Assembly (NCBI GenBank): GCA_902984215.1
Contig: CADWAF010004617.1
Coordinates: forward strand, 1-46,267
Origin: Willaertia magna
Lineage: Eukaryota; Heterolobosea; Eutetramitea; Acrasida; Naegleriidae
Direction of reading: 5' to 3'
DNA length: 46,267 bases
This document shows positions 1 to 46,267 of this stretch, one piece after another. The notes under the pieces were generated by a model. That model did not search any database, was not told the origin of the DNA, and worked only from the letters and a program-made list of their open reading frames with translations. Positions within the stretch are counted from its first letter, which is position 1. Every line of letters starts with the position of its first letter. A program made the translations under genes and the position numbers.

Positions 1-534
1 AAAAAAAAAAAAAAAGAAAATTTTTTATTCAATTTTAAGTTTTTTATAAGTGTTTCAAAAGACTAAAAAAGGAATTACAAACTTCTGAGTCCCAATATTA
101 ATCATCCAAAATGTCAAGTCACTTTACAAAAAAAAATTCAACGTACGAGTCTAAAAATACATTTTGAGAATATAAACTATAAATATAAGGACAGAATATC
201 TATATAAGTAAAATTCAACGTACGAGTCTAACCAACTGATCTACCGCTGCTTGTGATCGTGTCGTAAATGTACATTTTGGATAAGTAAACTAATTATTGG
301 TGTGTTGGTGGTTTGCTTTGGTTGTGGGTTTTTTTATTGTGTTGGTTTGAATTTTTTAGCTAACGTTGACCTGGCGATAACGATCAATTAATAAAAAAAC
401 ACCAGACCACAATCTTTACTTTCAAAACATTTTTTTTTTAATTTTTATTTTTATCTAGTTGACAAACCTTTTTTGGTGCTGTTTACTGCTGAAATTGGGT
501 TTAAATTAAAAATTTATAACATCAAAAAAAAATA
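1..534. other. Left-edge intergenic region with tRNA-like fragment
   Basis: No convincing gene. The first bases are a poly-A tract. A roughly 20-bp motif containing TTCAACGTACGAGTCTAA occurs twice, near 138-156 and 214-231. The second copy continues into a sequence that on the minus strand reads like the 5' half of a tRNA (listed separately). The last 50 bases before position 535 are A/T runs, as is usual just before starts in this window. Confidence 0.6.
211..250 (-). other. tRNA 5'-half-like fragment
   Basis: On the minus strand, 250 down to about 211 fits the first half of a tRNA by spacing: a 7-nt acceptor strand (GCAGCGG), TA, a D arm with loop AGTTGGTTA between GATC and GACT, one base, a 5-nt stem (GTACG), and a 7-nt loop with GAA at the anticodon position. 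The D stem has one A-C mismatch. No matching 3' anticodon strand, T arm or acceptor 3' strand is seen in the next 200 bases. It is therefore a fragment, a tRNA-derived repeat or a coincidence, not a working tRNA. Confidence 0.35.
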
Positions 535-1356
535 ATGTTTTTTAAAAATTCCACAAAACAAAGAGTTCTTGTTTTTTACTTGTTGACAATTTTCTCTTCA
601 TGGTTTATCTGGTCATCCATCTTATGGTATGCCAATATTCAAATGGGTAAATTATTTACAGACATCAAGCCAATAACTATTTTCTTAATGTTACTTGGTG
701 GAATTTGTCCTAGCACAATTGCTTTCCTTTTATCACATTCATTTAAAATTAGTGATAATAATAACAAGGGCCAACAACAACAACAATTCAACCTTCAATT
801 CAAAATTAACCTTAATTTACTCCTTTTCCTAATCATTCCTTTTCTCATTAACTTTACTTGCTATTTTATTTTAGGTTTACTATCAAAAGATCATTTATCA
901 GATATTACAATAAATAAATTAATACCAGGTTTAATTATAGCAATTTTCGCTGGATTAGGTGAAGAAGTTGGTTGGAGAGGATTTGCCTTAAACTCCTTAC
1001 TAACTATTTACTCTCCCTTAAAATCTGCTTTTATCGTTGAATTTGCATGGTCCATTTGGCATACTTTCGGGAATTATATTGCTTTAGGTGATATGGATCT
1101 ATTTTATTTAATTCCAACAATTTTATGTAATGCTTTTGTAAATTTAATTTCTTATTCAATAATAATGACTAGTTTATTTATAAAAAGTAAAGGAAATATG
1201 TTTTTAATAATATTATTTCATATTTGTATTTCATTTAGTTCATTTGAATTAAATAGAAAAGATATTACTTTAAATCAAAAATTAAATACTGCAATGGTTG
1301 GAGCATTAGTTCATTCTATTTATGCATTTATTTATTATAAAATATTTGGCATTTAA
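535..1356 (+). CDS. CPBP-family (CAAX protease / bacteriocin-processing) membrane protease
   Basis: This 273-aa multi-pass membrane protein has the CPBP signature. Motif 1 is GEEVGWRG at residues 142-149 (EExxxR), motif 2 is AWSIWH with His176, and a third His lies in a late helix (His229, in LFHI). Hydrophobic segments lie near 11-33, 46-68, 92-117, 129-141, 183-217 and 221-236. The family are intramembrane metal-dependent proteases; eukaryotic RCE1 trims prenylated CAAX proteins, while bacterial members have varied roles. The motif spacing and the long GEEVGWRG form look more like the bacterial ABI/CPBP type than RCE1, but this is judged by eye. The gene has no intron. The ATG follows an A-run and no earlier in-frame ATG is seen. 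It converges on the ERCC8 gene, whose stop is 40 bp away. Substrate unknown. Confidence 0.75.
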   Translation: MFFKNSTKQRVLVFYLLTIFSSWFIWSSILWYANIQMGKLFTDIKPITIFLMLLGGICPSTIAFLLSHSFKISDNNNKGQQQQQFNLQFKINLNLLLFLIIPFLINFTCYFILGLLSKDHLSDITINKLIPGLIIAIFAGLGEEVGWRGFALNSLLTIYSPLKSAFIVEFAWSIWHTFGNYIALGDMDLFYLIPTILCNAFVNLISYSIIMTSLFIKSKGNMFLIILFHICISFSSFELNRKDITLNQKLNTAMVGALVHSIYAFIYYKIFGI

Positions 1357-1396
1357 ATAAATTTGTAAAGAATTTTGTAAAGAAATTTGTAAAGAA

Positions 1397-2747
1397 TTAA
1401 TCACTCCAATCATCTTTATCTTGTAATTTCATTAAATCTAAATTTTCTTCCATTAATGGTTTTCTTAACTTTTCAACATTCCAAACAATAATATTATTAT
1501 CATCACCACCACTAAATAATTGATAATAATTTCTTTGATAACATAATGTATTAATATTACCATAATGTATATTATTATTTAATTCTTTTATTAAACTACC
1601 ATTCTTTCCATTAAACATTTGTATTTTATTATTACTTGCATGAAATATAATTTCATCATTTAAATAAATATGTTGTAATAATTGACAACTTTTTGTATGT
1701 GTATTTATAATATCTGGGAAATGAATTAATGTATTTTGACATGTATAAATATTCCATTTTCTTAATTCATTATCATTACCACTACTATATAAATAATGTC
1801 CATCAAATGAAAATAAAATTGATTTAATTGATTGATGATGTGCTATTGGTACTTTAGAAGATGCATAAATCTTTTTTGTTGAAAACTTTTTACTTTGAAT
1901 ATTTTGTTTAGAAATATTTCTAAATGTACTATACATATCTAAACAAAATAAATATCCTGCCTTTCTTATATCCCTATTTATAATTATTACAATAATCATT
2001 ACAATAATCATTAAAATAAAATTACAATAAAATAAAATAACAAAAAATAACATACCATAATCTAATAGATTGATCATCAGATGCAGTAGCAATTAAAAAT
2101 TCATTCGTTGGACTAAATTGAATAGATTGTACACTACCTACATGTCCAAGTAATTGTTGAGCTGAACTACCTGATTGTAAATCACATAAATGTACATTTC
2201 CATTCTTTAAAGCACATGCAACAATTGAATGATTCATTCCATTAGATGACATTGTAATTGAATTAACTCTATCAAAGAAATTAAAACTATAAACTGTTTC
2301 TAATGTTGAACTATCCCATACTTTAACTGTTTTATCTGAACTTGCTGTTATAAACATACCAGTATCTATTGGATACCAACAAACACTTGTGATACTGTAT
2401 TTATGGTTATTGTTTTGTCCTTTTCTTATAGTTGTTAATGGTTCTAGTTGGGAATTATTATTAAGGTTATCTAATGATGATAGGGTATCATAGATTGATA
2501 AGGTGGCATCTGCTCCTCCACTTAAAAGAAATCTATTTTCTGTATTGTCAATAGCTAAACTATTTATGGAATTGATATGTTCACTTTTTATATAAAAATT
2601 ATTATCATAAGATAATTCATTGATTAATAATTCATTAATTGTTTTATGAATTAATTGTTCATGAAAATATTGATTCGGAAATGCCAATAAACGAAATCTT
2701 AATCTATTATTTAGAGAAGAGTTACATTTTCCAGTTGGAATTTGCAT
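1397..2747 (-). CDS. ERCC8: DNA excision repair protein CSA/ERCC-8-like WD40 protein
   Basis: Two exons, 2747-2056 and 1973-1397, join across an 82-nt GT-AG intron (1974-2055) to give 422 aa (human CSA is 396). Reading straight through the intron gives a nonsense tail, while splicing restores a WD repeat ending in LWDIRKAG. WD40 repeats run the whole length. The stretch YPIDTGMFITASSDKTVKVW matches the characteristic CSA region (YP-DTGMF-S-DKT-KVWD). The early SGGADATLSIYD and the ATASDDQSIRLWD blade also fit. CSA is the substrate receptor of a CUL4-DDB1 ubiquitin ligase that handles stalled RNA polymerase II in transcription-coupled repair. The C-terminal acidic tail ends in DDWSD, as CSA proteins tend to end acidic. 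Confidence 0.85.
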
Positions 2748-3182
2748 TTTTTTTTTTTATTATTGAAATTTATTGTTCAATAATCATTTTGTTGTTTGTT
2801 TGTTTGTTGTGCCCTAACAACTAGATAAACCATGATTAAGTCTGGTTGAAGGTAGTGTGGTAATTGATAATTTATATAACTTATCAAGCTTGAGAGTTAG
2901 TTTTAAGTGAAAAATAACACTGAATTTTAATTGATATGAAATTATAATTCTCCCCCTATAGTTTTCAATAACAATAACAAGGGTTGTTAAGCAATCACAA
3001 CGGTAGTGAACTGAAGGTTGTTGACTGGCCAGCTCTTTAATTAAAGAAATAAAAAGGACTCTCTGAAAATAAAAATTACCAAATTGTCAAGTTTAAAAAA
3101 TTGTAAAATAAATAGGTTGACTCAATACAAATATGAACAAAAAAAAACAGGTTAAAATTCCCCTAAACATTCCTCAAAAAAA
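2748..3182. other. Divergent intergenic region (ERCC8 / one-TM protein)
   Basis: This gap separates two divergent starts and should hold both promoters. It has A/T runs immediately before each ATG. No gene, tRNA or clear motif is seen. A short CCCCCTATAG stretch near 2953 is the only C-rich patch. Confidence 0.6.
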
Positions 3183-3776
3183 ATGACAAAAGTTGAAGTA
3201 CCAGTAAAGGTAGTTAATCAAGTATTCAAAGACGTTATTAAAAGAAGAAATGCTCAAGCTTTAAAATTCGTACCAAAAGAATTACAAGATGCATATATTG
3301 AACATTGGGCAAAATGGACTCATGATAACGTTCCTGCACCAGATCAAGTTATTGATAAAGAATGGGTTTCAAAGAAATATAATATTTCTACTAAACCTGT
3401 TCCTGCAAATGCATCTCACGTTAAATTAGTTTCACCATTCGGTAACCCAGAAGAATCAAGAATGAGAGATCTTATTAAATATGAATCTGAATTACAAAAA
3501 GTATGGAAAATAACTAAAGAAGATCATGAAAATATCTTGGATGCTCACTCACTTTTCAGAAATGCTAGAAGAATTAGTGTTTGGTCATACAATTTAGCAA
3601 TTATTCTTGGTGTTCCTATTGGTATCCTTTTAGTTGTATTAAAGAATACTTCTCTTAGTAACAAATTACAAGGTACTGTATTTGGTAAGAAGAAGACTGA
3701 TAAGAAAGAATGGGATGATGTTCCTGTTGAAACTGTTTGGGATCATAACTCAAAAGTTACTGTTAAATCAGCTTAA
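3183..3776 (+). CDS. Unknown protein with one transmembrane segment
   Basis: This is a 197-aa protein of no family I recognise. The N-terminal 130 residues are soluble and helical in character, rich in Lys, Glu and aromatics. A single hydrophobic segment lies at about 134-153 (SVWSYNLAIILGVPIGILLV). The C-terminal tail is basic and then mixed (GKKKTDKKEWDDVPVETVWDHN). There is no signal peptide. One internal TM with a basic flank fits a mitochondrial inner-membrane accessory subunit or a similar bitopic protein; this is inference only. The start is well supported by an A-run (CAAAAAAAATG). Codon use is strongly biased to A/T-ending codons with few rare ones, hinting at good expression. Confidence 0.7.
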   Translation: MTKVEVPVKVVNQVFKDVIKRRNAQALKFVPKELQDAYIEHWAKWTHDNVPAPDQVIDKEWVSKKYNISTKPVPANASHVKLVSPFGNPEESRMRDLIKYESELQKVWKITKEDHENILDAHSLFRNARRISVWSYNLAIILGVPIGILLVVLKNTSLSNKLQGTVFGKKKTDKKEWDDVPVETVWDHNSKVTVKSA

Positions 3777-4058
3777 AACTAAATTACTTTTTTATAAACT
3801 ACTTGTATTAATAGCTTTGTCTGGGTGAAACTTCCATTCGAAAAATAAAAAACTAACGATGGAGCGGTTCCTTCTCATCTTAATAAATGTTTTTATTGTT
3901 TCATATGGATACAAGGCTATTCTATGTTGAAATGGTTACATGTGTAATAAAGAGCAAGATGGGTTTTGATGCCTAGAAATAAGTTTGCTTGCTACTCTTC
4001 CTATAATATAAAAAGTTCTTTTCCTAGTTAAGCTGTAAAAATACAGAGATACAATTAT

Positions 4059-4340
4059 TTATATATCTTCATCATCGTAATCGTCATCAAAGTCATTATA
4101 AAAATCTTTATCTACCATACTGTCCTTTAACATTTTATGGATCTGTTTATCGTCAACATTCGAAAAATCATTCATTTCACTCAGAAAATCTTCATCCATT
4201 TCATCATAACCAGCTGTTTCTTGGTCTTCTGATTCATCGGGAATAGTTTTACGTTTTTTCACATCTTCATCTCCATTTGAATTATCATTGCTTCTCTTTC
4301 CCTGCGACGAACTCAACATTTTTTTTAACGCAAAGTCCAT
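4059..4340 (-). CDS. Small acidic protein with COPS9/CSNAP-like C-terminus
   Basis: The ORF gives 93 aa from the ATG at 4340. A second in-frame ATG at 4319, directly after an A-run, would give 86 aa and is equally likely. The N-terminal half is basic and disordered, with a KKRK cluster. The C-terminal half is very acidic and ends DKDFYNDFDDDYDDEDI. COP9 signalosome subunit 9 (CSNAP/Myeov2, about 57 aa in animals) also ends in an alternating aromatic-acidic tail (DFFNDFEDLFDDDDI type) that binds the complex, so the resemblance is suggestive. The protein is longer than animal COPS9, and acidic tails arise easily, so the assignment is tentative. It lies tandem and upstream of the malate dehydrogenase gene's 3' end. 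Confidence 0.5.
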   Translation of the reverse strand: MDFALKKMLSSSQGKRSNDNSNGDEDVKKRKTIPDESEDQETAGYDEMDEDFLSEMNDFSNVDDKQIHKMLKDSMVDKDFYNDFDDDYDDEDI

Positions 4341-4451
4341 CAACTAGTTGTGTTAAGGCAAAGAAGAAGAAACAATTAATTTCATCAAAAACCCATGTGT
4401 GATGGTAATTTATTTTATGTACATCTTATTACATATATCCAATTATATTGT

Positions 4452-5732
4452 TTATTTTAATAAAGCTTTAACTGCATCTCTTTCTTCATTTAATTCCTTA
4501 ACTGAAGCATTAAGTTTATCTTGAGAGAATTGATCTAACTTAAGATCTTTGACAATTTCGTATTTACCACCTCCTGGACATAAAACTGGATATGAACAAT
4601 ATACACCTGGTTTAACACCATATGAACCATCAGATGGAACAGCCATACTGAGCCAATCATTTGCACCTAAAACCCAATCATGCATATGTTTTAATGCAGC
4701 ATCTGCAGCAGAAGCTGCGGAAGATGAACCACGAGCATTAATAATTGCAGCACCACGTTGTTGAACAGTTGGAATAAATTCCTTTTCAATCCAAGTTCTA
4801 TCTAATTTAGTTGTTGCTAAAGTCTTACCATCAATTAAAGTATTATTGCAGTCTGGATATTGAGTTGCAGAGTGATTACCCCAAATTGCAACTTTAGATA
4901 AACTACTAATTGGAACATTTAACTTCTTTGCTAATTGTGCTAATGCTCTATCATGATCTAATCTAGTCATTGCAGAGAATTGTTTTGGATCAATATTTGG
5001 AGCATTAGAAGCAGCTAATAAAGCATTAGTATTTGCAGGATTACCAACAATTAAAGATAAAACATTTGATTTAGCATATTTATCTAAAGCCTTTCCTTGA
5101 GCTTGGAAAATCTTTGCATTTTCTAAAAGTAAATCTTTTCTTTCCATTCCTTTAGAACGTGGTTTGGCGCCAACTAACATTGCATATTCAATATCTTTAA
5201 AGCCTTCTGCTAAATCACTAGTTGCAGTGATTCCTCTAACAAGAGGGAATGCGCAGTCTTGTAATTCCATAACAACTCCTTCTACTGCTTTCATTGAATC
5301 TGGGATATCAATTAAAACTAAATGAACAGGTTGATCGGTTCCTAACATTTCACCTGATGCAATTCTAGGAATTAAAGAGTATGCAATTTGTCCTGCAGCT
5401 CCTGTCACTGCAACTTTAACAACAGGTTTCTTATACATATTACCTACTTCGGTATATCCTTGATAATCAAGTCTTGCACCAACTCTAGTTGCAAGTCTTA
5501 ATAAATAAGAAAAATCTTCTTCGTTTTTAACAGTTGATGATAAAAAGGCTAAATCTTTAGTAACTTGATATTCATTTTGAGTTTTAGTTAAAACATTGGT
5601 GATTGCTTCTTCTAAAGCATTTTGTCTACCATCTTGTTCTTCAGAATAATTACGTTTTTGAATTTTATTAAATTGTTGAATGAATTTAGAAGAATTTGGT
5701 TTAATTAAACGAGAGACTGATTTTCTTAACAT
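4452..5732 (-). CDS. Malate dehydrogenase, organelle-targeted, cytosolic/chloroplast-type
   Basis: This 426-aa enzyme interconverts malate and oxaloacetate with a nicotinamide cofactor. The Rossmann loop TGAAGQIAY is at 110-118. Asp142 at the end of strand 2 (LIDIPDS) points to NAD rather than NADP. Substrate-binding Arg192 and Arg198 (PRSKGMER), NPAN at 231-234, Arg257 (TRLDHDR) and catalytic His287 (GNHSATQ) are all present. The core is of the cytosolic/chloroplast MDH subgroup. About 100 residues precede it: residues 1-30 are basic, Ser/Asn-rich and non-acidic ([17 protein letters not shown]...KRNYS), a good mitochondrial presequence. Residues 31-95 are an extra helical segment of unknown function. 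The gene is intronless. Codon use is highly biased, fitting an abundant enzyme. Confidence 0.92.
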
Positions 5733-6063
5733 TTTGCTTTATTTTTTTTAAGAAAATTTTTTGGCAAATTACAACGCTTTTTAATGAAAAAATACTTTCA
5801 GTGCAATTCACACACTGACCGGATAGGCTATACTACACAATGGCTTGCTGTAAGTGTTGAAGATTTAATCAATTTGTGATGATAAAATCCCTTCTTCTTC
5901 CTATCTACCTAACCTCTCAACAAAAATCGCCAAAAGCAACTTTTACTTCCTTATTGAGAATCGCAAAAAAAATTAAAAAAATAAAAAAAATTCAAAAAAA
6001 AAAGGCGCAAAAAAAATGTTGAAGAAAAAAAAATAAAAAAATGAAAAAGTGAAAAAAAAAATA
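5733..6063. other. Divergent promoter region (MDH / G-patch)
   Basis: About 330 bp lie between the divergent MDH and G-patch starts. The right half (5960-6060) is nearly pure A with scattered G, including one GGCGC core at 6004-6008. The left half has ordinary composition. No gene is seen; the 67-codon minus-strand frame across the poly-A is a Phe/Leu-rich low-complexity artefact. Confidence 0.6.
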
Positions 6064-6858
6064 ATGTCTGACAACAACACGAATAACAATGCCACAACAG
6101 TAGGGAGTGTGACAAGTACTGACACACCACATTACGTTTCCAAATATTCTTCACTTAACGGATTTGGATTAAAAATCTTATCAAAATATGGATTTCAAGT
6201 AGGTGAAGGATTAGGTAAAAATAAAGATGGATTAAAAAACGCATTAAACCAAACTTCAAAGAAATATTCAGAAAATAAAGTTGGAATAGGTGCCGATAAG
6301 AAAAAAGAGAATTATTGGTGGGAAAGATCTTATGATGATATGTTAAGTAATGTACGTAGTAAGATTAGTAATAATTCATTGGAAAGTAGTAGCGATAGTG
6401 ATAGCTCAGAAGAAGAAGAAGAAAATAAAAAGAAGAGAAAGATTGAAAAGGAAATAAAAACGGAGAAAAAAGAAAAAACGAAAGAGAAGAATAAAAAGGT
6501 TAAAAAATCTTCTTCGGTAGCTACTAGTTCATCGTCAGATAGAAGTTCCGACGATAGCGATTCAGAATCCGATTCAAATAAGAAGATAACAAAAAAGTCT
6601 ACAACAATAGCTCCAGAAGGTTCTAAAGTTTTAACTCATTCATGTTTTGAAGCATGTGAAGGTAGAACATTAAAGAAAGTTAAACAAGTAGGTAAAGCAA
6701 CTAGAGCAAAAAATAGTGAACAAGAATTAATTGAAAAATTAAAAGAAGCAAAAGAAAAGATGGAAAAATTTAATGAAGAAAGAAAATTTAGAAATGTAGT
6801 TACTGAAAAGAGGAAAATAGCTAATGCTAGAGTAAAAATAACGAAGAGTAATGAATAA
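6064..6858 (+). CDS. GPATCH4: GPATCH4-like nucleolar G-patch protein
   Basis: The frame is open from a GTG at 6049, but the first ATG is at 6064 (MSDNN), giving 264 aa. A G-patch lies at about 32-70 (GFGLKILSKYGFQVGEGLGK, then NKDGL). It is followed by VGIGADKKKENYWWERSYDDML, the GPATCH4-type extension in which a WW motif follows the G-patch. The middle is an acidic/Ser and Lys-rich disordered region. Near the C-terminus, FEACEGRTLKKVKQVGKATRAK matches the conserved ACGGRT-H-K block of GPATCH4. G-patch proteins activate DEAH helicases; GPATCH4 works with DHX15 in the nucleolus on rRNA and snRNA maturation. A second G-patch protein (TFIP11) lies further along the window. Confidence 0.82.
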   Translation: MSDNNTNNNATTVGSVTSTDTPHYVSKYSSLNGFGLKILSKYGFQVGEGLGKNKDGLKNALNQTSKKYSENKVGIGADKKKENYWWERSYDDMLSNVRSKISNNSLESSSDSDSSEEEEENKKKRKIEKEIKTEKKEKTKEKNKKVKKSSSVATSSSSDRSSDDSDSESDSNKKITKKSTTIAPEGSKVLTHSCFEACEGRTLKKVKQVGKATRAKNSEQELIEKLKEAKEKMEKFNEERKFRNVVTEKRKIANARVKITKSNE

Positions 6859-6909
6859 TTATAAAGTTATTATTTTGAAGAAATTAATGTTATGTACATA
6901 TTATTATTA

Positions 6910-8976
6910 TTATACAGAATTAATATTACTGAATGGATGATTGTATTTCACAAAGATTCTATCTCCTCCTTCCTCTAGATATTCAGATAAAGAAATAAAA
7001 TAATTATTTTCACTTGCCTTTTCCCTTAAAACTTTTCTTATTCCCTTCCAAGCACTCGTTTCATGATTTACTTCTTTCCTTACATTTATTGTTGAATGAA
7101 AAGGTGAAATCTTTCTCAATTCATTTTCAATTCTCTTTTCAAAGCCTGGATAAGTAACATTACCACCACATAAATAAACATTTCTTAATAATTTTGTTCT
7201 TTCTTCTTCTTTAAATTGATTTAAAATATTTTCAATAATTTCAATTAAACCAATTTGTTCATTACCATAAATATGTGGTTGAAATATAATTTCAGGTATT
7301 CTTATTCTTTCAACTGTAAATTTTATACCTAAATTATCTAATGGATTATTTGTATTTAATTTAAATTGTGAAAGAAAATGTGTAAATTTTCTATTCGTTT
7401 TTATCGAACCAAAATAAAGATTTTCAACTTGTTGAATTAAACTTAATAAACTTTCTTTCTGCGTATTTAGAGCCTTTAACTTTTTTGGATCAGCTTTATT
7501 ATCAACACCACTGCCATTCTTAGCATTATCCTTTTTACTTTTACGTTTACGTTTCTTCTTTCCTTCACCTAAATCACCATAGAGATCCCAATTTTCAAAA
7601 GTTTCATCATCTGCAACATGTATTTCAGCAGCAATTTTAGATTTCTTTCTTTGAGCTGAAGCTGCACTTCTTTTACTTTTTAGAGAATGATCTTTTGTTT
7701 CTTTTGATAATTCAAATTGTATTTGTTGTGATTGAAATTCAATTTTTTGTAATTCTTTACGTTTTTCACTCAACCAACTTTCACAATCCCTTAAATCTTT
7801 AAATTTAGGTAAATCTTCTTGACTTTTCTTTTTATCCTTCTTACCACTATTACCAACACTACTCTCACCATTATTCTCCTTATTATCATCATCATTATCC
7901 TTCTTACCATTATTCAACTCATTTAACTGATCTACAAAATATTTATATTGTTCTTCATTATTAAATACTCTACAAGTCTTATCATTAAAATAAATCTCAT
8001 CTTTTGCTAATCTTTCTAATTCTTCAATAAACTCTTTAGAAGTATAACAATATTTTTCTTTTAATTGTTCTGCTTTTAAAACTGAAAATATATTTACACC
8101 TAAAGCACTTCTTAATGGTATAAAAAATTTATTATTTTCATTATTTAAATTTGATGGATATTTTAATTGCATTAATTTTAAAGTAAAATCAGTTGTATGA
8201 AATCCACCAATATTTAAACGTTTACAATTATTCCATTGAACTTGTCCATTTAAAATTGGAAGAATATGTGTAGAATGAAATCCAGAACGTATAATTAAAG
8301 AATTTTCATAATTTAAATTATTATTTAGTGTATTATTATCTAGATTACAATTATTGTAACTACTTGTTAAAGCATCAATTAAAAAACAAACTTTAGGAAT
8401 ACCATAACATTCAAATAATAATTCAGTTGTACTAATCCTTGAACTTTTTGGATTTAAAATACTTTCCGTTAATAAAATTGGTATATCATTTAAACTATAA
8501 TCATTATTCTCTTCTAAGCCTAACTTAAAAAAGATATAATCAAAAACTTGTTCTAAATAATCAAAATTTGTTATAATATCATTATCAAAAGGTGATCTTG
8601 CATTAAATTTTAAATAATCTAATGGATGTAAATCATTTCCGATTAGGTATCCACCATTATGTAAAACTAATTGATCATCTCTTGTTGGTAAATGTAAATT
8701 TTTTATTTCATTTGCTTTTAATTTACCGCAAAGTGGTCTAAAGTATATTGAAGGGTTTTCTTCATTGGACCAACCTGCTCTACAATGGTAACTACCATTA
8801 TCAATGAGGATACTAAGGTTATTTTCTTCTTCACCTGAAAGTAAAGGTAAATGAATTTTATCAATTTCATGATGATCTTCCATTTCATCTAATGTAGTGA
8901 AATAGTAACAATTTTTTAAATCGGAAGATAATTTATTTTCTACTTCATTCGTTACGCTTCCTAGGCTTTGCAGCAT
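6910..8976 (-). CDS. ARP5: Actin-related protein 5 (INO80 complex)
   Basis: This 688-aa protein has an actin fold. It starts near residue 55 with the phosphate-1 loop LIDNGSYHCRAGW (57-69) and ends with YLCGGNVTYPGFEKRIENEL, the actin subdomain-3 motif. Arp5-specific features are LLFECYGIPKVCFLIDAL, the block SGFHSTHILPILNGQ, and NCKRLNIGGFHTTDFTLKL. The fold is split by a long charged insertion (about 350-510) with KKKRKRKSKK clusters, as in Arp5 of other eukaryotes, where this insertion contacts Ies6 and the nucleosome. Arp5 is a module of the INO80 chromatin remodeller in the nucleus. The C-terminal 35 residues continue past the usual actin end. The gene is intronless and the ATG follows an A-run. 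Confidence 0.9.
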   Translation of the reverse strand: MLQSLGSVTNEVENKLSSDLKNCYYFTTLDEMEDHHEIDKIHLPLLSGEEENNLSILIDNGSYHCRAGWSNEENPSIYFRPLCGKLKANEIKNLHLPTRDDQLVLHNGGYLIGNDLHPLDYLKFNARSPFDNDIITNFDYLEQVFDYIFFKLGLEENNDYSLNDIPILLTESILNPKSSRISTTELLFECYGIPKVCFLIDALTSSYNNCNLDNNTLNNNLNYENSLIIRSGFHSTHILPILNGQVQWNNCKRLNIGGFHTTDFTLKLMQLKYPSNLNNENNKFFIPLRSALGVNIFSVLKAEQLKEKYCYTSKEFIEELERLAKDEIYFNDKTCRVFNNEEQYKYFVDQLNELNNGKKDNDDDNKENNGESSVGNSGKKDKKKSQEDLPKFKDLRDCESWLSEKRKELQKIEFQSQQIQFELSKETKDHSLKSKRSAASAQRKKSKIAAEIHVADDETFENWDLYGDLGEGKKKRKRKSKKDNAKNGSGVDNKADPKKLKALNTQKESLLSLIQQVENLYFGSIKTNRKFTHFLSQFKLNTNNPLDNLGIKFTVERIRIPEIIFQPHIYGNEQIGLIEIIENILNQFKEEERTKLLRNVYLCGGNVTYPGFEKRIENELRKISPFHSTINVRKEVNHETSAWKGIRKVLREKASENNYFISLSEYLEEGGDRIFVKYNHPFSNINSV

Positions 8977-9789
8977 TTTTTTTAAGGATTTTTTTTGGAA
9001 TTTTGTTTGATGCCTTCGAACCTGTCTAAGGCTAGTTTTTTTGCGGGAAGGTTTTGTTTTACGCGTAAATAAAGTGCACCACTGTAATTGTTTTTACTAC
9101 TAAACAAACGATTTATAGTAGGATTGTTTTATTAAATAAAGGATGTTCACCAGTACGGTATAATTGTTGGAATAGATCATAATTAGGTTGTGTGAAAGGT
9201 TTTTGTAAATTTTTTTTAATTTTTATAAATAAACAGATTATAATATTATTAGGGTTTACTTGTGGGGTAAACAAAAGGTATTGGTTAACCAATATGAACA
9301 ACGAAGTGCACTAGGGGTGTAATAGCCTTTTAATTGTGCTGACGTTTTGTATGATTACATTAACAGTGCGTTGCCAATTAATTGTTAAAAGAAGGTAATA
9401 AAACGGTCTAATTTAAACAACTCCACTAATCTCTTCACCAACTAGTTCCAAATTATTAAAAGTTATCAGACATTCCTATTACCTACTTTCGGGATTGCAT
9501 AAAAGAAATAAAAAGAGGAGTAACAAAAATTCTTTACTTTGGCAATAAAATTGCAATAAAGGACCATTTTACATTTAAATCCATTTAGTTTGGCTAAAAA
9601 ACAAAACCTAACTGAATTATAAGGTCAGTTTTACGTTGAGATAGAAAACTAGATAACAATCACATCATCGTGGTCTAAACGTTTACTACTGGGTATACAA
9701 AACTTTGTTTAGAAATCTTAAAATCTTTCTTGGTATCCAAAAAAAAATTTGCCGAAGGCCTTGTTTACATTACAAAAAAAATTTTCACT
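8977..9789. other. Divergent intergenic region, 0.8 kb
   Basis: This is one of the longer gaps, between the divergent Arp5 and Asn/Thr-rich regulator genes. It contains a perfect 12-bp palindrome, TTTACGCGTAAA (9058-9069), with an ACGCGT (MCB-type) core, and TTGCGGGAA nearby (9041-9049). A 62-codon minus-strand frame (9113-9301) has no ATG and is not called. No tRNA or other RNA gene is recognised. The long leader may reflect regulated expression of the regulator gene. Confidence 0.55.
9058..9069. promoter_or_regulatory. ACGCGT-core palindrome (MCB-like)
   Basis: The perfect palindrome TTTACGCGTAAA lies 82-93 bp upstream of the Arp5 ATG. In fungi ACGCGT is the MluI cell-cycle box bound by MBF. 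Use of this element in this organism is unproven. CpG-rich words are scarce in the surrounding AT-rich DNA, which makes it stand out. Confidence 0.3.
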
Positions 9790-12201
9790 ATGCAAATGAA
9801 CCTAAATGCCGAAACGGAAGGCAAGTACAACAAGGGTAGCCTGTCTATCAACAACTTTTCTTCCCAAAAAACATCTCGAATGCAAACCAATGATATAAGT
9901 TTTGAATCAGATAATAGAACAGACTATAGAGTAGATAATAAGAGGGTATTGGATAAATCATTAATTAATGATCCAACTACTTGTTCCTCTCTTTCAACTC
10001 AACCAACAACTGCAATTCATAACAACAATAACATTAACAATAATACTCCTCCTTCCTGTACAATATCATCAATTTTTAATAATGTTTCTACAACGTTAGA
10101 TATAAAGAAAGTAAAAGATGAAGAAGAAGAAACTGAAAGACTACCATCTATCAAGGACTTCCTTGCAGCATGTTGTTACCAAGAACAATCCATTGTTCCC
10201 AATGAAACTTCCCCCAATAACGTGTCAAACAACCATTGTTCACCAATCCTTGTTCATCAATCTTCTGCTACTTATTTGAACAACATGAATATACTATATA
10301 CACCTAATGGTTCATCTTCCCCTCATAATTTTAGTAATAGTGCCAATTTATCGATGTTTAATAACAATGCATTTAATAGTTGTAACCCAAAAAGTGCCTG
10401 CATGGAGATGTTAAAGCCTAGCAGTGGTAGTACATCTACAACACCTAACAATGCATGTTATTATACGCTGCCTACAACAATTGTTGAGCCTCCTCTTTCC
10501 AGTAACATGCATTTCAACAAAATGAGCAAAGAAAATTCCCTCCCAACCGTCCCTAACCACCATTTGACCCCCACTCCAAGCGTCCAAAGTTCACATAGTT
10601 CCTCATTGGCAAGTTTAATTGAGCAACCCTTCAATAGTGGCCATTTGCACAATCAATTTGGATCCAAAACAACCACTATCTCTCCCTTCGCTTCCACCGC
10701 TTTTGCCTTTAATAATTATGGTGCATGTAGCAATACGCCAACTACATCTATCAATAATGATAATGGTGGTGCATGTAGCACTCAAATGTTTGTTGAAAGA
10801 GATAACAAACAACAACAAACGCATACCATAAAATCTCAACAAAGAAGAAGAGGTTCTAAAACATCAAATAATGTAGAAAGTAATGGTAGTTCTGATGGTT
10901 CATATGGTACTTCTTCACAGGACACACCAAAACTATTTTTATTAAGCAAAGAAAGTGCATTTACCTCTAATTTAACAGTAAATAACGAAATAGTTAATAA
11001 TAATGATTTATTACCCTCTTTAATTGAAGTTAATTGTAGTAATGGATTTACTATCACAAAAGACAAGAAATTTAAATATTCAGTTTTTGTAAATGATAGC
11101 ATTATCATTAAAATTCCAAATCAACAGGGTATAGTTCAATTGCTTTATACTACATTTATTGAATTAAGAGTTGCAACAAATGGTGAAGAAGAATTTTATT
11201 ATTCATATGATGGTACAATATTAGAAAGTAGAAAGAGTTTTTTAGATTATTATCATAATTTCCAACAAGCTAAACAAAACAACCAAACAGCTAATGATAT
11301 GATAGTAATTGAATTACCAATTAAAAGAGATAATTCTTCAAGGAGAAGCAAGAGAAAAGCGGCTATTAAAAATAACAATGGTGCTGCGGCTAAAACCTTC
11401 CAACAAAATACCCCAGTCCAACAACAATGTAGCAAAAAACTATGTTTTGTACAATTTATTGATGAAAACAATCAAGTGCTTTTGCGTTCTGAAACTATTT
11501 GGTGTAAAAGTAAAACAAGAGAAGAAATGGAAAGAAAAAAGATTAAAGATACTAAAAGAAAGAGAGATTGCTCAACAAAACAGACAATAACAATAGATCC
11601 AATTAACACTAATACTAATAATGTAAAGGTACCTGTAAACACTACAGTACAATCCCCAATGCCAACAAAACCAAGAAATAATTTTTCACAGCACTGGTTG
11701 AGTGATTTAAATAACAGTAACAGTAATACACCACCTTTTTCTTCCGGTAGTGGGTATAATTTCGAAGAAAATCAACCAATAATATCACCAATTCGTTGTA
11801 TTAGTAATAATAATACAACTAATAGCACAACAACAAGCGTGTTAGATTTATTAGAAAGTGACACAAAGAAAAGAAGACAATCTTTACCAAATATTGTACA
11901 TACTAATTTTCCAACAACAACAAGCAATGTAATGACGAACAGTTTACTTACGAATGGTAGCCCATTAAGAACTAATCACAAACCAATCTTTTCTTTTAAG
12001 GCAACAACAGCTATTCAAGATTCCACTTTGACAGCCCCTCCAATCCCCACGCCTGTACCAACAAGGACAGCCATTACTTCCTTAAATAACACTGCCGTTA
12101 GTAGTACAAACAATAACAACAATGATAAACAACAAGGAGAAAAACCAACCTTAACCTTATTAAGTATGGTTGCTTCTGAACTACTAGTTGATGAACAATA
12201 A
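9790..12201 (+). CDS. Large Asn/Thr/Ser-rich protein, putative transcription regulator
   Basis: The frame opens at a TTG (9730), but the first ATG is 9790 (MQMNLNAETEG), giving 803 aa. About 380 N-terminal and 200 C-terminal residues are disordered and rich in Asn, Thr, Ser and Pro. A structured, beta-rich core spans about 380-590. It includes NGFTITKDKKFKYSVFVNDS, a basic patch SSRRSKRKAAIK, then KKLCFVQFIDENNQVLLRSE followed by TIWCKSKTREEMERKK. That last strand-plus-basic-helix order recalls the C-terminal edge of Ig-like DNA-binding domains such as p53/Rel/CSL, where a strand ending in V-SK is followed by a basic helix. This is a weak, by-eye analogy and no family is assigned. The basic runs (KRKRD) suggest nuclear localisation. 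Confidence 0.6.
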   Translation: MQMNLNAETEGKYNKGSLSINNFSSQKTSRMQTNDISFESDNRTDYRVDNKRVLDKSLINDPTTCSSLSTQPTTAIHNNNNINNNTPPSCTISSIFNNVSTTLDIKKVKDEEEETERLPSIKDFLAACCYQEQSIVPNETSPNNVSNNHCSPILVHQSSATYLNNMNILYTPNGSSSPHNFSNSANLSMFNNNAFNSCNPKSACMEMLKPSSGSTSTTPNNACYYTLPTTIVEPPLSSNMHFNKMSKENSLPTVPNHHLTPTPSVQSSHSSSLASLIEQPFNSGHLHNQFGSKTTTISPFASTAFAFNNYGACSNTPTTSINNDNGGACSTQMFVERDNKQQQTHTIKSQQRRRGSKTSNNVESNGSSDGSYGTSSQDTPKLFLLSKESAFTSNLTVNNEIVNNNDLLPSLIEVNCSNGFTITKDKKFKYSVFVNDSIIIKIPNQQGIVQLLYTTFIELRVATNGEEEFYYSYDGTILESRKSFLDYYHNFQQAKQNNQTANDMIVIELPIKRDNSSRRSKRKAAIKNNNGAAAKTFQQNTPVQQQCSKKLCFVQFIDENNQVLLRSETIWCKSKTREEMERKKIKDTKRKRDCSTKQTITIDPINTNTNNVKVPVNTTVQSPMPTKPRNNFSQHWLSDLNNSNSNTPPFSSGSGYNFEENQPIISPIRCISNNNTTNSTTTSVLDLLESDTKKRRQSLPNIVHTNFPTTTSNVMTNSLLTNGSPLRTNHKPIFSFKATTAIQDSTLTAPPIPTPVPTRTAITSLNNTAVSSTNNNNNDKQQGEKPTLTLLSMVASELLVDEQ

Positions 12202-12246
12202 ATCACCTTATTTTTGTAAATGGCAACAACCCATAGATTAATTTAT

Positions 12247-12765
12247 TTAATATTTTGACCATTTAAGAGTATTATCCTTAACACATGAACATGCATTGTT
12301 TTGTTGATCTTTATAAGCTCCACAACCAGCTACAAGTACTGCGACACTAAACAAAGCTGCAACACCTAAACAACTTTCTCTTTTAACTAAATTTTTAATT
12401 TGTTTACATTTAGTCTTAATACATGAACTTAAATTTAAATCGCAATTAGTTTTAGTTCCATCACAATCAGCATAACAAATATCATGATTGTTGCAACAAT
12501 TTGTGAATCCATAATAATCTGAAATTGGGTTAAGTTCACCGCTCCATCCACACCCTGTTGGTTTTACATGAAAATCTGGATTGGCTTTACGGGTTTCTCC
12601 CTTCTTACAGATCTTACAAGTAAATAATGATAAATTAACTGGTTTATTAGTAGTCATTAACTGTTTATCATCTAATCTTGGGAAAGATGTCACTGATTGA
12701 GCAATGATTGAAAATGGTTGAAGGAAAAGAAGAATGGCAAACAAAAAACAAAAAATTGTCTTCAT
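12247..12765 (-). CDS. Secreted phospholipase A2-like protein
   Basis: This 172-aa protein has a clear signal peptide (1-22, MKTIFCFLFAILLFLQPFSIIA). A cysteine-rich PLA2-type core has GCGW at 71-74 in the calcium-loop position and the active-site helix CCNNHDICYADC at 90-101, with His94 and Asp95 as the expected catalytic dyad start. About 14 cysteines after the signal suggest several disulfides. Secreted PLA2 enzymes cleave the sn-2 ester of phospholipids with calcium. The short calcium loop and the paired CxxC near residue 50 are unlike classical pancreatic types and nearer to group XII or other protist-type PLA2, but subgroup is not firm. A second hydrophobic stretch at about 134-149 is unusual for a secreted PLA2. 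Likely secreted or lysosomal/phagosomal. No intron. Confidence 0.78.
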   Translation of the reverse strand: MKTIFCFLFAILLFLQPFSIIAQSVTSFPRLDDKQLMTTNKPVNLSLFTCKICKKGETRKANPDFHVKPTGCGWSGELNPISDYYGFTNCCNNHDICYADCDGTKTNCDLNLSSCIKTKCKQIKNLVKRESCLGVAALFSVAVLVAGCGAYKDQQNNACSCVKDNTLKWSKY

Positions 12766-13134
12766 CTATATCGCGATTTTTTTAAGGGTAAAGACTTTAG
12801 TTTTCAATACCACTTTTGACATTATAACCATTCATCGGTCAACTCCGTAATTCATTTTCGTTCCCATTTTACTATAATTAATTAAGTTAAGTGCAGTGTT
12901 GACTCTATTACTGCGGAGAGACTGCAAGTTCAAATCCAGCACATGGATGGTTTTTGGTTCACTTTGTTGCTTTTAAACTTTTGTCACTTTACTGTTCAGA
13001 ATAAAGGGTTTAACAAAGAAGAAATGATCGTCTTTTTTGTAAGTAAAACGCAAAACAGTTTTCGTTTTTAAATGATTTTTAATTGTTGATGTTTTATTTT
13101 GATATTTACAAAAAAGTTTACAATTAGTTAGAAT
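12766..13134. other. Intergenic region with tRNA B-box-like sequence
   Basis: No coding gene is seen. A plus-strand stretch near 12930-12940 (GTTCAAATCC) matches an RNA polymerase III B box, but the flanking T stem pairs poorly and no convincing D arm or A box lies upstream. It is recorded as a possible tRNA relic only. Confidence 0.4.
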
Positions 13135-13446
13135 TTACAAATTAGAATATCTTGTACCATTTTTTGACCTTTCATTTATTTTCAGCCATATTCTGTCAGA
13201 CAATTTTCTTATAGAAGCACTTTCATAAAGTTGATCCAAAGTTATTGTATCTCTTAATTTCTTTTCAATCAAAAGATATAATGTGACAGCTTCTAAACTT
13301 GATATCCCCAGTTCTTTAAATAAATCTGTATCTAAATTCCATTTCGTTTTATCATATTCTTTTAAGGCTACTCTTCCTTGATTTAAAAGAAAATTTTGTA
13401 AATTATCAATAGAATTAAACGAAATGGTCAATTGGTAATTAGACAT
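13135..13446 (-). CDS. Stand-alone acyl/peptidyl carrier-like protein
   Basis: The frame extends upstream to a TTG at 13551, but the first ATG is 13446 after AAAAACAAA, giving 103 aa. The C-terminal 65 residues form a phosphopantetheine-carrier-like four-helix pattern. ELGISSLEAVTLYLLIEKKL corresponds to the carrier motif (LG-x-SSLxAVxL), with one of the paired serines as the likely attachment site. It is followed by TITLDQLYESASIRKLSDRI, the usual helix III/IV. The motif lacks the Asp of DSL found in fatty-acid ACPs and looks more like polyketide/peptide-synthase carriers. No partner synthase is in the window. A mitochondrial ACP role is unlikely because no targeting sequence follows the ATG, although the untranslated upstream frame resembles one. 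Confidence 0.6.
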   Translation of the reverse strand: MSNYQLTISFNSIDNLQNFLLNQGRVALKEYDKTKWNLDTDLFKELGISSLEAVTLYLLIEKKLRDTITLDQLYESASIRKLSDRIWLKINERSKNGTRYSNL

Positions 13447-13766
13447 TTTGTTTTTAAAATTTAAATGAATCAAAGGACAATAAACATTTATTCTTGACAA
13501 TGAATTTCTTGACAGACCATAAAGGGCATTAATTGTAATAAACTTCAACAATCCTAATTAGTTCTTTTTTTAGGGGTTGCTCCTCTAATGCCTTGTCGTC
13601 AACTATTCAAAAAAATATAATTTTTAGTGAGTACCGGTCTTCTACTTCCCAGAGCGACTTTTTTTGGCAATTACGGTCAGTTCTATCGGTTTGAGGCTCA
13701 AATTTGTTATCTTTTTAAATATATATTTTCATAAAAAATAATTATCATTAAAAAAAATTAAAGAAA
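13447..13766. other. Divergent intergenic region
   Basis: This is the shared promoter gap between the carrier-like gene and the cathepsin gene. The minus frame continues open through 13551 without an ATG and could encode an N-terminal extension if a spliced or non-ATG start is used. Otherwise no feature is seen. Confidence 0.5.
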
Positions 13767-14938
13767 ATGAAAGTATTTTTGCTCATTGTGGCAGTTTTAT
13801 GTTGTTTCATCCTTAATGTTTTTGGGGGAACTTTGGGCATCCTCATTAACAACAACAATAAGGTAGTAAACAATGATTTAAATAATGATGCAGAATTAGC
13901 TTCAATGATGGCCATTAATAAAACCTTAATTGAATCAGTTAATAATGATCCAACTTCTTCATGGATTGCTGGTGAAAATGAAGTTTTTAAAGGAATGACT
14001 TTATTACAAGTAAAGAGATTATTAATGGGAAGAGATATGCATCGTAAAAGAATGCTTAGTATTGAGGAAATGAAAAAAGTATTTAACGGTACTACTACTT
14101 TATCACAAAATAAGAGGGTTGTAGTTCCAAGAAGTTATGATCCAAGAAAAATTAGTGGATTAGCTAACTGTATTCATCCAGTTAGAAATCAACTTAAATG
14201 TGGTGGATGTTATGCATTTGGTGGTAAGTAAGAGAGAAAATTATTCTTTTTTTTAATGTGAAAAAGCTACTGCTTCTTTAAGTGATCGCTTTTGCTTAGC
14301 AAGTAGAGGAGCTGTTAATGTTGATCTTTCTCCTCAATATATGATTTCTTGTGATTCTAGAAATTTTGGTTGTAGTGGAGGATATCTAGATAGAGCCTGG
14401 TATTTCCTTTACCTTACTGGAGTTCCTACTGAATCATGTGTTCCTTATGCTTCTGGAGATGGTGTTAATAGAGCTTGTCCTGCAAGATGTACAGATGGTA
14501 AAAGTCTTAAATTATATACAACATTAGGTGTTAATTTCCCTTACACAACCGCAGATATGGAAAATGATATTTATGTTAATGGTCCAATTGAGATTGGAAT
14601 GACAATCTTTAGTGACTTTTTAACTTACAGAGGAGGTGTTTATATGAAGAGAACTGGAACTGAACGTAAGTATTGATTGTTATTAAAATAATTAAACACA
14701 TTTGTAAAGTTGGAGGACATGCAATGTCAATAATTGGTGTAAGTTAATATTTAAACTATTTTAAATTAATCTTTTAAAGTGGGGAGTTGATGGAAATAAT
14801 GTAGCTTATTGGATTGTTAGAAACAGTTGGGGTCCAAACTGGGGTTTGAGTGGATATGTTTGGATTCGTAAAGGTTTTAATGAATGTGGAATTGAAAATT
14901 ATGCAACATCTGGAATTCCAAATTTAGCTTCTGTTTAA
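13767..14938 (+). CDS. Cathepsin B-like cysteine protease (C1A), three introns
   Basis: Four exons (13767-14223, 14267-14665, 14710-14738, 14780-14938) are separated by 43-, 44- and 41-nt GT-AG introns and give 347 aa. A signal peptide covers about 1-20. A cathepsin B-type propeptide (about 57-89, [20 protein letters not shown]) precedes the mature enzyme, which begins near VPRSYDPR. The active site has Cys148 ([10 protein letters not shown]), His289 ([11 protein letters not shown]) and Asn310 (RNSWGPNWG). The usual CGSCWAF is altered to [12 protein letters not shown] and the [21 protein letters not shown] block are typical of cathepsin B. The occluding loop region ([14 protein letters not shown]) is short and lacks the paired histidines, so exopeptidase activity is doubtful and endopeptidase action is expected. 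Likely lysosomal/phagosomal or secreted. Confidence 0.9.
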
Positions 14939-15054
14939 ATAAATTTATAACTCTAATTAAAAAATAATAATTTATATAAAATTACATAATCTATAAACTA
15001 GGGGATTTTAGGCCTTAAATGATAAGGGGAAGCTTAGTTTTAAAAGAAGTATCA

Positions 15055-16184
15055 TCACCTTTTGGTTTTCTTTTGTTGTGTTGTTTGTTGTTCTTTTGTT
15101 TTCCTCTTTTTAGGGTCATTGTCTTCTTGTGACATATTACTCAATACGCCACGTAATGACTGTTGAGAAGAAGATGGTTGAGAGAAAGAAGAAGACTGTT
15201 GTGATAAAAGTGGATTATGAAATGATGAATGATTATGTACATGAAATGGTGATCCTAGACTAGAAACACCCAATTCATCTTCTGATTCTGAATTCTCAAC
15301 TTCTTCCACTTTTTTCTTACGACTTAAAAAATCTTCATTGTTTTTAATAGTTTCCATTGCAACATCTGCATTTTGTAAACTTTTTGTAATTTTAGGTATT
15401 TCTTCTGATAATTCTTCTGAACTTTGTAAAAACTTTCTAAATAATCTAACAACCTCTTCCGTTTTAAATTCAATACCGGAAGGTAAAGTATAGCTTTCTT
15501 CATTATTTGAAGAAGAAGAAGGGTTCACTGTTGGGATATTTAAATCTTCCGTTTTTGGTGGTTCTTTTAAATTTTGTAAAAATTCTTTTGATTTTTGTAA
15601 ATGTTCTAAACAAGCCTGTTTTGTATATTTTCTATGATAATTTAATCTTTCTGTCATTTCTAAAAGTTTTTTATTTAATTCTGTTACTCTTTCTTCTAAT
15701 TCGTTATCTAAAGGTTCTAACTCAACCTTTGCTATTATTTTTAATATGGTTTACAATAATAATTTACAAAAAATAATCATCAAAAATATTTACAGTATTA
15801 ATAAAAATTTAAATAAATAAATTTAAATAATAACTTACTAACAAGTTGTTTCTCAAAAGTATCCATAACTCTAACATTTGAAAGTAAATGTTTAGAAAAA
15901 GATGCATTAATCTTAGAAAATTGTTGTTCTAATGTTCTTATATCTTGTTGTGATGTCAGAGTTTTAGATTTTTCTTCAATATTTTTTTTTGTAATATCTT
16001 CAAATCCAGTTATTAAAATATTTGTTAAATTATAATCTGGTAATCGTACTTTTATTGATTTGGATAATCTTTTTTTACTTGTTTTATTATCGTTATTATT
16101 TTGTTGTTTTTGATTGATTGTCTCTTGCCTTGTGTTTCCGTTATTATCATTGTTGGGTATGTTGTTGTCGTTTGTTTTTTTCAT
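15055..16184 (-). CDS. Coiled-coil protein resembling kinetochore Nsl1/Mis14
   Basis: Two exons, 16184-15839 and 15731-15055, join across a 107-nt GT-AG intron (15732-15838) into 340 aa. The start is the ATG after nine A residues; the frame upstream opens only with a GTG at 16277. The N-terminal 50 residues are Asn/Gln-rich and basic. The middle, bridging the splice, is continuous helix (MDTFEKQLVTKVELEPLDNE, then LEERVTELNKKLLEMTERLN). It resembles the Mis14/Nsl1 block of the Mis12 kinetochore complex, where a D-EL-xRV-xL pattern is followed by a helix reaching a basic RR/HR. The C-terminus is Ser/Gln-rich and ends in KKRKTKE...KKTKR. The identification is tentative; any nuclear coiled-coil protein is possible. 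An E2F-like site lies 40 bp upstream. Confidence 0.5.
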
Positions 16185-16509
16185 TTTTTTTTTAAAAAAA
16201 ATTAATTTTTTTTCGGTAAAAAGGCGCCAAACAAGAAAACTTAAAAGAACAAGCCAACAGACAGTTGCAGTGTACACTTCTGTACAGAGTTGTTGTTGGA
16301 ATTCATAAAATGGTTTAGATTTGAGTTTTCTTACGTTGTTAATTTTAATTAATTCCGGTTTTTAATTTAGCATGGTGTGGTGGTTGTACAGAAGGAGTAA
16401 AGAAAAACAAAACCGTTACACAAATTCTTACAATCGTCAAAAGTCAGATAAAAAAACTAATCGTTAAACAAAATTTAAAATATCAAAAAAAATAATTAAG
16501 AATAAACAA
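16185..16509. other. Divergent promoter region (Nsl1-like / C2 protein)
   Basis: The gap between divergent starts contains a TTTGGCGCC element (listed separately) and TA-rich runs before each ATG. No gene is seen. Confidence 0.5.
16224..16231 (-). promoter_or_regulatory. E2F-like site (TTTGGCGC)
   Basis: A perfect match to the E2F/DP consensus TTTSSCGC on the minus strand, 40 bp upstream of the ATG of the Nsl1-like gene. E2F sites drive S/M-phase genes in animals, plants and many protists. CpG-containing words are rare in this intergenic DNA. Occupancy is unproven. Confidence 0.4.
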
Positions 16510-18081
16510 ATGAATATCCTACGAGCTATCAAAAAACGTAAAGGAGAAAGCGACGAAATTTCCACTCAAGATAAATCAGAGTCCAGCAATTCTTCCTCCT
16601 CTTCCACTACACAAGGTTTTTTCTCTTTTCTTTTTAACACAAACAACAATAACACTCAAGAAGAAGAACAAGCTATTGATATGAATGATGAAGAAGAAGA
16701 AGATGATGATTTAAACACTAGCATAAATATTGTCAATGGTGTATCAAGTATAGTTCATCCAAAGAAAAGATTGACAAATAGTAAATTTTCACAAGTAAGA
16801 AAACAATTAAATGAATTTAAGAAAATTCAAAATGAATTTAATGGAAAGGTTTCTCAAAATAAAGAAAATATACAACAACTACAACGTAATGAGGATATAC
16901 ATGTAACTCAATCTCCTTCCTTTAAACAATATCAAAAACAATCATTAAGGTACGATAATGAAAATAAAGAAAATGCAAATAACACAACAATTGCTACTTC
17001 TTTAGCTAGAGAAAGAATGTCAGATAAAAGAAGAACTAGCAATGCAAGTAATGTTTCAGGATTGACAAATCACATATCATATGGCACACCAACACCAACT
17101 AAAAAGAAGAGTTTATTAGCTTCACTCTTTTCATTTGGATCTGCTTCTTTAGAGAATCAAACAACAACAGGTGTTAATGATTTAATGTTAAATAGTCCAA
17201 ACACATTAGCTATGGCATATAAGAAAAAGGATGAAGAATTACAAAGAATTAAAGAACAATTTAAATGTCCTTTATATACCTTAACGCCACCAAAAAGTCC
17301 AATGATACAATCCACTTCTTCATTGTTAGCTTTAGCTAATGGTTCTTTCCAATCACCACAACAAGCAAGATCTTCTAATAGGAAATCTGTTAGTTTGAAT
17401 TTAACTGAAGGTGGTGGTTGTGAAGAATCTTTAATGGATAAAAAGAGAAAGTTAAGTCGTTATGAAAGTGAAAATAATAATGAATTTAAATTTGAACTTG
17501 ATGAAGAAGAAAAACCAATGATAAGAAAAGATTCAAAATTTGCAAATCAAACTTATTATTGTTATACTTTTAATTTAATATTATTAAAGGGATTAAACAT
17601 AAAGAATTCTGGTCACGGTTTTAAAGAAGCTTCCAATGTTTATGCAATAATGGAATTAGGTCAATGGAGGCAAACATCTAAAGTGAAGATGAACACTAGA
17701 AATCCAGTGTGGAATCAATCTTTCCAATTTCAATTTATAAGTCCTTATAATCCAGAACAACCACCTCATAAACAACATATTGTTGACAGTAGTAATAGCT
17801 CTAAGGTTTTAAAAATTAAATTATATGATTATGATGAAATCTTTGAACATATGCCATTAGGAGAACTTGAAGTTGACATTAGACATTTAGTTTTCCAATG
17901 TATAGAAGATGAAGGAAAGAAAAACGAAAGTGGTAGAGTTTTTATGAAACGTTCACCAACTTACAAACAATCATATCCATTAGAAGGAGTTGACCCAAAG
18001 TTTAACTCTCAATTACAAATTCAATATCGTTTAGAATTTCATTTTGACAAAAAGAATAGCGTTGTATATAATTTCTTTTAA
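16510..18081 (+). CDS. C2-domain protein with long disordered N-terminus
   Basis: This is a 523-aa protein. Residues 1-340 are disordered, Ser/Asn/Glu-rich, with acidic runs (DEEEEDDD) and phospho-type motifs (TPTPTKKKS, LTPPKSP). A C2 beta-sandwich covers about 347-515. It reads YTFNLILLKGLNI, VYAIMELGQWRQTSKVKMNT, RNPVWNQSFQFQF, LKIKLYDYDEIFEHMPLGEL, VDIRHL and YPLEGV. The calcium-binding loops keep YDYDEIF in loop 3, but loop 1 (KNSGHGFKEAS) lacks the usual Asp pair, so calcium binding may be weak or absent. C2 domains bind membranes or proteins; no catalytic domain accompanies it. The gene is intronless and divergent from the Nsl1-like gene. Confidence 0.78.
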   Translation: MNILRAIKKRKGESDEISTQDKSESSNSSSSSTTQGFFSFLFNTNNNNTQEEEQAIDMNDEEEEDDDLNTSINIVNGVSSIVHPKKRLTNSKFSQVRKQLNEFKKIQNEFNGKVSQNKENIQQLQRNEDIHVTQSPSFKQYQKQSLRYDNENKENANNTTIATSLARERMSDKRRTSNASNVSGLTNHISYGTPTPTKKKSLLASLFSFGSASLENQTTTGVNDLMLNSPNTLAMAYKKKDEELQRIKEQFKCPLYTLTPPKSPMIQSTSSLLALANGSFQSPQQARSSNRKSVSLNLTEGGGCEESLMDKKRKLSRYESENNNEFKFELDEEEKPMIRKDSKFANQTYYCYTFNLILLKGLNIKNSGHGFKEASNVYAIMELGQWRQTSKVKMNTRNPVWNQSFQFQFISPYNPEQPPHKQHIVDSSNSSKVLKIKLYDYDEIFEHMPLGELEVDIRHLVFQCIEDEGKKNESGRVFMKRSPTYKQSYPLEGVDPKFNSQLQIQYRLEFHFDKKNSVVYNFF

Positions 18082-18463
18082 ACATAGTGTATGTGTGGAA
18101 AAGAAAATAAAAACACAAAGTTATCAATTAAATTTTTTAAAAGGTAAAAGGAGAGCTTCTACTTGCTTGATGACTACCAACGTTGCCCTAACTGTTTACC
18201 TTATAGCCACGCTTTGATTAAGCAGTCACTCCCACTCATTTCTGCTCTCCCATACATTACATTCTCTTGCAAACCACCACAAAGACCACACCTTATAAAA
18301 CACGTTTATATTATGGTTAGTCAATTACCTACAACCTCTTATAGGAAACGTTCTGTTTGAGGTAAACACCAATTAAAATTGTGTGTAATTTGTCAAAATT
18401 AAGAATGTGATTTTCAAAAGAGAGAAAACGTGTTTTCAGCTTAAAGTTTTTGAGTAAAAAAAA
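18082..18463. other. Intergenic region with C-rich patch
   Basis: Positions 18160-18360 are richer in C on the plus strand than neighbouring gaps. A 65-codon frame there starts only with TTG and resembles no family, so no gene is called. It may be a long leader of DPM1 or an unrecognised RNA. Confidence 0.45.
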
Positions 18464-19285
18464 ATGAGTCAATCGATTATTGCTACAGTTGTTATTCCAG
18501 CTTATAAAGAGGCTGCCAATCTTAAAGAATTAATTACTCGTATATATGAAGCTATTGATACTTATGATTTCGGAAGTGAATGTAAAAAAGTAGATAGAAA
18601 ATCATTAGAAGTTATTGTTGTAGATGATAATTCACAAGATGGAAGTGAAGAAATTGTTAATGAAATTTCAAAAACTAATTCAAATGTTAGAATAATTGTA
18701 AGAAAGAATGAAAAGGGTCTTTCAAGTGCAGTTTTAAGAGGATTTGATGAAGCAAAAGCAACTAATGTTCTATTATGTATGGATGCAGATTTACAACATC
18801 CACCAGAGTCCGTTCCACGTATGCTTCAACCTTTATTAAAGAACAATGATAACACTGAATTTGTTTTAGGAACAAGATACGGAAGTGGTTCTATGAGTGT
18901 AGATAGTAACTGGCCTTTATATAGAAGGGTAATTTCAAAGACTGCAAGATCAATGGCTAGACCTTTAACACCACTATCAGATCCTATGTCAGGCTTCTTT
19001 GCTATTACAACTGAAGCCTATAGAAGAGCTCGTTCTAGTGTTAATCCTATTGGTTTTAAAATTGCATTAGAACTTTATGTAAAGGCTTCTATTAAGAAAC
19101 ATAGTGAAGTACCTTTTGCTTTTGGTGTTAGATTACATGGTTACAGTAAATTATCTGGAAAAGTTATTGTGCATTATCTTAAACATTTATATGATTTATA
19201 TTTATTTTGTTATCCATATTTACCTATAGTACTGTTGTTATTTGTGATTTTATTTGTTTATTTAATGTATACTTTATTATTTTAA
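18464..19285 (+). CDS. DPM1: Dolichol-phosphate mannosyltransferase
   Basis: This 273-aa GT2-family enzyme transfers mannose from GDP-mannose to dolichyl phosphate at the ER, feeding N-glycan, GPI and O-mannose synthesis. Residues VVIPAYKEAANL (9-20), VVDDNSQDGS (52-61) and the metal-binding DADLQHPP (107-114) are diagnostic. GTRYGSG, PLSDPMSGFFAI and GFKIALEL complete the pattern. Unlike animal DPM1, it ends in a hydrophobic segment (about 241-273), so it is the yeast/trypanosome single-subunit type that needs no DPM2/DPM3 anchor. The start follows TAAAAAAAA. No intron. It is followed by the AT-rich desert. Confidence 0.93.
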   Translation: MSQSIIATVVIPAYKEAANLKELITRIYEAIDTYDFGSECKKVDRKSLEVIVVDDNSQDGSEEIVNEISKTNSNVRIIVRKNEKGLSSAVLRGFDEAKATNVLLCMDADLQHPPESVPRMLQPLLKNNDNTEFVLGTRYGSGSMSVDSNWPLYRRVISKTARSMARPLTPLSDPMSGFFAITTEAYRRARSSVNPIGFKIALELYVKASIKKHSEVPFAFGVRLHGYSKLSGKVIVHYLKHLYDLYLFCYPYLPIVLLLFVILFVYLMYTLLF

Positions 19286-20635
19286 ATTATTTTTGTAATA
19301 TATAAGTTTATATAAATTATTTTTTAAAGTTATTGTAATGCTTTATTGTAAATTATTTAAAATCTTTAAAAGTAACTGTAGTTTCTTTTAAAATTCATTT
19401 GCAAATTAATTAAGTGACTAAACCTGTTATAAAGTACTGTAAAATTATTTATTTAATTTTTTTAAAAACTCTTCACAATAAAAAACTATTGTACAATCTA
19501 ATAAAACATAATGTATAAAAACATAACTTATATTATTTAAAATTAAAATATTTCTTTTTGCTACTATAATATTTAATTTAAATTTATTAAATAATTTTTT
19601 TTTAAAAAATTATTACTATAATAATTATAATAATCCTTTTATTGTCATCTTATTTTATTATGATAATTAATATTTAAAATTTAAATTATCAATGATTATA
19701 AAAAATAAAATAATTTTTTTAAATTTTTATCATTTTTTTTAATTAAATCAATTTCATTAATTATTAAGATTTTTATTTGTAAAAAATTTAAAAAATTAAT
19801 ATTAACTAATTTATTTTTTATATTTCAAAATATATATTATTTAAAAATTTTTTTATTAGTAATTAATTTTTATTTTAAAATATATTTAAATATTTAATTT
19901 TTTTTAAATACTTTTTGTCCATTTTTATAATTTATATTAACAACTTTTATTTTTATATTTCTAATAATTAAAAAACTATATAAATGATTATTATATAAAT
20001 AATGATATAATTAATATTAAAAAAAATTACATATAAAATATTTTTATGAATTAATAGATATAAATGATATTAATTTTAAAAAAAATATAAATATAAAATA
20101 AAATTAATACATTTTTATTTAGTTTTATTTTTATTATTTTATAAAAAATTTAAAAATAATATATATATTATATTAAATTGTTTATTTTTTTGTTTTCAAT
20201 TTTTAATTTTGTTTGATTTTTTAATAAAATTATAAATTAAGGTTGTAATTTTAGATTTATATTAATTACTGTTGTTATAAAAAATCTGTTAACATTATTA
20301 AATAATATAAATCTATTCTAAAAGATATATTTGGCACTTTAAGTATTAAAAAAAATAATTCTAGACTGTAATTTCCTCTAAACTCAGCTCAAAGCTTCAC
20401 ACATTTCCTTCTATTTTCTTTCTTACAGTTTTTCAATACAATTATCATCTAAATTAACTTTTAAATAATATCTGCCATTTTTTATACTTTTCTTTATGTG
20501 TAGCGGTCAATAACAAAAAATTTTGTAAAGTTTTTAATATTTATTTTACTTTTCAGGAAATCACCCATAAATTTATTATTTACAATTATTAATTAATATA
20601 TCCATATATGAAAAAGATACAAACCAACAAATAAT
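19286..20635. other. AT-rich gene desert, 1.35 kb
   Basis: This is the longest gap in the window, with no ORF of note. Counting bases in 19561-20220 gives about 40 G+C in 660, or roughly 6% GC, far below the flanking genes and other gaps. It is made of A-runs, T-runs and TATA/TTTAAA words, without an obvious tandem period. It separates the DPM1 3' end from the convergent carrier gene, so it holds two 3' ends and no required promoter. Confidence 0.8.
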
Positions 20636-21850
20636 TTACAAAGTATTACTATTCAAAGCTAAGGCTGACTTAAAAGTATTATAAACAGAAAGAACAGTTG
20701 AACTAATGACAGTATAATAAATTAAATAATAAGGAAAACCTCTATACAAGCCTTTAAACCCTTCTTTCTGTAATGTATAAGCAAAGGCTTGTCTACCATT
20801 CTTAAATAACTTTTCTTCTCCTAAACCAACTTGTAATATTAATCTATTTCTTATTACTTCTAATGGATAAGATAGCGATGCACCACCTACTGAAGCAACT
20901 GTACCTGAAATGATTTGAAGCTTTAAACGTTGTTGATCATCCATTGGAACTCCTTCATTAAGGATACGTGCTTGTCTTGAAGCGATATAATTATAAAGTA
21001 AAAAGGTAGTAGATGCTCCAACAAGGTTATGAGAAATACTTAATGTTAAACCTCTATAGAAACCTAAAGGACCTTCAGTTAATTTAATTGCTTTAAATAA
21101 TTCTGTTAATTTAAAAGAACGATTTCTTTGAACATCTGCTTCCAAATGAATTTTAGCAAGTAATAGAGGATAAGTTGCTAATATTGCGGAAACGCTAATA
21201 ATCGAAGTTGTTAATATAGAAGAACCTGAAAACCTTTGTAAAGCCTTTATTCTCTCTTCCTTATCTCTTGAATCATCTCTTGCAATGGAAGAGGCTTCAT
21301 TCCACTTTGAACGCATAAAATCAGTAGTTGCTAAAGCAATTGAAAACCCACTTCCTGTAATTAAGAAAGAAGGAATAAAACCTCTCCAATAGCTTAAAAA
21401 GCCTTGTTCTTTAGAAATTGATCCAAATACTTGAAGTGAATTTCTATATGTTTTTTGAACTGTAAGTTCTGTTGATATGCTTTCGGGATTTGTAGTAGAT
21501 GTTGTTGTTGCCGTAATAATCTCTTTAATTCTTTGATAAGGTGATACATGTTGAACTTGCATAATGGTTAAAACTCTTTCGAAAGGATGTCTCATAAATA
21601 AAGGAACTACGGTATTTGCAAATAACATGTATTTACTTGGTGGAGTAATATTTGGAGGTAGGAAAGCATTGTTATTATTATTGTTGTTGCTATTAGGATT
21701 GTTGTTGTTTCTTTTTATTCCTAATCCAACAACCTTTTCTAAATAGTTATTTAATTCTTGTTGATTTTTCTTGTTCTTCTCTTCATCGTCATCACCGTTG
21801 TTGTCAAGTTTAACAGTAAGCTTATTATTACTATCTTTATCGGAATTCAT
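20636..21850 (-). CDS. Mitochondrial carrier family (SLC25) protein, divergent
   Basis: This 404-aa protein has three mitochondrial-carrier repeats after a 70-residue Asn-rich disordered N-terminus. The signature Px[DE]xx[RK] appears as HPFERVL (88-94) in repeat 1, a degenerate YPLLLAKIHLE in repeat 2 and YPLEVIRNRL in repeat 3. Matching second halves are FLSYWRGFIPSF, GPLGFYRGLTLSI and GFKGLYRGFPYYL. The third-repeat site IRNRLILQ sits where ADP/ATP carriers have RRRMMM, so it is related to the ATP/ADP or phosphate-nucleotide branch at most distantly. The substrate is not predictable. Repeat 2 lacks the salt-bridge residues, which is unusual for an active transporter. The gene is intronless, on the same strand as the tail-anchored protein upstream of it. 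Confidence 0.82.
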   Translation of the reverse strand: MNSDKDSNNKLTVKLDNNGDDDEEKNKKNQQELNNYLEKVVGLGIKRNNNNPNSNNNNNNNAFLPPNITPPSKYMLFANTVVPLFMRHPFERVLTIMQVQHVSPYQRIKEIITATTTSTTNPESISTELTVQKTYRNSLQVFGSISKEQGFLSYWRGFIPSFLITGSGFSIALATTDFMRSKWNEASSIARDDSRDKEERIKALQRFSGSSILTTSIISVSAILATYPLLLAKIHLEADVQRNRSFKLTELFKAIKLTEGPLGFYRGLTLSISHNLVGASTTFLLYNYIASRQARILNEGVPMDDQQRLKLQIISGTVASVGGASLSYPLEVIRNRLILQVGLGEEKLFKNGRQAFAYTLQKEGFKGLYRGFPYYLIYYTVISSTVLSVYNTFKSALALNSNTL

Positions 21851-21960
21851 TATTTTTGATTTTTCAATTTAACATTAAAATTTAATTATTTTTGGCTGAA
21901 TTTTCAATGCTATTTTTGGATTTTTAAATGGCCAAACCATTTTATAATACTAAAATAATT

Positions 21961-23982
21961 TTATTTCTTAAACAAATTAAAAAGAATTGGTAATGAAATT
22001 AAAAATACTGCAAAAACTAAAATAACTAAACCTAAAGTTTTTGGACTAACAGTCTTTTCAGTCTTTTTAGTTTCCATAAACTTTAAAAACATGATAATTT
22101 CACGATACTTTTGATCACTTTCTAAAAAGGAGGCTAACTTATTAATAACACCATCTTGTTTAGATTTTGATGCATTTTGAAAGATTGCATTGGCACTTGC
22201 AATTGATGCAAATCTAGTATATCTTAATAACATTCCTTCTTCCATTTCTTGTTTTTGTGAAGATTTTGTTTGTTTCTTTTTTTGTTTATTTGATCCTGCA
22301 TTTTGAATCATGTCTGTAATTAATTGTAAAACACTTGAATCTAAAATCTTTTCAAAAATTAAAGAAGATTCTTCTTGATAGGATTGTGGGACTGTAGTTG
22401 GGTTTAAAGCGTAACATATTACTTTTAATAAAACCATTGAATTATATCTTATATCACGATAATAATCTGAATTATCTTTTGATTTAATATCTTTAATAAT
22501 CATATCAATTAAATCAGTTTGTGAATCAATATCAATAATTAATTTAACATCACCACTTGATAAAATACCTTGTATTGCTACTAATCCTGATAATGTCATA
22601 TGTTTAACATTTTCAGCACGATTTGTTTTAACTAAATTAGTTACAATTAATTTTAATAATTCATTATCATTTTGTTTAACATAATTATTAACAAAATGTT
22701 TAGCAATATCATTATCTTTAATACAAATACGTCCAACAACATAACAACATAAAGAACAAACATAAGAACTAAATTTAGATCCTTCTTCACCACGTTTTGC
22801 ATATCTTAATAACATTTTAACTACTTTACTAACTAAACCATTATAATAAACATTTGAAATTAATTTATCATTACATAATAATGAAATAATAATTAATAAA
22901 ATCTTTTCTAACATTAATCTATCACTTTCAAAATAGAAATCTATTAAATTTAATAAATATTGATTAAAATTATTTTTCATCATTGTATTAGATATTTCTT
23001 CAAATCTATTTTGTGAAATTGTAATATCTAAAACTTCAATAAAATATTGTAAAATAAATTTAGAAATAAAATTTACAACATTTTCATTTTTAATTTCTTT
23101 TAATGCTTTTTCACCAACTTGAATAATTAAATCAAAAATTCTCTTATTAAATAAATTATTTTTTGCTTTTGATAACAATTCATTTTCTTCTTCATCAAAA
23201 TAATCATCTACATCTTCTTCATTAATTTCTTCATTTTCCATTTCTTGTTGCTCCATTTCTTTAAACATTAATTCTTCTGGATCAATTTCTTCATCTTCTT
23301 CATTTGTTGATTTCTTCTTTTTTAATAAAGAAGGTGGAGTAGGTTGATTATTTTTATTTGCTTTTGCCATTCTTGCTCTTTGAACATTATGAATATAAGT
23401 AGTTCTAGCAACAACTCTTAAGATATCTCTAAATGAAACAATTAAAACAATTAATAAACGTAATGCTTGTGTTACTTTTGTAAAACTTTCTTTACTTTCA
23501 TCTTTATCTTCTAAAAAAGAAGTTAAACATTTTTCAATCCATAAATTTACAATTTGACTTTGTAAAATATCTGATGATTTACCAATTAAAGATAAATGTA
23601 AAATTAATTCATGAATACGCATCAAATTACCAAAATCATTAAAGTTTGTGTTTCCTAAATAGTTAACACAATTTTCAATTATATTTTTATCAACTGCTTT
23701 TAATAATTGTCTTAATTTAATTTTATTTGATAATATAGCTTCAGAATGTAGGTTAGTATAAACTTTTTGGTAGATTTGATCTAAATCTAGATTTGTTGAA
23801 GAAGATTGATTTAAACTTGTTAAAACTTCTAAATATTCTTTATTTTCATCCTTTACCAATGATTTTGAAGGTATTTTTAAAGTCTCTTTAAAAAGATCAT
23901 GAATAAAAACCTCATCCGATGGTGGCTGTAAGGCTACAGTGGAAGATTGGCTACTACCTTCATTACTTGTTCTCTTTTTCAT
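21961..23982 (-). CDS. Tail-anchored helical-repeat (ARM/HEAT-like) protein
   Basis: This is a 673-aa protein of no recognised family. It is predominantly helical, with repeated Leu/Ile-rich helices from about 40 to 640 suggesting an armadillo/HEAT-type solenoid. It is broken by a charged disordered loop at about 190-275 (DEEIDPEELMFKEMEQQEME). A single hydrophobic segment at about 646-670 (LGLVILVFAVFLISLPILF) is followed by only a few residues (NLFKK), the layout of a tail-anchored protein facing the cytosol from the ER or mitochondrial outer membrane. No signal peptide. The start follows AAAAAAA. It shares a 275-bp divergent promoter, with two E2F-like sites, with the kinesin gene. Function unknown. 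Confidence 0.7.
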   Translation of the reverse strand: MKKRTSNEGSSQSSTVALQPPSDEVFIHDLFKETLKIPSKSLVKDENKEYLEVLTSLNQSSSTNLDLDQIYQKVYTNLHSEAILSNKIKLRQLLKAVDKNIIENCVNYLGNTNFNDFGNLMRIHELILHLSLIGKSSDILQSQIVNLWIEKCLTSFLEDKDESKESFTKVTQALRLLIVLIVSFRDILRVVARTTYIHNVQRARMAKANKNNQPTPPSLLKKKKSTNEEDEEIDPEELMFKEMEQQEMENEEINEEDVDDYFDEEENELLSKAKNNLFNKRIFDLIIQVGEKALKEIKNENVVNFISKFILQYFIEVLDITISQNRFEEISNTMMKNNFNQYLLNLIDFYFESDRLMLEKILLIIISLLCNDKLISNVYYNGLVSKVVKMLLRYAKRGEEGSKFSSYVCSLCCYVVGRICIKDNDIAKHFVNNYVKQNDNELLKLIVTNLVKTNRAENVKHMTLSGLVAIQGILSSGDVKLIIDIDSQTDLIDMIIKDIKSKDNSDYYRDIRYNSMVLLKVICYALNPTTVPQSYQEESSLIFEKILDSSVLQLITDMIQNAGSNKQKKKQTKSSQKQEMEEGMLLRYTRFASIASANAIFQNASKSKQDGVINKLASFLESDQKYREIIMFLKFMETKKTEKTVSPKTLGLVILVFAVFLISLPILFNLFKK

Positions 23983-24051
23983 TTTTTTTATTTTTTTTAA
24001 AAAATTTTAATTTCAATTATCCTTAGATTTTTGTTTTAGCTTAGGAAAGAT

Positions 24052-24070
24052 CCCGCCAAAAGTTGGCGCC
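24052..24070. promoter_or_regulatory. Paired E2F-like sites in divergent promoter
   Basis: CCCGCCAAA (24052-24060, read as TTTGGCGGG on the minus strand) and TTGGCGCC (24063-24070) lie next to each other. They are 70-90 bp from the tail-anchored protein's ATG and about 190 bp from the kinesin ATG. Both resemble E2F/DP sites. The downstream kinesin-12 is a mitotic gene, which fits, but function is unproven. Confidence 0.4.
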
Positions 24071-24257
24071 ATAAGTTGTTGTTGGGGAAAAGTTTATTTT
24101 TTAAACTTAAAAAAAATACGAATAAACGTAGAGGGCTATAACTCTAGTCAAAGGCTGCAAATAATTTCTTTCTTGTTGAAAATAATTTCTAAAGACGATT
24201 AAATATAATATTGGCAGCTAATATTAATTTTCTTTAATAGTGTATATAAAAGACATA

Positions 24258-27200
24258 ATGTTGAATACAGATGATTTGGAGTCCTTGAAATCAGGATCCA
24301 CTAAGAGTTCAATATCTTCACTTTCTTCTTTAGATTCATACCCAAACCAAAATATATTTTCAAATAACGATGAGGATAAAAGTAGTGTGAGAGTAGTTGT
24401 AAGAGTAAGACCTCTATTAGAATCCGAGCATCAATCATGTATAATGGTAGACCAACAATCCAAACGCACATTGCAAATACGTCCAAATTCTAAAGAAAAG
24501 CCAAAATTATTTACTTTCGACTTTGTTGCTAGTCCACAATCAACGCAAAAAGAAATGTTTGAATATTGTGGTAAGCCAATAGTAGACAGTTGTTTAGCTG
24601 GATATAATGGAACCGTTTTTTGTTACGGTCAAACTAGTAGCGGTAAAACATTTACGTAAGTTTCACCATTTCAACTTTATTAACTTTATAACTTTGTCAA
24701 TTAGAATGGGAACAACGTTTAATGATGTTGAGGAAGATCATTTCTTTCATTTACCTCCATCTGCTGGTTTAATACCTAGAGTTATATATTATTTATTCCA
24801 CGAAATGGAAAGAAAGAAACAAGAAACGAATATAAAATTCGTTTGTAAATGTTCATTCTTAGAAATTTATAATGAAAAGATATCAGATTTACTTGATGAC
24901 AATATAAGTACTACTATTTCTACGTTTAGTGGTAATACAATAACAAAAAGTTTAAATTTGAGGGAAGATATAAAGAATGGAGTTTATGTTGAAGATTTAT
25001 CTCAAGAAGATATTCTAACACCAAAGGAAGCTTTAGACTTATTAAGAAAAGGTGTTGCAAATAGACATATCGCTGCAACAGCAGCCAACCCTGAAAGCTC
25101 TCGTTCTCACTCTGTATTTACTATTTTAATTCAATCACAAGAAGTTTCTGAGAGTGGAGTTCAAAAGACTAGGACATCCAGGCTAAACTTAATTGATTTA
25201 GCTGGTAGTGAAAGACAGTCATCAACAAATGCAGAGGGTGATAGATTAAAAGAGGCTTGTATGATAAATAAATCACTTTCAACTCTAGGTAAAGTGATAA
25301 AGGATTTAGTTGATGTAGCAAATGGAATTCAGAGACACGTTCAATACAGAGACAGTAAACTAACATATCTTTTAAAAGATTCTTTGGGAGGTAATAGTAA
25401 GACTTGTATAATTGCTAATGTAAGCCCTGCTTTACAATCTTCTTCAGAAACTGTTTCTACTTTAAAATTTGCGCAAAGAGCAAAGAAAATCAAAAACGAG
25501 GCAAAGATTAACGAAGAGACTTTTGGTAGTGTTCCAGTTCTTCAAGAGCAAATTAGAATACTAAGAAGACAACTCAACGAAGCTAACAGAAAATTAATGG
25601 AAAAAGACTTCCAGCCAAACAATCAAAATATTGAAGTAATTCCAAACAATGGGCAAACAATAACACTGCAAGAATCTGATGAGAAAGAACAATATATTCA
25701 AGAATTACACAAACAACATTTATTTGTAGCGTCACAATTTGACGAGGAAGAGGAAAAATCTGCCAAGCTACGAGAGCAAATGAAATCTCTTTATAGTGCA
25801 ATTGACGCAAAAGAATATTTATTAAGGTGTACTAGATTCTTTTTAAAGATAAGAGAATGCAGAATTGCAAGACTTCAACAAAAATCACCAAAGTTTGCCT
25901 TTGACAAAGAAATTTCTCCAATTAAGAATTCACGTGGAAATGGTGATGCAATGCATGATGAAGAATTTTTTACTCCTGTATCAGGACAAGATTTTGATTT
26001 TGAGAAACATCAAAAAGAGTTTGATGTCAACTATGATGAGTTTTCTCTTGAAAACGAGGAACAGTGGTTGTCAAAAGCCGAGGCTCTTTTCCAAAAAGCG
26101 TTGTCCCCTGAGCAACATCCAGATGTTATTACTTTAAAAATCGAAAATATGGAGCTAAAACAACAATTAGAGGATTATGAATCTCAATTTGGTGACGAAT
26201 ATATTAGAAGTAAAAATAATTATTCAAAATTAAAAGAATACACCAGTAGCTTAGAGAAAACAATTAAGCATTTAACTGCTGACAAAGAGAAATTACTAGC
26301 GAAATGTAAGGGATTAGAAACTGATAATAATAGGAGAGCCTCAATACTTCTCCAGTCTACAGTTAGTAATACAAAGGAAAATGAGCAATTATTGGAAGAA
26401 ATAACGTCTCTCGAGTTGAAAAATGAAGAGCTACAAGAAACTGTTGCTACCCTGAAGAAAGAATTGGAGGTGTTACAAGAAAGTGAACAAAACGCTTGGC
26501 AACAAGTAGAGAGTGCCAAGCAGCTAGTAGATGAGATAGCAGAAGAAAAGGAATCATTTGCAAGACTATTCAAAGAATCTGAGGAACAAAGAAAAGAAGT
26601 TTTACAAATTATTGACGATATAGAAAATCAACAAGCAACACAAAGACAAAAGGAAGAAGAATTAATTGTAAAAGAAGAGCTCATGAAGGAAAAAGAAGTT
26701 AGCTACTTAAAACAACTAGAAGACACTCAACAACAGCTAGAAACTCTTGTATTCAGGGAAAGTGAATTGACTGAAATCCTTAGAAACAAACAACTTGCCG
26801 AGGAAGCTTCAATTAATGAAAATGACCAATTAAAACAACATTTGAATAACAAGAATAATGAATTGGATGTATTGATGAACAACTTCAGAGAAAAAGAGAC
26901 ACAATTTAGTAATTTGTTAAAGCAAAAAGATACAGAAATTGAAAATTTAAAGCGCTCTGTTGATGAACTAAGCAGAGTTGTTGAAGACCTTAAAGTAAAA
27001 GGTCAAGAGCTTATCCATGAAAAACAAAATGAACTTGAAGATACTGCTTCTAACCTTAGCTCTCAAATCACACAATTAAGTAATCAAGTTAACGATTACA
27101 AAAACTCTATTGAAGAAAGAGATAGAACAATAGAGTCTCTTAATACCAAGTATAATAACGAAATTCAAGAGCATGAATCTACAAGAAAGATTTTGTGTAC

Positions 27201-30054
27201 TCTTCAAGAAGAATTGAATACGTTCAAGTCCAAAGAACAAAATTTACTTACATCTTTACAAAGTAAAGAGTATAGTCTTGAGGAATTACAAAAAGAACAT
27301 GTTGAAACAAAACAAAGGTTAAGTGTGACAGAGCAACAAATAAGCGAAAAGAATAACGATTTCATTCAACAACAAATTGACTTAGAACAAAAGATAGAAG
27401 AACTAAATCAAGAAGTACAGTTTATGAAATCTAAAGAGAAAGATTTAACAGACGACCTCGAGCATAAAACGAAAGCCTGTGATGAGTTAACAAAACTAAA
27501 GGAACAAATTGAAACTCAACTTAAAGAAAAAGAAATATTATGGCAAGAAAAAGAAGATGACTACCAAAAATTGGTCGAAGAAATGAACTTCCAATTAAAA
27601 GAATCAAAGTCAAAAGTTGACGAACTTTCTTCTTTAATTGAAGAACAACAATCAACCATGGAGCGAAAAATTGAATCCCAAATTCTACACATAGAGAAGC
27701 TTAAAGGAGAAATGGAAGAAAAAGAGAATGAGTTGAAGAACTTGTTTACCCTTTATGAAACAGCGAACAACAGTCTCCAAGATAGTAACCAACGTATTGA
27801 AGAACTTGAACACTCCTTATTAAAGGAAAAATCTTTCAGTAAGACAAAAGAAAATGAAGTTGAGCAACTAAAGAAGCAATTAGATAAATTTGAACTAGAA
27901 AATGAAAATTTATTTAATGATTTGAGAAATGCTACTATAAAAGTAGATGAGTTAAATAATGAGCTTAATAATGTTCAAAAAGAGTACTCACAATTTAAAT
28001 CAAACCACGAAGATACTTTGAATAGGTTAAAGAAAAAGGCAGCTGATGAGCAACAAAGAAATGATGAATTAATGCAAGTTATAAACTCTATGGGAAGCTC
28101 AGGCGAAGAAGAAAAACAACAATTAATAGAAAGAGAAAATAAATACAAAGAGCAAACAGCAACAGAAATAGCTTCATTAAAAGAGGATGTAGAGGTGTTA
28201 ACTTTAAAGTTGGAAGAAACATTACAAGATAATGAAACATTAGTTGGTGGAATCGAAGAGTTGAAGCAAAAACATGCTAGTGAATTACAAGAAACCAATC
28301 AACTAAAGGAAGCACTAGAAAATGAATTATCCAAGGCAAATGAAAGCATTACTTCTCTCAAAGAAGAGATACAATCATTACATAAGAAACTTAATGAGGC
28401 TATCTCTAATGAAGAAGTCGCTAACAAAATAAAAGAGGCAGAGTTGGAGAATTTGAGCAATGAAATTAACAAGTTAAAGGAGCTTTTGACTTTGTCAAAT
28501 AGCAAATGTAATGACCTAGAACTTGCCATAGATAGTCAAAAAGAGACTTATTCTAAACTAGAATCAAGATTAAATGATGAAAAAAAAGATTTTAATTTAG
28601 AAAAAGAAAAGCTTAATTCATTTCTAATTGAAAAAGACAAAACATTGAACAAAGTGACTAAAGAAAAATCTGATTTGATGGAAGAGTTGAATCTTATTAA
28701 ACTTTCTTTGAATGCTAAAGATACTGAAATATTAGAGCTTACTGAACTTGCTGAAGAAAGTATAAGTAAACTAAAGATCGCAGAGGATGAAATACTTGAA
28801 AAGGACAATAAGATAGGGAGTTTAGGTGAATTGCATGAAAGTGCAATTAAAAACATCCAAACACTTACTGCTGAGATTGAGGAATATAAGAAAAATGGAA
28901 CTGTTCTTTCTGAAGAGAATTCTACTTTAAAGGCTCAACTATGTGAAATTAAGGATGAATTACTGAAAAAGACTGAAGAAATTGAGAAACAAAAATCAAC
29001 AATTCAAAAATTATCCTCAGGAGAAGAAGTATTAAAATTCAAACAAGAAATGACAGTTTTAGATAAGAAAGTAGAAAGGTTAGAAAACGAATTACAATCA
29101 GAAAGAGACCTACTTTTCACAAAAGAAAACCAACTTAACTCTTTGAGACTTGAGCAAGATCAAAACAAACAAAAGATTTCTGATTTAGAAAAAGAACTTT
29201 TATCACAACAAATTGCCTCTGAAGAAAACGTGCAAAAATTAAAGGAGGAGTATGAACAAAAAGAAACAGAGCTAAACTCTGCTATTGAAAAACTGAAATT
29301 AGAACTCAAAGAAAGTGAGACTGATGTCACTCAACTAAGAGAAGAAGTTGAATCATTACGTAAAGACAATGAAAAACTAATTGGCCACAACAATCACAAA
29401 CAAAAGATCCAATATCAAATGAAAATCAAACAAGAAAATAATGATCTAAAAGAAGAATTACATAAAATCCAAAAGTTACTTTTAGAAAAAGAAACATACA
29501 TTAAGAAACTGAAAACCCAAGTTGATGTAGAGAAACTAGTTTCTCCAACAAATCCTGTTGCCCCTAATCCTTTTGCCTCAACAAAGCCAGTTCAACCTAT
29601 TGGTCCTATTGGTCCTAATCCATTCTCCTCCAGTACAAATACCTCCTTACTAGGATCTCCTCTTAAAGATAAAACTAGAGTTTCTGTTTATTCCAGAAGA
29701 CAAAGTATGGGTGGAAGAAAGTTATTAGATGCTAATACCAATACCAATCAACAACCTAAGCCAGTCAAAAACAAGCCAACTAATTTAACTTTACCGAACA
29801 CTACAGTAGACAAGGAAAATCAACCAGAAGACCTTCAAACACCACTAAGCGCTCAAGTTCTTTTTGGAAATAATAGAAAGAGAAGAAACAATCCAGTTGC
29901 TACAACAACAACTACGACAGAAACAAAAAAGGTAAAACCAACAGAGAATGTGCCATCAAATACTAATAACACCAATAATAATTCCACAATTTTTTCTAAC
30001 ACAACAAGTGGTGAAGAGCCCAACGAAAGAAGAATGTCCTTTCGTTTAAGGTAA
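24258..30054 (+). CDS. Kinesin-12 family motor (KIF15-like)
   Basis: Two exons, 24258-24655 and 24705-30054, are joined over a 49-nt intron whose removal restores GKTFTMGT; the product is 1915 aa. The upstream frame begins with GTG, so the ATG at 24258 is used. The motor domain runs from about residue 44 to 400, with P-loop GQTSSGKT near 124, switch I NPESSRSHSVF and switch II LIDLAGSERQ. The motor is N-terminal. The neck-proximal stretch LKFAQRAKKIKNEAKINEET and VDVANGIQRHVQYRDSKLTY match kinesin-12. About 1350 residues of near-continuous coiled coil follow, then a basic Pro/Asn-rich tail ending RRMSFRLR. Kinesin-12 motors crosslink spindle or phragmoplast microtubules. It is longer than human KIF15 (1388 aa) because of extra coiled coil. 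Confidence 0.88.
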
Positions 30055-30129
30055 ACCATTTTCAATAAATATGTACATATAAAGTATTGTTGTAAACTTT
30101 TAAAATCCCTAATAAAATATAAGTTATAT

Positions 30130-32235
30130 TTATTGTTGATTAAACCTTTCTGATGGAAAATTGACATCATAAGATGATAAATTAGCTCTAGCATGATCTT
30201 TAGATGCAGATTCCAGTTCACCCAAAGATAAACCATGAATATTAAAAGGACATAAACATATCCCATCCTTACTCAGATAAACATCTGAGTCTAACATTAA
30301 ATCTTTTCTTTCCATTCTTAAATAAAAACATCTATCAAATAACCTTAATAAGAATTGATCAAATCTTCCCTCAGCAGATTCATGAAAATAAGTTGGGTCT
30401 AAATTATCCATTTTCATATAAAAATTATCAATTTCTATATGAGATTTGAATAAGTGATTATCTTGTTTAATAAATAAATTTTTTACAGTTGATGAAAATT
30501 CTAATACCATTTCACTATATCCTTTTCTTTCTATTCTTTCCATAATCTTTGTTATTGCACCTAAATGTTCAAAAGAATGTATCGCTAGAGAACTTAGTAC
30601 ATCTTTTACAAAATGTTGATGATTACACTTTACATTATCATAATATTTACTTCCATTATATACACTACATATCTGTGAAATTTTCCTTAAAGTACGAAAT
30701 ATAGATTTCTCACCCTCAATTTTAGCTACAATTATTATTACAATTATTATAATTAATATTATTACAATAAAACTTACTTAATTGAACAAAATTATATGCA
30801 TGATGAATAGCATAATTATTATACTTTAAAGTTGGACAAACAAAACTAGTCTCCCTCCACTCTAAAAACCAATCCCCAATCATTAAACCAGTTCTAAAAA
30901 GTAAATTTGGTTTTCTGTGCGCATGACTATTCGAAATCTCAATAAAATATGAACTTTCAATTGGAAAGATAACTAACTGGATTAACAAATAAGGTTTTGA
31001 AGATTTACTACTGCTTGTTGAAGAGGTACTAGAAGTTGTCGTGTTTATGTTACTTGTATTCGTAGTCGTTGCTGTTGTAGTGCTTAATGAGGTTTTTCTT
31101 AGTTGTTGGTTGGAGGGAAGGTTTTCGGTGGTTGGGCCGTTAAATTCTTCATAATCATTAATCATTTGTTTTAAAACATCATAGGAAGATATGTTATTTA
31201 AAAGTGGATTGTTTTGTTGACGTGGTGTTACAGAACCTATTGTCATCACGTTATTCCCGCTCCCGCCATTGCTACTTTCATTATTAGAGATCGAATTCGA
31301 TCGAATATTGGAATGATTTACGTGATTATTTGTATTTGGAGAAACTGAATGATTAATATTCCCGCCAATATTTTTGTAGTTAAAAAAATAGGAGAACATG
31401 TAAAAGTCCCATAAAGTTAAAATTTGTGAAAGTAAATTCATTTCCATTTCCGAAAGAATATTCTCCTGAATGGATTTTAGTTTTGTTATTGCATTTTGAT
31501 TATAAAGTATTTCATTTGGTGTTAGTTTTGAAGCTAATGTTATATTCCAACTATATTGATTTGTAAATCTTTGAATAGCGATTTGAAATAATTGAATTAA
31601 TTGTTTTTCTTTTTGGTTCAGTATTTGAGGTTCATGATTTTGAATGAATAGATTTTCATTTAATAATAAATTTTCATCTATTATTGTTGTGTTGTTGTTA
31701 TTTATATTGTTGTCATTACCACCATCCAAGTTATCTCTTCTAGTGGTAGTTGATGTTGATGATAGATATTCACTAATCATTAAAGGATTTGAATTAAGAA
31801 GTGAATTTGACCTATCACTACTTTGTGTTGGGTCTTTCCATCCACTCATTGACAATAATGTTTGTTGTTCATGTTTTAATGCATCAATCTTCTTAACAAT
31901 TTCTTTTGCTTCATAATTTGGAATTTTTAATTCAGTTAATTCATTCAATGAAAAGGAAATTAATGTTTTACCATCCCACTCTTCATTTTGCAATATGTCA
32001 ATAGTATTTTCACTAATTCCAATGTTCTTTAACCAACTAGAAAACATGGAACTGGTCCATTCTTTTAACGGAATTACTGTTGGGTCAAAATCTGAATAAT
32101 CTAATTGTGAAGAAGGAGCTATAGGAATTGATTGGAGTAAAGGTGTGTGACAGAAAAGAAGAATTAAAGAAAGGAAATGGTAGTGCTGTACTAACCTTTG
32201 CTTTTCACATTGAACAGTTTTTTAAAGAACGACAT
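30130..32235 (-). CDS. SAM-domain protein with papain-like C-terminal region
   Basis: Three exons (32235-32196, 32118-30778, 30725-30130) are joined by 77- and 52-nt GT-AG introns and give 658 aa. Exon 1 encodes only MSFFKKLFNVKSK plus one base, and this ATG follows an A-run. An ATG inside exon 2 (32047) would give a protein starting just before the SAM domain, but the frame upstream is open to the splice site. A SAM domain lies at about 39-95 (MFSSWLKNIGISENTIDILQ). The middle is Asn/Ser/Thr-rich. The region about 390-530 contains SHAHRKPN (His412/His414), LLFRTGLMIGDWFLEW and CNHQHFVKDVL (Cys494), a His...EW...C-xx-HF order typical of NlpC/LRAT/PPPDE-like papain-fold proteins. Enzyme activity is inferred only. 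Confidence 0.65.
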
Positions 32236-32300
32236 TTTTTCATATTCTCATTTGATTTTGAAACGACAACACGCAATTACGGTAATTGGAACGGACTTTA

Positions 32301-33930
32301 CTACTTGTTTTTTCCAAGCAAACGTGACGTTAACGATTTCTTTTGGTTTGAGTCCGAAGTTTTGCTCACCTCTGAAAGTGCATTTGTGATCTTTTTGGCC
32401 CTTTCTAGAAGATCTTTCACTTTTTTCTCATCCTCTTTCTTTTCATTAGTGTCATCTTTATCAGACTTTAAAAAGAAGGATGAATCCTTGTTGGTGAGTG
32501 CCAATGAAGTAGCAGAAGAGAGCATACTTCTATCTGGTTTTTCTCCTTCTTTTGCTGAATGTTTTTGTTTTAAGCAAAGAGCATATTGTAAACAAACTTG
32601 AGCAATATTCTTGTGATTTGGTGTTGTTTCATAAACGATATCAAACAATTGAAGGGCTTGTTGAAAGAATTGTTCACTTTCTCTATATCTACCCAACATA
32701 AACAAAGATGTTGCCAAATTGCTTAATGTCACACCAAGCTCTTCACTAAAGAAAGCAGTTCCCTTTTGATTATTAATAATTAAACCCTTTTCATTTGGCG
32801 TTTCCCCTTGAACAGGACCACCTGTAAATAAATAAAAAGCTTCTGTGAAATAAGTTAATGCCTCTTCATATTTAGCTAATTCATGATACATTAACCCCAT
32901 ATTATTCAACACAATAACATGCAACCTATTAGCAATAGTATTCTTATTTTCAGGGGTTGGACTTTGATCCTTGGCGTTTTGTTTAATATCTTCAAAAACC
33001 TTTAAGCAATAATTAAAATTCTCCAAAGCAGCAGATATTTGTCTTGAATTAGTAAAACATTGAGCAATATTGTTTCTAGTAATTGCATAGTGCACCTTAA
33101 TATCTTTAACATTCAATGGATCTTTACTTTCTTCAAATTCGTTCCTTTCTTCTTCTTCCTTTCCTTCAACAATGCCTTGTTGTTCCTTTTCTAAAGAAGT
33201 AATAAGATTACCTCTAATGTCAGCAGCCTTTTCAAACCATTTAACAGCACCAGCATAATCTCTCATATTCTCCATACAATATAAACCAACATTATTGTAA
33301 AGTGTTCCTTTCCATAAAGATAATTCTAATTCTTTTCTTTGTTTATCCCATTTATCTCCTTCTTGTTTCTTCTTTCCTTCTAAATACTTTTGGTATTGAT
33401 TATATAAATTTTCAGCTTGTAAATAGAATTTCATTGGATCTTTTAAAGTGTATACAAAAGTAGCATTAGTATTTGGTTTAATCCCTAAACTAGATAAAGG
33501 AGTAGGTACAATACCACCTTTTGTCATATATCTTAAAGTTTCTGCATAATTATTTAAACCTATCGCTAAGGCTAGAATAGTATCTACAGTTGTAAAATTA
33601 TCTTCAAGTTTTATTGGGCGGGAAATCAAATTATTTTTTTCGAAAAGTTGAAAGGCTTTTAGAAATGTTTCATAACTTTTTAGATATTGTTTTGATTCAA
33701 ATTTATTAAATCCTTCTTTTAATAAGTTTTTAGCTTGAGTTACTTCATTAATTGTTGTTGAAGATGTTGTAGCTGTAGAAGTGGTAGATGTTTGTAATTG
33801 ATTAAAAGAAGAAAAATGATAAAATTTATTATGATAAGAACTAGTAGAAAAAGAATTAGATAAAAAGAAGGAAGAAATGAAAATATTATTGGAAGAAGAA
33901 AAAGATACTTTTGCTGATGATTTCACACAT
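32301..33930 (-). CDS. Tetratricopeptide-repeat protein, probably mitochondrial
   Basis: The long open frame is 32301-33926 but has no ATG until deep inside. It opens at GTG 33926 just after a stop. Read directly, the N-terminus (FISSFFLSNSFSTSSYHNKF) looks like a mitochondrial presequence. Alternatively an ATG at 33930 with a 136-nt GT-AG intron (33773-33908) gives an in-frame 497-aa protein lacking that presequence. TPR motifs follow: NNVGLYCMENMRDYAGAVKW, NNMGLMYHELAKYEEALTYF and SNLATSLFMLGRYRESEQFF. The arrangement recalls TTC19-like mitochondrial TPR proteins, but the assignment is not firm. The C-terminal 60 residues are charged. The 5' end is antisense to the first exon of POLE3. Confidence 0.65.
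33618..33625 (-). promoter_or_regulatory. E2F-like site (TTTCCCGC)
   Basis: A perfect TTTSSCGC match on the minus strand, inside the TPR gene and about 250 bp upstream of the POLE3 ATG. A replication gene is a sensible E2F target, but because the site lies in coding sequence it may be chance. Confidence 0.25.
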
Positions 33931-34446
33931 CAACAAGGAGAAGAATTTGTTTTTTCAATTAACAAGCCTTCTAAAGGTTCTTCTAATGCAACTGCCTCCT
34001 CTTCTACAACTAGTGCTACAACTACTGCAAATACAGATTATAGTTATGATTTACCTAGATCCAATATCCTAAGAATTGTTAAAAAGGCTGTATCGGATCA
34101 AATTACTCCATCTAACGAAACAAAAATTGCTTTCTCAAAGGCTGCTGTTGTTTTCATCATGTACTTGACTGCTACGTAAGTATTTAATATTAAAAGTTTA
34201 TAATTTATTTAATAAACAATTTATGAATGTTAAAATCATGGTTCTAACAGCGCTCAAGAACAAGCAACTAAACATAAAAGAACAACTTTAATGGCTGATG
34301 ATGTTTTAGAAGCACTTGATGAATTAGAGTTAGGTGAATATAAAGAAGAATTACTTAAAACATTGCAACATTTTAGAATAAGCCAAAAAGCAAAAAAATC
34401 TTCTTCTGCTAAACCTCAAAAGAAAAGAGACACTGAAGAATTGTAA
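33877..34446 (+). CDS. POLE3: DNA polymerase epsilon subunit 3 / CHRAC histone-fold protein
   Basis: Two exons, 33877-34175 and 34251-34446, with a 75-nt GT-AG intron, encode 164 aa. The H2B-like histone fold covers about 58-140: LPRSNILRIVKKAVSDQITP, FSKAAVVFIMYLTATAQEQA and KRTTLMADDVLEALDELEL are typical of POLE3/Dpb4. A basic tail (KAKKSSSAKPQKKR) follows. POLE3 pairs with POLE4 on polymerase epsilon at replication forks and with CHRAC1 in the ISWI remodeller. The N-terminal 50 residues are extra and acidic then Ser/Thr-rich. The ATG at 33877 is the only one in frame and lies within sequence that is open on the other strand for the TPR gene. Confidence 0.88.
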
Positions 34447-34739
34447 AATATTTATTTATTTATTAATTATTATTTTTATTTATTATAAAAGTTATTTGTA
34501 ACTAAACACTCCACTAAATATCTACTATGGTAAGTAGTTAATAAGAATTAAGTGTTAAATATTATTTACAATTTCTTAAGTGACTTTTGAATTCAAACAA
34601 TTCCCTCGGTATTAATAATCTTTTATTGGTAACTATTTAAATGTGGTTAATTGGTAATGTTTTATTTGTAAGAGTTGACTATTACAAAAAAAATGAAAGA
34701 AGAAGGTAAAGGGAAGATATTGTCGGAAGAGTTAACAAA
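34447..34739. other. Intergenic region with overlapping upstream ORF
   Basis: This gap lies between POLE3 and the CHCH-like gene. A 15-codon ORF (34692-34739 plus its stop) begins with ATG after ACAAAAAAA and ends in TGA overlapping the next gene's ATG (ATGA). See findings. Confidence 0.5.
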
Positions 34740-35102
34740 ATGAAGGAAAGACTTAGGTCTGAGATTATACATTCTGGTGTTGATTATAGATTAAAACTTG
34801 CAATGATGGATGTTTGTCCCTTAGAATACCACTTTGAAAAACTAGCACTCTGTATGGATAAGTCTTTCTACAATACTATTAATCCAATGACTGGCTGTAA
34901 AGAAGAATATGAACAGATTAGTGGGTGTGCGAAATTAAGGGAAGAATTTTTAGCGAAGTACAAAAAGATAGAGAAGCAAAAGAAAGAAGAATTGGAAGTA
35001 ATGGCCTTTCACTACGGTTCAAATATTACAAAGAAAGAACTGGAAGAGCATGAAAAGCGAATGAAAGAAGAACACGAAAAATTAATGAGTAAATTAAAGT
35101 AA
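34740..35102 (+). CDS. Small CHCH-like (twin-cysteine) protein
   Basis: This is a 120-aa charged helical protein. Four cysteines at 26, 38, 53 and 63 form C-x11-C and C-x9-C pairs on two helices, resembling the CHCH fold of mitochondrial intermembrane-space proteins imported by Mia40. The rest is a long Lys/Glu helix. No signal or TM segment. The spacing is not the canonical twin Cx9C in the first pair, so the family is uncertain. A better A-run start context belongs to an out-of-frame ATG at 34692 (15 codons, stop overlapping this ATG), so either this gene has a regulatory upstream ORF or the true 5' exon is missed. Candidate roles are respiratory-complex assembly or structural; not determined. 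Confidence 0.6.
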   Translation: MKERLRSEIIHSGVDYRLKLAMMDVCPLEYHFEKLALCMDKSFYNTINPMTGCKEEYEQISGCAKLREEFLAKYKKIEKQKKEELEVMAFHYGSNITKKELEEHEKRMKEEHEKLMSKLK

Positions 35103-35289
35103 CTACATACCTTGCGCATATAGTAAAATATCATCCATCTATATTCGCTGGTATTCCAGTTGCAATATTTTGAAATATTTTATAAACGGTAAGGGACAAA
35201 CTTATCCACTGTAATTCAGAGACTTCCTATGTATAGATCTGTTGGCGACTTTTCACATATCAATAAATGGAATAACCCTCCTTTTTATG

Positions 35290-35295
35290 ACGCGT
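35290..35295. promoter_or_regulatory. ACGCGT (MCB-like) element
   Basis: An ACGCGT hexamer lies 58 bp upstream of the unknown gene starting at 35353, within otherwise AT-rich leader. It has the same core as the palindrome near Arp5. The meaning is unproven. Confidence 0.2.
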
Positions 35296-35352
35296 GTGTT
35301 CAAAAAATACAACCCCAAAAAAAAAGAAAAGTAAAAAAACCTTTTTGTTTTA

Positions 35353-36180
35353 ATGCAAAGCAAGAGAGGGGGACTAATAGACAATAGTAATAACAATACG
35401 ATTAGTAATAATCAACAGCAGGGATTGGTGATACCAACACCCAATATATCTTATGAATGTTTGGATGACTTGTTGGAAAGAGGAGCTAATACCAATCAAA
35501 TAGCACAATCCTACTTTAATATGGATGGTTCATCATCCTTTTCTAATTCACAACAATCATGGCATGCACATCAACAACAATTATTTTGCACGCCAACAAA
35601 TATGAATGTACCATTGTCATCTACAACACCAATTAACAATAATATCGTACTATCCCCGATAACTGAGGAAAGTTTTAATAGTAATGATCCATTACAAAAA
35701 GTTTTTATTGTTGAAGAAAGTTTAGAGGAGTTACTTAGAGAGGGAAAAGAGAGAGAACTACAAACAGTTAATCAATTCATTAATAATAATTACGTTAGTA
35801 ACAATAATTTTAGTGGTAGTTACACGAGTACTATTGGATTTACACCTGTTGCTATCCAACAAACTCCTCCAACAACTACAACCTATCAATCACAAACATC
35901 AACTTCCAGCACTTTCTCATCTCCTTTATCAATTAGTGATTTAGAAGAAAGTATTGAAAGTAATTCTACAACTATTACCGAGGAGAGACCTAGTAGCACT
36001 TCTTCCTCAACTGTCAAACAAAAGAAAAAACGACAAAAGAACAAAAAATCATCTGTAGATTCTTCTTCTGAAAAAGGTCAACTTGAAGTACCACCTCACC
36101 CAAGAAGAAAAACTCAGTTATGGGATAAGAACATGTTTCACTTCCCCTATCAAGCTCAATCTTCTAGTAAGAAACAGTAA
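35353..36180 (+). CDS. Disordered Asn/Ser/Thr-rich protein, unknown
   Basis: This 275-aa protein has no recognised domain. It is mostly low-complexity Asn/Gln/Ser/Thr. Two short similar acidic segments stand out: SYECLDDLLERGANTNQ (about 33-49) and VEESLEELLREGKERE, both with a LDDLL/LEELL-type amphipathic core, and a third, ISDLEESIE, is related. The C-terminus is basic (KQKKKRQKNKKS) and ends HPRRKTQLWDKNMFHFPYQ, whose aromatic-rich end may be a docking motif. The repeated short amphipathic motifs plus a nuclear-localisation-like cluster are compatible with a transcriptional or RNA-binding adaptor; this is inference. The gene is intronless and converges on the RT-like gene. Confidence 0.6.
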   Translation: MQSKRGGLIDNSNNNTISNNQQQGLVIPTPNISYECLDDLLERGANTNQIAQSYFNMDGSSSFSNSQQSWHAHQQQLFCTPTNMNVPLSSTTPINNNIVLSPITEESFNSNDPLQKVFIVEESLEELLREGKERELQTVNQFINNNYVSNNNFSGSYTSTIGFTPVAIQQTPPTTTTYQSQTSTSSTFSSPLSISDLEESIESNSTTITEERPSSTSSSTVKQKKKRQKNKKSSVDSSSEKGQLEVPPHPRRKTQLWDKNMFHFPYQAQSSSKKQ

Positions 36181-36286
36181 TTTAATATCCAATAATGCAT
36201 GTAAAACTTGTAGGAGTAATTTATTACTGGGCATTGAATAAAAATTCAGCAACATGCGTTTTCTATTTGAAAATTAAATGCATGTA

Positions 36287-37864
36287 TTAGTGTGACTGAA
36301 GTTTCATACTGTAAAGTTTTTCTGCTACCGAAGAAGAGAAATACCTTACGTAACAGCTGTCTTTTATAGAACGAATGAAGGCAAGACGCTCCCAGTAATT
36401 CATCTCTTCTTTGTACTCCTTTAATTGATACAATTCCTTCTTACTATTTGACAACAATAGTATTACCTCTGGAGCATACACTTCTTTGGCAGTAATTGAT
36501 GACAGTAATCCTTGGGTTAATTGGTCAGATATTTTGATTCCTTTTTCAAACAGATAATTCAATATTAGTAATTTGAGGAACCCATTGTTTCCATTAACAG
36601 ATTTCAGTACTCCTAATAGACAATCATTGATGGCTGTATTTTCTTCAATAGTTGGGGTCTTTACGAGTTTGAAATAAAGTATTACATCTTTGAAGACAGA
36701 AAAGCATTTAGAATCCTTGCAACTTTCCAAAATACTGTTAAGAACGGATTTATCTTGGAATTTACCGAGCCAATTCAAACAGAACCTAACTAAAGGTTCA
36801 TCAATAACCTCAAGCTTTAATTGTTCTAGCAATACCAAATTTACACCAATACTTTTGATTTGACTTACGACTGGTGTCAAAGTGGTTTTCTCATACTCGC
36901 ATTTTTCATAGTTAATGAGAGGGCGAAGCAACGAGCCGAGTTTTGAGGAAAGACTTCCATCATTTTCTTGCGAGAAAAGTTTTTGTTTTAGGACTGATAA
37001 CTTTGCAATAGTAGTCTTCTGTGACGTGCAACCTGTAACCAACTGTATTTGTTTAAACAAAGATTGAAAGGTAGAGTGGGCATCTTCCGAGGTTTTACAG
37101 AAGGCTCTAAAACTGTCGTTAAATCGGGTGTATATAATGTTTGCATCAGTAAAACTCATGTAGACATCAACTCCAGTCATAATTAAATCTAATAGAATTC
37201 TATTAGCAACAGTTTCAATTGGGATACCATTCTCACAACTTTCAAAGGATTGGAAGAATTGTTTCAATATCTTAGCCTCAGGTTGTAAACCTCTATGATG
37301 AATGGCTTCCTCAAGTTTAGCAAGGGATAGAGACTCCAAAAAGTCAGGGATTTCCATGCAAACTACATAAGGATACTCTTTTTCATCGACATCCTTGGTA
37401 AAGTCTTGAAAGTCTTTGAAGGCATGGTTGGGAACGAAAAATCGACCATCAGACCCATCAAATTGATAAGAAAACACTTTATGAGGTTTATCAAGTATAT
37501 ATTCTCCTCTATTTGCCTCTAAATCCTTTCCAATCTTATGCATTAAGGCTGTAAACAGAATGGTATCTATTGGATTCATCTTGGTTACTTTTCTAAAGCT
37601 AAAGTTTGGACCAGGAATAAGGAAAGATCTGCCTTCTCTCTTCCATGTAACCCATTCAATTAAGTTTACCAGTTCTAACCAATTTTGAACTGAGCTAGCC
37701 TCATTAGGCATTACGTTATCCTTTACTAGTGTATTTTCATCCCAGTATTGAAATATTGCATCAAAAACCTCTGTTGCTAAGAAAATATCTGTATTTCCGA
37801 ACTTCTTAAGATGATCTCTTGCGAATATTAAATCACTTGTTGGTAAAGAAAAAACCTCTTTCAT
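36287..37864 (-). CDS. Reverse-transcriptase-like protein of bacterial Abi/UG (DRT) type
   Basis: This 525-aa intact ORF carries, in order, the landmarks of bacterial antiviral/unknown-group RTs. These are KKFGNTDIF near 20-28, FRKVTKMNPIDTILFTAL (90-106, fingers), VFSYQF (130-135), motif A YVVCMEIPDFLESL (166-179), motif B NGIPIETVANRILLDLIMTG (212-231), motif C YTRFNDSFRAFCKTSEDA (245-262), and SQKTTI near 281-286 matching the K-T thumb-edge motif. Residues about 290-525 are helical, as in the alpha-repeat C-termini of AbiK-like RTs, with a final YWERLAFIRSI. The usual motif A Asp is Glu171, and YxDD reads FNDS (Asp250, Ser251), so polymerase activity is doubtful. No integrase, endonuclease or LTR is present. 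It starts 70 bp after DIS3's stop on the same strand. An in-frame TGA precedes the ATG. Confidence 0.75.
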   Translation of the reverse strand: MKEVFSLPTSDLIFARDHLKKFGNTDIFLATEVFDAIFQYWDENTLVKDNVMPNEASSVQNWLELVNLIEWVTWKREGRSFLIPGPNFSFRKVTKMNPIDTILFTALMHKIGKDLEANRGEYILDKPHKVFSYQFDGSDGRFFVPNHAFKDFQDFTKDVDEKEYPYVVCMEIPDFLESLSLAKLEEAIHHRGLQPEAKILKQFFQSFESCENGIPIETVANRILLDLIMTGVDVYMSFTDANIIYTRFNDSFRAFCKTSEDAHSTFQSLFKQIQLVTGCTSQKTTIAKLSVLKQKLFSQENDGSLSSKLGSLLRPLINYEKCEYEKTTLTPVVSQIKSIGVNLVLLEQLKLEVIDEPLVRFCLNWLGKFQDKSVLNSILESCKDSKCFSVFKDVILYFKLVKTPTIEENTAINDCLLGVLKSVNGNNGFLKLLILNYLFEKGIKISDQLTQGLLSSITAKEVYAPEVILLLSNSKKELYQLKEYKEEMNYWERLAFIRSIKDSCYVRYFSSSVAEKLYSMKLQSH

Positions 37865-37934
37865 GCTTACTCACTTTTTTTTTGCTTGTAGATCCGCAGC
37901 GAAAGGGCAAAATTTTACATTTCTAAAAATGGGT

Positions 37935-40900
37935 TTATTTTTTAACTTGTTTTAATTTTTTCATTAATTTGTCCTTGGTTCTCTTTCTCTTTAAATCATT
38001 ATCTGTTTGACTTACAACACTATCTATTGTGACAGAAGATGCTCCACTATTATTTGTTGATGTTATTTCTTCTATTGTTGTTGTGCTTTCTTGTTTGTCT
38101 TGTTTTTCGCTCTTCTTCAACAAATGGAATGGGAATTCTGGATCTAATTTCATTACATTTGGTTCAATAATTTCAATACACAACTTTCTTCTATAATTCT
38201 TTGCAGTTTTAACAAATATTCTGACATGTAATGATTGGAACATTGTAACTTGTACTTTTTGTTTACCGAAAGGAATTATTAAACTATCGGTTTTTTCTTG
38301 ATATTCAAATTTACCATTCACCGTATTTTCATTATTTAAATATATCACATGTTCAAAACCATATTTTGGAATAAATACTACAACAGCATTATCTCTTATA
38401 TCAACTACATAACAAGTAACGTGATCTACAGGATTAATATTGAAATAAATATTTGTAAATAATTCAACTGAACTTCTTTGGGAGTATTGTGCAAATCTAT
38501 TTCTTCTATTTAAATTTTGCATCAATCTTCTTGAATATTCTCTGTCAGTCAACTTTGGTGTTAAAGGATAAATACCAATTGCTGCTCCTAAAAGTCTGTG
38601 AACAATAACATCAGCATATCTACGAATAGGAGAAGTAAAGTGAGTGTAAATTGGTACAGCTAAACCATAATGCCAATATTCATTGGATGAGACATCACCT
38701 GAAATGAAATAAACAGCTTGTTCCATACATCGGGTTACTAGAATACGTACTAATGTATTTAAGTAAGGGTCACCACTTTTCTTGGTCATTTCTTCAATTA
38801 CCTCTAAGGAATCATTAAGTGTTTTGGATGAAGTAATATCTAAATCCATTCCATGTTTTCTCAGTACTTTTAATAATGGTTCAAATCGTTTTGGATCTGG
38901 GCTTGGGTGACGACGCAAACAAGCAACCATAGGGAATTCCTTTACAATCTTCTTTGCCACTGCAATATTTGCCAATAACATAAACTCCTCAACCATTGAG
39001 TTTGTTTCTCTTAATTGATATAATTCAACATCTGTTGGATTACTGGATTCGGTTTCCATATAAAATTTAACAGCAGGAGATGCTAATGTTAAAGAACCTG
39101 ATTCAAATCTTCTTTCTTTTAATATTCTTGATATCTTCAGTAATAATCTTAAATCAGTTGCTAATTCATCGTCGCGTGCCTTATCATCTATAATAACTTG
39201 AGCTTGTTCATAAGTTAATGATCTTCTTGAACGAATAACTGATTTAAAGTAATCTACACTTAACATATCTCCCTTTTCATTGAATTTCCATACAACAGAA
39301 AATGCTAAACGATCTACATTTTCTCTTAATGAACAGATTTGGTTCGTTAATAAACTTGGTAACATTTCAATTCTTCTATCAACTAAATAGACAGTTGTGC
39401 CTCTTTTTGCTGCCTCAATATCTATCATTGTACCTTCCTTTACGAAATGTGTGACATCAGCAATGTGTACACCTATTTCAATAGTACCATCTGGAAATTG
39501 TATAGCATGAAGAGCATCATCAATATCTGTACAACCTGGAGGATCTACACTTACAATATTTAAATGTCTTAAATCTCTACGATGTTCCATATCCTTAGCT
39601 TCAACTTCCCAAGTTCTATTTGGTAAACATTCCATGATAGCTTGAGAGAATTGATAATGAGGAACGTCATGTTCTAATAAAATTACTTTAGATTCAGCAT
39701 CTTTATCATATATTTCACCAATTGTACTAACATAGTGGCCATCTGGATACTTAGATGAGGCATCCCACGAATCTATGGTAACTGATATACGCTTATTAAT
39801 TAATTCCTTTACTTGTCTAGTTAATATTCTAATCTTAGGAATACTTCTATCAACTGGAACAAAAAGTACCTTGTTAGCACCATCATTAAGTTCAGTTTCT
39901 TCATCTAAACTACCACAATATGTTTTCCAATTTCTTTTAATAATACCAACAATTTTACCAGTTGGAATTAAATCTTTACCTTCAAATCTTCTATAAAATG
40001 ATTTACTGTCACCATCTTTGTCACCATTATTTTCTCCAGTTAATTCTTCGTCTTCTAACATATCGTTACTTAATGCACTTTTTGAAGGAGCTGCCCATTG
40101 AGTTTTCGGTAACATTTCTACAGCACAAATATCTCCATTAAGCGCTCTATTTAAATGTTTAAAGTTTTGAATTAAAATTGTATCATAAACCTCAATAGAA
40201 GTATTACTTTCAACATCTGTATTTGAAATATCTTCTGGTTGAACACCCAATTCCTTTAAATCAACACCTAATTCCAATAAATTATTCTTTAGTACCACAT
40301 AACCTTCATTAATATTATTTCTATTAATTCTAAGTCTACCTTGAAAATACTTTTTCATCTTAATCTTCCTTAAACAAGTAGTTAAAGGAACATGTTCTTC
40401 AAATAATAAATTCTTCTTTGCCATCTTACCTCCTTCAGGTAAATCTCTATCTCCTTCAAGTAATTCTTCCCTTGATAATTCATCTGAATAATTTAAGAAA
40501 TCCAATAATTCAATTGGAAAACTATAATACCCTTCTATAAAACCATTATTTAATTCTTTTACATTTTCTTTAATAAATTCATGAATTGTTTTCGCATTAA
40601 CTTCCATTTCTTTAGCTTTTCTTAAATTTTCTTTATCATTTGTTAATAAATAAATTATTTTACTTTCCGAAAGTTTTCTCATATACCAAAGTGTAGCAAC
40701 ACGTATCGCTCTATCATTTCTATCATTTATTGATTCTGATGGTTGTCTCTCTCCTATATATGTTTCTTTATGGTGTTCATTTGAAAATAAATAAAAATGT
40801 TTTCCTTTATCGTCTATTAATGTTCTTACTCTATTATAAACACTTTGATTTTGGTTTTTAACTTCATCCAATACTGTCTCTAATAAAATTACATTTTTAA

Positions 40901-41096
40901 TTGATTCATGTTCTAATACCGTTATTTGATGTAATACTACATTAGTATCTGGTATTATATAACACGGTACATCTTCCTCTAGTACTTTACCGATACCTGT
41001 ACCTATATCATCTCTTAAATAATGTTCCCGAACAACTTTGATAACATTTCCTTTCTTTGTTCTTTTAACAAAAGATTTACTACTTTTTAGAGACAT
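37935..41096 (-). CDS. DIS3: Exosome ribonuclease DIS3/RRP44
   Basis: The frame starts at a TTG, but the ATG at 41096 after AAAAAA is used, giving 1053 aa. The N-terminal PIN endonuclease domain (about 45-215) has IIPDTNVVL with Asp50 and LLTNDKENLRKA. Two cold-shock domains follow. The RNB exonuclease domain has VDPPGCTDIDDAL with Asp518, Asp524, Asp526 and Asp527 in the metal site, and later YWHYGLAVPIYTHFTSPIRR. An S1 domain and a basic, Lys-rich tail complete it. DIS3 is the processive 3'-5' exonuclease and endonuclease of the RNA exosome in nucleus and cytoplasm. All catalytic acids are present in both domains, and length and order match the family. The gene is intronless. Confidence 0.95.
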   Translation of the reverse strand: MSLKSSKSFVKRTKKGNVIKVVREHYLRDDIGTGIGKVLEEDVPCYIIPDTNVVLHQITVLEHESIKNVILLETVLDEVKNQNQSVYNRVRTLIDDKGKHFYLFSNEHHKETYIGERQPSESINDRNDRAIRVATLWYMRKLSESKIIYLLTNDKENLRKAKEMEVNAKTIHEFIKENVKELNNGFIEGYYSFPIELLDFLNYSDELSREELLEGDRDLPEGGKMAKKNLLFEEHVPLTTCLRKIKMKKYFQGRLRINRNNINEGYVVLKNNLLELGVDLKELGVQPEDISNTDVESNTSIEVYDTILIQNFKHLNRALNGDICAVEMLPKTQWAAPSKSALSNDMLEDEELTGENNGDKDGDSKSFYRRFEGKDLIPTGKIVGIIKRNWKTYCGSLDEETELNDGANKVLFVPVDRSIPKIRILTRQVKELINKRISVTIDSWDASSKYPDGHYVSTIGEIYDKDAESKVILLEHDVPHYQFSQAIMECLPNRTWEVEAKDMEHRRDLRHLNIVSVDPPGCTDIDDALHAIQFPDGTIEIGVHIADVTHFVKEGTMIDIEAAKRGTTVYLVDRRIEMLPSLLTNQICSLRENVDRLAFSVVWKFNEKGDMLSVDYFKSVIRSRRSLTYEQAQVIIDDKARDDELATDLRLLLKISRILKERRFESGSLTLASPAVKFYMETESSNPTDVELYQLRETNSMVEEFMLLANIAVAKKIVKEFPMVACLRRHPSPDPKRFEPLLKVLRKHGMDLDITSSKTLNDSLEVIEEMTKKSGDPYLNTLVRILVTRCMEQAVYFISGDVSSNEYWHYGLAVPIYTHFTSPIRRYADVIVHRLLGAAIGIYPLTPKLTDREYSRRLMQNLNRRNRFAQYSQRSSVELFTNIYFNINPVDHVTCYVVDIRDNAVVVFIPKYGFEHVIYLNNENTVNGKFEYQEKTDSLIIPFGKQKVQVTMFQSLHVRIFVKTAKNYRRKLCIEIIEPNVMKLDPEFPFHLLKKSEKQDKQESTTTIEEITSTNNSGASSVTIDSVVSQTDNDLKRKRTKDKLMKKLKQVKK

Positions 41097-41258
41097 TTTT
41101 TTAATTTTCAAAAAGAGTTCAATTTATTATTTGAATTTTTTCATTATTTCTTCTTAACAAAAAACATCTCCTTAATTTCTAACTTTCAAGTTTCGGAAAG
41201 TTTAGATACTATTTGTTGGTGGTTTATATGATGGTAATCCTATTTATTGTTTTGTCTT

Positions 41259-41459
41259 TTAAAATTCTCTTCGCTTTGGAGGAGGTGAATTGTAGAGTCT
41301 TACGGATTGACCAAAACGATATTTATCATGCAATAATTTAACATATTCTTCTTTTTCTGCTGCGAATCTGGTAGCCGTTTTATGGTCATTATATAACCCA
41401 TAAACTGCCATCCCGAAGAATATAGTCCCAGCAATGGGAAATATCCTTTCGATTAACAT
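41259..41459 (-). CDS. Tiny one-TM protein, unknown
   Basis: From the ATG at 41459 this encodes 66 aa: one hydrophobic segment (about 6-24, IFPIAGTIFFGMAVYGLYN) then a charged helix (FAAEKEEYVKLLHDKYRFG) and a basic end (PPPKRREF). The size and shape resemble small accessory subunits of mitochondrial respiratory complexes, but no family is recognised. A 36-codon ORF ends one base before this ATG (TAA-G-ATG). If a 28-nt GT-AG stretch (41460-41487) were removed, that ORF would fuse in frame to this one; such an intron is shorter than any other in the window, so two ORFs or a spliced form both remain possible. Confidence 0.55.
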   Translation of the reverse strand: MLIERIFPIAGTIFFGMAVYGLYNDHKTATRFAAEKEEYVKLLHDKYRFGQSVRLYNSPPPKRREF

Positions 41460-41460
41460 C

Positions 41461-41571
41461 TTATTTTTTATTACAAAACTTTCCGACGTCAATAAACGGT
41501 AATGAATTAGTTGATCCTTGTTTCTTAGTTAATCCTTTTAATTTCCAATCTCCTTTGGTAAGCTTTTTCAT
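41461..41571 (-). CDS. Small ORF upstream of the tiny TM protein
   Basis: This 36-codon ORF starts MKKLTKGDWKLKGLTKKQGS and ends one base before the next ATG. It is very basic. The composition (Trp, Pro-Phe-Ile-Asp) looks more protein-like than random, but the ORF is short and its ATG lacks the A-run usual here. It could be a separate microprotein, the first exon of the downstream gene, or an upstream ORF affecting translation. Confidence 0.35.
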   Translation of the reverse strand: MKKLTKGDWKLKGLTKKQGSTNSLPFIDVGKFCNKK

Positions 41572-41691
41572 AATTAATTAAATGAAGACTATTAAAATTC
41601 AACAAATTCAATTAGCTCTCTACAGGTTCAATAGAATTCCGAAATAATCTTAAGTATCCCCATTTCTTTTAATTTTTTTACAAAACAAAAA

Positions 41692-44343
41692 ATGAGTCAA
41701 TCTATGGAAGAGGAGGACGATGAATACTTTGGGAATAGACCTTTGGGGAAGGAAGATGAAGTAATGAATGATTTTAGTTTTTATAATAAAAAGAATAAAG
41801 GAAGAAATACTAGTCAACAATCTGCAATTTTTCAAAAACCAGTTTCATTTGTTTCAAATCAATCGCGTCAACAACAATCTCTTTTTCAACAAGATGACGA
41901 ATTATTAGAAGATGAAATTATTTTAGAAGAAATTATAGAAGATGAACTAGAACAAGAAAATAATCATCCAAAACAACAAACAACCTCGTCATCATCGGAA
42001 AAATCTTTCCCAAACTTTACGATTTTACAACCAAAGAAAAAAATCTCTAAAGCTTTGGAAGAGAATTATAACAATGATAATAATAAAAACAAAGGCTTAA
42101 TAGGAGAAGAAGAGGTAGGTAATACAAGTGGCGGTAGTAAGGCTAATAGTGAAAAGCGTAAACTTTCTCAAACGATAAATGCTACAGAAGGCTTAAAGAA
42201 GAATAAAAAAGTTAAAAAGGATGAAGAGTTTGGTAGTTTTATTAATGGTAAAGTTGGTGCAAATGTTTTAAATATGATGTTTAAGATGGGTTGGAAAGAT
42301 GATAAAGGTTTAGGTAAAAATCTAGATGGTTTACTTAATCCAATTAAGGTTGTACCTACCGCTAGGAATCAGGCTATCATTATAACTGATGATCATATAC
42401 AAAAGACTAAGGTACTTGATGAAGATCAAGAGTTTAATAATGAAGAAAGACCTTTAGATGGTACCAATGTACATTATGCAGAAGATAATGAAAGAAGGCC
42501 AAAAGGTGGTTGGAAGAAAAAGAAATTGAAAAAAGATAAGAAATTTAAAACTGTTAGGGAGTTATTAAAAGAGAATGAACATAATTTTAGAAAGGGAACA
42601 ATAAAGGATATTGAGATTGTTGACATGAGAGGATCTGAAGTTAAAGTGTTGAAAAATTTGAAAGATTTAACGAGTAGTAAAGCTAATAAATCTCAATATA
42701 TTCCAGAATTACAATTTAACGTTAGAGAACTAGTTAGATTAACAGAAAATTCAATAAGAGAAGTGGACGACAAATTAAGATTTGAAAAGGATCGTTTTAA
42801 TGATTTAGATAAAAAGAGAGAAAAATTAGAAGAAGAATGTAAAAAAGAAAAGAAGAAAATTGAAGAATTTAAAAGAATTATTCATATTTTGTCAAGTTGT
42901 CATAATAAGGTACAAAAATCACATTTAAGTTTAAATGGGTTAAAAACTATATTTCATTCTATGAAACAAACACATTCAGAAGTATTTGAGGAATTCCATT
43001 TACAAAATTATTTAATTGCTTTAATTCAACCTTTAATTAACGAACTATACCAACAATGGAGTCCTTTAGAGCAACCTGATTATCATGTAGAAGATACTTT
43101 ACTCCCTTGGAGAAGTATTTTATCTGTCAGTAATAATAATAGTTCAACTAGTACTTCTTATTCAAAAAGACAACAACAACGTGTAGAGGAGGATGAAACA
43201 GAACACGAATATGAAAAACTATTACAAGATATTATATTACCAATTATTAGAAGAACATTTATGAATGATTGGAACCCTAAACTCTTATGTGATAATGGTA
43301 TTGAATTAATGGAACAATTTATTGATAGAGTTTGTACTAATGGAATGAAAACATTTATTATAGAAAAATTAATTTTACCAAAAATTAAATTGTATATACA
43401 AGAAGAATGGAATCCAAGAAAAGATGATGATCCAGTTCATACTTGGATACATCCATGGTTAGTGTTTATAAGTATTAAACAATTTGAAACACATGGAATA
43501 TTTAATTTAATAAAAAATAAATTAGAAACATCTGTATTAAGAGATTGGAATAATGTTACAGATATTAAACCATATGATATTTTAGAGCCTTGGAAAGAAG
43601 TTTGGTCTGATTTTGATAGATTTGTGGTAAAAACTATTACTCCAGTATTAGTAAAGGCTATTCATCAATTTAAAATATCACATAAGATAGATAATAATGA
43701 ACAAATAGAAATATTTAAGAGTATAATGTATTGGAGTAATTTAATTCCAGAATTTTTAATTACAATATTAGAATCACAATTCTTCCCAAAATGGTGGAAG
43801 TGTTTATATGATTGGTTATGTGACCCAGATTGCTCTTTTGAAGAAATTTCTAATTGGTACCAATTTTGGAAATTACAATTTACAGATAATATGTTAGAAA
43901 ATAATATTATAAATAATTGTTTCCAAAGAGGTGAACAGATGATTAATCAAGCATTATCTAATCAACAAGTAACACCTGTTCATAAGCTACAATTACCTTC
44001 TGAAGAGATGGAACAAAAAGAGGTATCTACAAATCGTACCACAAGAACACCTACACCCACAACTACAAGCGCCTCTACTGCAACTGGCACTTCTACATAC
44101 ATTCCAATTCAAAAATCATTTAAGGAGTTAATTGCAGATTATGCAGAAGAACACAATTTAATATTCCAACCAAAATTAAATCAAATGGTGGACGGTAAAC
44201 AATTATATAATTTTAATGGAATGTCAACATTTATTGAAAATGATTGTTTACATGCTAAATTCATTGTAAATAATAAGGCAGTGTGGAAACCAATAGCCTT
44301 AGATGATTTTCTAGCAATGTCAAACAAAAAACAAAAACGTTAA
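41692..44343 (+). CDS. TFIP11: Tuftelin-interacting protein 11 / Ntr1 spliceosome disassembly factor
   Basis: This 883-aa protein has an acidic N-terminus (TIP domain), then a G-patch at about 183-225 (GANVLNMMFKMGWKDDKGLG). The large helical GC-factor-like (GCFC) domain follows, with repeated W-P/W motifs (LLPWRSIL, HTWIHPWLVF, LEPWKEVW, FFPKWWKCLYDWL). The C-terminus SFKELIADYAEEHNLIFQPK ... GKQLYNF ... KAVWKPIALDDFL is the family's hallmark end. TFIP11/Ntr1 recruits and activates the helicase DHX15/Prp43 to take apart spent spliceosomes. It is the partner-type relative of the GPATCH4-like gene in this window, since both G-patches act on the same helicase. Order and length (human 837) agree well. 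The gene is intronless and the start follows AAACAAAAA. Confidence 0.92.
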   Translation: MSQSMEEEDDEYFGNRPLGKEDEVMNDFSFYNKKNKGRNTSQQSAIFQKPVSFVSNQSRQQQSLFQQDDELLEDEIILEEIIEDELEQENNHPKQQTTSSSSEKSFPNFTILQPKKKISKALEENYNNDNNKNKGLIGEEEVGNTSGGSKANSEKRKLSQTINATEGLKKNKKVKKDEEFGSFINGKVGANVLNMMFKMGWKDDKGLGKNLDGLLNPIKVVPTARNQAIIITDDHIQKTKVLDEDQEFNNEERPLDGTNVHYAEDNERRPKGGWKKKKLKKDKKFKTVRELLKENEHNFRKGTIKDIEIVDMRGSEVKVLKNLKDLTSSKANKSQYIPELQFNVRELVRLTENSIREVDDKLRFEKDRFNDLDKKREKLEEECKKEKKKIEEFKRIIHILSSCHNKVQKSHLSLNGLKTIFHSMKQTHSEVFEEFHLQNYLIALIQPLINELYQQWSPLEQPDYHVEDTLLPWRSILSVSNNNSSTSTSYSKRQQQRVEEDETEHEYEKLLQDIILPIIRRTFMNDWNPKLLCDNGIELMEQFIDRVCTNGMKTFIIEKLILPKIKLYIQEEWNPRKDDDPVHTWIHPWLVFISIKQFETHGIFNLIKNKLETSVLRDWNNVTDIKPYDILEPWKEVWSDFDRFVVKTITPVLVKAIHQFKISHKIDNNEQIEIFKSIMYWSNLIPEFLITILESQFFPKWWKCLYDWLCDPDCSFEEISNWYQFWKLQFTDNMLENNIINNCFQRGEQMINQALSNQQVTPVHKLQLPSEEMEQKEVSTNRTTRTPTPTTTSASTATGTSTYIPIQKSFKELIADYAEEHNLIFQPKLNQMVDGKQLYNFNGMSTFIENDCLHAKFIVNNKAVWKPIALDDFLAMSNKKQKR

Positions 44344-44526
44344 TACCTGTTTGTGTGTAATACAATTGATGTAAAAATTAAATGCGAAGGTAGAGTTCTA
44401 AATGTTCTCAAATTTGAGGGGAAAAGATGGATGTAATTTTACAAAAACGAAAGTTCTATTTTTATGTTTCTACTGCCGAATAGAAGTGTTAACTTTTAAA
44501 GTTTATTACACACAAACAAACAAAAA

Positions 44527-45697
44527 ATGGAACAAAATATTCTAGTAATTTATAAATATAAGAATGAAAACAACCCAACAAAATTACCAACAAATATTTC
44601 ATATGAAGAAATGATAAAAGAATTAAGAGAAGATTTTGAAATTCAATCTACAATTCCTTTAAAATTAACTTATAATTATAATGATACCATAAATGTAACC
44701 ATTAAAAATAATAAATTTATTAAGAAAATGGTTGAATTTTTTCAAGAAAAACCATTAGAAGATCGTTATATTTATATTGAAGAGTTACCACAACAAGAAG
44801 TATTATCTGTCATTCCTCCATTAGAAAATACAAGTGTCAGCAACAACACTAATAACAATTTGAACACTTCAGCAAATAATCTTTTAGATAACATTCCTTT
44901 AGCAAGCAATAACAAACTTAGCGACAATAATTCAACCAATCACAACTTCAACAGAAACTAATTTCACCAACAAAACAATTAGTAACAATACTACTTCAAG
45001 TATCCCAATAACTTCTCCAAGCAAAATAGATACATTTACAAATTTACTTAATGTTTTAGATGAAGAAAGTTTTTATGAAATACTAGATGAATGCAGTGAA
45101 TACATTCGTATTTTTAGTAAATTATTTAAAAAGAAACCAATTAATAATTGTGTTGAGGATTGGTTAGAAGATCAAACTATAAATTTAGAACTCTTTTGTG
45201 ATGTAATTTCATTAGTGCCTAGTTTAAAATGTTATCTTCCTAATATTTTAATTAGCTTAAACATTAATGTATTACACGATCAATCTAAAACTAAAAAATG
45301 GAAAGATTATGAAGATAGTTTAAAAAGATATCCATCTATTGCGTTTGCAGACGGTATAAATAAAACTGCATTTATTAAATCAAATTTAACAATAGATGAT
45401 AAAACAGTTTTTGGGGATACTGTTAGAAGATTTATAAATTCAGAACAATATTTACAATTTAAATTAAATGTATTAGAAATGTTATTACAAGTATTGAACA
45501 AATTTTTACAAGATCGTATGAAGAATTGTTTTTATTTTGTAAAGTTATTAGCTAAAAATATTATTGATAAAGAAGATTTAAAAAACACTGAAGTAGCTAA
45601 AGAAATTTTAAATATTTCGTTTATTAAAGGAAATAGAAAGGAAAGTAAAGAAATAACTGACAGAGCAAATGAATTGAATAAAAAGAGAAAATTGTAA
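44527..45697 (+). CDS. PB1-like N-terminus plus helical C-terminus, broken frame
   Basis: The frame from ATG 44527 gives 144 aa, ending TAA at 44959-44961. The next frame is open from 44903 to the stop at 45695-45697 and clearly codes (LNVLDEESFYEILDEC, EDWLEDQTINLELFCDVISL). The switch falls in an Asn/Thr-rich stretch where both frames read low-complexity. No GTAAGT-type donor is visible; a weak GTGTCAG donor at 44834 with an acceptor ending 44921 would restore frame. So this is one gene with an unusual intron, a sequencing indel, or a real frameshift. The N-terminal 90 residues have a ubiquitin-like/PB1-like pattern (ILVIYKYKNENNPTKLP, then PLKLTYNYNDTINVTIKNN). The C-terminal region is unrecognised. 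Confidence 0.55.
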
Positions 45698-46267
45698 AGA
45701 CTATTTAGGTAACAAATAAAGAACAAAATTTAAACAAAAAATACTATTATTTTAATTATTATATTTATCCAAATTTAAACTATTTAGATTTAAGTAATAT
45801 AATTATTATTATAAACTTTAATTGACTTGTTATTTCATTTAATTTTATTACCAAATTTGCAAAATTTAAGATTATCTTTTGCTTCGTATCAAGATTGTAA
45901 TACAACGTTTTATAATGAAGATTAAAAGTCTTTTTTATTTGCATATAGATTTAAAAATAAGATTACACAAAGTTTTACAACATTTGATTTAATAAAATTC
46001 TCGTCAATTTCTTCTTTTTTTACTTTAATTAAGGACAATTATAAAGATTTAATTATTGTAGAATTATTTAAAATTACGGTTTATTTAAAAAGGGTTACTA
46101 AAAATAACAGTATTAGCTCATTTAAGCTAGAAAACAATAAGTATCCCAGAAAGAGTGTATATACCTTAAATTAGACAATAATTATTGTGGACTGTCCACG
46201 CAAATTTTAATTTAAGGTATATACACTGACAGGTATAGTTAAAATTAAATTAAAATTTGCGTGGACA
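45698..46267. other. Right-edge intergenic region
   Basis: There is no gene. AT-rich, ending in a cluster of inverted repeats and palindromes (listed separately) that runs to the last base. Confidence 0.65.
46155..46267. repeat. Interleaved inverted repeats and palindromes
   Basis: An 18-bp arm GTGTATATACCTTAAATT (46155-46172) is perfectly inverted at 46209-46226. A 22-bp arm (46193-46214, beginning TGTCCACGCAAATTTT) is perfectly inverted at 46246-46267, the very end of the window. The arms overlap at 46209-46214. Between them are a 14-bp perfect palindrome, ACAATAATTATTGT (46175-46188), and GTGGAC-T-GTCCAC (46187-46199). The pattern A-B-A'-B' cannot form both hairpins at once without a pseudoknot. 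It may be the end of a foldback or miniature inverted-repeat element, or the edge of a repeat that stopped assembly. Confidence 0.75.

Follow-up and report, generated by a model that had tools for sequence, protein, structure and literature searches.

The window analysed here is a complete contig (C761) of 46,267 bases from a Willaertia magna assembly of 19.24 Mb in 894 contigs. It carries on its minus strand a DRT8-type reverse transcriptase (RT) gene (36287..37864) that encodes 525 amino acids, reads from ATG to TAA and needs no intron. At the ORF's own base composition, 525 stop-free codons would be expected by chance with a probability of about 2.6e-18. Residues 1-300 make up the RT half of fingers and palm (36965..37864, minus strand), which matches the family profile on its own and is predicted to adopt an RT fold, and residues 301-525 make up a helical-repeat half of the class-1 alphaRep-like kind (36290..36964, minus strand), which also matches the profile on its own and is all helical in the model. 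Upstream on the same strand and 70 bp away lies DIS3/RRP44 (37935..41096, minus strand), and downstream, at a distance of 106 bp, a convergent, low-complexity ORF is read from the plus strand (35353..36180). The neighbours of the RT gene across the contig are ordinary eukaryotic genes, and matches of these neighbours uphold the initial annotation, made from the sequence without database searches, in placing the gene beside DIS3 in such surroundings.

DIS3 of the window shares 63% identity with its counterparts in N. gruberi and N. fowleri, against 75% between the proteins of those two species, and in a quick tree of 21 rows it branches beside Naegleria DIS3 with an SH-aLRT of 100; both its position and its identity indicate that the host is a close Naegleria relative. 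For the RT and for DIS3 alike, the protein database records a contig 230,919 bases long, which suggests that they share the same longer contig and counts against a chimeric join, with the proviso that this contig may be another build from the same data. Just 70 bp separate the DIS3 stop from the RT start (37865-37934, G+C 0.357), and from this arrangement on one strand a shared transcript of the two genes is possible. Elsewhere in the window a small secreted-looking protein (12247-12765, minus strand) appears phospholipase A2-like by eye, and a long kinesin with a coiled coil (24228-30054, plus strand) appears CENP-E-like, also by eye; the kinesin occupies two frames, split at about 24,600, probably by an intron.

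Among the PADLOC families the protein matches Drt8 (PDLC03783), which we take to be UG7, at E 1.4e-60 and 204.1 bits, with residues 10-499 aligned to positions 5-460 of the 493-position profile, and the second-best family reaches 60.6 bits. The same proportion between the Drt8 score and that of the second family was found in all eight group A and B relatives scanned, and all ten relatives scanned against the PADLOC families scored best in Drt8. Against a profile of 104 relatives from which the window sequence was left out, the RT half alone scores 153.6 bits and the helical half alone 58.7 bits, where the best of 300 shuffles reached 7.9. A Pfam scan at E <= 10 returned no family for the window RT, and thus neither an RT nor a TERT match. 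The initial annotation had recognised the blocks of bacterial defence RTs in their usual order, and this family call proves right and is narrowed to DRT8, since the quoted blocks align with those of DRT8 relatives: FGNTDIF with GDTDIF, VFSYQF with FSYRF, the QKT of the K-T block with QQHKT, FRKVTKMNPIDTILFTAL with FRISTQLDPLDTIIFTAL, and NGIPIETVANRILLD with YGIPVGQxASRLLAEL. Bacterial DRT8 proteins are like the window RT in their length of about 520 amino acids, in block order and in joining an RT half to a helical half, whereas the window gene resides in a eukaryote, is about 24-30% identical to them and has an E..DS triad in place of D..DD.

A PD-(D/E)XK domain has been ascribed to DRT8 (PMC12596737), and a PNP-type effector (Cap17) is tied to DRT8 in a table of another report (PMC10952713). 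Pfam gave no PD-(D/E)XK match in the window RT at E <= 10, and none in five of five other Drt8 proteins at E <= 0.01. An 827-residue Drt8-like protein (L077 301-2781, minus strand) has about 300 additional C-terminal residues; Pfam assigns RVT_1 to this protein and gives just a sub-threshold DUF3108-like match in the extension. Two distant Drt8 genes, at about 536 and 396 bits, occur in one Ignavibacteria genome, G004 (L012 3520-5088 and L061 1480-3081).

The AlphaFold2 model of the window RT, computed with the relatives in the alignment, has a pLDDT of 83, and a prediction from the window sequence alone is uninformative at a pLDDT of 35.9. An RT fold is present in the model, and the AbiK-like helical C-terminal half that had been proposed from the sequence is borne out by the predicted fold and by its separate 58.7-bit match. 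Structure matches of the model span 366-440 residues and comprise DRT6, DRT4, Abi-P2, AbiA, AbiK and UG15, of which the first five resemble it over both the RT and the helical halves; identity to these class-1 UG/Abi structures is 11-15%, with a Foldseek TM (query) of 0.38-0.56. In class-1 UG/Abi RTs an alpha-helical domain of HEAT-like repeats is described as being joined to the RT (PMC13174585), and the window RT has this architecture of RT and helical-repeat domain in the model and in the alignments of both halves. It differs from DRT6, DRT4/UG15, Abi-P2, AbiA and AbiK in that these are active enzymes, whereas its own catalytic triad is altered.

The triad reads E..DS in the window RT and D..DD in 159 of 159 DRT8 relatives. 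Codon 171 in motif A (37352..37354, minus strand) specifies Glu where the alignment has Asp in every relative, and codons 250-251 in motif C (37112..37117, minus strand) specify Asp-Ser where it has Asp-Asp in every relative; motif A thus reads MEIPDF against ADIADF and motif C FNDS against YVDD or similar, and these forms are common to none of the 159. The codon of Ser251, AGT, differs from every Asp codon by two or more bases. G217 (invariant in 159/159 relatives) and Y180 (present in 155/159) have been lost as well, and R91, R119, G213, P215, R247 and K283, each found in 159/159 relatives, are retained. Of the 67 near-fixed positions, defined by the same residue in at least 98% of 104 rows, the window RT retains 32: the fingers keep 11 of 15, the helical half 7 of 15 and the N-terminus 2 of 6, and among the palm motifs and their surroundings A keeps 2 of 9, B 3 of 8, C 3 of 4 and D-E 4 of 10. 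The 159 rows consist of 120 proteins, 30 locus ORFs (one on a viral contig) and nine sequences from genome searches, and those members that carry an organism name are bacterial; at least four pairs of rows are identical, L077 is cut at 530 residues and the start of L018 is shortened. Palm motifs A, B and C had all been placed correctly in the initial annotation, which overlooked the degeneration of A and C.

Because the catalytic triad has lost two of its three aspartates to other residues, canonical DNA synthesis by the window RT has likely been lost or strongly weakened, and on account of its triad we file the protein as a degenerate homologue and not as a working DRT8. In AbiA the substitution D240N is reported to abolish labelling as well as defence against phage (PMC11077055). 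Some activity of the window RT is possible, since metal ions could still be bound by Glu171 and Asp250, and the replaced aspartates change the likely mechanism.

The genome search found one copy of the window RT. Membership of a LINE retroelement would be expected to leave other traces, yet there are no repeated copies and no retroelement-type ORF accompanies the gene, and the earlier description of a single gene without retroelement baggage stands. The two other Drt8-profile matches in the genome, on C492 (E 5.1e-5) and C274 (E 2.2e-4), were considered as paralogues and rejected, since their SYADD motif and RNase H-like ORF mark them by reading as LINE-type. Both elements (L004 83-1885 on C492 and L005 1-2433 on C274) contain an RT ORF with SYADD, more broken ORFs and the RNase H-like ORF, and their ORFs show raised third-position GC.

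No sequence found exceeds about 30% identity to the window RT over its length. In the protein database at E <= 1 it retrieved only itself and P0002, whose named relatives, among 120 of 793 listed, are bacterial. No other eukaryotic relative was found in the protein database, in which 7,996 candidates sharing most words were scored, and the same word-limited search gave no RT orthologue among N. gruberi or N. fowleri proteins; scoring limited in this way may miss distant eukaryotic relatives. A search of prokaryote genomes gave 32 loci. For the donor, P0001 had matches in 4 of 369 genomes from the class to which a Pseudomonas genome belongs. In another phylum 162 of 395 genomes contained matches to the Drt8 profile at E <= 0.001, but no more than eight matches, in seven genomes, reached 379 bits; the genome searches found no donor. 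A viral carrier was also considered and rejected, as IMG/VR gave one contig by alignment (L039, itself a Drt8) and none by protein. Phage records gave no match, plasmids gave one that covers 53% of the protein at 26.6% identity, and there is no sign of a giant-virus route.

In third-position GC (0.324) the window RT ranks second of 52 host ORFs of at least 200 codons from eight stretches, below an ORF beside a LINE (0.338) and directly above the LINE ORFs, and none of the 52 has a poorer codon fit. This codon usage fits a foreign gene not yet assimilated, and low expression could contribute to it. A tree of 71 rows without outgroup, built with 40 of the 120 listed proteins and 30 of 33 locus ORFs (three short ones were dropped), places the window RT inside group A at 87/91, not starred. 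When outgroups are included in a tree of 51 rows, in which row L078 is a Drt8, the window RT groups with DRT8 against the UG9, UG14 and UG34 rows at 94/92; its branch is very long, and an AU p of 0.44 does not separate a position inside the sampled DRT8 from one beside them. We infer a bacterial donor and the direction of transfer, and likewise domestication of the gene. The horizontal origin claimed at the outset is favoured by the bacterial identity of the named family members and by the atypical codon usage, and the absence of a donor from the searches weighs on the other side.

At 17 bacterial loci, with neighbours considered within 4.5 kb, only the RT itself recurs, apart from one ABC-ATPase-like cluster that is present in three, and similarity among the 350-bp flanks is confined to the pairs L010/L014 and L017/L018. 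As no partner recurs beyond this cluster and no flank element is shared beyond these pairs, one gene may be the whole system. The class-1 DRTs studied so far are described as making DNA without a nucleic-acid template (PMC13174585), and in DRT4 the random ssDNA is reported to turn toxic once protected by a phage protein, in an account that describes the mechanism of DRT8 itself as not established (PMC13213688).

We propose a model that we consider somewhat more probable than its alternatives taken together, in which a bacterium supplied a DRT8-type gene that formed a complete one-gene system, DNA synthesis was lost or strongly weakened, and the protein was kept as a nucleic-acid-binding defence or regulatory factor. 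The class-1 ancestor would have made untemplated, protein-primed DNA, as the bacterial relatives studied so far do, and such synthesis would be costly inside a eukaryotic cell. Owing to this cost, selection would favour a protein that gives up catalysis but preserves its fold, its helical half and the basic residues of its fingers, and these three elements together would form a binding surface. In that case the protein may bind nucleic acid or a partner and so serve as a sensor of, or blocking factor against, viruses or retroelements. Retention of an RT fold without synthesis is known from Prp8. A defence role is suggested by family membership, and for such an amoeba an antiviral or anti-retroelement role would be a natural guess, since Naegleria is described as host to a giant virus (PMC11043551). 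More tentatively, and as a possibility that we would not yet call probable, the window RT may be a non-catalytic antiviral or anti-retroelement factor made from a complete bacterial class-1 RT by switching synthesis off, in which case it would be the first eukaryotic member of DRT8 and a young, lineage-specific counterpart to the ancient process that recruited RT folds into telomerase and Prp8.

Alternatively, the protein may still polymerise DNA actively and prime itself, using E..DS as an unusual metal site, and work in the amoeba like the DRTs of bacteria, with untemplated DNA made on infection blocking or killing the infected cell. We regard this as unlikely: the protein does retain the first Asp of motif C, a carboxylate in motif A, the GIP of motif B, the Arg of the fingers and the Lys of motif D, and class-1 relatives are described as needing no template or partner (PMC13174585), but neither change is tolerated by any of the 159 relatives, a single Asp change is reported to kill AbiA (PMC11077055), and the losses of G217 and Y180 add to the damage. 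Slightly less likely again is that the gene arrived recently from a bacterium, is unused and is decaying, with the altered centre as the first step of decay. Unassimilated codon usage, the lost catalytic residues and the lack of an orthologue in the word-limited protein-database search would all be expected of such a gene; an intact frame of 525 codons, so improbable by chance, would not, nor would two halves that still match the DRT8 profile or the retention of 32 of 67 near-fixed positions, although all three features could partly come from an unsampled donor. That the family is otherwise bacterial and the codon usage atypical might also point to bacterial contamination or a chimeric contig, which we consider very improbable given host-like genes 70 and 106 bp away, the record of both RT and DIS3 on the longer contig (possibly another build from the same data), and no bacterial relative above about 30% identity over the length. 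That a eukaryotic RT related to LINE, telomerase, Penelope or Prp8 enzymes has been taken for a bacterial RT is scarcely credible, as the match that reaches into the helical half is to DRT8, Pfam gives neither an RT nor a TERT match, and the genome's LINE RTs retain SYADD.

Returning to a bacterial DRT8-type gene kept with its synthesis lost or strongly weakened, what appears new here is the changed active centre, which would make the protein a variant rather than a working DRT8. Among the matches listed from open-licence PMC papers, none described a eukaryotic DRT of this class. An amoeba class-1 DRT with a changed centre would offer a young example in which to follow the taming of a costly bacterial defence enzyme by a eukaryote. 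A parallel comes from Dictyostelium amoebae, which are reported to have acquired TirBCD, a TIR immune gene of bacteria (PMC13142454, preprint); there too an antiphage gene left its bacterial operon behind on entering an amoeba, but TirBCD is described as an active TIR NADase with paralogues, whereas the window RT is present in one copy and has an altered centre. TERT has been reported as kin of class-2 UG RTs, linking telomerase to bacterial antiviral RTs (PMC12632851, preprint). Telomerase and Prp8 resemble the window RT as RT folds in eukaryotic use, but both are ancient and near-universal, whereas the window RT belongs to class 1, was found here in one genome and has a recent-looking codon usage.
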